The notes beneath the pieces are model-generated. The model had not been told where the DNA came from. It did no database searches and saw only the letters and a list, made by a program, of their open reading frames with translations. A stretch of DNA of 64,000 nt. Origin: Siphonodentalium dalli. Taxonomy: Eukaryota; Mollusca; Scaphopoda; Gadilida; Siphonodentaliidae. The stretch's first letter is position 1; every line of letters begins with the position of its first letter. Of the stretch, positions 1 to 64,000 are shown in pieces. Location: NCBI GenBank assembly GCA_032622095.1, contig CP136065.1:209788151-209852150 (forward strand). The letters are read 5' to 3'. The position numbers and the translations under genes were made by a program.

Positions 1-197
1 TGACATAAACCTTTGGAATATATTTCTTATTTAGAAATGTCAATGCAAGTCCACCATCTGATCACAAAGCACCAATATGCATTCGTGTGAAGAGGAACAC
101 ACATACATGTATACGCATAACACTCACATGGGATGGGATGGGATGGGATACCATGGAAGTATATCTGATTCCCCATGGAATCTGACCTCTAGTTAGT
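1..197 (-). repeat. Dispersed repeat R2, terminal part, cut by window edge
   Basis: Read on the minus strand, this stretch matches 50517-50700 and 59572-59750 almost base for base. The shared order is AACTAGAGGTCAG, then TTCCATGGAATCAG, CTTCCATGG, the ATGCGTATAGGTGTGTTCCT phrase, and 'gacatttctaaataaga'. The unit begins at TAACTAGAGGTCAG in all three places while the bases outside it differ, so that point is a real repeat end. The rest of this copy lies outside the window. A short GGGAT run at 131-150 is an expansion private to this copy. Nothing coding was seen. Confidence 0.85.
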
Positions 198-1080
198 CAT
201 GGCTTTGATCTCTCATTCTTCAGAGGTTTGAGTCAACGTCTGACATTCACCTTCTTTTCTCAATTCTTTCAGGTGGGATATCAAAAATTATATCCTGATC
301 CGAATATTTCCTTCACCACATCCATAATCACAAAATGTGGTTTCTTCTTTCAAATAGCCTTGTTGGAGATTGACAGAGTTCATTTTTCTTCCTTCACAAA
401 TCGTAACCACATCATATTACTAGTCTGATAGTCTGATAGACTGGCCACCATTATTCTTTTGTACACTGCCTTTGGTGTCTTAGTGAAGAAATTTTCTCGG
501 AAGATTTTCTGATCCTTTATTAATCCACCTACCATGTTATTATTCTTCTCATCAGGTGTATTTGTTTTCTTACCGCCACTGCAGTCATGGATTAGGATCT
601 ATCCCACTCAATATTCATTTGCTGATTAAAAACTGTGGTCTGAAATTCTTCAAAGTTAATTCTTCTCTTTTATTCTCATTAAATTTTGTCGAGGTGTTGT
701 TTCTCATTAATCCAGATTTATAGTTTTAATTTAAATACAAAACAAAACAAAATTTAGTCTACCACGTTTAGACTTATTGTATTTAGGTGTCGTTCCTGTC
801 ATCAGGCAACTCAACTGTCCTGAACAAGATTTGCATTTCATTCAGTTCACATTGTAACCAGTCGCGAATGGTACGAAAGCTGAAATACTGACGATCATCC
901 TGGAGATGACACTGGGAAGGGGCGAACAAACATGAGTAATGATAACTCATGCGGTTGTGCTTAGACTCGAGAAACGAGAGGAGCCGACCAAACACTAAAA
1001 TGACCTACATGTCTTATTTGCAGCACCAAAGCCGGTCAACAAACAACTGCTTGAATAGGGCGTAATAATTATAATTTCAG
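198..1080. other. No gene recognised; sequence upstream of the zinc-finger frame
   Basis: No convincing open frame is present. The last bases, TTATAATTTCAG, directly abut the ATG at 1081 and look like a splice acceptor, so the 1081 frame may be a downstream exon. Around 472 there is TTTGGTGTCTTAGTG, which vaguely resembles an LTR primer-binding site. The match is too weak to call. Confidence 0.4.
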
Positions 1081-1617
1081 ATGGATCCCAAGGCAGAACA
1101 TCAATGCTGGCATTGCTCTCTATCATTTCCAAAGAGAAGAGAGCTGAAGGACCACCTGATGGGAAAATGGTATTTGTGCGTGGAGTGCCCCTGGTGCACA
1201 GACCTGAAGACGTTGCGGAGTATGGTCGACCTTAAAGATCACAGTTCAAAGAAACATGCAGAGGAAACTAAGACGATGATGCCTTTCTCCTGGACAGAGA
1301 GAAATGGGTTCTGGCTCTCGCACAGACCAGAAAACTATCACAAACTGGTCGAGGCGACACTTCCTGACTCTGCTGGGACAATGACTGCTAGAGAGGAAAT
1401 AAAGAAGAAATTTGCAAATGATAAAGCAAAGTTAGATAAACTTGTCAAAGGTTGGGTGATTGGAGGCCATAAGGAGCAGATTAATGAAGAATCCGAGAAG
1501 GAACTAAACCTTGATATACCTGAAGCCCCAACTCGAACTACCAAATCAACAGGAGTTATTAGAAACCACGATAGATGGAGTAATCGCATCGAAAGTCACG
1601 ACACGCTGCGGGAATAA
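1081..1617 (+). pseudogene. Zinc-finger (Gag-like) reading frame, probable LTR-element protein
   Basis: A 178-residue open frame starts at an ATG immediately after an acceptor-like TTTCAG. Two cysteine/histidine clusters sit at the N-terminus. Residues C9, C12, H25 and C33 form a C2HC-like set, and C36, C39, H54 and H59 form a C2H2-like set. A charged, lysine/glutamate-rich region follows, without membrane segments. Related charged frames continue downstream in other phases to about 3260 and end at a purine tract and an LTR-like sequence. This suggests the nucleic-acid-binding protein of a non-autonomous LTR retrotransposon. No reverse transcriptase, integrase or protease follows. A domesticated or host zinc-finger exon is the alternative. 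I do not recognise a named family. Confidence 0.45.
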
Positions 1618-2554
1618 GAGGTATGAGTGTACAATCAAGATCGATCGACTGGATGCCAGAGCAGAGCAAAGCCTATAAAGAAAGAGAGTGGACGGAAGTG
1701 TTCCCCCGCCTGTAAAAAGACTGAAGGTTGCTAATACAGAGCAAGCAGCCATCAGAACATCGGTGGCGAAGTCACTACAGATTAAGCAATCATGTGTGGG
1801 TGATATTAGAGAAGTGAAAGATGTATTCCCTCCAATAAACAAATTGATGCAAGACCTGTTTGGATCCGATTCAGACACAGAGACGGACAGGATGTTAATG
1901 ACCCCGATCTCGCCACTGAGGACGCCAAAGCATGATTACCAATCAGCGACTCTAGTCTCCATACCATCTGAGGGCCTGCAGCTGCCAAAACAAGTGACCG
2001 ACGAAGAAAAGAAGGGGAAGGTGGTGGAAAAGAGAGGAAAAAGAGACGAAGACAAGACAGAGAAGGCAGTTAGGGGGCAGAAATGGCGATGAAGACAGAC
2101 GAGAAGGCAGAAAGGTGATACAGACAGACGAGAAGGCAGTTAGGGAGACAGAAAAGGCGATGCAGACAGACGAGAAGGCAGAAAAGGTGATGCAGACAGA
2201 TGAGAAGGCAGATATGACAGTGAAGGCAGTTAGGGAGGCAGACAAGGCGATGCAGACAGACGAGGAGGCAGACAGAACAGTGAAGGCAGCGAGTAATGCA
2301 GAGAACGTAATGCAGGTAGATGAGCGAGATGAAGAAAAGACAGATAGGGCAAATAAAAGAAGAGAGTTAGATATGCAGACAGAAGAGTAAGAGCTAGTTG
2401 TAGAAATGGAAAAGGTGCAGCAGATAGCTGAAAGAGAAGAAGAAATTGAGAAAGCGAATATTTTTGACCAGATACAGGTCCTACATGTACCCGATCTACA
2501 TGAATATGACCACCAAATCGTCGACCTGATTCTACAAGAGCCATCAAGAATCTG
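1618..2554 (+). pseudogene. Continuation of the charged frame, broken by frameshifts
   Basis: Open stretches follow one another in different phases: 1688-2092, 2115-2390 and 2391-2554. Together they look like one acidic/basic, probably coiled-coil protein with accumulated indels. From about 2090 to 2300 the DNA is a degenerate minisatellite whose translation repeats MQTDEKAEK-like blocks, so slippage in this tract probably caused some of the phase changes. The 2391-2554 part reads as glutamate-rich followed by a HEYDHQIVDL-type segment. No enzymatic motif is visible. Adjacent introns cannot be excluded as the reason for phase changes. Confidence 0.35.
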
Positions 2555-2802
2555 AGTCTTCACAGATTCAAAGTTTACACAGTATACAAGACAGGGCACG
2601 TAACTGTTAAAGGTGTGATGCATGCCTGCACCCCCCCCCCAGCAAGGCGAGAATGGAGTGGGGTACGAATTAGAATGCCAGCAACGATTGACCAGCTGGA
2701 GCGAACATGGCCCCCGGAAAACTGGGAGAAAATGCCGAATGTCAGAAGACTTCTAGCCTGGGAAGTAATGTCCGGCTCTTTGCTGACTCAAGCTACCGGT
2801 GA

Positions 2803-3260
2803 ACTTGTCCCAACTTTTTGGCTTTGCCCGAGACTCCACCTCTAGAAAGCACAAAAACACCAAAAGACAGAGAGGATCGTTTCGCAATTTTCAATTTACT
2901 CCGGAAAATTGCATTAAATGGTGACAAAGTAAAATTTGCAGAGATACATATCGACATATATGAGGCAGCAGTGAGAGGTTACAAAAGAATGAGGGAAGCT
3001 GACAGCCTGTTGAATTTAATTGACAAAGTACCACTCAGGCTGGAAGCCTTCGCTACTAGCTGATAAATCAATGCAGCACTCAGTACCTGGCATTGTATGC
3101 TGAAGAATTCCAGGTCTCTGACGATGAGATCAGGACAACGACGCAGACGATTGAAGAATTCCCGGTCTCTGACGATGAGATCAGGGCGACGACGCAGACG
3201 ATTGCAGAATTCTCGGTATCTGACGATGAGACCAGGGCGACGTTTCAGAAGACGATGTAA
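2803..3260 (+). pseudogene. 3' part of the same frame, with a 17-residue tandem repeat
   Basis: Phase 1 is open from 2803 to the stop at 3061-3063. The adjoining phase (starting about 3060) then continues sensibly to a stop at 3258-3260, so one base change around 3060 broke the frame. The last third is a 51 bp (17 codon) tandem repeat, about three copies at 3101-3250. Its consensus reads EFPVSDDEIRATTQTI. The repeat keeps frame exactly, which supports past coding use. The stop lies about 50 bp before the purine tract at 3314, the normal position for the last gene of an LTR element. Confidence 0.4.
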
Positions 3261-3313
3261 CAGACAATAAAACAATGTTTAATTAATTTTAATACAGGAG
3301 TATTCATTTTTTA

Positions 3314-3329
3314 AATAAGGTGGGGAGGA
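3314..3329 (+). other. Polypurine tract before an LTR
   Basis: AATAAGGTGGGGAGGA lies immediately 5' of TGTAATCAG. A purine run ending at a TG dinucleotide is the usual plus-strand primer site of an LTR retrotransposon. The position after the last stop codon (3260) fits. Confidence 0.55.
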
Positions 3330-5446
3330 TGTAATCAGAATTACATCTGTTTAATTTGTATACGGCTTCGAGCTGTTATTTCATAATTATAAAGTCATTT
3401 CAAGTCTTTCACTATATAACTATATCGCGACAATCAGCGTCGCGAATTTCAAGTCATTAAATATTCATATTTGCGTTTTCGTTTCAAATTCACACTTCGT
3501 GAATTTATCAAACTTCACCTCTAATTTATCATCTATAGTCTCATTTAATATTTTATATGTCATTTCGACAGTAATTAGTCGAAATGTATTTGCACAAGTT
3601 TCGTACCACGGCATTGTGGGAAATAAGTATTCAACAAAATTTCTTCGCAAATTCAAGCTACTTTCACTTTTGTATTCAAATACCTGCACGTAAACACATA
3701 TTTACGAGCTATACTTACACCTACCTATCCACCAATAGTTCCGATCTATGCATAATGTTTCATTAGTCATGTCATGCCATATTTATGAAGTTATTGCCAT
3801 TTTATCGTGAAATTTTCATCACAAAATTTCAGCTGTCAACTCGTGTTTATATTTTCAGAACTACTTTCGTGTAGTAATACTGTACTAAACTTTTGTTTCA
3901 AACGGTCAAAACGGATGACAAATATCTTATTTGTCATCGTATTCACTATAGCTATATATTTCAGTTAATTACTTTTATTAAATTTAAGGTAATTAGTTCA
4001 TTACCAGTCATCAGTCATTTGGAACTATTTCGTTCCTCCTTCGCAAAAGTATAATGCGTTTCAGCCATAAACAATTTAACGCTTTCCGGCGGCTGCTAAT
4101 TTGGGCTGCTAATGTGCACTTCGCGAATATTCTATCAATCATCTAGTTGAAAACATTGTTGGAAACTAGAGATTCTACGTGAAAATCGCACAAAAAGAGC
4201 ACAAGTTAGCATTCGCTCTAACTATTTTTAATAATTTCTTTAAAAGGGTACACAAACTTTTTCAGTATAAAACTTCTAGGGGTTCAGAACTTGTAATCAT
4301 TTATTATATTAATTGTGCACTTTTTCAATTCTTGTTCATTTGTACAAACAAATACTATTTTAAGAATTAGACTTAATATGCTCAAAGTGCACAAAAGGTG
4401 CACAAGCTACATGTATATCGTTTTATTATTGTTGACGTACAAAGTTGCGTAACTTGCTTCAAATTTCTGTGAATTATTTGTGAGACCAAATTTACTTGTT
4501 TGCCATTGGTCAAAGTCAGTTGTGACGTAATCTTTGCCCAATCGTATAAATACAAGTGCCTAGGCGCCAAACATTTAGTCGCCTCCAGTTGACCATTGCT
4601 GCTCGTTGTTGATCTGAGATTGCCGATACATAATAATTAATTTGATTTCTGTTTATTTGACATATACATGTACAAGTTATGCTGAGTTGCTGTATTGCTG
4701 TTTGCTGTTAAAACTGATCAATTCAAGCCTAGTTCCCATGTAAGCCCCCGTTAGTTAATGAGACATATATAGGAATGCAGTCTATTTCGGAACGCATAAG
4801 GTTCTTATAACCACTAAATTCACCAATATGAGTGTAATAATAGAATTACGAACATGAGTGATCTTGCATTTTCTTACGCGCTAGTTGCTTCTGTTCATTT
4901 CATTTGTTCCTGTGTTCCAGTAGGCATATAATTGCAGTAGCTGATCGTGGTTATCATTCTTGAACAACATTCAAGATATTATCGAAATCATTATAAGGCA
5001 ATGATCACTCGTGGAACTTACTTTTAAAGGGACTTGCGTAGTTAATTAAACAACGCTGTTTATTCATTAAAGTTTTTATTCGATTTCCATAGTCACATTA
5101 ACATTACAGTGACACTAACTGACTCAGATTCCTTGTTCATCAGCAGTAATTAAAGTAACACACACTGATTAATGAAGTGGTTTAAGACATGTAAATATAA
5201 CCATTATGTGATACAATTATTAGTTGTTGATTAATTATTGAATTCATTGAGCAATAAACTTTATTGCACCTAATATTATAGTCTGTTCTTGATACTCAAC
5301 ATACCAGTGGGGTGAACCAAATCCTGTATGTACCACATGGAGACTTAGACGAAGTCTTATGTCTCATATAGTAATCTAGGCAAAGTCTAGATTAATTGTT
5401 AGGCGTTATAGGTTTTATTAGCTACCACGGCTGAGATCCTGCTACA
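3330..5446 (+). mobile_element. Long (about 2.1 kb) LTR, probably a 3' LTR
   Basis: The stretch starts TGTAATCAG and ends CTGCTACA, imperfect inverted ends of the TG...CA type. It holds a TATA box (TATAAATAC, 4545-4553) and a poly-A signal in CAATAAACTTTATTG (5252-5266), which gives a U3 of about 1.2 kb and an R region of about 0.7 kb. No protein is encoded. Bases after 5446 include TGGTGTTAGC (5450-5459), which is one mismatch from a tRNA-Leu-type primer site. This could therefore be a 5' LTR of a second, lost copy, or an LTR shared by recombination. No second copy lies in the window, so the boundaries rest on end motifs only. Confidence 0.5.
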
Positions 5447-5520
5447 ATATGGTGTTAGCTTTAATAATATAATTAAAGACATCTAGCACCCAACCGGAAG
5501 CTTCAATGCATAAATGCTTT

Positions 5521-6395
5521 TCCGGGGGGGGGCGGAAAATACTGCAGACACAGGGTGGAGAAAACTGTTTTATTCGGTTTGGGTACCCCCCCCCTCCCCC
5601 CCAAACAGCAAAAACTGCAGTTTTTTCCACGAACCATTTACCCCCCCCCCCCCCCAGAAAAATAAAATCTAACCCAGCCGGACAACAACTCGGTTTGACC
5701 GGAAACCGAAAAAAACACCGGAGCATACAATTCATGAGAAGGTGCTTGGTAACTAATAGTTTAGATTATTATGACTAAAATGGTCATTGTCTACCAGTAG
5801 AACGCAGATTTGTACCTCGTGATGTCATGACATGTACAAACATGTATATTGGTGATCGCAACGCTTTGTATGCACTTTAAAAAATGACAACTAGTCATTA
5901 CCTCGACTTTGAAAAAGATGCAAATGAGATGAGTGAGATACCAGCATATAACTGTTTTCTGATACCATTGGAGGAGAAATTGTTTAATACATGGAATAGT
6001 TCTGCAGTAAAAATTTGCCAGATAAGCGATCGCAGGGTAGAATTCTGCATTCGACTGGTAGACACTGACATAGTCGGCATTATTAAGAGGGTTAATGGGG
6101 TCAATATCACATGTAAACCAGGACAGTGGTTATCCAAAATTGTTTTAGGTGGATTGTACTACTCATGTATATATGATTTGGATATTAAGGTTAATCCATA
6201 TTCTATAAAATGAGAGAAAATTGAAGTTGTGAGTCTGAAAATACATATTTGGAAACAAATTACATGCAAATTTTTTCCGACAACCACCCCCCTAAATGAA
6301 TAAGGAAAAAGTACGTAAATTGTTTACGCCTAGGTACTCCCCCCCCCCACCCCCGGTACGTTGTGTCCCGCAGTTTTTTTCCGGCAACCCCCCCC
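5521..6395. repeat. Poly-G/poly-C-bounded repeat, possible TIR element
   Basis: The left side has a run of G followed by CGGAAAATACTGCAG. The right side, near 6370-6395, has CCCGCAGTTTTTTTCCGG then a run of C, which reads as an inverted partner. Further C runs lie at 5585-5605, 5641-5656 and 6340-6355. This resembles a non-autonomous transposon with G-run ends, like the better-supported one at 20283. Nested copies blur the ends and no target-site duplication could be fixed. Confidence 0.3.
5884..6213 (+). CDS. Unrecognised 109-residue open frame inside the G/C-bounded repeat
   Basis: The frame starts at ATG in AAAATGACA and runs uninterrupted to TGA. Composition is mixed and protein-like, with acidic residues near the N-terminus, a central ISDRRVEFCIRLVDTDIVGI stretch and a C-terminal YYSCIYDLDIKV segment. 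There is no signal peptide, clear membrane segment or known motif. A poly-A signal is not evident close by. It could be cargo of the surrounding repeat, a host exon, or chance in AT-rich DNA. Confidence 0.25.
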   Translation: MTTSHYLDFEKDANEMSEIPAYNCFLIPLEEKLFNTWNSSAVKICQISDRRVEFCIRLVDTDIVGIIKRVNGVNITCKPGQWLSKIVLGGLYYSCIYDLDIKVNPYSIK

Positions 6396-7010
6396 CTGTT
6401 TTCTGCCATTTAAATTCAAACGTTTTTTCTTCAAACGTTTTCTCTTGATCTCAAATATCAACCTCTTTCCCGGTGAGTGATTATGTTTGAGAGACTTTGA
6501 TGTTTTGGGGTAGCTGGCTCCATCCGGGCATATATGTCTAATGTTTCCATTCCCCCTGATACAGGTTCTAGAACTGGTGCAATATTACTCTGCCACTTGC
6601 GTTGACCATTATACACTCACTACATATGTCTGACTCTCCACATGAGTGCTGACATCAACACATTTCCTTGCGGACACAACCCCAGAAGATGTCGATGTGC
6701 AGCAATTTCCTGAGACTCTGGATCACCTCTGGTCAAGTGGTCCTGCTTATCTGCTATGTTGCTGGTGATCCAGCTGAATTGCTATAATGCGGGTAGGGCA
6801 AACTGATGCCGTTATTTTTGCTAAGTTGTCATTTTCCCGGTATTTGGCGAATTCGAGCGATTTGAGAAAATGCCAGTGTCTGTTTGAAACATTCAAGATC
6901 CTTTATATGTGGGACCGGGATGCGAGCATCCACCTGCTCATATATTATGGGTATCACAAAACTAATCTATAATATCATGTAAACTTAACGTGAAATCGGT
7001 ATTTGTTTCT
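6396..7010. other. No feature recognised
   Basis: Unique-looking AT-rich sequence without a sustained open frame or recognisable repeat. Confidence 0.4.
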
Positions 7011-7012
7011 TA

Positions 7013-7092
7013 AACTGGATTCCGGATTCCAGGGTCAATTTGAAGCTGGATTCCGGATTCCAGCGTCATTTTAAAACTGGATTCCGGACTCA
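7013..7092 (+). repeat. 31 bp tandem repeat, about 2.5 copies
   Basis: CTGGATTCCGGATTCCAG recurs at 31 bp spacing, itself holding the doubled GGATTCC. The last copy decays into a purine-rich GGGGGAGGGGGAAGGGG stretch. Confidence 0.8.
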
Positions 7093-7213
7093 AGGGGGAG
7101 GGGGAAGGGGCCTTCATTCAAGAACATATATATTTTTGAATAATGGCTGCACTGGTTTTCGAAAAACCACACGAATAATCATATTGATTAAAGTCGATTT
7201 GCAACAACTAATA

Positions 7214-7675
7214 TGTGATCCGCCATAGCAAATCCAGTCGTAAGTCAGGATTTTTTTTTACCCTGTGCCAATGCATTCTCTTATATATGCGAGTCGACCA
7301 TAGGTCGCCTCGCATATATAAGAGAATGCATTGGCCTAACAATTTTTTACAATTTTAATAATATTTTCTCGTATTCTTTAACAATTTTATAATTTCACCC
7401 ATACATAGCCCCAGACAAACATGAGCAGACGACACTCTTCTATATGCTTCTATATATGTGTGGGGCTCCCTGCAGGGTAATGGATGTTTTTTTATTTTAT
7501 GTTCTAAAAATTGTAAGAAACATTTATTTTTAAAAAATGATAAAAAATTGTTAGGCCAATGCATTCTCTTATATATGCGAGGCGACCTATGGTCGACTCG
7601 CATATATAAGAGAATGCATTGGCACAGGGTAAATGAAATCCCGACTTACGACTGGATTTGATATGGCGGGTCACA
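7214..7675. mobile_element. MITE-1 copy a (TA-flanked, hairpins inside the inverted ends)
   Basis: The termini are inverted: TGTGAYCCGCCAT...ATGGCGGGTCACA, with TA on both outer sides as in Tc1/mariner-type insertion. Next to each terminus is a palindrome of about 67 bp with perfect 26 bp arms (CCAATGCATTCTCTTATATA...), an ATA centre and an inner CGACC/GGTCG pair. One lies at about 7269-7335 and its inverse at about 7557-7623. The 200 bp core is AT-rich. No transposase is encoded, so this is a non-autonomous element of about 462 bp. Confidence 0.85.
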
Positions 7676-8280
7676 TATAACCAGTATTAAAGTATTTCGC
7701 AATGTTTGATGCACATAATGTACAGATTGTCCGAACACAACGAAAATGAGAACAAATAACGGTACTTTATCTTTACAGTATCAGTTTGTCCCAACAGCAT
7801 CATATCAATAGAACCCACCAGCACCATAGCACATTAGCAAGACTACTGCCAGGGTGTGTATTTAAGAAATGGATGCTTGCTTGCGTTCCACACATTAAAA
7901 TGTCAGACCAACTTGCATCCATACTCTATGGAACGCAAACAAGAAATTCAATTAATTCAGGAAAGACACCCACTGTCATGAGTGGTATCGATAAGCTATC
8001 AGGGGGGGGGGGTCCAACAGCTTGAATGTGGGAATAACCGCCATTTATGGTAGGTATTCCACCAGGCAGCTTCTCAATTGATGACTGATGTACATATACA
8101 GTACACACAAATAGTAATAACAATTAACGTTATGATTTTGAAACTAACCATGCTAGAATATTAACGGTAAGGTGGTATTAACTACTACGAGCACTATTAA
8201 TAAAAATAGTACTATTATATTATAATATATGTGGGCATGATGTATGGAAATATTAAAGGACAAACCAATAGTTACAATAC
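7676..8280. other. No gene; one G-run
   Basis: AT-rich sequence with a run of about ten G at 8000-8010 preceded by ATCA and followed by TCCAACAG, similar to the G-run ends of other elements here. No partner end found. Confidence 0.4.
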
Positions 8281-8299
8281 AATTATAGCTTTTTTTTAA

Positions 8300-8470
8300 T
8301 TAAGCGCAAGAAGAGCTAATTGTGCTTAAGCACAATAAGGGATGTTCCTTATTACGCTTATAAGCTCAATAAGGGAATCTCTATTGTGCTTAAGTGCAAT
8401 AAGGGAATATTTACTTGCGCTTAAGCGCAATGAAGAATATTCAAATTGCGCTGATAAAGCCCAATAATGA
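8300..8470. repeat. Array of CTTAAG-centred palindromes, about 32 bp period
   Basis: Palindromes such as ATTGTGCTTAAGCACAAT (8319-8336), ATTGTGCTTAAGTGCAAT (8383-8400) and TTGCGCTTAAGCGCAA (8415-8430) recur with centres near 8328, 8360, 8392, 8422 and 8455. Two centres are degenerate. The linkers share AAGGGAATNTT-like text. The even spacing shows a tandem repeat whose core keeps dyad symmetry. Confidence 0.75.
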
Positions 8471-8617
8471 ATCTCTTAATAATGAATAATATATTATATA
8501 TAGTACATAAACTCCTTATAATCCAGGTGGTGTAGTCCATCTCCATGGTACAATGGGTGGAACAAATATAGGATTATTCTACTATTTGCAGAAGGGTGAT
8601 CTAATGCGAGAGATATT

Positions 8618-8740
8618 AATTGTGTTTAAGTGCAATGGGAAGTAATTGCGGTTAAGCATAATAAGGAATGTCTTATTGCATTCTCATTGTGCTTAAGCGC
8701 AATTAGAAATTCCTTAAGTTATTGCGGTTAATCGAAATTG
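8618..8740. repeat. Second block of CTTAAG palindromes
   Basis: ATTGTGTTTAAGTGCAAT (8618-8635), ATTGCGGTTAAGCATAAT (8644-8661) and ATTGTGCTTAAGCGCAAT (8686-8703) continue the array after a gap of about 150 bp, with less even spacing. Confidence 0.65.
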
Positions 8741-9070
8741 TCTATTAAATGTCAATTTTGTTTCCCATAGAGATCATCAATGATGTCTATGCGCAAGTGA
8801 CCGACGCCAATCTTCTCTGTTGGGATTCCAATTGTTGGCTTATTAAAGATGCACCTATCCTGAAGATACAGTCGCGCTCAAAACGCGATCCCGTACATGT
8901 AGGTCGGCTTTTGGCCCCAAGTGAATTAAAATGTCATTGAAATAAACGGTTTCTCCCCATAAACATCCATATATTCAAAATACATGTTTTTGGAGCAGAA
9001 TTAGGTAGTCCATATTGGACGCCATCATGGAATTTAATTTTGTTTTGTTTATTTTTCAGACATATTTAGT

Positions 9071-9330
9071 AGTTATGTGGATGGAGTTATAATTAACCTC
9101 ACATCCTTATATTGGTTATGTGGATGGGGTTATCATTAAACCTCACATCCTTATATTGGTTATGTGGATGGGGTTATCATTAAACCTCACATCCTTGTAT
9201 TGCAGGTTATGTAGATGGGAGTTATAATTAAACCTCGCATCGTTGTATTGGTTATTTAGATGGAGTTATCATTATACCTCACATCCTTATATTGGTTATT
9301 TAGATGGTTATCATTATACCTCACATCAGT
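9071..9330 (+). repeat. 44 bp tandem repeat, six copies
   Basis: The unit GTTATGTGGATGGGGTTATC + ATTAAACCTCACATCCTTAT + ATTG recurs starting near 9072, 9115, 9159, 9206, 9251 and 9295. Spacing is 43-47 bp and divergence is mild, greatest in the last two copies. Confidence 0.9.
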
Positions 9331-9531
9331 GGGTTGGGGATTTTGGACCTTGACTTGGGACCTTTGGTTTTGGTGAGTTTGAAGCCTGTTTACATTTCAA
9401 AATGTTGTCAGTTTTGTATCGTCTGCAGCGTTGAAGCAAATGTTGAAGAATGTTGAAGCAAATGTTACAAGGCATTGCACCGTTATGATTTTGGCATTGT
9501 TGAACAGAAGAGAAATACAGAATACAAATCA

Positions 9532-10400
9532 GTATCAAATGATAAAATGTATATGTAACGAGTCTATAATACAAATGAAAAAAATTGGGGAGGGGTGGGC
9601 GATATGGGGAGAAATATGGGTTGATACCGATATAGATTTGAAGAGCGATAATGACCAATGTTGATATATTATGCATCTCAACTCTATTGTTGCGACAAGG
9701 CTATAAAATAGGGGGGGGGGTCAGAAACTTAGTTATCTCTATATAGTGCCAGAATAGTTATTTATCGACTTCTATAGTGGTACAATGAAAATTAGAATCA
9801 AATTATAAAATATGTATATAACACAACTATACCGATGAAAAGAAAAATAATAATTTGGGCCGGGATTAGATGTTGGGTTGGTTATATGGAGTAAAAAGAG
9901 TTCATACGATGAACTGACATAAATTAGTAGAGCTATAGTGATCAATGTTGCCATGTAATGCATCGCGACTGTACTGTAGCGACAATTATAAAATTGGGGG
10001 GGGGGGGGTCTGAAATTATCTCTATCTCAAAATATGGCACCAGAATTATATAGAAAGGAATAGCAATTGATATACGTATACGGCATAGTACACGTAATAC
10101 CATAGACATAAGTATTGATCACATGATAAATATATGTACATAACTCGACTATACCGATGAAAAAAATAATAAATTGGACCGGGATTAGAGTTGGGTTGGT
10201 TACATGTGGATAATTGGATATGCGGTTAATACTGATGAAACAATATAATTTAGTAGAGCGATAAAGACCAATGTTGACACTTAGTCAGCCTATATGCGGG
10301 GACAATAGGGGTTGATACGATAGACCAAAATAAATTTGTCGAGTGATAGTGACCAATGTTGACTTATAAAGTAATGCGACTGTACTGTCGCACAATTATC
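9532..10400 (+). repeat. Diverged tandem repeat of about 300 bp, three copies
   Basis: The phrase ATCAAATNATAAAATATGTA, an ACTATACCGATGAAAA segment and the GAGCGATANTGACCAATGTTG segment recur in order near 9532, 9798 and 10117. Long G-runs near 9710 and 9996 occupy the same place in the first two units. Indels between copies are frequent. No coding frame is kept. Confidence 0.75.
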
Positions 10401-10489
10401 ACGTAGAAATTGTCAAATATGTACCCCGGTGTCCAATATGGAGCACCTCAGAAAACATTCGCAGGGCCCTAAAATGTATTTAACACAGG

Positions 10490-11010
10490 ATTTCCCATTC
10501 AAATCGATTTATGTCGATAAAACTCTTATTTTTCAAAGTTTTAAGCTGAGACTTGGTGCGTCTGTGTAAAAGTCTTATATATTCCTAAAATGACAGGTTC
10601 CAGCACGTAATTATGTTTTAGATGGCAGAAAGAATTTTTTTTCGATGATAAATTTTCATATAGGATTTGCCATTCAAAACGATTTATGTCCATAAAACTC
10701 TTATTTTTCAAATTTTAAGCTGAGACTTGGTACGTCTGCGTGGAATACTTATCTATTCCTAAAATGACCGGGTCCATCGCGTAATTATGTTTCAGATGGA
10801 AGAAATGAATTTTTTTCGATGATAAATTTTAACATGGGATTGTCCCATTCATATTGATTTATGTCGATAAAACTGTTATTTTTCAAAATTTTAAGCTGAT
10901 ACACGGTGTTTCTGAGTGGAATACTTATATATTCCTAAAACGGCAGGGTCCAGTACGTAATTATCTTTCAGATGGAAGAAATTGATTTGTTTCGATGATA
11001 AAAATCCAGC
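10490..11010 (+). repeat. 175 bp tandem repeat, three copies
   Basis: CGATTTATGTCGATAAAACT occurs at about 10504, 10680 and 10855 (spacing 175-176). The shared downstream text is TTATTTTTCAAA, AAGCTGAGACTTGG, TATTCCTAAAATGACAGG, CGTAATTATGTT and TTTCGATGATAAA. This looks like a short satellite array. Confidence 0.9.
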
Positions 11011-12484
11011 GTAAACCAGCGTAAACAAATTTAACAATCATTTTCTCAAGTGTCGTTTTGGTAAAAATATCGCACTCTCGACGGGGAGATCTGATCCGAA
11101 CAATAGCTAAGATGTATTTAAATAAAATTATTGAGAGAATTTGACAGATTATGGTGCATTTTGAGAGAAAAGAGTGGAGAAAACGTTTGCTTCAAACACG
11201 CGAATTCAGCCAAGTACATTTGCAGACGAGCGCTGTCACTGTCAGAATCAGATTGACAACACATTGAACAAATGCAGGCTTTAAACTCACCTTTTTGGGA
11301 GGTAAATCCAATAAATTAGATATCAATACAATCCTTCCTAAGCACATTCAAAGATATCCCGCAAGTTTTTAATATCTTAGGACACAGAAACAGTCAAAAT
11401 GAATGAATTTAAATCAGTTTCCGAGACGAAGCGAGACTTGTATGTGTACGATTTTTATTTTGAGGCGCCTTGTTTACGATGACGTCATTTGCGTTGCTTC
11501 CCAACCTTCACCCTTTCCACTCCCAACGACATTTCAATTGGTTGAAATTAAAAAGTTCTCAAGTTTCCGCTCAACCTGAATCTAGTTACTCAATTGGTAG
11601 AAATACTTTATTAGTAATTCTTAGTTTTATAAGTTATAACTCTAATTTTATTCACGATACGAGCTCAACATCATAATATGTCACTGTTTATGGCGGTGTT
11701 ATCCAAACGTGTGCTTTGATAATGATTATAATTTTATTTTGCGATCAAACGTCAGTGCAGCACAGCAGAAACGCATAGGCACTAGTTCAATTCAGCAGAA
11801 ACGCATGAGTCCTACGATTATAGACACCCACTGGACGCGCTTCGCGCGTCGGTCAGTGGGTGAAAAAATCAACATCCATTACTTATATTTACACTCAACC
11901 GAATCAACTGGCAGATTAAACGAGTTTTAAGTGCCCATTTCCAACGTTATTATCGTGGCTCGGTGCAAGTTGCATCTACACAAACAATGGATGCAAGTTG
12001 GGATCAGCACGCGACGTCATGTGACGTAATATCGACAAACCAACGTCCTGCATTCATGTTCCACAGTCGAATGCATCTGTGAGTGTAAATATATGAATGT
12101 TGTTTCTCAGAGTTATTTTGACCATGGCCATACTTTTGACACTTTAAACACCGAAAATGGAATGGTACAAATGTAGTGGCATGTATCCAACAGTCAAATC
12201 GGGTGGGCGTTGATGCCGATTGAAGGTCAGAACATACATATAGCTTTTTAACAATACTTTCTTATCGTCAAATATTTTGACATTCTATGAATATTTGTGA
12301 CTCCCTGTGTGCCCAGCTCAACCAATATATCACGCCCAATCCAACCTATATATCGCCGGTTGAACACAGCCCTGTTTTTATGCAATGTGTTTGTAAGGAG
12401 TAACCAACAATGTTATTTATGAAAGAGATGCCAACTTATTTAACCGTTTCATGACGGGATGTGCCCTGGTGCATCATTAAATAT
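11011..12484. other. No gene recognised; small GC-rich hairpin
   Basis: No supported coding exon. At 11827-11863 CCCACTGGACGCGC and GCGCGTCGGTCAGTGGG flank a three-base loop, a compact imperfect hairpin. AT-rich elsewhere. Confidence 0.4.
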
Positions 12485-12655
12485 CTTGTGCCAGTACATT
12501 CTCTTATATATGCGAGTCTCCAATATGGAGCCCCGCACATATAAGATAATGCACTGTCTTACAATGTCTAGGTAAATATTGTTAGGCCAATGTATTATCT
12601 TATATATGCGAGGCTGCCTAGTAGACTCACATATATAAGAGAATGCTCAGGGTTT
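12485..12655. mobile_element. Degenerate MITE-1/MITE-2 hairpin pair
   Basis: Two diverged copies of the 67 bp hairpin (TACATTCTCTTATATATGCG ... and AATGTATTATCTTATATATG ...) lie about 100 bp apart in inverted orientation. Loop and arms carry substitutions, and the outer TIRs of either family are missing. An old, eroded copy. Confidence 0.7.
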
Positions 12656-13590
12656 TCGCAAAACATCAGGAAGCTCCCGTCATAGAAGGGTTAAGAGCAT
12701 CAGACTCTGCTTTCATTGAACATTCAACCAGGAGAGAGCCACTTAATGTTCCAGTCCTGATTGGCTTAACATATTTCAATTATCAACCTATACTTTTAGT
12801 GTTTTTTCAATAACAAACCCACCACGTTTATTTACATTTGATCAAAGTTAAAAGGGGTACTGTACGCCATTTTCAATAAATTCCCGGTGATAACAACGAT
12901 CTAATATCGATAATACATGTATATGGGACTAGTATGAATGCAATATAACATTTATTTGATACATTTGTATGAAAACTGTCCAAACATTATTGGTATTTTC
13001 GCATTCCGGCTAATCTGCGATTCGTAACATTACTTTGTACTCAGCAGACTTTCAAATAATGGAAATACGGTTACCTTATTCTACGACTCAGAGACTATAG
13101 AATCAACAACAACATGTGTGTACAGTATCCCTTTAAGAAGCAAGTGCTGATGATATACATCAGCATCATTTGGACTTACTCAATCGTCAGAACTACGTTC
13201 AAAATGTTACTTTAGTTTGAGTTGCCACATTCAAATACATAATCGTCAACGAGCCCATTAGCCGCCTCGGACTACCCTACCCAGTAAACATGCCTGTAAT
13301 GGTCATCGATGACAAACTATGGGTAACTGTCAGCACTACCGGCAATGCATGGTTGCAAGCCAATTAATGGCCCATATATGGACTATGATTATCATAGTGT
13401 TACCACCCAATTTACAATGACGCTACGGGTAGTAAATCTACGGCGATCACGATCATCACCACAGTGAAATAACCCATAGTTAATTTAACGTGTTGTGTGT
13501 GGTAAACATATGGTAGTCACCATCATACAAGAGTAGTCAGCATGGAGGCATGGTAATACCATAGTTATTTACAACTGTTTCATCTCGTGT
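12656..13590. other. No feature recognised
   Basis: AT-rich sequence without a sustained frame; several CATGTA-type words; nothing further supported. Confidence 0.4.
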
Positions 13591-13850
13591 TGGCCCGGGG
13601 TAGAATAGGCCTACCGCCCCACTGCGAGGGGTATGAATCCCCTAATGTGGCACCCTGTTTGCCGTGGGTGGATTCCGTGAGGTGTGGTGTAAGAGTCATG
13701 TAGGTACTAGGGCGGCCATATCACATGAGGATTAGACCTGTGGATACGGCTTAGCTCATGGTTCTCTCTGGTCCTACATCTCTTCAAGGTGGGTGGTTGA
13801 GTTGACCCGGCTCAATAAATCGGCTAGTCACACCTCCCCACAGTGTTTTA
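13591..13850 (+). mobile_element. Probable tRNA-derived SINE
   Basis: A GC-rich island in AT-rich surroundings carries RNA polymerase III-like promoter boxes at tRNA spacing. An A-box-like GGGGTAGAATAGGC starts at about 13597 and a B-box-like GGGTATGAATCCC lies at 13629-13641, about 30 bp apart. A non-tRNA body follows (GTGGATTCCGTGAGG, CATGAGGATTAGACC, GGTGGGTGG, GACCCGGCTCAATAAATCGG). The tRNA fold is not intact, so a functional tRNA gene is unlikely. No A-rich tail or target duplication was fixed and no second copy is in the window. The family is unnamed. Confidence 0.55.
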
Positions 13851-15876
13851 GATTACATTCCTGCCATGTGTTCTATTTTGTTTCTGGTGTCTAGTTGTGC
13901 GTTTTGTTTTTCATGTATGTTGTTTCTTCCGTTTCATGTCTCTTTGCATTTCGTCTTCTGTGCATTCGGAAAAAAACAGCTTTGCGCTCGCAAAATAAAA
14001 TTTCGATGTTGCATAAAAGAGCACTCGAGCTCCTCTTCTGGATCCAAACTGGGCAACTCCGTGGCACCTCTCATGACAAAGTATTCAACCTCAAACCAAG
14101 CTTCGATTCAACATCTTTCACCTCATCCACCGACGACATGCCATAAAGAAAGAAAACAAAGACGTTCATGGTCCGCGCTGAACAGAAATTTACTTTTACG
14201 AATAATTTGCAAAATGAAATTTATTTTTGCAAAATTCATTTAGAATTTGCCAAATGCTACCCCTGGTAGTATCATTTCCTGCAACCTTGAGTTTTATGTT
14301 TCGACACTCGCGGTTGGAACGACTTTTGATATTGATAGGAAAGCAGTTAGTTAATAATTATACACGCATCCTTATTTTGGTTTATCATACAATAATAAAC
14401 AAATTACCGAACAATAACATGATAGAAGGGTTGATTCATCAGAAGGGCACACCACAAGAGGATTAGCTATGTAAACACCATTGATTGATTGACCAATATA
14501 TTTTCGACTTTCTTGAGGAATTAAAAATTGACTTGCTTAAACTTTTGCCAAATAAAAATATTTTTTGCCAAATGTTAATTATTTTTGCCATTAGCAAATT
14601 TGGCAATTGGCAGCGCGAAACCTGAAGACATGCATTGGTGTCAGGACAAGCTCCGCTCAGACCAAGATCGTCCTGGTGCCGATTCTTTTTCTCTCTCGAC
14701 AGCTGCTCATTGGCTGAAATAGTATGAGAGTCAGAACAAAGGGACTGTGGTGTTATTCAATTTAAGGGGGAGACGCACGTTTTGCATAAATACAGCCAAT
14801 AATGGCAAGAGATTTTCAACAAAGGATTTCTCTGGTTCTATCATCAAGTCATTGTATATATAATCTGACGAATTATTAAGAGACGTCAAAAACAATGGAT
14901 TTTAATTCATTTGAGAGGTATGAAAATATTATTTTATTTGCTGTCCCTTGAGATCAGGCTTCATTTGTATCATAATGTTGAGTTAGATTTTTAATTGCAT
15001 AATATAGCATCATAGCCCCCCATATATTATAATGAACAATAAAGCAGTAACAAATATTCCAGCCCATTGAAAACAAATGTTGATATATAGTGTGGTCCAC
15101 TCAAGCAGGGGGTAATCAACTGGAATTAGGTCACATTGCTAAGAGATATGGTGGTCAGCTTTAACTTGGTTATGAACCCATGAACCACAACTCATGACAG
15201 CCCATTTTTCATTAATCATCAGGCATCACATGAACATTCTCAAATATTGAAAATATTATTTACGAGAAGTTGCCTTTCTTTAAAATAATCATTAACTTTC
15301 ATAAATCAAGAATAATTAAGTCTCCTCTCATGATGTTGAGATATGATATCATGGATACATGAACTGCACTTTTGAAAAAAAATAATATATATTTTACAGA
15401 AGTTCTTGGTACCTGAAAACAATGAAATTTTAAATATTGTCCATGCCATAAAAGTAAAACCAATGAGGTTATAATATCCAACGGGTCCATGGTTCTTAAA
15501 TATCGTGTCATAATAATCGATTGTACCAAATTTCACAAAGAAAATCCTGACAATTTTCAGAAAATTAATTTTAAAATACCAGGAAATTTTGGCAAAACAT
15601 GCGTCTGACACTTAACCAGAGAAATATAATTTCTTGGCCTTTTTCTGTCTTAATCACCAGGTCGATATGACATTTCATTCATCCATAGTAACCCGAAATG
15701 TGTACTTTCGTGGCAGATGGGGTGACCTGACTTGATGTCTTAACATTACACTCGATATCCTAATATAGAGCAAAATCAATGAGTTATCCTTGTAAAAACG
15801 TTGCATCAATGATGAGTGAGCAGTATTTTAAGTGTTTTATTTGTTTCCTCGAGTGCACTGCACCTGCCCGCGTAAA
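13851..15876. other. No gene confirmed; AT-rich
   Basis: Short frames near 13866-14460 overlap in several phases and look like chance. TTTGCCAAAT-type words near 14250 and 14540-14620 hint that an insertion split one tract. Nothing else is supported. Confidence 0.35.
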
Positions 15877-16018
15877 CATGTTTTCCCTCACGAACACGTT
15901 TTCCGTCACTCATGTTTGACCAATGGGATTCCTCATACATGTGTACCTGACGTGATTGACCAATAGGATTCCTCGTACATGTGTACCTGACGTTGTGGTA
16001 TGGACGGAATATATAAAA
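15877..16018 (+). promoter_or_regulatory. TATA promoter with two doubled upstream modules
   Basis: A perfect TATA box, TATATAAAA, lies at 16010-16018, about 37 bp before the ATG at 16055. Directly upstream is an exact-period 40 bp duplication (15916-15955 and 15956-15995). Each unit holds GACCAAT (CCAAT box), ATTCCTC, ACATGTGTACC and TGACGT (CRE/bZIP half-site), with few differences between copies. Further up, an 18 bp module, roughly CATGTTTTCCCTCACGAA, is also doubled (about 15877-15912). Repeated boxes at fixed distance from a TATA box suggest strongly regulated transcription of the following exon. Confidence 0.65.
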
Positions 16019-16054
16019 TGGCAGGGACAGAGAATCGCGTGACAAACAGCAATC

Positions 16055-16133
16055 ATGAACTATCTACCAATCATGCTCGTGTCTCTCTGCTTTGTTTTAG
16101 CAGATTCCACAACTATCCGCCGGGCAGAACCAG
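16055..16133 (+). CDS. First exon of a putative small secreted protein (signal peptide)
   Basis: From ATG 16055 the frame encodes 26 residues. It begins MNYLPIMLVSLCFVLA, a textbook short signal peptide with probable cleavage after Ala16, and continues DSTTIRRAEP with a dibasic RR suited to propeptide processing. The exon ends at CAG|GTAAGT, a consensus splice donor, after one base of the next codon (phase 1). A TATA promoter precedes it at the expected distance. I infer a secreted peptide or small-protein precursor. Family unknown. The acceptor at 22878 has matching phase and is the best downstream exon I see, which would make the intron about 6.7 kb, filled with MITEs and tandem repeats. 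Nearer exons could have been missed. Confidence 0.65.
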
Positions 16134-16357
16134 GTAAGTTCATCATTATATAATATGTACGCATGTAACCTATACATCTGCATGTAGCTCGGCTAAAATG
16201 TGACGATCCTAATGGTGCGTTCATACATTGGTAATGTTGCACGGTATTGTGGTTTGCAGGAATTTCGTCGAAGAAAACGATATGGCGCCAGACTATAAAC
16301 TGAAACAAGCATATACAATGCATCTGTACCACAGCTAACTACATGCGAAGTAAAAAA

Positions 16358-16770
16358 TGTGACCCGCCATATCAAATCCAGTCGTAAGTCGGGATTTTTT
16401 TTACCCTGTGCCATTGCATTCTCGTATATATGCGAGTCGACCATAGGTCGCCTCGCATATATAATAGAATGCATTGGCCTAACAATGTTTTATCTTTTTT
16501 TTAAATAAATGTTTCTTACAATTTTTAGGACATAAAATAAAAAACATCCATTACCCTGCAGGGAGCCTCACACATATATAGAAGCATATAGAAGAGTGTC
16601 GTCTGCTCATCTTTGTCTGGGGCTCTGTATGGGTGAAATTATAAAATTGTTAAAGAATACAAGAAAAACATTAAAATTTGTAAAAAAAATGTTAGGCCAA
16701 TGCATTCTCTTATATATGCGAGGCGACCTATGATCCCGACTTACGACTGGATTTGATATGGCGGGTCACA
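16358..16770. mobile_element. MITE-1 copy b (internally deleted)
   Basis: Same ends as the 7214 copy (TGTGACCCGCCAT ... ATGGCGGGTCACA). The first hairpin is complete, but the second is cut after GCGAGGCGACCTATG, so about 50 bp are missing before ATCCCGACTTACGACTGG. The right flank is TA but the left flank reads AA, so the target duplication has mutated. It sits in the putative first intron. Confidence 0.85.
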
Positions 16771-17187
16771 TATATTTAATACCACCTGTAGCGATGCTAC
16801 CTGTACTTTGCCTGTAAATAGCACACAATTATATCCCAAGAATAAACCATACAGTTGTTTGAAGGCAAATACCAGTAGCACCGTTACAAATGGAACTACA
16901 TAAATCTTACTTCTAATCTCGTTCGCTTTGGTAAAGATGCATGTTATGTGCACGTTTCCGTTCATGTCCTGGCACCATGTGGTTTTCTATTGCAAAATGC
17001 CTTCAAAACAAACCGTACAAACTTGCCAGCATATGAACTAGCGCTATAAAGGCGACTGACGCTATACACAGTTGTGCTGTATTGGTCACAGTAATCGGTT
17101 TCTAATAACAAAGGTATCCCTGTTTAGAAAAGTGCGATAAAAGCAAATTGTTATTTCAAATTGTAAATCAAGTTGGATATTTTTGAT

Positions 17188-17247
17188 GAAACATGCATTC
17201 AGTTTGGCCAAGAACTGCTAGCTTTAGTTCTAAATTCAAACAGCTTT
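17188..17247 (+). repeat. 60 bp direct repeat, upstream copy, flanking MITE-2
   Basis: ACATGCATTCAGTTTGGCC, AAGAACTGCTAGCTTTAG and TTCTAAATTCAAACAGCTTT recur in order at about 17645-17705, one base shorter. The two copies bracket the element 17250-17642 exactly. This is far longer than the 4 bp TTAA duplication expected from its transposition. Confidence 0.85.
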
Positions 17248-17249
17248 AA

Positions 17250-17642
17250 CCCTTTACCCAACAAACCGGCCAAAACCGGCCAAATAAAGCTTCAACAGCC
17301 TAAAATATCTTCGGTCTGTCTCAATAGAACCATACAAATATGGATATCATTGGAATCGGCTCCTTGACCACATTGTGATAGTTACAGTTATGCACTGTGC
17401 CAATGCATTATCTTATATATGCGAGTCGACCATAGGTCGCCTCGCATATATAAGAGAATGCACTGGCCTAAACAAAATCTTTTTTTAACACTTTTTTACC
17501 ATTTTTTCTTACATTCTTTAACAATTTTATAATTTTTAATGTGTTAAGCCAATGCATTCTCTTATATATGCGAGGCGACCTATGGTCGACTCGCATATAT
17601 AAGAGAATGCATTGGCACAGGGCCGTTCTGTTGGGTAAAGGG
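17250..17642. mobile_element. MITE-2 copy a (TTAA-flanked, piggyBac-like ends)
   Basis: Ends are CCCTTTACCCAACA ... TGTTGGGTAAAGGG with TTAA on both sides (17246-17249 and 17643-17646), the insertion hallmark of piggyBac-type transposons. The left part carries AAACCGGCCAAAACCGGCC and AGCTTCAACAGCC text. The rest holds two inverted copies of the same 67 bp hairpin as MITE-1, plus a core sharing TTCTTTAACAATTTTATAAT with MITE-1. No transposase is present. Confidence 0.85.
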
Positions 17643-17709
17643 TTAAACATGCATTCAGTTTGGCCAAGAACTGCTAGCTTTAGTTCTAAATTCAACAGCT
17701 TTAACTGCT

Positions 17710-18551
17710 GACGATTGCACACATTTTCGTCACGCAGCTAGAGAAGTCCGTTCGATCACAAACTGTGTTCAAGCTCCAATTCTCGAATCTTCAGCTCAAC
17801 GGGCTGAATTTTCTCCCAAATGAACCAAAAAGTTAAATATATATTTATATATATATATAAATGTAGCGTGAACAAATCCTGTTTATTGCGCGATTTTATA
17901 AACATGTGTGTCTTTGTGACAATTTCCATAATCTGTGTACCTTAATAACTATACACAAGACACGTTTCAAATTCAGTATTAGTGGTGAACTGGTCTTTAT
18001 CCCATGTATTTGTTTTGTGGTTTACTGTTACCCAGGTACGCTGAGACTGGTATTTTGTTACCCAGGTTCGCTTAAACTGGTATTTTGATACCCATGCTCG
18101 CTGCAACTGGTATTTTGTTATACCCAGGATGTGAAAATCTCATCTTGAGTGTAGTCGTTTGGTTCAATCAATTTGAACAATGATTGACATCGCTATGGAA
18201 ACCAATGGCAAAATAATATAGTATTGTCGCAAATTGATTGAACGAACCGACAATATAGTCAAACAACACCAACTACATGTAGACGAGATTTGCCCACCTG
18301 CAACCTGCATCACAAAATACCAGTTTCAGCAAACCTGGGCAACAAGATGCCTGTTTTCGGACCTGTGTTACTGAATATTCCGAACCATATATTGGAGTAA
18401 CAATAAATGCAGCAGTAGTGAACATTTATCTCCTCAGCTGTCACTCCAATTGCTTGCTAAATTTAATTATAAATTGCCGGCCAAATTATTAGCTCCGTCG
18501 GTTACCAAAATGATTTACACGTGACTGAAACAAACAAATATTAGAATAACT
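17710..18551. other. No gene; short repeated phrase
   Basis: A phrase like ACCCAGGTTCGCTTAAACTGGTATTTTG, shortened in places, recurs about three times at 18030-18125, and inverted near 18305-18345 (CAAAATACCAGTTTCAGC). The latter makes a loose inverted repeat of about 300 bp span. Confidence 0.45.
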
Positions 18552-18821
18552 ATGGCAGAAATCGAAACATTTCTGGTACATTTCGGTTTTGCCCTAATAC
18601 CAGTTCTGATAGTAATGTACCGGCTGAACGGTTGGTCAGAGGGTAACACCAAACTGCAAGCAGCGTCACCTCCGGAAGTACTCCAAAAAACACTGACAGA
18701 GTGCGGGGTAATATTCCACGCATACACGCATATTTCTGTATTTTTAGACTTGGAAATTCCAGTAAAAAGTTCTTATATGTCAGTTGTTTTTGTTCAGAAA
18801 AAATATTCTACCCATGTGTAA
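18552..18821 (+). CDS. Possible first exon of a membrane protein
   Basis: ATG 18552 has a favourable context (ACTATGG). The first 30 residues contain one hydrophobic segment, FLVHFGFALIPVLIVMYRL, followed by a polar region with PPEVLQKTLTECG. Possible splice donors fall after the CAGAGG near 18642 and the TGCGGG near 18706 (GTAACA, GTAATA). Beyond these the frame becomes AT-rich and less protein-like before its stop at 18819. No family is recognised, no TATA box is seen and no partner exon was located. A chance frame remains possible. Confidence 0.3.
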   Translation: MAEIETFLVHFGFALIPVLIVMYRLNGWSEGNTKLQAASPPEVLQKTLTECGVIFHAYTHISVFLDLEIPVKSSYMSVVFVQKKYSTHV

Positions 18822-19760
18822 ACGAATAATGGGGTTACAAATATTTTCTCGTGATGATCAACTCAGCAATGTATTTGTAACCCCAGTAACCCGGTTACAG
18901 ACCTTGTTCTTATACCAATCATAAATATCGCTTCAAATGCATGTTATTGTCATGTTAGTACTCTGTGTTGTGTAAACAAACGACATGTTATTTAAACAAA
19001 CAATATGTAAAGAGTAAGCGATAAGCCGCGAAGACCCCACTAATGTGATATTTGGTTACAAAAGTGTCATGGTCATTACTGTAGAATTTGGAAATATATT
19101 AATCTGCGCCTATTTTTTGTCATATATATTTTCAAATTATCAACACCGACGGGAGATTTTTTGTCATCACTTGATTTAAACAATATTTATTTGCCCCAAT
19201 TAATATTACATTTATGATTAACAACATTTTGATGATGGACTCGTAGAGATAGAAAAGGGGAAGAGGATCTAGAAGCAAGCAGATATCTGCTTTTGTTGAG
19301 CTATCTCCTCAGAGAAGTAGAAATATTGTAGAAATGAAGAAAGCGTGAATGGCAAGTAGCCGAGTTCGAGAAACAATAGGTTTATGAAATGATGGTATAT
19401 TAATATTATGATGTACAGACGAGTATGTGTTGAAAGGATAAGTAAGCGTATGGAGGTAATAAGGAGAGGGGGTATATTCACGAGGAATACGAGACAGAGA
19501 CAGGTAGAGCAATAGAGATAGAGAGTGGGTATGTGAAAGAAAAGTCGGTACCACTGTTGTGAAAATTTTGAAACTAACTTATTAAACGAACTATTTTAAA
19601 ATGAGTTATTTTGAAACTAAATATGGGAACTCAATGTGGGAACTCCGTGGAATATCGGTGCTATGCCGTTGAATTGTTTGTCATCACTGCACCTTTTATA
19701 ACTCTTTTGAGAACTGAATCTGACTAGGGGAGTAAAAATCTCATAGAGTTAGGAATAAAA
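18822..19760. other. No feature recognised
   Basis: AT-rich; purine-rich stretch around 19250-19530 gives open minus-strand frames of low-complexity composition that I do not regard as genes. Confidence 0.4.
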
Positions 19761-20018
19761 AACCGGCTTATGGTATAGTAGTCGATCGAGAGTGGCGAGT
19801 GAGATAACTCAAATCGGCTTATGGTATAGTGGTCGATCGAGAGTGCCGAGTGAGATAACTCAAATCGGCTTATGGTATAGTGGTCGATCGAGAGTGGCGA
19901 GTGAGATAACTCAAATCGGCTTATGGTATAGTGGTCGATCGAGCGTGGCGAGTGAGATAACACAAATCGGCTTATGGTATAGTTGTCGATCGAGAGTGGC
20001 GAGTGAGATAACTCAAAG
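19761..20018 (+). repeat. 51 bp minisatellite, five copies
   Basis: The unit TCGGCTTATGGTATAGTGGT + CGATCGAGAGTGGCGAGTGA + GATAACTCAAA repeats at exactly 51 bp with few changes. Because 51 is a multiple of three and the unit lacks stops in one frame per strand, both strands appear open. That is a by-product of the period, not evidence of coding. Confidence 0.95.
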
Positions 20019-20282
20019 GGTATAAGTTCATGCACTGGCAAGTTTACACGGCATTTTGTTCAGGAATTGTCTCATAGAAAACCCGATGGTGCCATAGTAT
20101 GAACGGAAACATACATATAAAATGTATATTTATCAAAGCTATATAATGACATGAGAAATAAAATATCGGTAGTTCCACATGTAAGGTGATACTAACACAT
20201 TACCTTAAAATACATGTATGATTGATTCTTGCAATATAATTGCATGCTATTAACAGGCAAATTTCGATAGCATCGCCAGTAG

Positions 20283-20648
20283 CAGGGGGGGGGTCGGAAA
20301 AAATTTGCAACATATAGGGCCTAGGGGGTGGGTCCCCCGCGGCCGGACCATTTTTTAAAAAATCCACTTTTTGTCATTGTTTTCACCGATACAAGAAATT
20401 TGAGTTTTGCTATGTCTTCAGTGGCCACTTAAGAACATAATAGGTATAAGTTACTGGTTTTATTTGCTTTGAAACTCATTATTTCTGTTTTCATTTTAGT
20501 GGGCGTGGCACCTAAAAATGGAAAAAATTTGCAAAAATAAATTTCAAATATTTTTTTTCCATTCTTTTTGTTTTTTTGTGTAGTCCAAGGGTAACTAAGG
20601 CCATTTTCAGCGTGATATGTTTTTACTTTTGACCGACCCCCCCCCCCT
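20283..20648. mobile_element. hAT-like MITE with poly-G terminal repeats
   Basis: The left end is CAGGGGGGGGGTCGG and the right end CCGACCCCCC...CCT. An 8 bp direct repeat GCCAGTAG flanks it (20275-20282 and 20649-20656). An 8 bp duplication with CAGGGG-type ends is what hAT transposons leave. The 366 bp interior is AT-rich and non-coding (AAAATTTGCAA, TGGGCGTGGCACC). The G/C runs differ in length by a few bases, as expected of homopolymers. Confidence 0.75.
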
Positions 20649-20747
20649 GCCAGTAGTGCAAGTTCTTATTGAGTTAGCTGTGGTATACAAATGCATTGTA
20701 TAAGCATTTTGGAATTCGGTTTCTGGCATATTACAGCTTTCTATATA

Positions 20748-21206
20748 TGTGACCCGCCATATCAAATCCAGTCGGAAGTCGGGATATTTTTACCCTGTGC
20801 CAATGCATTCTCTTATATATGCGAGTCGACCATAGGTCGCCTCGCATATATAAGAGAATGCATTGGCCTAACAATTTTTTATCATTTTTTTAAAATAAAT
20901 GTTTCTTACAATTTTTAGGACATAAAATAAAAAACATCCATTACCCTGCAGGAAGCCCCACACATATATAGAAGCATATAGAAGAGTGTCGTCTTCTCAT
21001 GTTTGTCTGGGGCTCTGTGTGGGTGAAATTATAAAATTGTTAAAGAATACAAGAACAAATTATTAAAATTGTAAAAAATTGTTAGGCCAATGCATTCTCT
21101 TATATATGCGAGGAGACCTATGGTCGACTCGTATATATAAGAGAATGCATTGGCACAGGGTAAAAAAAATCCCGACTTACGACTGGATTTGATATGGCGG
21201 GTCACA
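20748..21206. mobile_element. MITE-1 copy c (complete)
   Basis: Complete copy with TGTGACCCGCCAT...ATGGCGGGTCACA ends, TA on both flanks, both hairpins, and the core phrase CACACATATATAGAAGCATA shared with the 16358 copy (the 7214 copy carries the core inverted). It is the best template for the family in this window. Confidence 0.9.
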
Positions 21207-21269
21207 TATACCGAAATGCCTGCAAAAGAATGCCTGGTAAATTTGCAAGTGTATGAGCGTATACCTTAA

Positions 21270-21440
21270 CCCTTTACCCAACAGAAGGGCCCTGTGTCAA
21301 TGCATTATCTTATACAATGTGGTCAATGAGCCGGTTCCAATGATATCCATATTTGTATGGTTCTATTGAGACAGACCGAAGATATTTTAGGCTGTTGAAG
21401 CTTTATTTGGCCGGTTTTGGCCGGTTTGTTGGGTAAAGGG
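21270..21440. mobile_element. MITE-2 copy b (internal deletion, inverted)
   Basis: TTAA-flanked (21266-21269, 21441-21444) with ends CCCTTTACCCAACA and TGTTGGGTAAAGGG. Only a stub of one hairpin remains (CAATGCATTATCTTATA), and the CCGGTTTTGGCCGG side is complete. The deletion removed both hairpins and the core, leaving 171 bp. Confidence 0.85.
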
Positions 21441-21444
21441 TTAA

Positions 21445-22190
21445 TGGGTAGTTTGAGGTCACACACAGCGATTGATTCGAACGATATGAAGATTCCGGCT
21501 AATTTTATTTCAGAAAACATGGTTTTAAATCTTCGGTTGAAAAGATATATAGCATGTATTATAAAACCCTTTAAAACCCAGCTCCTTTGTTTTACCTCGA
21601 CTTTCTATTTTTCCGAATGAAGCATGGACAACGAACTCACACGGTGTCCTCTATTCGAGAAATAGTTCACTTCTAACGCCCGCCAACAATAACAAACATC
21701 TGCATAGTGCCTATAAACCCCAGGTAATACAATTCGTTGTCAGAATAGGCAGCATGTTAATTTTCATACCAGTTGTATCTATCGAATTCAAACATAACAC
21801 GTCATCATAATAGAGCTGCGCCGAACGATATTACTTTGACAATTCGCAAGACAAAACTATCCCAAAATGCATTCGTGTCCAAGATACAGATAATTGCGTC
21901 GACAGTATATATTACGTACATATACTACGTTATATTTATACAGCGAAATCAAATATTTTATAATATGTGCGTATATCGAAGGTTAATTTCGAACAAATAT
22001 GTACTGGACAGCTGTATATGCCTGGAAAATTGTTTTTTACTTAAACATATTTTATTCGTATATAAATATACAAAATTGTTACCGCGACAAAATCCACGTG
22101 CAATTGCCACTCACACAAGCCGTGTCAATGGGCGTTGTTTTGTGACTGCCAATGACTATTTTCCCCAGAGAGCATCAAACTAGAATATTA
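21445..22190. other. No gene recognised
   Basis: AT-rich. A long frame at 21773-22183 lacks protein-like composition and has no ATG at its start (TTG); considered chance. Confidence 0.4.
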
Positions 22191-22195
22191 ATAGG

Positions 22196-22400
22196 AACCA
22201 TAAGTTGTATATACTGGAAAATACCACTAATAGTCCCTTCAAATGTTATCACTCGCGACCGGATTGGCCTTCTGCATGTAGATAACTGGGGTTCTTATAT
22301 TAATATGAACCACAAGCTTTATACATTGGAAAATACCACAAATAGCCACTGCAATATTATCACTCGCGACAGGATTGGCCTCCTGTCCTCCCCCATAATG
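22196..22400 (+). repeat. About 120 bp tandem duplication
   Basis: TGGAAAATACCACTAATAG and TTATCACTCGCGACCGGATT recur about 115-120 bp apart, first near 22213-22266, then near 22328-22378. Confidence 0.8.
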
Positions 22401-22439
22401 TTTATGAACCTTTTCAAATTGTTGGAAATGTCATTCTGA

Positions 22440-22600
22440 CACATCATTGGAAGCACATGGACACAACATCATTTGGTAGCACCTGGACACAACATCATTT
22501 GGTAGCACCTGGACACAACATCATTTGGTAGCACCTGGACACAACACCATTTGGTAGCACCTGGACACAACATCTTTTGGTGTAGTACCTGGACCTCCGC
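22440..22600 (+). repeat. 26 bp minisatellite, about six copies
   Basis: The unit TGGACACAACATCATTTGGT + AGCACC repeats at 26 bp with one or two substitutions per copy. Confidence 0.95.
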
Positions 22601-22878
22601 ATAATCTTCAGTATATTGAATGCGCCGGAGTAATATGTAGACGTAGGAAGCTTTTCACCAACTTTTCAGTCGAAATGTTGGACTCAGATGGAATTTTCTC
22701 AACCATAAGGTATGTCCAATAGCTTGAGATACCAATTGGAAAATCCAATCCCAAGGGGTGTGAAAATGAAATGCTAGAACTTGGAAATTTGGTGAAGTTT
22801 GAGACAGTCCCAAGCCCCTGAGAGTACCTAATCTACAGGAACCCTACTGTCCAGTGATTAATTCTATATATCACACAG

Positions 22879-23002
22879 ATTCTCCAAGCCGGTTGGGAAT
22901 ACTGAGGACGTTACTATCGAGATTATTTGGCAGAGGGGTTATAAAGGATGCATCACTGAAGGGACTTCCATCAAAGTTCAGAAAGCAGATCGCCGGGCAG
23001 CG
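22879..23002 (+). CDS. Putative second exon of the secreted protein: cationic amphipathic segment
   Basis: The exon follows a plausible acceptor (TGATTAATTCT...TCACACAG). Read in the phase left by the donor at 16133, it encodes 41 residues with nine Arg/Lys and two Asp. Leucines are spaced every three to four residues in the first half (LGILRTLLSRLF), and a KFRK basic cluster lies near the end. The segment looks like an amphipathic cationic helix, as in some secreted defence peptides, but I do not recognise a family and function is inference. Two donors compete: CG|GTGTGA at 23003 and GT|GTGAGT at 23005. The first keeps the next candidate exon in frame. The frame itself is open to 23157. Confidence 0.45.
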
Positions 23003-23268
23003 GTGTGAGTATTATAATAATCCTAATTGCTCTCTCCATAGCCCTTTATTTCTCTCTCGTCCTGACTCATGCACTCACCTCACAAGCTGCAAAACAGAGC
23101 TATGTCTGACTGTTGCCGGCATGTGTATTTTCTCAATTATATCTAACATTTTTTATTGAAGTGTTTTGTGAGTTACTATTCATTCGGGCTTGATCTGGAC
23201 CATTTTCAAAGGAATATGGACAGTTCAGTTTCTCAGTATAATGCAGAATGAATTGTAACCTACAAAAG

Positions 23269-23383
23269 ACTTCGCAGGGGACTGAACTCTGCATGGAGCT
23301 TGATTGAATACAAGCCGGAACTACTTCGTGTTGACGTTGTCACCAAGAGCGATGGCGTACATTACGTCAACGGTGAGCTTCCG
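23269..23383 (+). CDS. Possible third exon of the secreted protein
   Basis: After CTACAAAAG the phase required by the 23002 donor is open to a TAG near 23437. It reads protein-like text (LRRGLNSAWSLIEYKPELL, RVDVVTKSDGVHYVNGELP). Two good donors lie inside: AACG|GTGAGC at 23373 and CCG|GTATGT at 23384. The acceptor has a poor pyrimidine tract, which lowers confidence. The segment starts with a dibasic RR, again a possible processing site. No later exon could be identified. Confidence 0.3.
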
Positions 23384-23439
23384 GTATGTTCCAGAATTTA
23401 CGAGTTTTTTATCAGACTTAAAACACAATTATAGTAGTA

Positions 23440-24235
23440 TAGACGTAGTATATCAATAGCGATACAGTTAATGGTTGAACTTATTCGACACAATGGTGTG
23501 GAATAGGTGCAGGACACAACTGACATAATAATCTCAACTAATTATTTTAATGAATTGACTTGGTGCGGAAGGTGCATTCTCACATTTCAATCGAGCACCG
23601 AAATATATCCTTGTGCCGTCCAAAAAAAAAATGCGCGTTGTGTTCTATATGTTTATTTCCTCGTGTAGAAAACGTGCATGAATGGGCATTTCCATGGAAA
23701 TCTCCGCAGCAAAAGTTATAGAGTTGGAAATATTTCTGCGGTGACTTTGTGCGGTATTGAAAACAATGCATAATGTTCTATTAGAAAGTTGATGTATTTA
23801 TTTTTGAATTTGATTTTTTTTTTACAAAATTAGGTCAAGTGTTGTAATTCCAGAAAAATAATTCTCAAAAATAAATTTATTGCACAAATTGCCTATTTAC
23901 CAAACCAAGCCGCCAGCTAAATGTTATCTCTGTTATGGCTACTTTACTTCCCAGACAACTGCTTCATATGTAACTTTTACTGGGGAGATTTGCATGGAAA
24001 TCCCCATTCAAAATTGGTCACTTGATCTCCCCCTTAAGTCACAGACTTCCGTAACGTCAAAGCTCAATGAAAGCGTGATGTTCTATATATTCACTGCTGG
24101 CGTTGGATAACGAGTATTATCTGTTAGGGATTTCTTCTATAATATATTGTTGAGCTTAAAATGTGTTACACGTTCCTCTCCTATTTTCAGTATGTTTACC
24201 ATTTCTATGCTATTTTGAACACTTATATAATGTAC
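23440..24235. other. No feature recognised
   Basis: AT-rich. Weak inverted similarity between 23690 (GGGCATTTCCATGGAAATCT) and 23985 (GGGGAGATTTGCATGGAAAT); no boundary could be set. A good acceptor-like CTCCTATTTTCAG ends at 24189. Confidence 0.35.
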
Positions 24236-24390
24236 TAGCAGGATTACCCGGCGTTGCCCAGTTTAATGTCAAAACCCTCTGCATGCTGTGGATATTTGGT
24301 GGGAATAGAGAATACACGTATTCTCATAAATTGTATATCCAAATGGCATCACAAAACATGATCCTTGCACATGGAATATAAATAGTGGCT
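24236..24390 (+). mobile_element. Fragment related to the RTE-like repeat at 44022
   Basis: ACTAGCAGGATTACCCGGCG followed by TTGCCCAG parallels ACTAGCAGGTGACCCGACTT at 44020. Such ACTAGCAGG...CCCGG starts are typical of RTE-type LINE/SINE tails in invertebrates. The rest is diverged. Confidence 0.4.
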
Positions 24391-24687
24391 CACCTTGTCG
24401 GGTCGGAGCAATTGTCATTTTGTTTATCGCGATTAATCCGTCCCACCCATAAAGAAGAATTTATTTATTTACAACTGCGGAAACTTCAGACGTTATAGCA
24501 TGAAATATGAACATCATAAACACATTAGTTCGCAAAACTAAAAGACGACAATTGTGTTCTACATAGAGAATTATCAATCAATGAAGTGGGTTATCATATC
24601 TTCATGAAGAGAGATGTTTTAAAGAAATGTCTAGGTGCTCCTCTGTTCTGGTGCTATATACTGGCTAATTCTTTTCAGAATATATAT

Positions 24688-24848
24688 TTAAGGATTAACT
24701 GTCATGTGGACTGTTTTTATGGAGATGTAACCGTGAGGTAAGTGGTCATAACTTGTGTAAAACCCGAAGGTTTTTACATACAAGTTATGACCACTTACTT
24801 CACGGTTACATCTCCATAAAAACAGTCCACATGACAGTTAATCCTTAT
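24688..24848. repeat. Long near-perfect inverted repeat (hairpin of about 160 bp)
   Basis: The left arm has TTAAGGATTAACTGTCATGT, GGACTGTTTTTATGGAGATG and TAACCGTGAGGTAAGTGGTC, and reappears reversed and complemented to 24848. The arms are about 70 bp with only a few mismatches, and the loop is AAACCCGAAGGTTT, itself palindromic. It could be a fold-back MITE or a source of hairpin RNA. No target duplication is evident. Confidence 0.9.
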
Positions 24849-25139
24849 ATTTATATACATTTAGCGAAAAAGCCACTTTTGTAAATGTATTTAAATCGAA
24901 AAGTGCATCGTGACAAAACCAGCCAAAAATATCCCATAGCACCCGACCAGAAACCAGCTGAGAACAATTTCAAAACGAGGCTCATTATATTGAAACCTGA
25001 TGATTTATTAAGTCAATCCTGCGCGAGTGCAAATGCGCCCAAAACATTACGCGTTCTTCTTCTCCAAAATCAATGACGCGTCGATGTAATTATGGTTGCA
25101 ATTATGAACCTCTTGCGAGTTCACCGAGAAATAATTGCA

Positions 25140-25260
25140 ACTAGTCACGTGGGCGCCGACCAATCGGAATGCTGGATTTAGTAATAATCACACTCAGTAT
25201 GTAAATATATAAGAATGACAGTGGTGTGTTGTCAGTTTGGACTAATATTCGTGTAAAATA
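25140..25260 (+). promoter_or_regulatory. Promoter-like stretch without an identified gene
   Basis: CACGTG (about 25146), GACCAATCGG (about 25159) and AATATATAAG (about 25204) occur in promoter order, followed by TGTCAGTTTGG, an initiator-like site about 30 bp on. No clear coding exon follows, so it may be an LTR-type or chance promoter. Confidence 0.35.
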
Positions 25261-26222
25261 ACGACTTTCAGCAAGATTATTCTCAATTTCTATTTGATCA
25301 CCCTACCAGAGTTTTTCACATTACTTTAATGCATCATTCCTTCAATTCTCATACATGCGCACCATACAGCAAATATAATTATTATACTGTTCTATACCAC
25401 ACAGTGTCTTTGGGGGGAAAAGAATAAGAACCAGCAGCTACTACACAACCAACAACAACAACAGAAAAGTCCGGCTGGTTCTTGTAAGTTTGATTTTGAA
25501 GGGACAAGGCTCATTTCAACTTCAAAAATTATGCAAAGATAATTTGATAGAAGACAACTTATAGGTCGACATATCGCCCCTGGTTAAGTAGTCCTGCTAA
25601 TTTGATATGATGTTGATGGCTCCTGCCTAAACGATGCTGCTATATTTAGTTATTTTTTCTAAAGTTTCATTTTCACGGCCTTTGGCTAATCTGAATGACT
25701 GGAAGAAAAGCCATTATAAAAGTTGCGAAAACAGATAATTTTGTACAATATTTAAATGATGACACTGTTGGTTATTGCAAACCGAACATAATCAAAATGG
25801 CTATTCCTGTCCTTTTGCAAAAACTGGAGCTACCATATTAAAATATTTTAATACATTCCCATGAGTGATTTATCTTGATTTCCTAAGTGGTTATAAACGA
25901 TAATTCACTAGTATGTATTCATACGCGCTACCGAAATTTATATGTCATGGGTATAATAGCGAGTGTTATTTTCTGGTAGATCAGATGTTTATAGTGGAAT
26001 ATAATAGTTCATTCGAGACAGGGACTATTTTGTTTCTACAGCGACCCTGCCTCTCATGAATTATTTGTCTTCACCGGTTTAATCAAGTGATTGCTCTTTG
26101 TTTAAAATATATAGGTCCATTGATGTTTCGTACAGACACTAGCTTTTTCTCACATCACTCGTCAGTGTATCATACCAGCATCATAGCAATTTAGCATGAC
26201 CCACCATCATCAGAGCAAATTA
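25261..26222. other. No feature recognised
   Basis: AT-rich sequence with no sustained frame or recognised repeat. Confidence 0.4.
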
Positions 26223-26223
26223 G

Positions 26224-27521
26224 CATGACCACATAACCAGTGTTGTATATATACACGAAATATACGGTTATACAGGCACGACCACATAACCAGGTATGTA
26301 TATATACACGAAATATACTGTTAAACAGGCGCGATCACTTAACCAGGTATGTGTATATACACGAAATATACGGTTATGCAGGCACGACCACATAACCAGT
26401 GTTGTATATATACACGAAATATACGGTTATACAGGCACGACCACATAACCAGGTATGTATATATACACGAAATATACGGTTATACAGGCACGACCACAAA
26501 CCAGGGGTGTATATACACGAAATATACGGTTATACAGGCACGACCACATAACCAGGTATGTATACATACACGAAATATACTGTTAAACAGGCGCGATCAC
26601 ATAACCAGGTATGTATACATACACGAAATATACGGTTATGCAGGCACGACCACATAACCAGTGTTGTATATATACACGGAATATACGGTTATACAGGCAC
26701 GACCACAAACCAGGGGTGTATATACACGAAATATACGGTTATACAGGCACGACCACATAACCAGGTATGTATACATACACGAAATATACTGTTAAACAGG
26801 CGCGATCACTTAACCAGGTATGTATATATACACGAAATATACGGTTATGCAGGCACGACCACATAACCAGTGTTGTATATATACACGGAATATACGGTTA
26901 TACAGGCACGACCACAAACCAGGGGTGTATATACACGAAATATACGGTTATGCAGGCACGACCACATAACCAGTGTTGTATATATACACGAAATATACGG
27001 TTATACAGGCACGACCACAAACCAGGGGTGTATATACACGAAATATACGGTTATACAGGCACGACCACATAACCAGGGGTGTGTATATACACGAAATATA
27101 CTGTTATGCAGGCACGACCACATGACCAGGGTGTATATACACGAAATATACTGTTATACAGGCGCGACCACATAAGCAGGTTTGTATATATACACGAAAT
27201 ATACGGTTATACAGACAGGACCACATAACCAGGGTGTATATACACTAAATATACGGTTATACAGGCACGACCACATACCCAGGGTGTATATATACTAAAT
27301 ATACTGTTATACAGGCACGACCACATGACCAGGGTGTATATACACGAAATATACTGTTAAACAGGCGCGACCACATAAGCAGGTTTGTATATATACACGA
27401 AATATACGGTTATACAGACAGGACCACATAACCAGGGGTGTATATACACGAAATATACGGTTATACAGGCACGACCACATAACATTTGTGTATATATACA
27501 CGAAATATACTGTTATACAGG
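26224..27521 (+). repeat. Minisatellite of about 52 bp, roughly 25 copies
   Basis: The unit ACATAACCAGGTATGTATAT + ATACACGAAATATACGGTTA + TACAGGCACGACC recurs at 50-54 bp. Variants of the middle (GTGTTGTATATATACAC, GGGGTGTATATACAC, GGTATGTATACATACAC) are interspersed in higher-order order: blocks of three to four units recur (26400-26700 resembles 26640-26930). Long open frames inside are by-products of the repeat. Confidence 0.95.
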
Positions 27522-27522
27522 C

Positions 27523-28159
27523 TTTAGATACCGTACTCAATCAATAAATCTATCGATGCGTGATAAACAAGGTTTGTGGTGATTTTAAAGGCCTGGGTCG
27601 TACTTTAAAGCGACACGGCGGTTTGCGCTCCAAAAATACACATAATATTATTCGCTTTTGAATTTTTCTCAATATCGATGTAGGTCGATAAATATCTGAA
27701 CTACCTTTCTACGAGCATTGTGTAACCCAAAAAAACCGCACTGTAGTAATGAAAAATACAAAAAACCGCCATTTGCGCGACATGGAACAGAAAAGAGCGT
27801 TCCGTGTTAGTCTATTCCTGATATGGTGGTCATAAAGAACGTTTGGCAAGTTTGGCAAGTGTTTTTCAGAGCATATGAAGCCGATATATCAATAGTTTGT
27901 TTATTTATCGACTTATCGTATTCGTCGCTCCAAATTACGTAGAAACAAAATTGAAGGTTCGAATGAGCCATGTCCGTTTAACTTTAAGCATATTTTAATG
28001 TATCTGAAAAATGTATTTAGAAATAGAAATGGAATAAGGCACACGTTTTTTACAACTTACACGGAGCCTCGCTCCGATACATTAAATGAAATACATTCAA
28101 ATTACAAGATATCAGACATGTTTAGCAAGGAATATGGAATACAGAGTGTGTGGGTTGCT
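27523..28159. other. No feature recognised
   Basis: AT-rich sequence; short frames only. Confidence 0.4.
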
Positions 28160-28960
28160 TTAAATGTTGTGTCCCTCTCCCAGCCATGCACATCTGACTC
28201 GAATTGCTATCATGCAGATGGTTATGTATAAGTTTGGTGGCAATTGGTTACTAAACAAATTATTATCAAATTTAGTGCCCCTTATCTCTCACACAAACGG
28301 CACTAATTTTGGTGTTTTTAAATTCACCCGATTAGATTGTATCATGGAGAACAATGTGTTTGGTTGAAATCGGCGCCCCACTTCCCTTCATTGAACCCCT
28401 TACTCCAATAGCGCCACGTTTGGCAGCTTTATGCCACACCATTAGACTCCTGATATCATGAAGATGATTATGTATCAGTTTGGTGGTAATCGGTGACTAA
28501 ACAAATTCGTATCAAATTTAGTGCCGCCCCCCCCCCCCCCCCCCATCTTTAATCAAACAGCACCAATTTGGGATATTTAAATCACACGATTAGATTTATT
28601 GTATCATGGAGAAGAATCTATATCAATTTGCTCGAAATCGGCTCTAAAAATATTTTTTATCAATTTTGGTGCCCATCTCCCCTTCCGCGAACCCCTGACT
28701 CGAACGGCACCACTTTTGACATATTTAAACCACAAAGTTATATTGCATTTGTCATGGAGATGATTATGTATAAGTTTGGTGGAAATTGGCGCTGAAAATG
28801 TTGGTGCCCTCCACCTTTTCTGCCGCTGACAATAACAGCATCATTTTTAGCAAATTCTAACCAGTACCATTATCTTCCTCGTAAAAAACATACCCCTGTC
28901 AGACCCCATTGGTGCCATCTATAGATCACCCGTGAATTTCTATAGAACACAGATAGACAG
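28160..28960 (+). repeat. Dispersed tandem repeat R3, first block
   Basis: Half-units of about 145 bp alternate. They share ATCATGGAGATGATTATGTA, TAAGTTTGGTGG, AATCGGCGACTAAAC, TTAGTGCCCC and CACACGATTAGA. The block ends CACCATTATCTTCCTCGTAA then a GGTGCTATCTAGA-like phrase. A C-run of about 19 at 28526 sits where the 34878 C-run sits in the second block. Confidence 0.85.
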
Positions 28961-29159
28961 TGTTTGTATTTCCCGATTCGTGTAGAGCTCTCGTGTAGCT
29001 TTGTCGACCTCTCCCGGTGTTATGTATAGGTTACAAATACCTAATTATTTTCCATAGTCGACAGTGTTAACTAGAAGTCCCGTCGGCCATGGGTTAAGAA
29101 CTTTTTGAGTCAATGGTTAACCATAATCCAAATTTTCCACGCATTAACGCAAACGATCA

Positions 29160-29425
29160 ATTTATTACTATATTGACAAATGGCTGTCCCACTCTAACAC
29201 GAATAATATGTAAACTGATCCGTCGCTTCTTCGATGCTCGTGCTGAACAAATAACAGTTAGGTAACCATAAATATAATACATGCTACCGAGACTCCTTGT
29301 ACATCTCAGCATGTAATTTGTTCTTGTATATCTTAATATCACACGTTTTTGTATATACTATTATCCATTGTATTAGCAAACTGTCCTCGTGTGGATGTTT
29401 TTGCCAATAAATCATTATCTTATCT
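29160..29425 (+). mobile_element. Possible LINE 3' tail
   Basis: An eroded frame around 29215 reads like RRFFDARAEQITVR, followed by AT-rich UTR and a CAATAAATCATTATCTTATC end, similar to tetranucleotide-tailed LINE 3' ends. No RT motif is left, so the call is tentative. Confidence 0.25.
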
Positions 29426-29630
29426 TACTCGGGCTGGTGCACATGTGCTTAATATATGTCAGATAAACCCACGTAATAACCTAATCCTGACAGAATATGG
29501 TTCGCGAAGGTGATCACATTTGAGTACTTGGTATATGGCCGAGCAAACATCTGGGCCGATTTTGCATATTTATGAATCTAAAGATTAAAACAAACTAAAA
29601 GGCATCATACAACACATTTTGTGAAATGTA

Positions 29631-30325
29631 CGGCAGCGTAAAACCGCCACCCTATTGTATATTTCAACAGATTAGTAATCTGTTTAAACAGAATAGTAAT
29701 CTGTTTAAACAGATTACTAATCTGTTGTATTTTTTTTCCTTATTCGAAAAAAAACATGCCTTTTTCAGTCAATTTGACAGCATGGGTGGGTGACCCGCAC
29801 CAAATACCACATAGACCCCCCCCCCCCCCAACCCCCCTCACCCCAAATAAACAAGGAATAAAAAGATCCAAACCAGATTTTCACTCCCTTGGGATGGTAT
29901 ACCCCCGGGTGTAAGGTTTGAGACGTTTCTAGTGAGTATTTAGGGCGGGACACACACTCCTGTCATCAAATTGACCGAAATTCTTACCGTTTCCGAAAAT
30001 GATCCATACCACATTTTCACCCCCACGGGTGATATGTGGGGGGGGTGTCGGAGTGTTTCTGTTGATATTTGGGGCGGGCCACCCACCCATACCGTCAAAT
30101 CGGTCGAAATCATTTCCGTTCTCGAGAATGGTCCATACCCCATTTTCACCCCCCTCGGGTGGTACCCCCACCGGAGGTGATGGGTGGGGGTCGGGTGTTT
30201 CTAGGGGGTATTTAATTATTCTGTTTAAACAGATTACCAATATTTTTAAACATAATAGTAATATGTTTAAACAGATTATTAATCTAACTTGAAATATACA
30301 ATAGTGTTGCGGTTCTACGCTGCCG
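29631..30325. mobile_element. 695 bp TIR element with TA flanks
   Basis: The ends are CGGCAGCGTAAAACCGC and its inverse GCGGTTCTACGCTGCCG, continuing as about 60 bp inverted repeats through CTATTGTATATTTCAA and AATCTGTTTAAACAGAT. TA flanks both ends. The interior (29760-30220) is about three diverged 140 bp tandem units carrying CCATACCACATTTTCACCCC, GTGTTTCT and GGGCGGG. No transposase frame. Non-autonomous. Confidence 0.8.
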
Positions 30326-30329
30326 TATA

Positions 30330-33300
30330 AATGCTATCATTGCGTACCGAATAAACATGATGATAAATTCGTGGGCTACACATGGAGGGGGTTTACAGAC
30401 AGACAATGGGAATTGGTTAACCCCACAATAGAATATGGCGTACCATATACATAAACACTTTCAGTGAAACTAAAAACGATAACTCTAGAATGCACATACG
30501 AAGCATTCCTGGTGGTGGTTATGTAATCCTAATCCCATTGATATCCGTATACCATGACTGTGATATACATGTATGCGCGGTCGAAAACCAAACTCATATT
30601 ATTAAATATATATACGTGTATTATTTTCGAATGTGATATATAGCAATAATGTCAATAATATTAAATTGTCTGAACATTACATGTGCTCTCCATATACGCA
30701 CGAACATGTATCAGCACATCATTGATATGTGTGGGTGGGGTCATGTTGTGCTTTGGTACCAAACTCACATCATGTGCACCTGACAGCTTTCTCCGTCAGT
30801 TTTTCCTCATTCGATTGAGACAATATTTATATTCCGAAAGCCGCCACGCTCTCTTTCTGCGGCCGGGTTCATTATCGCCTGAGTCGTTATTTCGTGGGAA
30901 TCTGGATACAGAATCTGGATTCAGATTATGGATTAGTGCCCATACGACTTGTTCGGTAAAAGAACAGACCAGAATCAGTAAACGAACAGACCGTAATCGT
31001 AATATCGTGGTAATCCAGATTCGGATTCCGATTCCGATTACGGACTCAAATGTTCGTAATGTAAACACACCGAGATTTCGCCACCTCTGAGTTTAAAAAA
31101 AACACAATAAAACATAAGAATCCGTCTCTTGTGTACAAATTATTGCAGAATATAAAGGATCTATATCAAAAAAATTTAAATGCGGAGACAAATTTGTGTT
31201 ATCAACTGTAAACGGGAAGAATATTACTGAAATTAGCCAAATAATAATGTTATTGATAGCAACGCTGGGGGAGCACTTCGGTTGAACGCGAACTTGAAGC
31301 AAAGCATTGTCGATTTCATTGTCACTTTCATCATATCATGTTCATTTCATAATTCCACCCATAAAATACCGCCCGAACGCATGTCCATTTCAAATTCGGT
31401 GGATACGTCACCATTGACCGAATTAACGTGAACCTGCATATATATGTCTTCTGCTTTGTTCGTTATTATATGTTCCTTCTTATTCAAGAAATAGTAGGAT
31501 TATTTTATATAGATGGGTTATCAGATATACTTATGTACTATCAATTCCTATAGCAATTTCATATTAAAAATGTGTCGTTTCGTCATTTTACACAATAGTC
31601 TCTGTATAAGGAAGAAACACAGACATTTTTAGGCCAACGTGCTGTACAACAGTTGGAAAATAAAGCTTTGCCCATGAATCTAATGGTGTGGTTTTGTGAT
31701 CGCACGTGAACTCATCTCCCAATCGCACAAACACAAATGTAAAGCTTATTCTAGGATCTCAGTACTATGTGGTGCAAATGTCAGTCAATTTATTGATTAA
31801 GTACCCACACGTACAAGTTCTAGTGTCGTGGCTAGAGGTTTCCTCAAATTTCCGACCAACTGCACCACACACCCTGAACCAAACATCAATCTCACAGGTT
31901 CGCAGAATTCCATTTTCACCCCCTTGGAAATATCCAACTTGACACACCCTAAGATTGGAATATAACCAACTTTTACTGGTTGAAACAAATCAAACAATGA
32001 TAACAATTCCAACCTATATATGGTGTCAAATTAATGTCCAATTAATGTTGTGTCATGCATGACATTTCGAACTTCTGGAAATGTACCAAAGTTTAATTTA
32101 GACACATTTATTTAAAAATATTTGTCAAATTTAGATAACACATGATATATAACACATACATCTGTTTATACAGACAACGAGATTGGAGGACAAGTGCTGA
32201 CTCACTTCATGGTACCCCTCTCACATATGTTATTATACTGAAAAATAAATAATTAGTAATGGTAAAGCAACATGACTAAAAAATCAAGTTTAACATATAT
32301 ACAGATCACCGGTCACCACCTCCCCGAGTTAGTCATAAGATTGTATATGTATTTATTTAAAATCGGGCTTGTTTGTTGCGTTTGCTGGTTTGTACGTATC
32401 ATTATTTGGAACAGTTAGTCAAAAGAATCCTGATTTGCCTCACGTATGAATGACTGTACAGCTAAGAAAATTGTACAAAAGTTCGGGGGCGGGGTGGTCG
32501 AGACACACAACCAACCCCTATCGCCACGTCCCTGTACAACTGACAACTTTCATGTGTTTTCCACAACGTCTTCGGAATTTGATTCAGGAGACATAGAGCT
32601 GTTTGAAATGCTTGCCCTCAACAATAAACACACCTTAACTTGAAAAAAGATGCGATTAAGTCGGATTGGCAGCTAATTAAGTGCCATGTATTAACACATA
32701 GAAGCAAAGCATGACTTTCACAACAAACATGAACTTTATAACTATAAGATACAAATGATACTTGTGTCAAATACATGAGCCATATTTGACGCTGTGAGAA
32801 CATTAAACATAGTATCGAAGACCACGTGGATTTCAAAATCTGACCTAGAATCTGGAATTAGCCCGGCCTCCGTAATCGGATTCGGATTCTGAACCCGGAT
32901 TCCCACGAAATAACGACTCTGCTTCTCGTAGACTCGGTTCTACTCAGCTGGGTATATGGAATCACTGAACTAAATGGTTTCCCAAAGGCGACAGTGTTAA
33001 CGTTTCGGCCAAATTCAGTGAATTGAAGCCTGCAGGCCATACCAGTGATGTTTGCCCAGCTAGATTGACACCAGTTGATCACGAAAATGCGAGAAAAACC
33101 ATAGGTCATGTGTTTACTTTTTAAAAATAAATCCAAGTGTACGATAGGGCTATCCCACAGCCAAATTTGATCTGGAAAAACTCAGAACTACAGCAGCTAG
33201 TTAAATAAATTTCCCGCTCACAAAAATCCATTCCCCCATTCATTCGCCAGTTTAAATTATTTAGATATGATGTACAAATAAAATAAACGCGATGTCATCC

Positions 33301-34055
33301 TTTAATAACGATGCGAACAGGTGAAGGTCATTCTTCAGTTATCTTCACCTTTAGCATTCCACAGTGTACTCGCTCCCCGACTCTAGAACACATTATCTCC
33401 TTGATTCCATATGAGCAACGATGCTGATGAGGCACCAGCGACGTGACGACGGGGGTGTCTCATTCTTCTCCAACTTTGGTAATTTTTTTCAACAGGTGGA
33501 AATTTCCTATCTGACATAAACATTTGTTGAAAATTTCACGCCAGCAATAGGTTGAAATCGTTCTTGTAGTTTTAATTTTCAAAAAATTATTAGTGGGGAA
33601 TTTGTTGTTTTTATACCAACATTTGCATATTTTCCTACTTTTGGTAAAATGCTTTGATTGCTTTTCCTACTTTTGATAAAATGTTACTAACTGTTTAATT
33701 TATCTCAGAAGAAACTATATTTGACTGCACACTGACTATGAGTTTTGAACATGCCGTCTGTATACTTCCATCTCTATTGACAAATAGTATCTTTTTTTGT
33801 GGAAAATATCTTGAATGGGACAGACTCAATTGTGTTATAATGCATGAGCCATTTGCAAGAATATATATATTTAATAAGTAGAATGATAAATATACTTCTA
33901 TGTATCTGTATTACTGACTCACTATATGTATGCCCTGATTCCCGTCCCCATATATATATGACAGTTGAGAAGATATCATTGTTCAAGTGATTTAATTCGG
34001 TCACCATTTATCGAGGTTGTAAAATTTGAACGCCAAAATCTCATTAGAACGAATT
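30330..34055. other. No gene confirmed; scattered repeat debris
   Basis: Two places carry related GGATTCCGATTCCGATTACGG-like and ATTTCGTGGGAATCTGGAT text (about 30885-31045, and inverted at 32870-32915), so a dispersed repeat is present. CCATTTTCACCCCCTTGG at 31909 matches the interior of the 29631 element. Frames here are short or low-complexity. Confidence 0.4.
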
Positions 34056-34059
34056 GTGG

Positions 34060-35535
34060 AGAATTACACTATATAACTTTTGGTGAATATCGGTGACTAA
34101 AACATTCTTTTCAATGTTAGTGCCCTCCTCTCCCCATCCCTGACCCAAACGGTGGCGTCGTTAACCCACATGATTTGATTCCTCGTATCATTGGAGAAGA
34201 ACGGAAATTAGTGCTAAACATATTTGTATCTACTTTGGTGCCCCTCCCCTCTCCATTCATGACTTTTGACACATTTAATCCGCGTACATTAGACTCCTGA
34301 CACGAGGATGATTATTTATGAGTGGTTATCGGCGACTAAACATATTCTTATTACATTTTTTTGAGTGCCCCCATCTCTCATTCATACGGCACCAATTTGG
34401 CGTCTTTAGACCACACGATTATAGATTCCTCATATCGCGGAGAAGAATATGTATCAATTTGTGCCGCTCTCCCCATATGTGCACCCTGACTAGAACGGCG
34501 CCATATCATGGAGATGATTATGTACAAGTATGGTGGTAAAAGGTGACAAAAATAGTTCATAATTTTTGCTACCCGCCCTTTTCTGGTCATGACACCAACG
34601 GTGTCACTTTAGAAAATTCTAACCCACACCATTATCTTCCTCGTAAAAGGTTACCCCTATTAGACTCCCTTGGTGCTATCTAGATGGTCCTGCGTGAAGT
34701 TATATAGGACAGACAGACAAATACATTCGCAAATATAGGCACTCCTCCATGCCCCCATGACTTGAACACTGTTGGCATCTTTAAACCACACAATCAGACT
34801 CCTGATATTATGGAGATGATTATGTATAAGTTTGTGGTAATTTGCGACTAAATAAATTCTTATCACATTGAGTGACCCCCCCCCCCCCCCCCCCAATCTC
34901 CCACCCAAAAGGCACCATGTTGGCATCTTTAAATCACACGATGAGATTCCTCTCGCATCATGGAGAAGAATGTTTGACAATTTGGTGCAAATCGACACTA
35001 AATATATTTTGTTATTAATTTTGGTGCCCCTCTCCCCTTCAGTGCACCCCTGACTCGAATGACGCCACCCTTTGCAACTTTAAGTTGTACGATTAGACTC
35101 CTGATATCATGGAAATGATTATTTATAACATTGATGTTAATCAGCGACTAAACAAATTCTTATCAAATATAGTCAGCCATCGCTCATCCAAAACGGCGCC
35201 AATTTGGCATCTCTAAATCAAACGATTAAATTCATTGTATCATGGAGAAGAATGTGTATCAATTTGGTGGAAATAAGACCTAAAAAATATTGTTATCAAT
35301 GTTGGTGCCCCTATCCTCTTCCTTGCACCCTAACTCGAACGGTTCCATTGTTGGCATCTTTAAACCACACCATTAGATTCCTAATATCATGGAGAGGATT
35401 TCGTTATAAGTTTGGTGGAAATCGGCGAGCAAATTTGTTGCCTCCCCTCCCCCTTTTCTCCCATGACAACAACAGCGTCACTTACGAAAATTCTAACCGC
35501 ACCATTATCTTCCTCCTAAAACGTTACCCCCGTTA
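34060..35535 (+). repeat. Dispersed tandem repeat R3, second and third blocks
   Basis: Same half-units as at 28160. One block ends near 34710 with CACCATTATCTTCCTCGTAA and a GGTGCTATCTAGATGG phrase. The next runs 34725-35535 and is cut inside the same terminal phrase (CCATTATCTTCCTCCTAAAA, CGTTACCCCCGTT) where a MITE-2 fragment begins. Confidence 0.85.
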
Positions 35536-35867
35536 GGTCGCCTCGCATATATAAGAGAATGCATAGGCTTAACACATTAAAAATTATAAAATTGTTAAAG
35601 AATGTAAGAAAAGATGGTTAAAATAGTGTTAAAAAAAGATCTTTTTTAGGCCAATGCATTCTCTTATATATGCGAGGCGACCTATGGTCGACTCGCATAT
35701 ATAAGAGAATGCATTGGCACAGGGCATAACTGTAACTATCACAATGTGGTCAAGGAGCCGGTTCCAATGATATCCATATTTGTATGGTTCTATTGAGACA
35801 GACCGAAGATATTTTAGGCTGTTGAAGCTTTATTTGGCCGGTTTTGGCCGGTTTGTTGGGTAAAGGG
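35536..35867 (-). mobile_element. MITE-2 copy c (one end lost)
   Basis: It begins inside a hairpin (AGGTCGCCTCGCATATATAA), keeps the core and second hairpin, and ends TGTTGGGTAAAGGG with TTAA (35868-35871). The other TIR is missing, so repeat R3 and the MITE have been joined by deletion or recombination. Confidence 0.85.
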
Positions 35868-35885
35868 TTAAGGAGGTGGTAATAT

Positions 35886-36130
35886 TGCTTGTTTGGACTA
35901 TATATATTTGAGTACATATAAGCATGACTGGGGAGAAATGTTATTTGTATTACTTATACAAATACTTGGGAGTGAGTTGGGTATGGTGGGGTGGACAGTA
36001 TAGTAGACAATATGTAGCAAAATCGGGGTTGAGTTCGATTGGGGTACATGTATCACTTTATGCATGCATATTTGGGTTGTGTGGACTGTATATATTTGAG
36101 TACATATATACACGACTGGGGTGAATGGGT
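35886..36130 (+). repeat. About 187 bp tandem duplication
   Basis: ATATATTTGAGTACATATA and CGACTGGGGTGAA-like text recur at about 35900 and 36087. Confidence 0.75.
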
Positions 36131-37200
36131 ATGTTAGTGGATATTACATCTCTTAATAATCGGGAGTTAGTCTATAAATAAGCACACATAGTTAGGATGA
36201 GATTGAGAGACATTAGTAGTGTGGTCTGTCTTCAACGATATCCATAGGTTAAACGTCCATCTTGGTCGACTGGATGAGCTCCTATTCTATTGGCGATATT
36301 TCTTAGATATGGATGGGGTGGGGATGTAACGGAATTAATACTAGTAGATACATAATAATTATATAGATTTGGGTGGGTGTCGCACTGGGTCGACTATGTT
36401 TTATGGTTTATGCCAAATGGCAAAGGTGATGTCAAGGCCTAGTAATCTACAAACTGGGTGGACTGCACCACACCGACCCCACGGACTAGCAGGAAAAAAA
36501 CTAGTATGGAAGATCGACTGGTAACCGACGGCGAACCCTCGGCTATCTATAAGTCAACAAAGGATATAGAATAGTAAAATGACTGATAATTCTGTCGCTA
36601 TAAATATAATTTTTCACGTGATACGTGCATAAAACGGGTGTGTGTATATCATGATGGAAAAGGAACGTAGCTGTAAAGCATATTAAAGATATGGGGGTGG
36701 TTTAAGGTTCTGTTGCCCAATTTGTACAGATACAGGTTTCCCCGTCCATCATGATATAAGATTTGTGAGGCATGATCCAGGAGCGGTTTACAGAAATTTG
36801 GAAAAGATTTGGAACGTACATACCAAAGTAAAGTTGAATAGCCAAAATAGATAATTTTGAACTTTAACAAAGAGCTCTCACATTTTGGAAAGATAGAATT
36901 GACACCGGAAGCGTCATCAGTTGCTAGCGCTTGATTCATGACTTCCTAAACGGTTGCCATGTTTATCCTTTTCGGCACTTTTTTGGGTGTCGCACTGGGT
37001 CGACTATGTCGAGATACATTAGATGGGGGGGGGTGGGGTATGTTTTGTTTGATATATCGGCGAAGTAATTATGAAATTCGGATTCCATTTGGGCTTCCGG
37101 GAATGGCGCATTGTTCGTTATGAAATTGGTATATATATGGGGTGAGTTGATAATGGATCTAACTATTAGCTCATGATACACTAATATAGCGAGGGTTGGG
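36131..37200. other. No gene recognised; repeated 20 bp phrase
   Basis: GTCGCACTGGGTCGACTATG occurs at about 36380 and 36990 in otherwise different surroundings. The rest is GT-rich/AT-rich sequence without a supported frame. Confidence 0.4.
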
Positions 37201-37204
37201 TATG

Positions 37205-37700
37205 GCGTAAGGATTTTTATTAGACGGTTATTGGGGGAAATGCATCATGGAATATATATGGGTATATACATGTATATGGTTCATATATAAGTGGAAGCGT
37301 ATACAGAGGGAAGTCCGGATGTGGGGATATTATAGGCACATATATATACAATATTATGGCGAGGGTTGGGTTTGATTGGAAGACATGTATCTGCATGTAC
37401 GTGGCTTAATGGTGTGTCTTGGACTTGTATTGGGTGAAGAATGCATCAGGGAGTATATATGGGTATACGTCGGGTATGGTTTATATATTAGTGACAGCAT
37501 ACAGAGGGAAGTCGGGGGTATATACTAATAGGTACACATATACAATATTAAAGCGTTGGTTAGGTTTGATTGGAGGACATTTATCTGTTTAATGCGTAAG
37601 AGTGTGTATTGGACATATATTATAGGGGGTGCAACAGGGGATATATGGGTATACGTGAGGTATGGTTTATATATAAATGGAAGCGTACAGAGGGAGGTGG
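37205..37700 (+). repeat. About 190 bp tandem repeat, three copies
   Basis: GGTTGGGTTTGATTGGAAGA, ATATATGGGTATACGT, ATGGTTTATATAT and GCGTACAGAGGGA recur in order with spacing near 190 bp, first at about 37240, then 37450 and 37640. Confidence 0.8.
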
Positions 37701-38180
37701 GGAGGACAACACCGACGGCTGGGCCCAAACATGGTAATAGGCGTGTGGACCGAAAAACCATCGCATATCCCGAACGAAACTAGCAGCCAAACGCCCAACC
37801 GGGTCGACCGCATGGGCGTGCCCCCACTGGCGAGGTCTCCCAACAGTCACTGCGGGGTTGGTGGGATTGGTAACGATGGCCCTGTCAATATGGTATTGTC
37901 ACTGGCATTAATATGTACGGGGTATTCTGGACCCACCCTTTTCTAAAGTTTGTGTATAAAATCGGCGATATAACTATATGCAATTCGGATTCAGTTTGAG
38001 TATCCTGGAATGACGCATTGTAAGTGATGCAATTGGTATATGGTGGTGGGAGGTTTGGTAGTGGATCTCATTACGCGCGCCGCGTGTATACTGTCCTAGA
38101 TATTTTAGATAGCTATGGTTCGCTGGGCGTTTTATATATAGATAATGGGGTTTTCCGGTTATTTTGTAACGCATTAAGAG
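37701..38180. other. No gene recognised; GC-richer island
   Basis: 37700-37870 is distinctly GC-richer (GGGTCGACCGCATGGGCGTG) than its surroundings, with no frame that persuades. It could be a SINE body or a gene remnant. Confidence 0.35.
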
Positions 38181-38285
38181 TTGTACTGCGACCCCGATCC
38201 GGTAAAAGGTGTAGTTGGAATTTCAATTTCGTTTATTGTCGTTGATTTTGGTTTGTGATAAGCTATGCCAATCACAAATAGAAGA
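38180..38285 (+). repeat. Dispersed repeat, copy 1 of 2
   Basis: TTGTACTGCGACCCCGAT, GGTAAAAGGTGTAGTTG, ATTTCAATTTCGTTTATTGT and TTTGTGATAAGCTATGCCAA recur at 39715-39860, where TGTAGTGCGACCC is itself doubled. Confidence 0.85.
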
Positions 38286-38309
38286 AATGATAAATATAAT
38301 TTGTAAAAT

Positions 38310-38705
38310 GCGTATGTCAATTGATACGTGTTTTAAACAATGTAGTCCGATTTAGCCACTGGTTCGTTAATTTGGTGCTGATCGGTGTGACAGTTTGCAG
38401 TAGGTCCCATATTTGCGAAGTCCCCGAATTCGCGGAGGTCCCCTAAATGGTCGAAATATGTTGATTTTAATGAGGGAACGGTGCGTATATCTCAATTAAT
38501 ACGTATTTTAAAGAGGTTAGTCGGATAGAGCCGAGTCAGCCACGGTTCGTTAATTGGTGCTGATCGGTGTGACAATTTGCAGTATGTCCCTATTTGCGGA
38601 GGTTCCCGCATTCACGGATGTCCCCTAAAATGGTCGAAATATGTTGATTTTAATGAGGGAACGGGTGCCTACATTTCAATTGATGCGTATTTTAAACAAA
38701 TAACG
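38310..38705 (+). repeat. About 182 bp tandem repeat, two copies
   Basis: GGTGCTGATCGGTGTGACA, GGTCGAAATATGTTGATTTT and AATGAGGGAACGG recur at about 182 bp. Near 38410 there are internal short repeats of the GCGGAGGTCCC type. Confidence 0.85.
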
Positions 38706-38842
38706 ACACGATCATTATAAAAGTGGTTCTTTGCTATTTTTGTTTACAAATATATATGTATCGTCATTCGATATTTACTTGTGAGTCACTTGAACATATT
38801 ACTAACAAATTCTTGTCGTCGAACTCGTATTTAATATACTAT

Positions 38843-39085
38843 AGAAGAATGAGTCAATGTATATTTTGAATTGATCGATTGTTGGAGCCTCAACAGCGAA
38901 ATCTGGCAGAGAGTTCCAGCTATTTATTCTGTATGAAGAAATATTTTTCCTATGGCCTTAGTCATCTGTAGCTTTTTATTATGTCGACCTCTTGTTCTTC
39001 CTAATGGATGTCTTTCTAATAGGTCACAGGCATTGATATTGTAATGACCATTCAACAGTTTATATACCTCGACTAGATCTGTTCA
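38843..39085 (-). pseudogene. LINE reverse-transcriptase C-terminal end, decayed
   Basis: On the minus strand the frame reads DLVEVYKLLNGHYNI, then RTRGRHNKKLQ, then after a frameshift near 38935 SWNSLPDFAVEAPTIDQFK. The order DL-E-YK-LLNG, RTRG, WNSLP, FK is the conserved C-terminal tail of CR1/jockey-like non-LTR retrotransposon proteins. An in-frame stop and one frameshift make it inactive. The RT domain proper, expected at higher coordinates, is not recognisable, so this is a 5'-truncated copy as is usual for LINEs. Confidence 0.7.
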
Positions 39086-39089
39086 GACC

Positions 39090-39714
39090 ATGCTTATGTA
39101 GAGCGATTAGAAAGTGTCGATGTCCAAGTTCGTGAAAGGTCTATTGACTATGCCGATGATTTGAGAAGCTTTATTATTTTAGGATATTGTAGTTAGGCTT
39201 ATCTGGCCGTGTCAAATTGAGTTATAGCGAAGGGATATCTCGCAGGACAATACATTTCGGGTTTTCATGGGGTGTGTATTCGCTGGATGTCATAGTTGCA
39301 GTATGTAACTATTATGACCGCGTTAATTGCGGTCGGTGCTTAGGTATGAACAATAGCTGGGCCATGCACTCTTGAAGATTTTATGGCGGAAACACAATGC
39401 CTCCGATTTTTGATCCGCATTTAGAAGCTTTCTGGTGTGGTGAATGAGAAACATGCAGTAATAAGCCGTAGTTTTTTGTAATAATTTGAAGGATTAGTTG
39501 TTTTAACGGAATTCTGATCCGGTGCATTCATGTAACCAATATATTTTATATTATAATTTATATTTATGGCTAATAATATAATTTTGAGGGCGTTACCATT
39601 TCTGACTATGGTTTTCTTGTAATATACTAATGTACAAATTAATGTTTCGCCTGGGCGCTGCCATAGCGCTGGGGGTTCTATATATAGAATGTTAATTATT
39701 GGGACACATTCAAA
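39090..39714. other. No further gene seen
   Basis: May hold eroded LINE sequence upstream (on the minus strand) of the RT tail. GACCGCGTTAATTGCGGTC near 39316 is a short palindrome. Nothing firm. Confidence 0.35.
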
Positions 39715-39870
39715 GTTGTAGTGCGACCCCGAGTCGAGCTGTAGTGCGACCCTGAGGCCGAGCCTGGTAAAAGGTGTAGTTGAGCATTTCAATTTCGTTT
39801 ATTGTCGTTTACATTATGTCAATAATGTTGATTTTTGGTTTGTGATAAGCTATGCCAATTTTATAAATAA
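39715..39870 (+). repeat. Dispersed repeat, copy 2 of 2
   Basis: Partner of 38180-38285, with an insertion ACATTATGTCAATAATG between the CGTTTATTGTCGTT and GATTTTTGGTTTGTG parts. ATTTCTGACTATNGTTTTCT occurs both at 39598 and 39938, so further repeat structure overlaps. Confidence 0.8.
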
Positions 39871-40159
39871 CATAAATGAAAAAGATTCTATAATTACAAT
39901 CATTGGTATATGATATATGATCTTGAGCGCGTTACCATTTCTGACTATAGTTTTCTTGTTGGTATATGGGGTGTGAGGTTTGATAGTGGATCTCATAGTT
40001 CGCACAATTGTGAGTGCCTTGTCGCCCATCTGTATAAATGGCGTTAGGCATATCAGGTTTCGATTTATGCTTGGTTTGACCCGGAAATGAGGTATCAGTT
40101 TTCGATAGCATGCCATTGGGTACGTACTGTTTGCGAGCACGAGTTTGACAAGCCAAGTT

Positions 40160-42515
40160 GTAGCCTAATAATTATGCGAACTCCGTTATAAACTTGGGAG
40201 CAATTGGCCACTGGCGTTTGGACACCACTTATTGACAAATATTTTGATGAACGTTTTCACAAATATTGTGCATTTTGAGTGTTAATCGTTAGTTATACAC
40301 ATACTTTTTACGGGAATTTATTCAAAATTATATTATATTTACATACCTTACTCGTATTTAAATTTAAATTCCCTTATTCTGAAAACAACAGACATCATTA
40401 CGATATCATCATATCACGTTGTTGATGATAAAGTCAAATTTGATACGTTTTAGGGTGTAGTCTTTGTAACACAAATTGCACTGTCTATGCAGCAAGTGGG
40501 CCACCATTCTGAATGCTTTCGGAGAATGCAGTCCATTAGTAGTAGCATTGATATAAAAAGAGTGACATATACCATGAATTGTTAATTTTACACTGATAAT
40601 AACTGAGGGAAATACTTTTTTTTTGTCATTTCGGCATTTTATTTAGTCAACAACAATTTTTTTTTTCATTTCATTGTGCCAAATAGCACTATGATCCAGC
40701 TGATTTGGTCTAAAAAATACTGTGGTACAATTTGTCGTCATCCCAAACGCGGGAGCGAATATTTGGTTAAATCCGTGTTTTTGCGTAATTTAGGGCGTAT
40801 GGATAAGTTTGATAAAATAAATACAATATCTCATATCTATAGCTTTACAATGTTTATATCTACTCAACAAGTAATCATCGCTGATGTTTTTGGTATAACT
40901 TCAATACAACAGGACCTATATTGATTACATAACAACCGGGCTCAAAGGTTGGGACAATTTTTTTTAAACATTCTCTGCACCATTGCGACAATTTGAACAC
41001 AATTTTTTTCGAAAACTTACAGTCGTATAATTATACGTCGGGAAACTATATATTATATAGTACAGTACATGGTCGCTGGACAATAATTGGGTAAAATTAT
41101 ATTTGTTTAATGGGGAGGGGGTAGGAGTTATCCCCCGAATTTTCGCCATGTTTGGACGCTTTGCCAGCCTGGCAACAATTATTTTCTAATGCGGAAGATG
41201 ATGACCTTTAATTTGATATAAAGAAACCTTTGTTCGGACAAAGTGGAGCGAAATCGAAAACTAAAGCCATTGTGAAATTTGACCAACGGACTATCATGGC
41301 TATTTTCGCCATCTCGCGCCGATGTTTTGGTTCTTGGCGGCCAATTTTAGGTTCGTGTCGGCCTGTGAAACCAAATATCGTTCCTATTGATTACAATTTA
41401 CATGTTGGTTAGAAATCGGTTCTTACAAAGTTGGGATGTGACAGATGAGATCAGATCAGTGTCAGATGACGACCATATATCTGTAGGAATATATATCTGT
41501 CCGGCTTAACCAAATCGATAGTTGCCAGTGAATAAACATAAACTGGAAGTCCTGACGCATAATATATTGTCTGTGCTGCATGTCTGTATTGGTGTGACAT
41601 ATCGTGAGTTTTACGTGACGATATACGTGTATAGGTTACTGGCGCTGAAGGAGACATTCTCACATAAATAAGTGTTTAAGAGTATGTACATGTTTGGACA
41701 CTGTGCTGAAGGATATTCTCTACGCGGTATATAATCACGTGATCGGTGTACGGGTATAGGATACTCCCGGCTCATCTGCCAGCATATATTTGGACAGCAG
41801 GTTTGTCTTTTTCTTTATGCTCTTAAAGGCACGGGCGGCGTTAGTTGCAGAAATATTCATATTTGTTCAAATCGTCATCAACAGAAGGAATATTAAAATA
41901 TATATAAGTTTGTTCATATATGAGAAACATAATCAGCGCGTAAATAGTATACTGTCGCCAAGACGTACGATGATTTTCATAACACAGCGCTATTTTATTG
42001 GTTAATCACAAACAAATTATATAAACGCTCTTTATTATTTCCATATCAGGAAAACAGTAATAAATAACGCTTTGTGTTTACCATATCCGGATCCGGATCT
42101 AAGCCAGGTTCTGTAACGTTTTTTGCTTTTGTTTACATAACAAAGGATAAAAAACATTTGACAATAACATATTGTTTATGCCATATTTCTGATTGGTTTA
42201 AGAACAAGGTCTGTCTATATTTTACTATTATTTCTGTTTATGGCGGTTTTTGACGGAGGTGAATATTTTAACAGCAATACCCACCGCCAACGTCGCCCTT
42301 ATCTTTAATGCATATTTTGAAGGTCTCATTGATTCTATACTTATGAACATTGTGGTGATTTATCTCTGACAAACTGGTTATACATACTGCATAGTTACAA
42401 GTTCGCAAAAATCCAATTTTAATGTGGACAAAAAATGACTCGAACGATCATTTTGCTCACACGTGTTGGACTATTCGGGACTCGCCATCCGATATATGTG
42501 TACATTATACTGATG
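40160..42515. other. No gene confirmed
   Basis: AT-rich with short frames (for example 40676-40924 and 41230-41412) lacking recognisable motifs or splice context. TATATAATCACGTGAT at 41729 combines TATA and E-box words but leads to no clear exon. Confidence 0.35.
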
Positions 42516-42615
42516 CACTAAATTTTAACATGTTTATGTGAAATAAACGAACGGCTATCTTGAACTAGAATGTGTATGTTAGTAGTAAGGGCGGTCACTC
42601 TAGGACACCCCTTGC

Positions 42616-42652
42616 CCAACGGACACTCTGAGCCATGGCCCAGAGTGCCCGT
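42616..42652. repeat. GC-rich hairpin
   Basis: GGACACTCTGAGCCATGG and CCATGGCCCAGAGTGCCC overlap as an imperfect palindrome centred on CCATGG. Confidence 0.6.
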
Positions 42653-42699
42653 CGCGCAAGTGGGTGCACCACCCGGTAATACGCGATTATTATTAGTTG

Positions 42700-43032
42700 A
42701 TGAATGCATTGTCTCATGTTTAACGCGTTGTACTTCGATTATTAGCCTATCGCTAAAGTCCTCCATTATCGCGGCGACAAATGAGTGTGTCGTCCTCAAA
42801 TAGAACAAATACGGTCGGATAAACACCCTATTTGAGAGCGGTCCAATTATCTCGCTGGTTTGCAACAAAGCGAGAATTCGGCGAAGCATAAAATCACTGC
42901 TATGATCGCCTCGTGGTCAGCGATTCGGTCGCTTGCGGTGTGAACATAAAAATCGCGCGCTTTGAACTGCTACGGACGTCATAAAACGGCCGTTATAATC
43001 GCTCGCTCGCGCCCGGTGTGGAACGACCCTAA
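42700..43032 (-). mobile_element. Possible end of a PIF/Harbinger-like transposon with start of its ORF
   Basis: On the minus strand the stretch starts TTAGGGTCGTTCCACACCGG. It continues GCGCGAGCGAGCG and an AACATTCACACC-like segment, the GGGNCGTTCACAC style seen at Harbinger ends. About 140 bp on, an ATG at 42889 opens a frame beginning MLRRILALLQ with arginines and leucines, then FIRPYLFYLR and MEDFSDRLI. The frame loses this character near 42700. No catalytic domain is in the window. This is a family resemblance from memory, so the call is tentative. Confidence 0.35.
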
Positions 43033-43080
43033 AATTGTGATTTTCTGTAAATAATACTACCGAAAAACCTGCCGATATTC

Positions 43081-44021
43081 ATGTACAGGGGAGGAGAATT
43101 GGAAATAGTTAAAGAATTCAAATATCTTGGGGTTAATTCCTTTTATAATGGGAGATATTGCAATGCATTGAAATAAATTCATAACACAGCAATGAAAGCC
43201 ATGTATGGCCTGCTCAATAAAGTGCGTAAACTCCACCTTACAGTGAATTTGATGCTGAAATTCTTCGATAGTATGGTAACTCCAATAGCTCTTTATTGTA
43301 GTGAAGTTTGCTGCTTCGAAAAATGTGATATTATAGAGAAATTGCATATGAAATTTTGTAAAATCCTTTTGCGCATGAAATCTAGCACACCTAATTATAT
43401 AGTATACGGAGAGCTTGGTAGACATACACAGATAATTGATATAAAATGCAGGGTGTTGTCATACTGGTCAAAATTAAACTCCTCCGACGGATCTGAATTA
43501 GCAAAGAATATTTATCTTGTAATGAAGGAGGTCCATAACAATGATAGCACATATTCTGGAAAACTTAAATGGTTTGAGTTTATAAAATGACCCTGAGTGA
43601 GATCGGTTTGATGTCCCGATGGGATACTCAAACTGGACTCACGGGGACGGAGATCAGGAATATTAAATCTCGTCTGATTGAAGAACACTGGATTAAAATG
43701 TTTCGTGACCTGAAGGAATCTAAATCATCAAGGGGAACTTTTTATAGTAATATAAACGTCATTCCAGTATTAGTCGTTACCTTATTTATCTACCACAACA
43801 TCTCATACCAGCATTGGTGAAATTTAGGACAGCAAACCATAGACTGCCAAACGAGCTTTCAAGATGGCAAAACACGAGAGATGTGCGGTTCGGGAACATA
43901 TTCTTTTTATCTGCGATAATTTGGTCACACTCAGGAGAAAATACATTCCTGACTATTACGGGTTAGACCCTTCACTAGAAAAGTGTTATGGCCTCCTTGC
44001 GATTGAAAATATATCAATACT
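43081..44021 (+). pseudogene. LINE (non-LTR retrotransposon) protein, C-terminal third, decayed
   Basis: In order: EFKYLGVNSFYNGRY (end of the RT domain), AMKAMYGLLNKVRKL, LKFFDSMVTPIALYCSEV, IIEKLHMKFCKILL and SSTPNYIVYGELGR. After a stop and frameshifts come IEEHWIKMF, KFRTANHRLPNELSRW and, in another phase, ERCAVREHILFICDNL with RRKYIPDYY. The F-RT-NHRLP-E--RW followed by R-C---C and a later C is the usual zinc-binding C-terminus of such proteins. Known defects are an in-frame TAA near 43172, TGA at 43588 and a shift around 43820-43870. It is broken at 44021 by an inserted repeat and resumes as 3' UTR at 44638. Confidence 0.8.
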
Positions 44022-44637
44022 AGCAGGTGACCCGACTTCGTCCGGGCTTTGACCTTGAATTGACCATTTTGAAGGTCAAGGTCAGGTTGGAGTCACGATT
44101 TGACCCGTTCAAAATACTCCCCGGACAAAATTACCGTAGGTATCAAATTTCGTCGAAATCCGTCCAGCAGTTTTCCCGGCCATAGCTAACAGACAAACAA
44201 ATAGACAGAAGTCCCAAAATATATATTAGATCATTTGTGGGTTCCCGTTTCAATGTGAAGGTCACCTCGGGCGGAAAAACTGACCCGATGACAATCTCCC
44301 CCATTCCCAGGAACCCCTAAGTGCGAACACAGAATCACACAACACGCTCATGTCTGTACAGAGACACAACATGCTCATGTCTGGACACATACACGCTCTT
44401 TATCAACGACACTGCGTATACGAACGCTCTTTAACTATCACGCGATTAACCCATGACCTACCCTTTACGGTGGCGGGGGATTGGAGAATAAGTGCTCTGA
44501 CGTTCTCAGAAGCGGTGCATGACATTCCATCTGGCATTTTTCCCTTAGATAGAAAGTTTGGGCTCAATCCGTCCGACAGTTTTCCCGACCATAGCTAACA
44601 GACAGACAGACAAACAGAAGTCCCAAAATATATATTA
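44022..44637 (+). mobile_element. RTE-like tail sequence nested in the LINE
   Basis: It starts TAGCAGGTGACCCGACTTCG and contains TTCGTCGAAATCCGTCCAGC, GTTTTCCCGGCCATAGCTAA, CAGACAAACA and AGAAGTCCCAAAATATATAT. The same end phrase recurs at 44568-44637, so two tails lie in tandem. The 'AAATCCGTCCAGCAGTTTTC ... ACAGACAAACA' arrangement is characteristic of RTE/SINE tails in invertebrates. The bases on each side belong to the LINE. Confidence 0.65.
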
Positions 44638-44957
44638 GAATTGAAGAACGTTAGCATTTATATGAAACATGTTTTTAAAGAATACAACTAAGATAGTACA
44701 CTGATCTATAGAGTTATTCATGTGAATTTATATACACATATTTCTGTATACATATATATATGCTCGTGTGTAAATATATGTATACAGTATACATATGATA
44801 TATTTATATAAGTATTACATACAATTTATTATTTATGAACATGAACTTCTAATGACAAATATATTCATACCAATGTACATAGTGTATATATGTTATTATG
44901 CATGTTCCACATTAATTTGTGGCTTTTCGCATTAAACTCATTCATTCATTCATAGAG
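44638..44957 (+). mobile_element. LINE 3' UTR with tetranucleotide tail
   Basis: AT-rich UTR continuing the element interrupted at 44022, ending GCATTAAACTCATTCATTCA then TTCATAG. (ATTC)n tails are typical of CR1/L2-type LINE 3' ends. Confidence 0.6.
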
Positions 44958-45149
44958 ACAAAATACATGCACGCAATCATTCTCTCAATCCAGGGCGTGG
45001 ATACAGATTTGTTTCTGTAACGAACTTTGTATGCATTACGCTAAATCCCTTAATCAACATCAACTTGTTGGAAATATTCTCTTTGCCATACTTATGTTGA
45101 GAAAGCTATTGTGAACTAGATTTGTCAGAAGTTAGACGACCGACACATG

Positions 45150-45849
45150 TGTCACGTTGTGACAGCCATTTTTATGTATTTCCTCTTCCAAATATAGGCG
45201 GTTGTGCCATTGCTCTGACCAGCGAGGGGACAGAACTCTATAGTGGTCTGATCAGCGATGGAACATAACTCTATAGTGATTTCATCAACAAGGGACAAAA
45301 CACTGCCTTGCAGTTTGTCATCGGCGTTGTTAATACCGTAACCACGGATACACCTATAATGAATGTTCACATTGATTCTGTTTCCATGCTTGGCGACACA
45401 TATTCCCAAGACGGAACCGTCCTCCAGAATGTCCTTGTATTTCTATTGTCAGTTTATATTTTCGCCCACTGTTTACGAACATGCCGTATAATATATGTTG
45501 GTCTGTACTCATCAATTTGTTCGATAAAAATGTCGACAATGTCTCGATATTGCCGTATAAAATGAATCACTATACGACACCTTTGAACTGTCAAATCCTT
45601 CTGGAAGCGACAGCCCTAACTTGTTTCTACTACCTACGAAATCTCTGAAATATCCCATGTAGACCCACATGAAATATATCTCGACGCTATAGTTAAGAAT
45701 CGTCCGCTCCAAGGAATCAAATTTAGCATGCATCGCGCACAATATTCCGGAACTACAGTGTTTGGAAGATGTTGTGGGTAATTAGGTTGTTTGAAAACCT
45801 TATCTATTTTATCCCTCAAACCAAAGGACCATAGCGAAGTTCGATTAAC
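45150..45849 (-). pseudogene. Possible decayed coding remnant, family unknown
   Basis: Minus-strand frames succeed each other with protein-like text: LRDKIDKVFKQPNYPQHLPN, IPWSGRFLTIASRYISCGST, RNKLGLSLPEGFDSSK and IHYRCIRGYGINNADDKL. They lie in different phases. Together with the next entry they may be one broken gene running from 46232 down to 45150. I recognise no family. Confidence 0.25.
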
Positions 45850-46049
45850 CAGCTTGGATACAATGTTCGGCGAACTCGCAAAACCCTTGTAAGTATTCTA
45901 GCATTTTAATGTCGTCGAAATAAGCCACACAAGCATTCTGAATGGTTGCATAAGCTTTCATCCAATTCATGTAGGTCTTGTTAGAGAATACGTTGTTCCT
46001 GTCGCCTTTGAAGAAATTTCCGATATTTAAATAACCGGTTACTATGACG
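45850..46049 (-). pseudogene. Unknown coding remnant, copy 1 of a duplicated segment
   Basis: The minus strand reads GYLNIGNFFKGDRNNVFSN, then MNWMKAYATIQNACVAYFDD and IKMLEYLQGFCEF before a stop. About 105 bp are repeated at 46122-46232, where the phase differs after IKMLE and gives FKGVASSPNIVSKLLEEERS instead. The same phase is available here as GFASSPNIVSKL, so an indel split this copy. Composition is strongly protein-like. Function unknown. Confidence 0.4.
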
Positions 46050-46121
46050 ATGTCATTTCATTTGTCCTTTTTTGGATGCCTCGATATTATCAGTGGGTTT
46101 GCTTCTTTCCTCTTCCAAAAG

Positions 46122-46232
46122 CTTGGATACAATGTTTGGCGAACTCGCAACACCCTTGAATTATTCTAGCATTTTAATGTCGTCGAAATAAGCCACACCA
46201 TCATTCTGAATGGTTGCATAAGCTTTAGTGTA
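46122..46232 (-). pseudogene. Unknown coding remnant, copy 2 of the duplicated segment
   Basis: It reads KAYATIQNDGVAYFDDIKML, then E, a stop, and FKGVASSPNIVSKLLEEERS, and continues KPTDNIEASKKGQ to about 46060. It abuts copy 1, so the arrangement looks like a tandem duplication of one exon. Confidence 0.4.
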
Positions 46233-46599
46233 ATATAAATATTCTGAACATGCTGCTATATTATTTCAGCAATATATTGTCAACTATTGTCAACAACGCA
46301 GCAGCCTGTCCATAATCAAAAAAGGCCGATTCAACATGAAAGCCTCGCAACTTTAAGTTCATGTTCGCTGATTGGCTAAATTGCGGCCACGATTCAGCTA
46401 CAGTTATGTATTGAATTAAGTATATAGCTTCACTATGCTGTGTTATATGAAATCTTGTCTTAGTTTACCCTTCTTTTAGAATTTTATAGAAGGTGACTAA
46501 GTTAATGAAATATAACCGGGGGTATTAGTGATTTTTTTCAATCTAAAAATTCTTCTGAATGCTACATTCTCTGAGTGAGCAAAGTAACTAGTTTGACTC
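46233..46599. other. No feature recognised
   Basis: AT-rich sequence between the unknown coding remnant and the LINE RT fragment. Confidence 0.4.
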
Positions 46600-47005
46600 G
46601 CTATTCGTTCTTAATCAAATGCTTCATGTTTTCAATTTTGGCGATTCCATGATTAAACGGTTGGCCATTCTATATGAAGACGCTAGTTCGTCCATCCTGC
46701 TTAATGGTCACATGTCACAACGTTTTAAATTAGGACGTGGCTGTCGACAGGGTGATTCCATGTCCCCGAATATGTTTCTCCACTGCGCTGATGTATTAGC
46801 AATGTTGACAAGACAGAATGACATAATTAAAGAAATAGTCCTCGGTGGTTCAGTGTATAACATATCACAGTACGCTTACGACACCAACGTCCATACTTGA
46901 TGACAATGAAAGAAGCATACGTAAGGCCTACCCAATTCTTGACCTATATGTTCCAGTTTCGCATCAATCCGGAGAAAGGTCAGGCGGTGTATAAGATCAC
47001 AAACA
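46600..47005 (+). pseudogene. LINE reverse-transcriptase fragment with damaged catalytic motif
   Basis: The frame reads VFNFGDSMIKRLAILYEDAS, then SSILLNGHMSQRFKLGRGCR, QGDSMSPNMF, LAMLTRQND and SQYAYDT. These are RT blocks of LINE proteins (NG...F.L.RG.RQGD..SP..F, then YADDT). The catalytic YADD reads YAYD: codon 46877-46879 is TAC instead of GAC. A stop follows at 46898, but the usual next block survives in another phase as FQFRINPEKGQAVYKI up to about 46995. It cannot be the upstream part of the 43081 element, because it lies downstream on the same strand. An LTR begins at 47025. Confidence 0.8.
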
Positions 47006-47024
47006 ACATATGAATCAGACATTT

Positions 47025-47456
47025 TGTAACACTTTCTACTGTTAGACGCGGCGTAAGTATGGTTAATCTAAAAGGTCAATGCCCTGGCTCGCTCCATACT
47101 CTATACGTGGGAATGTGACCCCGGGGTGAAATGGTCCAGACCATTTCATAACGGGCCGTTGGTCCCACAAAGAATATATTAAATTAACCTGTTTGAGGTA
47201 CACCCGTACGTGTTCCAATCGAAATACGACACGGATTGAACAAGCTACAGGGCGTTGGCTAGATGGATATATATATATATATTGTAAGAGGCCAGTCTCC
47301 CTATGATCTGACACTCTTTTTATGCACTCTCGCTACCATGCACGCATAGGTTAAAGATGTATTATATATTGACTCCGTGGCTGCCTGTTGACTTGCTTAT
47401 ACTTGTTTTGAATAAATATTCTAACTAAGTGCAAAGGAAAACCTGGGAGTACTGTA
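47025..47456 (+). mobile_element. LTR of non-coding LTR element A
   Basis: TGTAACACTTTCTACTGTTA ... AATAAATATT ... GGGAGTACTGTA. It aligns in order with the LTRs at 51483 and 56321 (TGTAACACTTCCAGCTGTTC, GGCGTA, AAGGTTAA, CTCCGTGGC, late AATAAA-type signal) but is much diverged. Confidence 0.7.
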
Positions 47457-47465
47457 TAGCTCAGA

Positions 47466-49517
47466 TGGTGCCGTAATAGCAGGACGCTACGTGGAATTCT
47501 TGGACATGGACGCGCGGGCAGTCACGGAGAAAAGGGTAGGAGTCAATTTGCGTATTGGCTGGTTCACAACCCCTTCATAGACATTAATGTCGAATTTTTT
47601 GGTTTAAAATTGTTGTGTCAATTGGCCATTAGTTTAGGCATGCTTTGAAAAATAATGAAAAATACCATTGCACCGGGTTGTGTGATATTAGTTTCTCTTG
47701 TTTTGTGTCTATGTCGAGTTTGTTGGTTTAAAATCCGTGCGTCGATTTGCCAATTTAAATAGGTGATATCTGGTCTAAATTTTTGCGTAAATTGGGCATG
47801 GTCAGTAAATAGAAATGTTTCCGGGAAATTCTATCATTGTCCTGTGGTATTGCTTAGCTTTGAAGTAATCTGTTTAGACTTAAAGGGAGCGATCCATGTA
47901 GATAAAGTCTAGTTGTTCCCGTTGAGAAGAACGTTAAAACAGTTGTCACAATATGAGTTTATTAATGCAAGTTGAAATAAAGATTGGTTTTTCGAGGTAT
48001 TTATTAGTTACATGTACGCTCAATGTGAATAGTTTAAATTTGAAAAATGTTACCAGGTGTAATTGGTTCATTGTATACATAATTACTCGGATACAATTAG
48101 TGATCATCGTTATATGGTATCCGAGGGAACGGACAATATTGATGTTACAATATTCACGAAAATGAGTCCCAGTGAATTATGAGAAATTATGCATTATACA
48201 GATGTGGTGAACAAGAAAAATCTCACAGCAAGTAATCAGTTGATTATATTAGTTTTTATTGGAACAAACATGTGGGTTAATCAAAAGTTATTCCATGAGT
48301 ACGCAGTTAGTTTGTCTGTCTGCTTGTTTTCAAACAAGTTTGATTTGGTTAAACATTTTCAGAGTAAAAATTGTCACAAGTTATGGTTAGGTACGTGTAA
48401 TATCGACCGGGTTTATTGAAGCCTATTATGATATATAGTGTATGGGTTTATCAAAACAAATGTAATCAGGTTTATGACACAGAAGTTTTGGTCAAAAAAT
48501 TAATCTTTTGTGGTCCTTGTAGTTTTGTTCAGTTTGTTCTGAGCAAGTTGAAGTCGTTTAGTATTAACGCACTTTTGGTAAACTTGTTTGAGGTTTATAT
48601 ATTTTTTTTTGAATAATGTAGATCACTGAACACAATTGTTTTGTGTGGAAATTCTGGTTAATGGTGTTGCTTATATCTGTCAAATGTGGCCTCATTCGAG
48701 TCAGGATTGCATTGAAAGGGACATAAACAGGTATTAAATTTTCTCACCATTATGCCAGTTATAGGCTTGTAAAATTTATTGCTGATTTTAGGATGCTGTC
48801 GAGTTATTCAGTATGATTTTAGTGAGTTCTGGTTTTGAACAAATCATGGTTTGGAAATTAGTTAAAGTTGTTCTATCAGCAAATTAAAATTAGTGTTACT
48901 GTGCTCGGATAATCTATTGAAAAAACATAGTTATTTATGACAGTTTGTTAAGAGACTGGTGGCGCCCAGAGAAATGTACATGTTTTGGAAAAAAGTTAGT
49001 TCATGTGAGATAGGCGATTCCAGAAATTTCAAATTAAATAATTTGTGGTCAAGATATAGATGCTTAAAGTTTGAAGTATTAAAAACAATTGTTCGGGAAA
49101 AATTCAGGTTAGCCAAATAGTTCCAGTGTTTTGCAGGTATATCAACATGCATGGTTAGTGGTATTTTGTGTTACGACACGCTCGAAATATGTTAAAATTT
49201 CGATTTAAAAAGATCTAGATCGATGTAAATTTATCGTCATTTGTAGGTTTGCGTTATACAAGTTAAAAAGGTCTCACATAAACACATGTGAACAATGTGA
49301 AACTTATATGCGGTTGAGAGAATGTTTACCAAATATTAATGGTTAGAATGTGGTCAGGTTTCCAACAAGCCTAAAGTTGATCAGAGTTGACAAGTCGGAA
49401 TGTAAGGCATGTAATCATCAATCATTGTGTAACCACACGAAAAATGTATAGAAAATTCATTGTGTCATAATTAAATCTATTACGGAATTCTAGAGTGTCT
49501 GCGGGTTAAACTAGACT
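47466..49517 (+). mobile_element. Interior of LTR element A (non-coding), starting with primer-binding site
   Basis: It begins TGGTGCCGTAATAGCAGG, nine bases after the LTR. TGGTGCCG matches the 3' CGGCACCA end of tRNA-Phe-type tRNAs. The next 2 kb parallels 51925-53700: GGAATTCTTGGACA, CTTAGCTTTGAAGTAAT, AAAGTCTAGTTGTTCCCGTT, GAAATAAAGATTGGTTTTT, TTAGTTACATGTACGCT, TAGATCGATGTA and TTGATCAGAGTTGACAAGTC. No gag or pol frame exists. It is cut at 49517, where repeat R1 begins. Confidence 0.75.
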
Positions 49518-50516
49518 GACATGGTACCTCGGACCACCCCTCTCCTGACCCACAGCACTGATCCGACACTGGCAAAATTTGGCACATCGCGTGCACTCTT
49601 CAGATAACACGCAATAGAATACCAGATGAGATCCAAAGTTTGACATCTTCGGAGGAGATGTGGCCTCAAGCACATGGGCCCAAATTTGCATAGTTTGAAG
49701 GCCCACAACTCTGTCATTTTTCAATGGATTTTCGAAATTCTTTCAGTTTCATCTGATTCGGAGTAGAATAAAAAATTGGTACCCCGGTTCGCCCCTCCCC
49801 TGACACACAACACTGAACCGACACTGGCAAAATTTGGCACACCGCGTGCTCTCTTCAGTCCGCACGCATTAGCGTATCAGATGACATCCAAAGTTTGACA
49901 TCTTCGGAGGAGATGTGGCCTCAAGCACATGGGCCCAAATTGCAAACTTTGAGGGCCCGTAACTCTTGTATTTCTTCTCGGATTTCAAAAGTCCTTTCCG
50001 GTATAGGTTTTTTTTTCGTTCAGGGAATCCATATACTTAAATAGATGAATGTCAATACAAAAAAAATTCTCGAAAATTTTGCCCCCACCCCAGCGTCAAA
50101 ATATATGTCCGACCCTGTCCAATTTTCTTTCTCGGACTAAACTGACAACGGTCAACACGACTATGAAATCCAAATGCGGTTATCTGGAATGATACGAGAG
50201 TACAGCATAGTAAATCAAATAGAGGTTTGCCTATTTATGGGCGGTATCTCCTCATGAAAAGCGCAGACACAAGTTTTGATGCCCGTGGGCAGTAGGGCAT
50301 ATCGAAGTGTGTACACGGTCCAATTTCCGAGATAATAAAATTACATTTTTTCAGATAAAGGGAGATAACTCCGCAGGGAAAACGCGGACAATATTCATTA
50401 TACGACGATAGGTTAGAACTCATTGACCCCAACATACGAACATAATTTGAGATTGATACTCCTTATACTTTCAGATATTAGGGAGCTGTAAAAGTGTCGA
50501 GTATAATAATAATAAT
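49518..50516 (+). repeat. Dispersed repeat R1, copy A
   Basis: A module of about 260-290 bp (GGTACCTCGGACCACCCCTC, GACACTGGCAAAATTTGGCA, CATCTTCGGAGGAGATGTGG, CACATGGGCCCAAATT) is present twice (49522, 49779). A longer tail follows: ATATATGTCCGACCCTGTC, ATCTGGAATGATACGAGAGT, CAAGTTTTGATGCCCGTGG and AAGGGAGATAACTCCGC. Further copies lie at 57118, 57940 and 61265. No coding frame is conserved between copies. Confidence 0.9.
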
Positions 50517-51310
50517 AACTAGAGGTCAGATTCCATGGAATCAGATATACTTCCATGGTATCCCATTTCATGCGCGTGTTATGCGTATAGGTGTGTTCCT
50601 CCTCATTCGAATGCATATTGGTGCTTTGTGATCAGATGGTGGACTTGGATTGACATTTCTAAATAAGATATATATATCCCAAAGGTTTGTGTCATTTGGT
50701 TCGACCCAGCGTGGATGATTAATGACAGTCTAATGCATCATGGTCCTGACCAACCGTTGACTGGGCCACGATTCACCCCAGCCAATCGGTTCATTTTTAT
50801 TTGGTAGGGACACATTTTAGGGCTAATTATGACCCCTGCCCAGGACGCCCAAATCCTGTTCAACGGTCACGAAATTTGGCGTGTCTGTTAGGGTAATCGA
50901 CATGTAGATCAAAAGGTGTACCATTATTTCGCATTTATTGAATAGTTCTTTCAGTTTTGGATTCAGAATCTTTTAGTTTTAATGGCGGAGGAAAGACTGT
51001 TTAGTTAATTAATTAATTAGTATTTCAGTGCGTCATCGCTACACTATAGTTATTAACGTCTTTTTAATAGAGTTAACTGTAATCGAGAGATAAATATATC
51101 ACAATCGATAATGACATCTGAGTGCTTATCCGTCCGCTCTAAAACTAATGTTGTCCATCTATATACTACAAAACACATGCAGTGTTCACAATATAAAACA
51201 CTAGATTTGCGATTTTCCATTTTTCCCTTTTACGAATTTCGGTGGAATTTTTCAAAACGCTCGACCCTCCGAGGGCGTACGCGCTCTCCGTCGGGCAGGT
51301 TGCTTTCATA
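50517..51310 (+). repeat. Dispersed repeat R2, copy A
   Basis: It begins AACTAGAGGTCAGATTCCAT and runs through TTCGACCCAGCGTGGATG, CCCAGCCAATCGG, GGTTAATTAATTAATTAG-like text and CATCGCTACACTATAG to CGGTGGAATTT. It parallels 59572-60420 throughout and, at its start, the minus-strand copy at 1-197. It lies directly after R1 as in the second locus, but R1 copy C at 62690 lacks it, so R2 is a separate unit inserted into R1. Confidence 0.9.
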
Positions 51311-51482
51311 GTAGAGCAGTGAATCTTTGGGGGCTGCGACTTATCGGGCTGAAATTAATTTAATAAGTTAAAGATTTATAATTCGGTGATTGATATGTTT
51401 TACAATAGTCAGAATAGCGTCAGCCTCAGTTGTGGCTGAGGTGTTTTAGATACATGTTTATCTAAAGAGCATACTTAGTTAA
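51311..51482. other. Spacer before LTR element B
   Basis: Short unique sequence. CAGCCTCAGTTGTGGCTGAG near 51421 is a small hairpin. Confidence 0.5.
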
Positions 51483-51916
51483 TGTAACACTTCCAGCTGT
51501 TCGACATGGCGTAGATAAGGTTAAACTATAGTATTACGGGGTAGGTGTTCGGACCGGAGGGTGCACCATATTCCCATGGGAAAGTAAACTCTAGGTGGAT
51601 AACTTCGTTGTTATTGATCTCGAGTGGCTATTCTCGTAAACATGGGAGAGTGCCTCGTAAACATGGCAGTGTGGGAAGTGGTGTATTGACTTCTCCGGAC
51701 ATTGACCCCTTATCATATATATTCTGGACAGAGCTTACACAAGGAACTCTTGATTCGAACGCATTAGGGAGAAGTTATGTTATTATATTTTTCTCCGTGG
51801 CCACCTGATTGTGTCAACTTGTATATAGTTATATAATAAATTTCATCAACGTGTTTCCAAGAATTCCAACTTAATGGTTAGAACCTGTGGGACCAGTAGC
51901 CCACGAGAATGGTACA
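51483..51916 (+). mobile_element. 5' LTR of non-coding LTR element B
   Basis: TGTAACACTTCCAGC ... GAGAATGGTACA, 434 bp. It contains a TATA-like CATATATATTC near 51714 and TAATAAATTTC near 51834. The 3' LTR at 56321 is nearly identical but lacks about 60 bp (51558-51620 here). High LTR identity suggests a fairly recent insertion. Confidence 0.9.
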
Positions 51917-54900
51917 GATCGTTGTGGTGCCGAGTTAGCAGGATATTTCTTGGAATTCTTGGACAGGTGGTCACGGAAGAAAAATATGGAGGAAATTAAA
52001 CGGACGAAATAAGGTATGAGGCAATTTGCAATTATTTGGCTTGGTTCACAATTCTTTATAGGTAGATAGGTAGATTTAACTATAGTTCAAAATTGTTCCA
52101 TCAATTTTTCCATATAAGGTATACTTAGAAACTACTGTTGTGCCAGTATGTTATTTCGAGTTGTTGTTGTTTCATTAATCGTTACATCGACTGGAAATAA
52201 ATGAGATCTGGTCTTGATTTTTGTGTAAATTGGCTAAACTCTTCATGAGTCGAGTTATCATTGTTTAAAAATTGATGTGTCAAATTTAAATAAATGATAG
52301 CTGGTCTAAATGTGTGTGTAAATTGACCATTGTTATGTTTCCGGGACACCCTGTCGCTTGTTCTGTGGAAATTGCTTAGCTTTGAAGTAATTTGTAGACT
52401 TAAAGGAAGCAATCCATATAGATAAAGTCTAGTTGTTCCCGTTGAGAAGAAAGTTAAAACAGCTTGTCAAAATATGAGTTTATTAATGGAAGTTGAAATA
52501 AAGATTGGTTTTTATTTTCGAGGTATTATTAGTTACATGTACGCTGGTCTAAAATATTTTGCAAATTAGCCGTAATTATTAAAATTGAAAAATGTTATCA
52601 GCTAGAAGAAATAATCACTGGGATAAAATGTGTCCAGCGTTATGGTATCCAAGAATTGGATAAGATTGATGTGACAATCTACGCGAGAATGACACCCAGT
52701 TGATTATCAAATTATGCATGGTAGAGATATTGTGAAGAAAAATTCTCAAATCGAGTAATCTTTCGATTATATTAATATTTAATTGAATAATATGCGAGTA
52801 AAGCAAAAAGTTGTTCAGGGAATACAGTTTTAGTTTAAATTGTGGCGTCAAATCTTTCTATATTAGGTATGCTTGAAAATTACTGTTGTGTCACAGTTTT
52901 CTATGTCAAATTGTTTCAAAAATCGTTGCGTCGATTTGAAATAAAGATTGTTTGTTTTTCGAGGTATTATTAGTTACATGTACGATGGTCTAAATTATTA
53001 CACCGTATGCAGGTTATATAGTCATTGAATTTACTGGTGATTTTAGAATGTTTTTAAGTTAATCAGTATGATTTTAGTGAGTTCTTGTTTTGAACGAATT
53101 GTGGGTTCAAATTTTGTTAAGGCTGTTCTGTCGGTCAATTAAGCATATAATATTAGTTTTATTGTGCTCAGATTATCTATTAGAAAACATTAGTTAGTTA
53201 TGACAGTTTGTCAAGAAACTGGTTGCGTCCAGCGAGATAAATCTTTAAATAAAAGAAATTTGTTGAAGTAATTCGAAAAAAACAAAAATTAAAATTAAAG
53301 ACATTATAGTCACTTGAAGTATGGTTTAGGAATGTTCCATTTAGCCAAATGGTTCCAATGTTTTGCAAAAATATCTACACAGATGGTTAGTAGTATTTTG
53401 GTTATGACACGCCCGGATTGGGTTAAAATGTCGGTTTTTAAAAACATATAGATCGATGTACGGGTTTCGCCATTGTATGTATGTGTTATACAAGTAATCG
53501 AAATGGTTTTAATGTGTTCAAGTTTCGAACAAACCAAAGTTGATCAGAGTTGACAAGTCGGAAAGTCAGAAAAGTAACTGAATAATCAATTATGGTGTGC
53601 CCATACAAGAACAGAATGGCTAGAAAATTGATTATGCCATAATTACATCTATTGCGTGTATTCTGAGAGTGTCTGTAAGTATTTAATCAGACTAACATGC
53701 TATCAAGTATGTCTAAATATTTGTGGATGGCACCGAGTACACGTAATAATATACATGTAGAATATAAAAGAAGAAAAACATAGAACTTACTTTTAAGAAA
53801 TTGTCACAGAAAAGGACATGAATTTATCCAGACAATCCTGATAATTCCATTGAAGAAAATACTAGTTCAAGACACAGTTGGAACAATGATTGGTTCATGG
53901 CAATGTAATCTGCCAAAACATGCGAACCATAACCTCCAGAGTTTAGTATTTCGTTGGCGGTGCATGCGCCCCATAGAGAGAAAAAAGAGAGGCTTGTCAA
54001 CAAAGAGAGAAAGGTTATCTAACCTTATCTCATACAGACAGGTGCTTTCGGCCAAGACATCTGTATTATTGAAGTTATGGGCCCAGTTAAGCGAACATTC
54101 ATACATTTCAAAATACGGGGAGTTTTGTTGGTAGTGGTCTCAATGGTCTTTGTACACTGGTGCAAATTCACAGGTGTAATTTCTCTGTTTATATTCTGAC
54201 AATACGAGGAAGCCACTTTCAATTGTGGACACTCAATTGTTTATTCACTTGAATGGTCAAACATGACACAATGGAGCGTGGTGGAATACAGTGCTTATGA
54301 TTTCTGTGCAAGCTACAAAGGACAACAATTCGTCCCCTCTGTTTGTACCACCTGGAGAAATCTATCGGAATCATCTGGTTGGTTAATCCATGCACCCTCG
54401 TTTGAGGTGAAATGAGAGATTTGTTCTCGCCTGTCATTTAACAAAAGTTGTATGAGTACATGCGGTTCTGAGGAGACATACTTCATTATCCACCATGATT
54501 GTCCTAGACAAACATTCTACACCACTGCGAAATGGTATGTTTGTCCTGTTGATTCAATGAAGTGGTAAATATGTACATTCATCTAGCAGTTAAACTGTGG
54601 TCAGTAAATGAAGACGGTATGAGATGTTATTTGTATTATAGGAACCTGTAATATGGTGTACGGTCAAGTTAGAGAACTTAGATAGAAAGCTATACATTCG
54701 TTAAATGTGTCTGGAGTCATGTGAAAATATCAGCTGTGCTCGGGCAATTGTCCAGCGATCCGTTTCTCGTGCACTTCAGGTGTGAATAGACTTCGTCAAG
54801 AGTTTTCAGAGATTAGCAAAATAAAATTCCTATTGTGACCGAACTATTGATTTCAAGTTTAAAGGGACATGTCAGAATGAAAGGGGAATGCTATCTTATT

Positions 54901-56320
54901 TTGACACCGAGCCATATATAATTAGCTATGTGAACCAATAAGCCAAGCAAATTGTCTCAGGGGTTGTACATTTTATTCCGTTGTTTCACAATGAATAACT
55001 ATATATAAAATATATGACATTTATGTAAAATGTCCGTAATTGGTGTGGGTGTTACATGATAGTTGTTAGAATTATTAGCTGACAAGTTATAGGTAACTCG
55101 ATGGGTATGCCCAAATACAGGGCCCGTGATCTTTAATTTGGCGTTCCAGGTTTATGGAATCGTGCTTTGACACAAACGACGAGATTTGACACGTCGACGC
55201 TAATGATTTTGTAAAAAGTTTATGTTATAGAGCATTGATGTACATGCTGGTATATATTGTGATGTCTAATTTGGCGTTCCAGGTTAATTTGGATACTGAT
55301 TTGACACGGACGACGTGGTTTGACAAATGATGTTGTAAAAGCTTATGTTATACATGTAAAGCATTAAATTACATGCTGGTATATATTGTGATGTCTAATT
55401 TGGCGTTCCAGGTTAATTTGGATACTGATTTGACATGGACGACGTGGTTTGACAATTGACGTTGTAAAAGCTTATGTTATAGAGCATTAAAATACATGCT
55501 GGTATATATGGAGATGTTTAGTTTGGCATTCTATGGTTAATGGATAGCGATTTTTACGCGACAGGCGTGATTCAACATTCTAAAATCTCAGTTTATAGAG
55601 CATTTGGACAAGAGCACTTGCACGTGCTGGTATATGTAGGGCTTTTGAGCCAAACTTAAACGTGAATTGATTAAATTGTAATTTCAAGGTTGAAATCGTG
55701 TTCTACACATAACCGTGGTGGTACACGCTGGTAACATGAACCAGAGTTAATTCATATTAGTTTCTTAGCACAACGTATGAAGTCCTCTACAATAGACAGT
55801 ACAATGTTGATCCATTGTTTATGCCCGAATTCAAGATCGAGTTGAACTTTATTCAACTCTCGTATCGAAACAAGGCAAATGTAACCCTCAGCAGGAAGTC
55901 ATAACCTGGATATTAAACCATATTGATTCTTAATTAACTTATGCCTGAATTCAAGATCAAGTTGGAAATGTATTCAACTTTCGTATCGAAACAAGGCAAG
56001 TATAACTTCCGACAGAAGTCATATCTGGATCAATCGATCAATCATTCATTCGGAATCAAGCCTGGATGCACGGGAATGACCGGAATCGCACCGTCATTCT
56101 CCAACGTTGGATATGGATCCATCAATCATTCGGATCGTAGGATAAGAACTGACTCTGCAGAACCAAAAGCTTATTCTCGGATTAGGACATTCCTGTGTTA
56201 GGAACTTGTGTGTGTTTTCGGAACTATCCATATGCCAATTGGTATAGTTTAAATCTCTATCAAGGAGTCGTCAAGTTTTTTGTCTTAGGACAAAAATCTT
56301 GAAAAAGGTGATGGGAGTTA
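51917..56320 (+). mobile_element. Interior of LTR element B (4.4 kb, non-coding)
   Basis: The primer site TGGTGCCGAGTTAGCAGG lies at 51925, eight bases after the LTR, again tRNA-Phe-like in its first nine bases. No gag, protease, RT or integrase motif appears in any frame. The longest plus frame (53850-54134) is basic and unrecognised. Included are a 130 bp tandem repeat (55134-55650) and a doubled ATTCAAGATC...CGTATCGAAACAAGGCAA segment (55828, 55947). It ends in a purine-rich AAAAAGGTGATGGGAGTTA before the 3' LTR. This fits a LARD (large retrotransposon derivative) mobilised by another element's proteins. Confidence 0.8.
55134..55650 (+). repeat. 130 bp tandem repeat, about four copies, inside LTR element B
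   Basis: TAATTTGGCGTTCCAGGTT, GATTTGACACGGACGACG and TACATGCTGGTATATATTGT recur at about 55134, 55266, 55396 and, diverged, 55512. Confidence 0.9.
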
Positions 56321-56696
56321 TGTAACACTTCCAGCTGTTCGACATGGCGTGGGTAAGGTTAAACTATAGTATTACGGGGTCAGTGTTCGGACCGGAGGCT
56401 CGAGTGGCTATTCTCGTAAACATGGGAGAGTGCCTCGTAAACATGGCAGTGTGGGAAGTGGTGTATTGACTTCTCCGGACATTGACCCCTTATCATATAT
56501 ATTCTGGACAGAGCTTACACAAGGAACTCTTAATTCGAACGCATTAGGGAGAAGTTATGTTCTTATATTTTTCTCCGTAGCCACCTGATTGTGTCAACTT
56601 GTATATAGTTATATAATAAATTTCATCAACGTGTTTCCAAGAATTCCAACTTAATGGTTAAGACCTGTGGGACTAGTAGCCCGAGAGAGTGGTACA
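56321..56696 (+). mobile_element. 3' LTR of LTR element B
   Basis: TGTAACACTTCCAGC ... GAGAGTGGTACA, 376 bp; matches the 5' LTR apart from the 60 bp deletion and a few substitutions. Flanks are GTTAA (before 51483) and TTACG (after 56696), so a clean target-site duplication is not seen. Confidence 0.9.
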
Positions 56697-56708
56697 TTAC
56701 GTCGCTGA

Positions 56709-57113
56709 TCATATCCTAGCAGTACCAATATTCGTGGATTTGCCTCTCATTCGAGAGCCGCCTTCGTCGATTACACAGCACTGGTATGGCTTCTTTCCGC
56801 GGTTACCGTCGTACACAACAACCACAATTTCCGTTTTATCTGCAGCCAGATTTCTCATCTTTTGCGTCGCAATGTACATCAATGCATCTTGACCTTTTAT
56901 TTTTCTAAAGAACCTCACAAAATAATTGTCCAATGTTGAGAAATCCCCTCTTATAGCTGGAATTGTTCCTCCCGAACCGTCTATCTGCGAATAAAATGAC
57001 ACGGTTCCAGTGACGCTGTATCTTAACATGCCATCAACATAATTTTTGAATTTGAATGTGTTTATTCTCAATAAAACCGTACATATTCCTACAGTATTTG
57101 ACATAAAATTCAT
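56709..57113 (-). CDS. Uninterrupted 134-residue frame, family unknown
   Basis: It runs from ATG 57113 to TGA 56709 without interruption, with well-mixed composition: SVTGTVSFYSQIDGSGG, FSTLDNYFVRFFRKIKG, MRNLAADKTEIVVVVYDGNR and QCCVIDEGGSRMRG. Alternating valines (EIVVVVYDG) suggest a beta strand in a globular domain. It is wedged between the 3' LTR (ends 56696) and an R1 copy (starts about 57118), so its 5' side may be lost or spliced; TTATTCGCAG near 56991 could be an acceptor. It may be the 3' exon of a host gene or viral/transposon cargo. I cannot name it. Confidence 0.45.
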   Translation of the reverse strand: MNFMSNTVGICTVLLRINTFKFKNYVDGMLRYSVTGTVSFYSQIDGSGGTIPAIRGDFSTLDNYFVRFFRKIKGQDALMYIATQKMRNLAADKTEIVVVVYDGNRGKKPYQCCVIDEGGSRMRGKSTNIGTARI

Positions 57114-57117
57114 ATGA

Positions 57118-57870
57118 TTCGGAGACGAATAACACTTTGGTTATTGGAAAGCATATAGGCCCAAATTCAAATTTGGACGGCCAAAATCTCCGCCATTTTC
57201 CATCGGATTTACGATCTGTTTTCAGCTTCGTGATTAACGTGTATGGTAGATGTTACATTTCAAGTTTCATCTGATTCGGAGAAGAATAAATAATGCTACC
57301 ACGGACCACCCCTCCCTTGACCCACAATACTGCACTGACACTGGCAAAATTTGGCCCACCGCATGCTCTCTTCAGTCCGTACACATTTTCGTATCAAATG
57401 ACATCCAGTGGTCGATATCTTCGTAGAGATGCGTTATCAAGCAGATGGATCCAAAATTGCAAAGTTTGAAGGCCCCTAATTCTTTCAGTTTTTTATGGAT
57501 GTTCGAAATTCTTTCAGTTTCTAAATCGGCTGATGTTGCAGATGTTATATTCCAAGTTTCATCTGATTCGGAGCGGAATTAAAAATTGGTACCACGGACT
57601 ACCCCTCTCGAGACCAACAATACTGAACCGACACTGGCAAAATTTGGCACACCGTGTGCCCTCTTCAGTTCACACACAATGGCGTATCAGATGACATCCA
57701 ATGTTCGATATCTTCGGAGGAGATGTGTTATCAAGCACATGGGCCCAAATTTCAAATTTTGAGAGCTCTTGCAATTCTTCTCTGATTTCAAAAATCTTTT
57801 CCGGTATGGATTTGTTTTCGCTCAGGAAATCAAGATTAGATGAATGTCAATAAAAAAATTATAGGGAAAA
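57118..57870 (+). repeat. Dispersed repeat R1, copy B1
   Basis: Contains the CATCTGATTCGGAGAAGAAT segment and two modules (57297 and 57586) as in copy A, ending near AGATGAATGTCAATAAAAAA. Confidence 0.9.
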
Positions 57871-57939
57871 TCATGATCTGAAAGAATCGCATTTTTGGGA
57901 CGGAAATACGAAGTATGTTGATTATATGTTGTTCTTATC

Positions 57940-59571
57940 ATGTGTGTGTTTATCTTATGTGTTTGTAAGTGACCCCACCCCTACCTCGAAATTGGGTGAC
58001 GGGATTGGGAAATTGTCAAACCCGGCCCACATTGCGAAGTTTGAGGGCCTGTAACTCAGTTATTTTCCAATGGATTTAAAAATTGTTTTCAGTATTGAGA
58101 TCAGCTCCTCACATAGATTGTTTGTTATAAATTTTGTTTTATTCGGAGACGGATAACATTTTGATTATTGGAAAGAATATGGGTCCAGATTCAAATTTTG
58201 AGGGCCCAAATCTCGGCCATTCCTTAACGGATTTACGATCTGTTTTCAGTTTTGTGATCATCGTGTATGGTAGTTATATTCCAAGTTTCATCTGATTCGG
58301 AAAAGAATAACAAATTGGTACCCCGGACCGCCCCTCCCCTGACCCACAAAACTGAACCGACACTGGTAAAATTTGGCACACCGCGTGCCCTCTTCAGTCC
58401 GGACGTATTATCGTATCAGATGACATCCTATGTTCGATATCTTCGGAGGAGATGTGTTATCCAGCACATGGGCCCAAAATTGCAAAGTTTGAGGGCCCGC
58501 AATTCTTTCAGTTTTCGATGGATTTTCAGTTTCAGTTTCTAGATCGGCTGATGTTGCAGATGTTATATTCCAAGTTTCATCTGATTCCGAGAAGAATTAA
58601 AAATTGGTACCACGGACCACCCCTCCCCAGACCCACAATAATGAACAGACACTGGCAAAATTTGGCCCACCGTGTGCCCTCTTCCGTCCACACACGTTGG
58701 CGTATCAGATGACATCCAAACTTCGACATCTTCGGAGGGTATGTGTTATCAAGCACATGGGCCCAAATTGCTAACTTTGAGGGCCCGTAACTCTAGTAAT
58801 TCTTCTCGGATTTCAAAAATCCTTTCCGGTATGGGTTTGTTTTCGTTCAGGAAGTACATATACTTAAATAGATGAATGTCAATAAAAACAAAATTAAAAC
58901 AACTTTTGCCCCCACCTCAGTGTAAAAATATATGTCCGACCCTGTCAAACTTTCTTCCTCGGACTAAGCTGACAACGGTCAACACGACTATGGAAACCAA
59001 ATGCAGTTATCTGGAATGATACGAGAGTACAGCATAGTAAATCAAATAGAAGTTTGTCTATTTATGGGCGGTAACTCCTCAGGGAAAGCGCGGACACAAG
59101 TTTTGATGCCTGTGGGCAGTAGGTCATATCGAGGTGTGCATACGGTCCAATTTTCGATGCTCTGCTCCTTATAATTTCCGAGATAATAAAATCACATTTT
59201 TTTATCTAAAGGGAGATAACTCCGTGGGATAAACGCGGACAACATTCGTTATGAGCCAAAGGCATAAAACTCATTTACCCCAATATACTTACCAATCTTG
59301 AGTTTTCTAATCCTAATACTTTCAGATATTAGGGCGTTGAAAAATAGTATAGTATAATAATAATGAAAAATAATCGAAAAAGGGCCATAACTCTGTCAAA
59401 AGATATTGGACCAACATGCGGATACCTTTATTTTTAGTAGACCTTGAATGCCTACAATCGCTAGAGATTTCACGTTCCTACTGCCATTAGTTTCTGAGTA
59501 TTTCCAAATAAACGGAAAACGGCACCAGTACAAAAACAATATACTTCCTTGGTTACACCATGGAAGTATAA
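57940..59571 (+). repeat. Dispersed repeat R1, copy B2 (longest)
   Basis: It starts with GTGACCCCACCCCTACC and GGGTGACGGGATTGGG text, also seen at 61350. It carries modules at 58317 and 58605, then the full tail to TTGGTTACACCATGGAAGTA, where R2 begins. The tail includes AAAAAGGGCCATAACTCTGT. Confidence 0.9.
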
Positions 59572-60420
59572 CTAGAGGTCAGATTCCATGGAATCAGATA
59601 TACTTCCATGGTATCCCATTCCATGTCTGTGTTATGCGTATAGGTGTGTTCCTCTTCACTCGAATGGATATTGGTGTTTTGTGATCCGATGGTGGACTTG
59701 CATTGACATTTCTAAATAAGATATATATTCCAAAGGTTTATGTCATTTGGTTCGACCCACCGTGGATGCTTAATGACAGTCTATTGCATCATGGTCGTGA
59801 CCAACTGAGCCACCATTCACCCCAGCCAATCAGATCATTTTATTCGGTAGGGATATATTTTAGAGCTAATTATAACCCCTCCCCAAGACGCCCATATCAA
59901 TTTCAACGGTCACGACATTAGGCATGTCTGATTATAGCGTAATCGACATGAAGATCAAAGGGGTGTAAAGCATATTAATGTACCATAACTCTGTTATTTC
60001 GCATTTATTGGATAGTTCTTTCAGTTTCGGATTCAGAATCTTTTAGTTTGAATGGCGGAGGAAAGACCGCTTGGTTAATTAATTAATTAGTATTTCAGTG
60101 CGTCATCGCTACACTATAGTCCTATAGTCATTAACGTCTTTGTAATAGAGTTAACTGTAATCGAGAGATAACTATATCACAATCGATAATGCTAGCTGAG
60201 TGCTTACCCGTCCGCTCTGAAACTAATGTTGTCCTTATATACTACCAAACACATGCAGTGTTCAAAATATAAAACACTTGATTCGCGATTTGTTTGCCAT
60301 TTTTCCCCGTTTACTAGTTTCGGTGGAATTTGCAAAAGCATCGACACTCCCCGGGGCGTACGCCACCTCACCATTCGACAGGTTACTTTTATCGTAGAGC
60401 GGACATACCTATAGTATATC
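59572..60420 (+). repeat. Dispersed repeat R2, copy B
   Basis: Parallels 50517-51310 with small indels (AAGGGGTGTAAAGCATATTA is present here only). Confidence 0.9.
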
Positions 60421-61110
60421 GGTGAACATATTCATGCATTTGCCTGGCTCCTTGATAAGTCTATTTGAATTTGCGTCATAAAGAGTGGGTTGAATTTGAG
60501 TAATATATATCACCCGTTAACAACGTTACACACTACCAGGGTTAAACCGTTCATTCTGAAACTTTGAAAACCATACTAATCTTGCGTTTATATACTATTA
60601 ATCACATCCACTCGTCGAAAAGTTTTTATCTCCATATCTGATTTTCGGAGTAATTTTCCCCATTTGATTTTCGGTGGAATTTGCCAAATCTGAACCCACC
60701 CCGACACAAACACTCCATTGAGCAGGTTGCATTTATAGTAGAGAGGTCACATTTTGGGGGCGTACCTACAATATACCGCCTTACATGCCCCTGCATTAAA
60801 CTCGCTCCTTCATTAGCCCGTTTGGATTTGGGGCTAAAAATAGGTTAGTGATAGACTACTTAAGTATACATATTTATGTTATATAGCGTTGTCACGAGTA
60901 AACTGTTCCATCTGAAAATGATAAAATCGCACTGTAGATGCGCGTGAATACTACCCATCAGATGTACTCGTCAAAAAAAAAATTATCTCGATGTTTGAGT
61001 TGTCCCCCTTTGCAATTTTCGTGAAATTTTCCTAAAGTCTCAACCCACCCCACCTCGCATTCTCCGTTTGGCAGGTTACTTTTAAAGTAAAAATAGGTGC
61101 AATATTTCCG
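60200..61110 (+). repeat. About 340 bp diverged tandem units, three copies
   Basis: Each unit has a TCTGAAACT-like start (60216, 60553, 60910), a 'ttatatactA..' line, TTTCGGTGGAATTTGC-like text, a C-rich CACCCC stretch and GCAGGTTACTTTTA-like text. The first overlaps the end of R2 copy B, and one such unit closes R2 copy A (51111-51310). Confidence 0.7.
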
Positions 61111-61224
61111 TAGCCCGTAACGCGGAAAATCCTGGGAAAAACATTTTTAAGCGGTATATTCGGGTCTGGATCAATCGTCCAATTCGGAATATGCAGTAAA
61201 AAAAATAGAGCACTGGACTTATAA

Positions 61225-61256
61225 AAAAAAAACAACAAAAAAAAAAAACAAGCTCG
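61225..61256 (+). repeat. A-rich tract
   Basis: Interrupted poly-A directly before R1 copy C. It could be a retroposon tail or simple repeat. Confidence 0.6.
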
Positions 61257-61264
61257 GTTTATTC

Positions 61265-62690
61265 ATCCTGGTGTATAGTGTGTCCCTATTTATGTGCGGT
61301 AACTCCTCAGGGAAAGCGCGGAGACAAGTTTTGATGCCCGTGGTCAAATGTGTGGAAGTGACCCCACCCCTGCCGCGAAATTGGGTGACGGGATTGGGAA
61401 ATTGTCAACAGTGGCCCAAAATGCGAAGTTTGAGGGCCTGTAACTCCGTTATTTTCCAATGGATTTTAAAATTGTTTTTAGTTTTGTGATCTCCTGCTTA
61501 CCTAGATTGTATGTTATAAATCTCACCTGATTCGGAGACGAATAGCATTCTGGTTATTGGAAAAAATATGGGGCCAAATTAAAACTTTGAGGGCCCAAAT
61601 TTCCGCCATTTTTTAACAGATTTACGATGTTTACAGTTTTGTGTTCAACGTGTATGGTAGATGATATATGCCATGTTTCATATGATTCAGAAGCGAATAA
61701 TATTTTGGCACCATAAATCACCCCTCCCCAGAACCACAATAATGAACAGACACTGGCAAAATTTGGCACACACCGAGCACTAGTTATTCTGGATACTTAG
61801 AAGTGTGTCACTATCTCCAATGTTTGTCCGTTTTAAAGGAGATACGGCGATAAGCCGATTGCCCCAAAAATATTGTTTTTGAGGGCCCACAACTCTGGTA
61901 TTTCTACTCAGATTTCAAAAATCTTTCGTAATATATTATTAGCTTTACGCAGTGAAGCCATACACGTAGATAGGTGAGTTTCGTAACGAATTTTTTTTTA
62001 ATTTGGCACCCCCACCCCATTGTAAAAATATGAGATCGACCCTGTCCAGTTTTCGTTTTGGCACTGAACAGTCAATGACCAAGAGGACTGTGAAAACCAA
62101 ATTCAGTTATCTGGAATGATACGAGAGAACAGCTGAGTACAATGAATTCGATGTTTGCCTATTTATTGCGGTAACTCCTCAGGGAAAGCGAGGACACAAG
62201 TTTTGATGCCCGTGGTCAGTAGGGCATATCGAGGTGTGCATACGGTCCAATTTTCGATGCTCTGCTCCTTATCATTTCCGAGATAATAAAATGATATTTT
62301 TTCATATAAAGGGAGATAACTCCGCGGGGAAACGCGGACAATATTTGTTATATGAAAAAAAGTTGGAACTCATTAGCCCCAACATACGTACCAACTTTTA
62401 GTTTGCTACTCCTCATACTTTCAGATATTAGGGCGTCGCAACATCGTGGAGTATAATAATAATAATAATGAAAAATAATCGAAAAAGGGCCATAACTCTG
62501 TCTAGAAACCTTGGACCGGTATTCGGGTACCTTTATTTTTAGTAGACCTTAGATGCCTACATTCGCTAGAGATTTCGCGTTCCTATTGCAATTAGTTTCT
62601 GAGTATTTCAAAATAAACAGAAAACGACATCAGTACAAAAACAATATACTTCCTTGGTTACACCATGGAAGTATAATTAGTAGTATACAT
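61265..62690 (+). repeat. Dispersed repeat R1, copy C
   Basis: More diverged copy with one module (61707) and the full tail, ending TTGGTTACACCATGGAAGTA followed by unrelated sequence. This marks the R1 end and shows the empty R2 insertion site. Confidence 0.9.
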
Positions 62691-64000
62691 GTATCATGCT
62701 GAGAGCTGGTGAACAAAAACAAATAAAATATATAAGAAAATGAAAATAAAATGAAAGTGGTATGTACATTCAGTACATCTCAACTTTTTGAATTTAAGGT
62801 CGCATAGGTTTATAAAAACAAACGCAAGTGGTGATTCTATAAGAAATGCATAGAACTCACTTATTTATAATTAGTGTTGCATAATAATATTTAGCTTTGT
62901 ACCATATATAATATGATAGATGGTTGAAAACTAATGTATGCAAAAGAAAAATATATGTGTCACTCATGCATTGTAGTGTATGTCGTAATACTCATACTCA
63001 TGATCATAGAAATGATAATTAATATTAGTTTTCACTGGGTAGTCACTGTGCTGGTGAATTCAAACTTAGTACAAAGTTATGAAGTATGATCTTTATATTT
63101 TGTTTATTTCAATTAGTTCAATTTCACTGTGACACTGTGTTTATGCACATGTTCGTGTTGACCGCCAATATTTACAATATAAATATTACACAAATATCGC
63201 CAAAAAATGTCTATACATCCGTCATATTACGTTTGTTGAATAAGGAAGTACTCACCAAAAGCTACGGTTGATAGATAAGTTCATTATACAGCTTACTGTA
63301 TACGCTATTATCATAAATGCATTCTGAAAAATCGTAAAGTCACACATTTTTGATCATTGACGTCCATATTGCCAATCGTAATATATCGTTGTGTTGAATC
63401 ACGGGTATTTTATGCATATTAATAATTGGTTTGAGTCTCGATATTTTTAGTGTAAATAAGTTGTTTAGTAACCGTTTTCTAGGTCGCTAGTACCCAAAAG
63501 TGAATATGATTATAATCTTTCGACTTATACTGAATTCAAGATATGTTTTATGTTCAAGATGTGCAGTATACATTCAGTCGAAAATTAGTCTGCATGAAAC
63601 AGAGTTGGTCTAAATTTAGAAGTGGGCGGTTATTAAAATTATGTTTACCAAATCGAGGTCGGCTGACATATCCACGTGTGAACAATATTGGGGATAAATA
63701 ATATCTTTTAAAGTACATTTACAGTATATTCCGGATATTGGCCTGCAGTGATAGAAAAATTGAATCGAGTATTAGTGTTGATGTGCAGTACTACTACCAG
63801 TAGTAAATTATGAATGTTTCAATTATTCAATTAATTTCAAGTCACGTCCAGTAAAATTTAGGTCATAATCTGATATTAGTTATTACTGGATATTGGTAAA
63901 CACAATACAGGAAACCAATAGAGACCAGCATATGCAAAGCTGTATTTAGCAAAGCTATCATCAACTGTCGTGTGTTACTAATTGAATGTCAGTATAATGA
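62691..64000. other. No feature recognised
   Basis: AT-rich sequence without supported gene or repeat. Confidence 0.45.

Follow-up and report, generated by a model that had tools for sequence, protein, structure and literature searches.

A duplicated candidate gene encoding a small secreted cationic protein in the scaphopod Siphonodentalium dalli, with a possible role in host defence

Two short open frames on the plus strand of a 64,000-nucleotide stretch of the Siphonodentalium dalli genome (the window; positions are counted from its first letter), one resembling a signal peptide at 16055 and the other strongly basic at 22879, raise the question of whether they are exons of a single gene and, if so, what its product would do. 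On the same strand of this chromosome, 182 kb further downstream, lies a sister copy (exon 1 at C5:209986553, exon 2 at C5:209996748). It has the same elements in the same order: a TATA promoter, a signal-peptide exon whose donor is in phase 1, and the basic exon 2, together with its donor and the adjoining intron. This independent duplicate and the frame-specific substitution in exon 2 support the assignment of both exons to one secreted-protein gene, as the preliminary description had proposed. Very probably, the two exons form a genuine animal gene encoding a small secreted basic protein, and a duplication of about 7.4 kb would have produced the pair. In a scan of the 2.2-Gb genome allowing up to three mismatches, the exon-linked patterns were each found at two places, in the window and the sister only (reversed controls, 0). 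In a search of 228 kb, the sister matches had E values of 3.9e-5 (exon 1) and 3.3e-4 (exon 2), with next-best values of 0.77 and 2.3. The comparison of the two loci retained plus-strand matches, with minus-strand matches and repeat-masked stretches (42% of the window and 52% of the 30-kb sister stretch) excluded.

The promoter and short 5′ leader (15900-16054, plus strand) belong to a conserved block with 82% identity to the sister over both 15951-16126 and 15900-15949. A TATA box (TATATAAAA) at 16010 precedes the ATG at 16055 by 45 bases, a spacing that is identical in the sister, and we infer a transcription start at about 16040. Exon 1 (16055-16133, plus strand) encodes the predicted signal peptide MNYLPIMLVSLCFVLADSTTIRRAEP and ends at a G/GTAAGT donor in phase 1; its sister counterpart, MNSLVIVIVALCFVLAKASTTIRPA..., is likewise in phase 1, and the exon 1 pattern occurs at two genome places at up to three mismatches, its reversed control at none. 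Scanning the window for an ATG, a hydrophobic core and GGTAAG, a combination chosen after the site had been seen, returned one place on the plus strand and none on the minus strand, compared with a mean of 0.05 per strand in 100 first-order shuffles and 0 when a TATA box was included. All of these elements had been described previously and are present in the window and conserved in the sister. Silent and replacement differences between the two copies of exon 1 are equal, both about 0.15. Cleavage of the signal peptide after VLA is one of several sites permitted by a simple -3,-1 rule. The dibasic processing site formerly proposed in exon 1 did not hold up, as RR in the window is RP in the sister.

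Intron 1 (16134-22878, plus strand; 6745 bases) is repeat-rich and has two patches in common with the 9876-base intron of the sister, at 18224-18291 and 22184-22300. Within 228 kb, the former is matched in the sister only, and the latter in the sister and in its own duplicate at 22297.

Exon 2 (22879-23004, plus strand) encodes the basic segment DSPSRLGILRTLLSRLFGRGVIKDASLKGLPSKFRKQIAGQR and is conserved in the sister as DTPTRGEWLRTLIERIFQGMVQRALNLARIPSRL (L029:349-450). The window copy follows an acceptor before 22879, has an open frame with 10 K/R against 2 D/E, and ends at a GTGAGT donor, with phase 1 at both ends. Net charge is +8 in the window and +3 in the sister, cysteine is absent from both, and the two copies share 38% amino-acid identity. 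The 42 residues of the window copy include 2 Pro, and RK is present as a dibasic pair while KR and RR are both absent. Single-sequence structure modelling returned three short helices (mean pLDDT 73). A search for basic exons in phase 1 at both ends recovered exon 2 in each gene body, with one donor per gene body against a shuffle mean of 0.15, under criteria chosen after the exons had been seen. The exon thus matches its earlier description as basic and compatible in phase, but not as strongly amphipathic, since the helical moment of the window copy was reached by 49% of shuffles at 11 residues and by 90% at 18 residues; amphipathicity was consequently dropped as support for the gene. Between the signal and the basic segment, the sister encodes an acidic Thr/Pro-rich repeat stretch (net charge -16, against +3 for its basic segment), a spacer that the window copy lacks.

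Substitutions between the two copies of exon 2 are concentrated at replacement sites, with pN 0.421 and pS 0.123 (Fisher p 0.004; one gene pair, 34 codons). The excess is confined to the coding frame, the two other frames giving p 0.78 and 0.33, and sub-blocks of the exon show the same direction more weakly (p 0.02-0.11). Codon positions 1 and 2 differ at 30/68 sites against 5/40 in the adjacent intron, and the contrast stays when both intron 1 patches are removed (noncoding difference 24/148, against 30/68), with noncoding divergence biased low because these tracts were chosen by similarity. This pattern, from one gene pair, supports the reading of exon 2 as a coding exon under diversifying selection. 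The replacement excess argues against a neuropeptide or hormone precursor cut at dibasic sites, a possibility suggested by the signal peptide, the small size and the RR of exon 1, and we consider such a precursor very improbable. Mature neuropeptides are normally conserved, whereas this basic exon has diverged more than the intron next to it; the pair lacks a conserved mature peptide bounded by dibasic sites: RR becomes RP, and exon 2, at 38% identity, has pN above pS.

Downstream of exon 2, the conserved donor GTGAGT and the 5′ part of intron 2 (23005-23098, plus strand) are identical to the sister at 35 of 40 bases and form a pattern with two genome places at up to three mismatches; 23062-23084 likewise matches the sister. 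Dispersed repeats follow at 23099-23621 (plus strand), with 23099-23271 matching two other places at 87% and 23270-23621 matching several, mostly at 68-76%. A third exon reachable in frame had been suggested at 23269, but we reject it as repeat DNA in the wrong phase: it spans both repeats, as a protein query it gave at least 150 matches among 687 candidates (150 scored, all of which matched, one being itself), and translation continued from the conserved donor, in phase 1, gives WD-stop or YFAGD-stop. Unspliced read-through of exon 2, although open in frame in both copies, was not adopted because, in the window, it enters a dispersed repeat and, in the sister, a CT microsatellite. A further reason is that the last common patch, 23062-23084, lies in different frames in the two copies. 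Anchored comparison of phase-1 acceptors at both loci did not find a terminal exon; we claim no replacement third exon, the best score of 36 being equalled or beaten in 1 of 60 shuffles and the acceptors poor. The nearest in-phase acceptors, for example one at 23087 in the window that gives SAKQSYV-stop and one in the sister that gives RSIS-stop, would bring a stop after a few residues, a putative end of the protein. The failed search for a terminal exon, the repeats in the introns and the repeat at 23099, immediately behind the conserved stretch, would suit a pair of dead genes or a resemblance due to chance. However, the order, phase and splice sites of two exons are conserved, and neutral decay predicts pN close to pS, as in the two other frames of exon 2, whose coding frame shows the replacement excess that argues against dead DNA. 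We regard this explanation, too, as very improbable.

What might the product do? Judged from sequence features, the likeliest role of this duplicated small secreted cationic protein gene is that of a peptide of host defence (antimicrobial-type) or of mucosal secretion, an assignment that we make tentatively and at somewhat less than even confidence. The signal peptide would route the product into the secretory pathway, the basic and perhaps helical exon 2 segment would be the working part, acting on a partner that itself changes fast, for instance microbial membranes, and the acidic Thr/Pro-rich stretch of the sister could serve as a neutralising or mucin-like spacer. Defence peptides often evolve fast. 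The preliminary description had likened the gene to invertebrate neuropeptide and host-defence precursors; of this comparison, the host-defence half survives as an inference, and the neuropeptide half fits badly with a basic part that has changed faster than the adjacent intron.

Fast evolution is equally compatible with reproductive or venom proteins. A reproductive secreted protein of gametes or seminal fluid, with the same gene anatomy and selection by mating partners, would fit the replacement excess and the basic charge equally well and meets with nothing specific against it; we nevertheless rate it as unlikely. A venom or skin-gland peptide aimed at prey or predators is less probable still. 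Its expected combination of a conserved signal exon and a diversifying second exon, known from conotoxin and spider toxin families, is seen here, but families of this kind are mostly large and rich in cysteine, whereas exon 2 has no cysteine and only two copies were detected.

The genes near the pair bear on a further alternative. Three secreted poly-Thr precursor genes were read in its vicinity, and a genome search placed five firm loci and one weak locus at C5:209.67-209.96 Mb. These genes are recent duplicates, alike in their introns as well. Such surroundings, together with the Thr/Pro-rich acidic repeat of the sister, could indicate a mucous or structural secretion component with a basic segment binding polyanions and no defence role. 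However, structural proteins need no diversification at replacement sites, and the poly-Thr genes count as neighbours of the pair, not as demonstrated homologues; we rank this explanation, likewise unlikely, directly after the reproductive one. Returning to host defence, the pair may represent a new, perhaps lineage-specific family of secreted cationic defence peptides, with a single short-precursor member and a single mucin-spacer-precursor member, inside a poly-Thr mucin-like cluster that would be a mucosal secretion locus exchanging antimicrobial and mucin-like parts between precursors. We offer this broader proposal as doubtful.

What began as a reading made without tools now has independent backing as a pair of genes and yields a peptide that can be tested. 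Should that product prove active, it would define a new cysteine-free defence-peptide family found via gene anatomy and selection, not homology, and further members might be sought in the poly-Thr cluster around the pair.

Protein-family searches agree with the earlier statement that no family was recognised. The window product matched no Pfam or NCBIfam family, the sister had one weak Pfam match far below the cut-off and six weak NCBIfam matches below it, and searches of PDB sequences returned no relative (best E 0.24 for the window and 0.018 for the sister). Molluscan haemocyanin, sought as a phylum marker, gave no match, but as 14 control genomes gave none either, this negative carries no information. 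In exon 2, the region covered, both copies lack the cysteine array of myticin, defensin and mytilin. Frog skin defence peptides combine a signal part, an acidic spacer, as in the sister, and a variable basic C-terminal part; they belong to another animal group and have another gene structure than the window pair, and no sequence relation is claimed.

Among molluscan peptides, myticin-C offers a precedent for linked genes with a near-neutral signal peptide and selection beyond the signal. In the accessible part of its description, two linked genes were inferred, two introns are present, as in the gene model here, the signal peptide was near-neutral, selection signals lay in the mature and C-terminal parts, and the authors favoured balancing over directional selection (PMC3164099). 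Its mature peptide is cysteine-rich according to the available part of another report (PMC7356231), in contrast to exon 2. Closer in build are the Myticalins, linear, cysteine-free antimicrobial peptides of mussels, for which the following comparison draws on the part of the source at hand (PMC12294457). Myticalin genes have an untranslated exon 1, whereas in the present pair the exon with the ATG is preceded by a TATA box at a distance of 45 bases, and the Arg/Pro-rich mature peptide of myticalin subfamilies B and D is not seen in exon 2. An anionic low-complexity precursor part is common to Myticalins and the sister gene, but in the former it lies on the C-terminal side, behind a dibasic site (PMC12294457), and in the latter it precedes the basic part on the N-terminal side. 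Myticalins and the pair described here share a signal peptide, a strongly cationic cysteine-free segment, here exon 2 with its charges of +8 and +3, and a phase-1 intron in the coding sequence, here at the donor between 16133 and 16134 and at the exon 1 donor of the sister (PMC12294457).

It is very probable that the proposed gene for a small secreted basic protein is real and that it forms, with its sister, a duplicate on the same strand of chromosome C5, a family of two whose basic exon is diversifying. A TATA box (TATATAAAA, 16010, + strand) lies 45 bases 5' of the ATG of exon 1 (16055-16133, + strand), which reads MNYLPIMLVSLCFVLADSTTIRRAEP and ends at a phase-1 donor, G|GTAAGT. Scanning the window for an ATG, a hydrophobic core and GGTAAG returned a single place on the + strand, this exon, and none on the - strand, compared with 0.05 expected per strand in 100 first-order shuffles, none of which had a TATA box; these criteria were set post hoc, with the site already known. 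A looser scan of 228 kb of contiguous sequence, accepting any GTRAG donor, returned two places on the + strand (the window gene and the sister) and three on the - strand.

The genome searched is an assembly of 2,226,750,531 bases in 9 contigs, in which the window is C5:209788151-209852150. A DNA query of 15841-16260 gave seven matches, including itself; one was the sister (C5:209986444-209986627, same strand, 82% identity, 182 kb downstream), and the other five were short and limited to the final 54 bases of the query. The promoter and signal-peptide exon put forward in the preliminary description are present and are both kept in the sister (exon 1 at C5:209986553), with its TATA box, 45-base spacing, signal peptide MNSLVIVIVALCFVLAKASTTIRPA and phase-1 donor. 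The sister's exon 1 is longer: it continues for 319 bases across a repeat that is acidic and rich in Thr and Pro. Its exon 2 (C5:209996748) first showed up when the two loci were compared as masked protein, as a weak match (E 0.011) about 10 kb 3' of the sister's exon 1, and was confirmed by DNA alignment, which shows a shared acceptor, exon, donor and adjoining intron. The acceptor CACACAG|AT is identical in both copies, the exon aligns without gaps except for one 24-base length difference, and the donor GTGAGT is common to both, with 35 of 40 bases identical counting from it. Collinear patches also occur in intron 1 (18224 and 22184-22300), matching nothing but the sister within the 228 kb except a local duplicate at 22297, and sequence in common with the sister extends from about 15643 to 23084. 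Separately, a 2-kb element at 30912-32921 is 86% identical, on the opposite strand, to L017:7842-9811, a stretch 3' of the sister's exon 1.

Exon 1 differs little between replacement and silent sites (24 codons; pN 0.151, pS 0.157, in differences per site), whereas exon 2 (22879-23004) shows a marked replacement excess over 34 codons (pN 0.421, pS 0.123; Fisher p 0.0042, with counts rounded), its changes falling 16, 14 and 5 at first, second and third codon positions. The other two frames lack this excess (p 0.78 and 0.33), sub-blocks of the exon each show it in the same direction (p 0.02 to 0.11), and first and second positions differ at 30 of 68 sites, as against 5 of 40 intron bases next to the exon (p 0.0006). 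This pattern, from one gene pair, gives the best support for the view that exon 2 is probably translated in the proposed frame, with the protein rather than the DNA changing.

Two patterns, one covering the exon 1 core and the other the donor of exon 2 together with its intron, were allowed up to 3 mismatches; each occurs at two places in the genome, the window gene and the sister, and the reversed controls gave no hit. Within the 228 kb, the best non-self matches of the window's exons 1 and 2 are those of the sister (E 3.9e-5, next 0.77; E 3.3e-4, next 2.3), and two-sequence profiles recover both genes and nothing further at E < 0.4. Copies more diverged than the sister could escape detection, because whole-genome searches with the window's exon 2, as protein and as DNA, did not recover even the sister's exon 2.

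Searching both gene bodies for basic phase-1/phase-1 exons (60-260 bases; net charge at least +2 for listing, at least +3 for counts) returned exon 2 alone, with two acceptor choices and one donor in the window and one candidate in the sister. At the higher threshold a single donor was counted 3' of each exon 1, within 8 kb for the window gene and within 12 kb for the sister (shuffle mean 0.15), and the entire 228 kb holds seven such exons on the + strand and one on the -, so they are rare, not unique. The basic second exon anticipated at 22879 is borne out by its net charge of +8, the matching acceptor and donor in the sister and the frame-specific excess; the sister's exon 2 has a net charge of +3 and its spacer -16. 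The helical moment does not exceed shuffles in the window (49% and 90% reach the same value) and is borderline at most in the sister copy (38% and 8%), and AlphaFold2, run on the exon 2 sequence by itself, gave a weak result of three short helices (mean pLDDT 73, pTM 0.32). No relative of the product was found in Pfam, NCBIfam or PDB, in agreement, for these databases, with the preliminary description, whose author recognised no family.

The third exon suggested at 23269 is repeat DNA and is ruled out as part of the gene. Dispersed repeats cover 23099-23271 (87% to the genomic stretches L004 and L005) and 23270-23621 (68-76% to several loci for the most part); when the exon served as a protein query, it matched 150 places, all those scored from 687 candidates and some broken by stops; and acceptors there, read from the conserved exon 2 donor, give YFAGD-stop or WD-stop. 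No terminal exon was established at the two loci. Elsewhere in the window, a palindromic MITE-like short repeat, also found around the sister, has copies at 7261-7629, 16404-16760, 17237-17647, 20753-21210, 21266-21444 and 35530-35877. Tandem arrays occupy 10479-11002 (174-base unit, 3 copies), 19760-20017 (51-base unit, 5 copies) and 26223-27522 (53-base unit, about 25 copies), and a fragment at 46592-46897 has weak reverse-transcriptase similarity (RVT_1 E 0.0034, under the Pfam cut-off).

Between the two genes, at C5:209959487 on the minus strand, lies a secreted precursor that has a phase-1 donor and combines a long, mucin-like poly-Thr stretch with an acidic tail. A genome search with this precursor, poly-Thr excluded, gave 11 matches, all in C5 209.669-209.960 Mb, which are taken here to represent five firm loci plus a weak one (209669429, E 2.55). 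Two further precursors read across the first exon have the same build, and the three carry the signal MKLQIIVVLVFLSYGVSA or MRLQIIVVLVFISYGVSA; the stretches L046, L049 and L050 contain three of the loci. The window gene falls within this cluster (C5:209669429 to 209959487); the precursors and the sister gene may share a common secretory theme, and we do not claim homology. A long tandem array, with the repeated reading FKLTGDSVWIGVSF, lies 3' of the third precursor's first exon (C5 about 209.935-209.955 Mb), and a similar array lies 3' of the L050 precursor.

Signal peptides direct proteins into secretion, and that of the gene pair would do so for its product, whose basic part would act as an effector binding a fast-changing and perhaps microbial partner. 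Reproductive, venom and mucous roles remain as alternatives to this antimicrobial-type effector, and the pair, ordinary in kind and new as a member, merits an expression test. In precursor style the nearest likeness is to the myticalins, which have a phase-1 intron, a cysteine-free cationic mature peptide and an anionic extension (PMC12294457); two of the four features compared are shared and one is not, and we do not claim myticalin membership. Among the published patterns compared, the nearest is myticin-C, in which signal-peptide variation is near neutral, selection signals lie in the mature and C-terminal regions, two linked genes were inferred and the authors lean towards balancing selection (PMC3164099).
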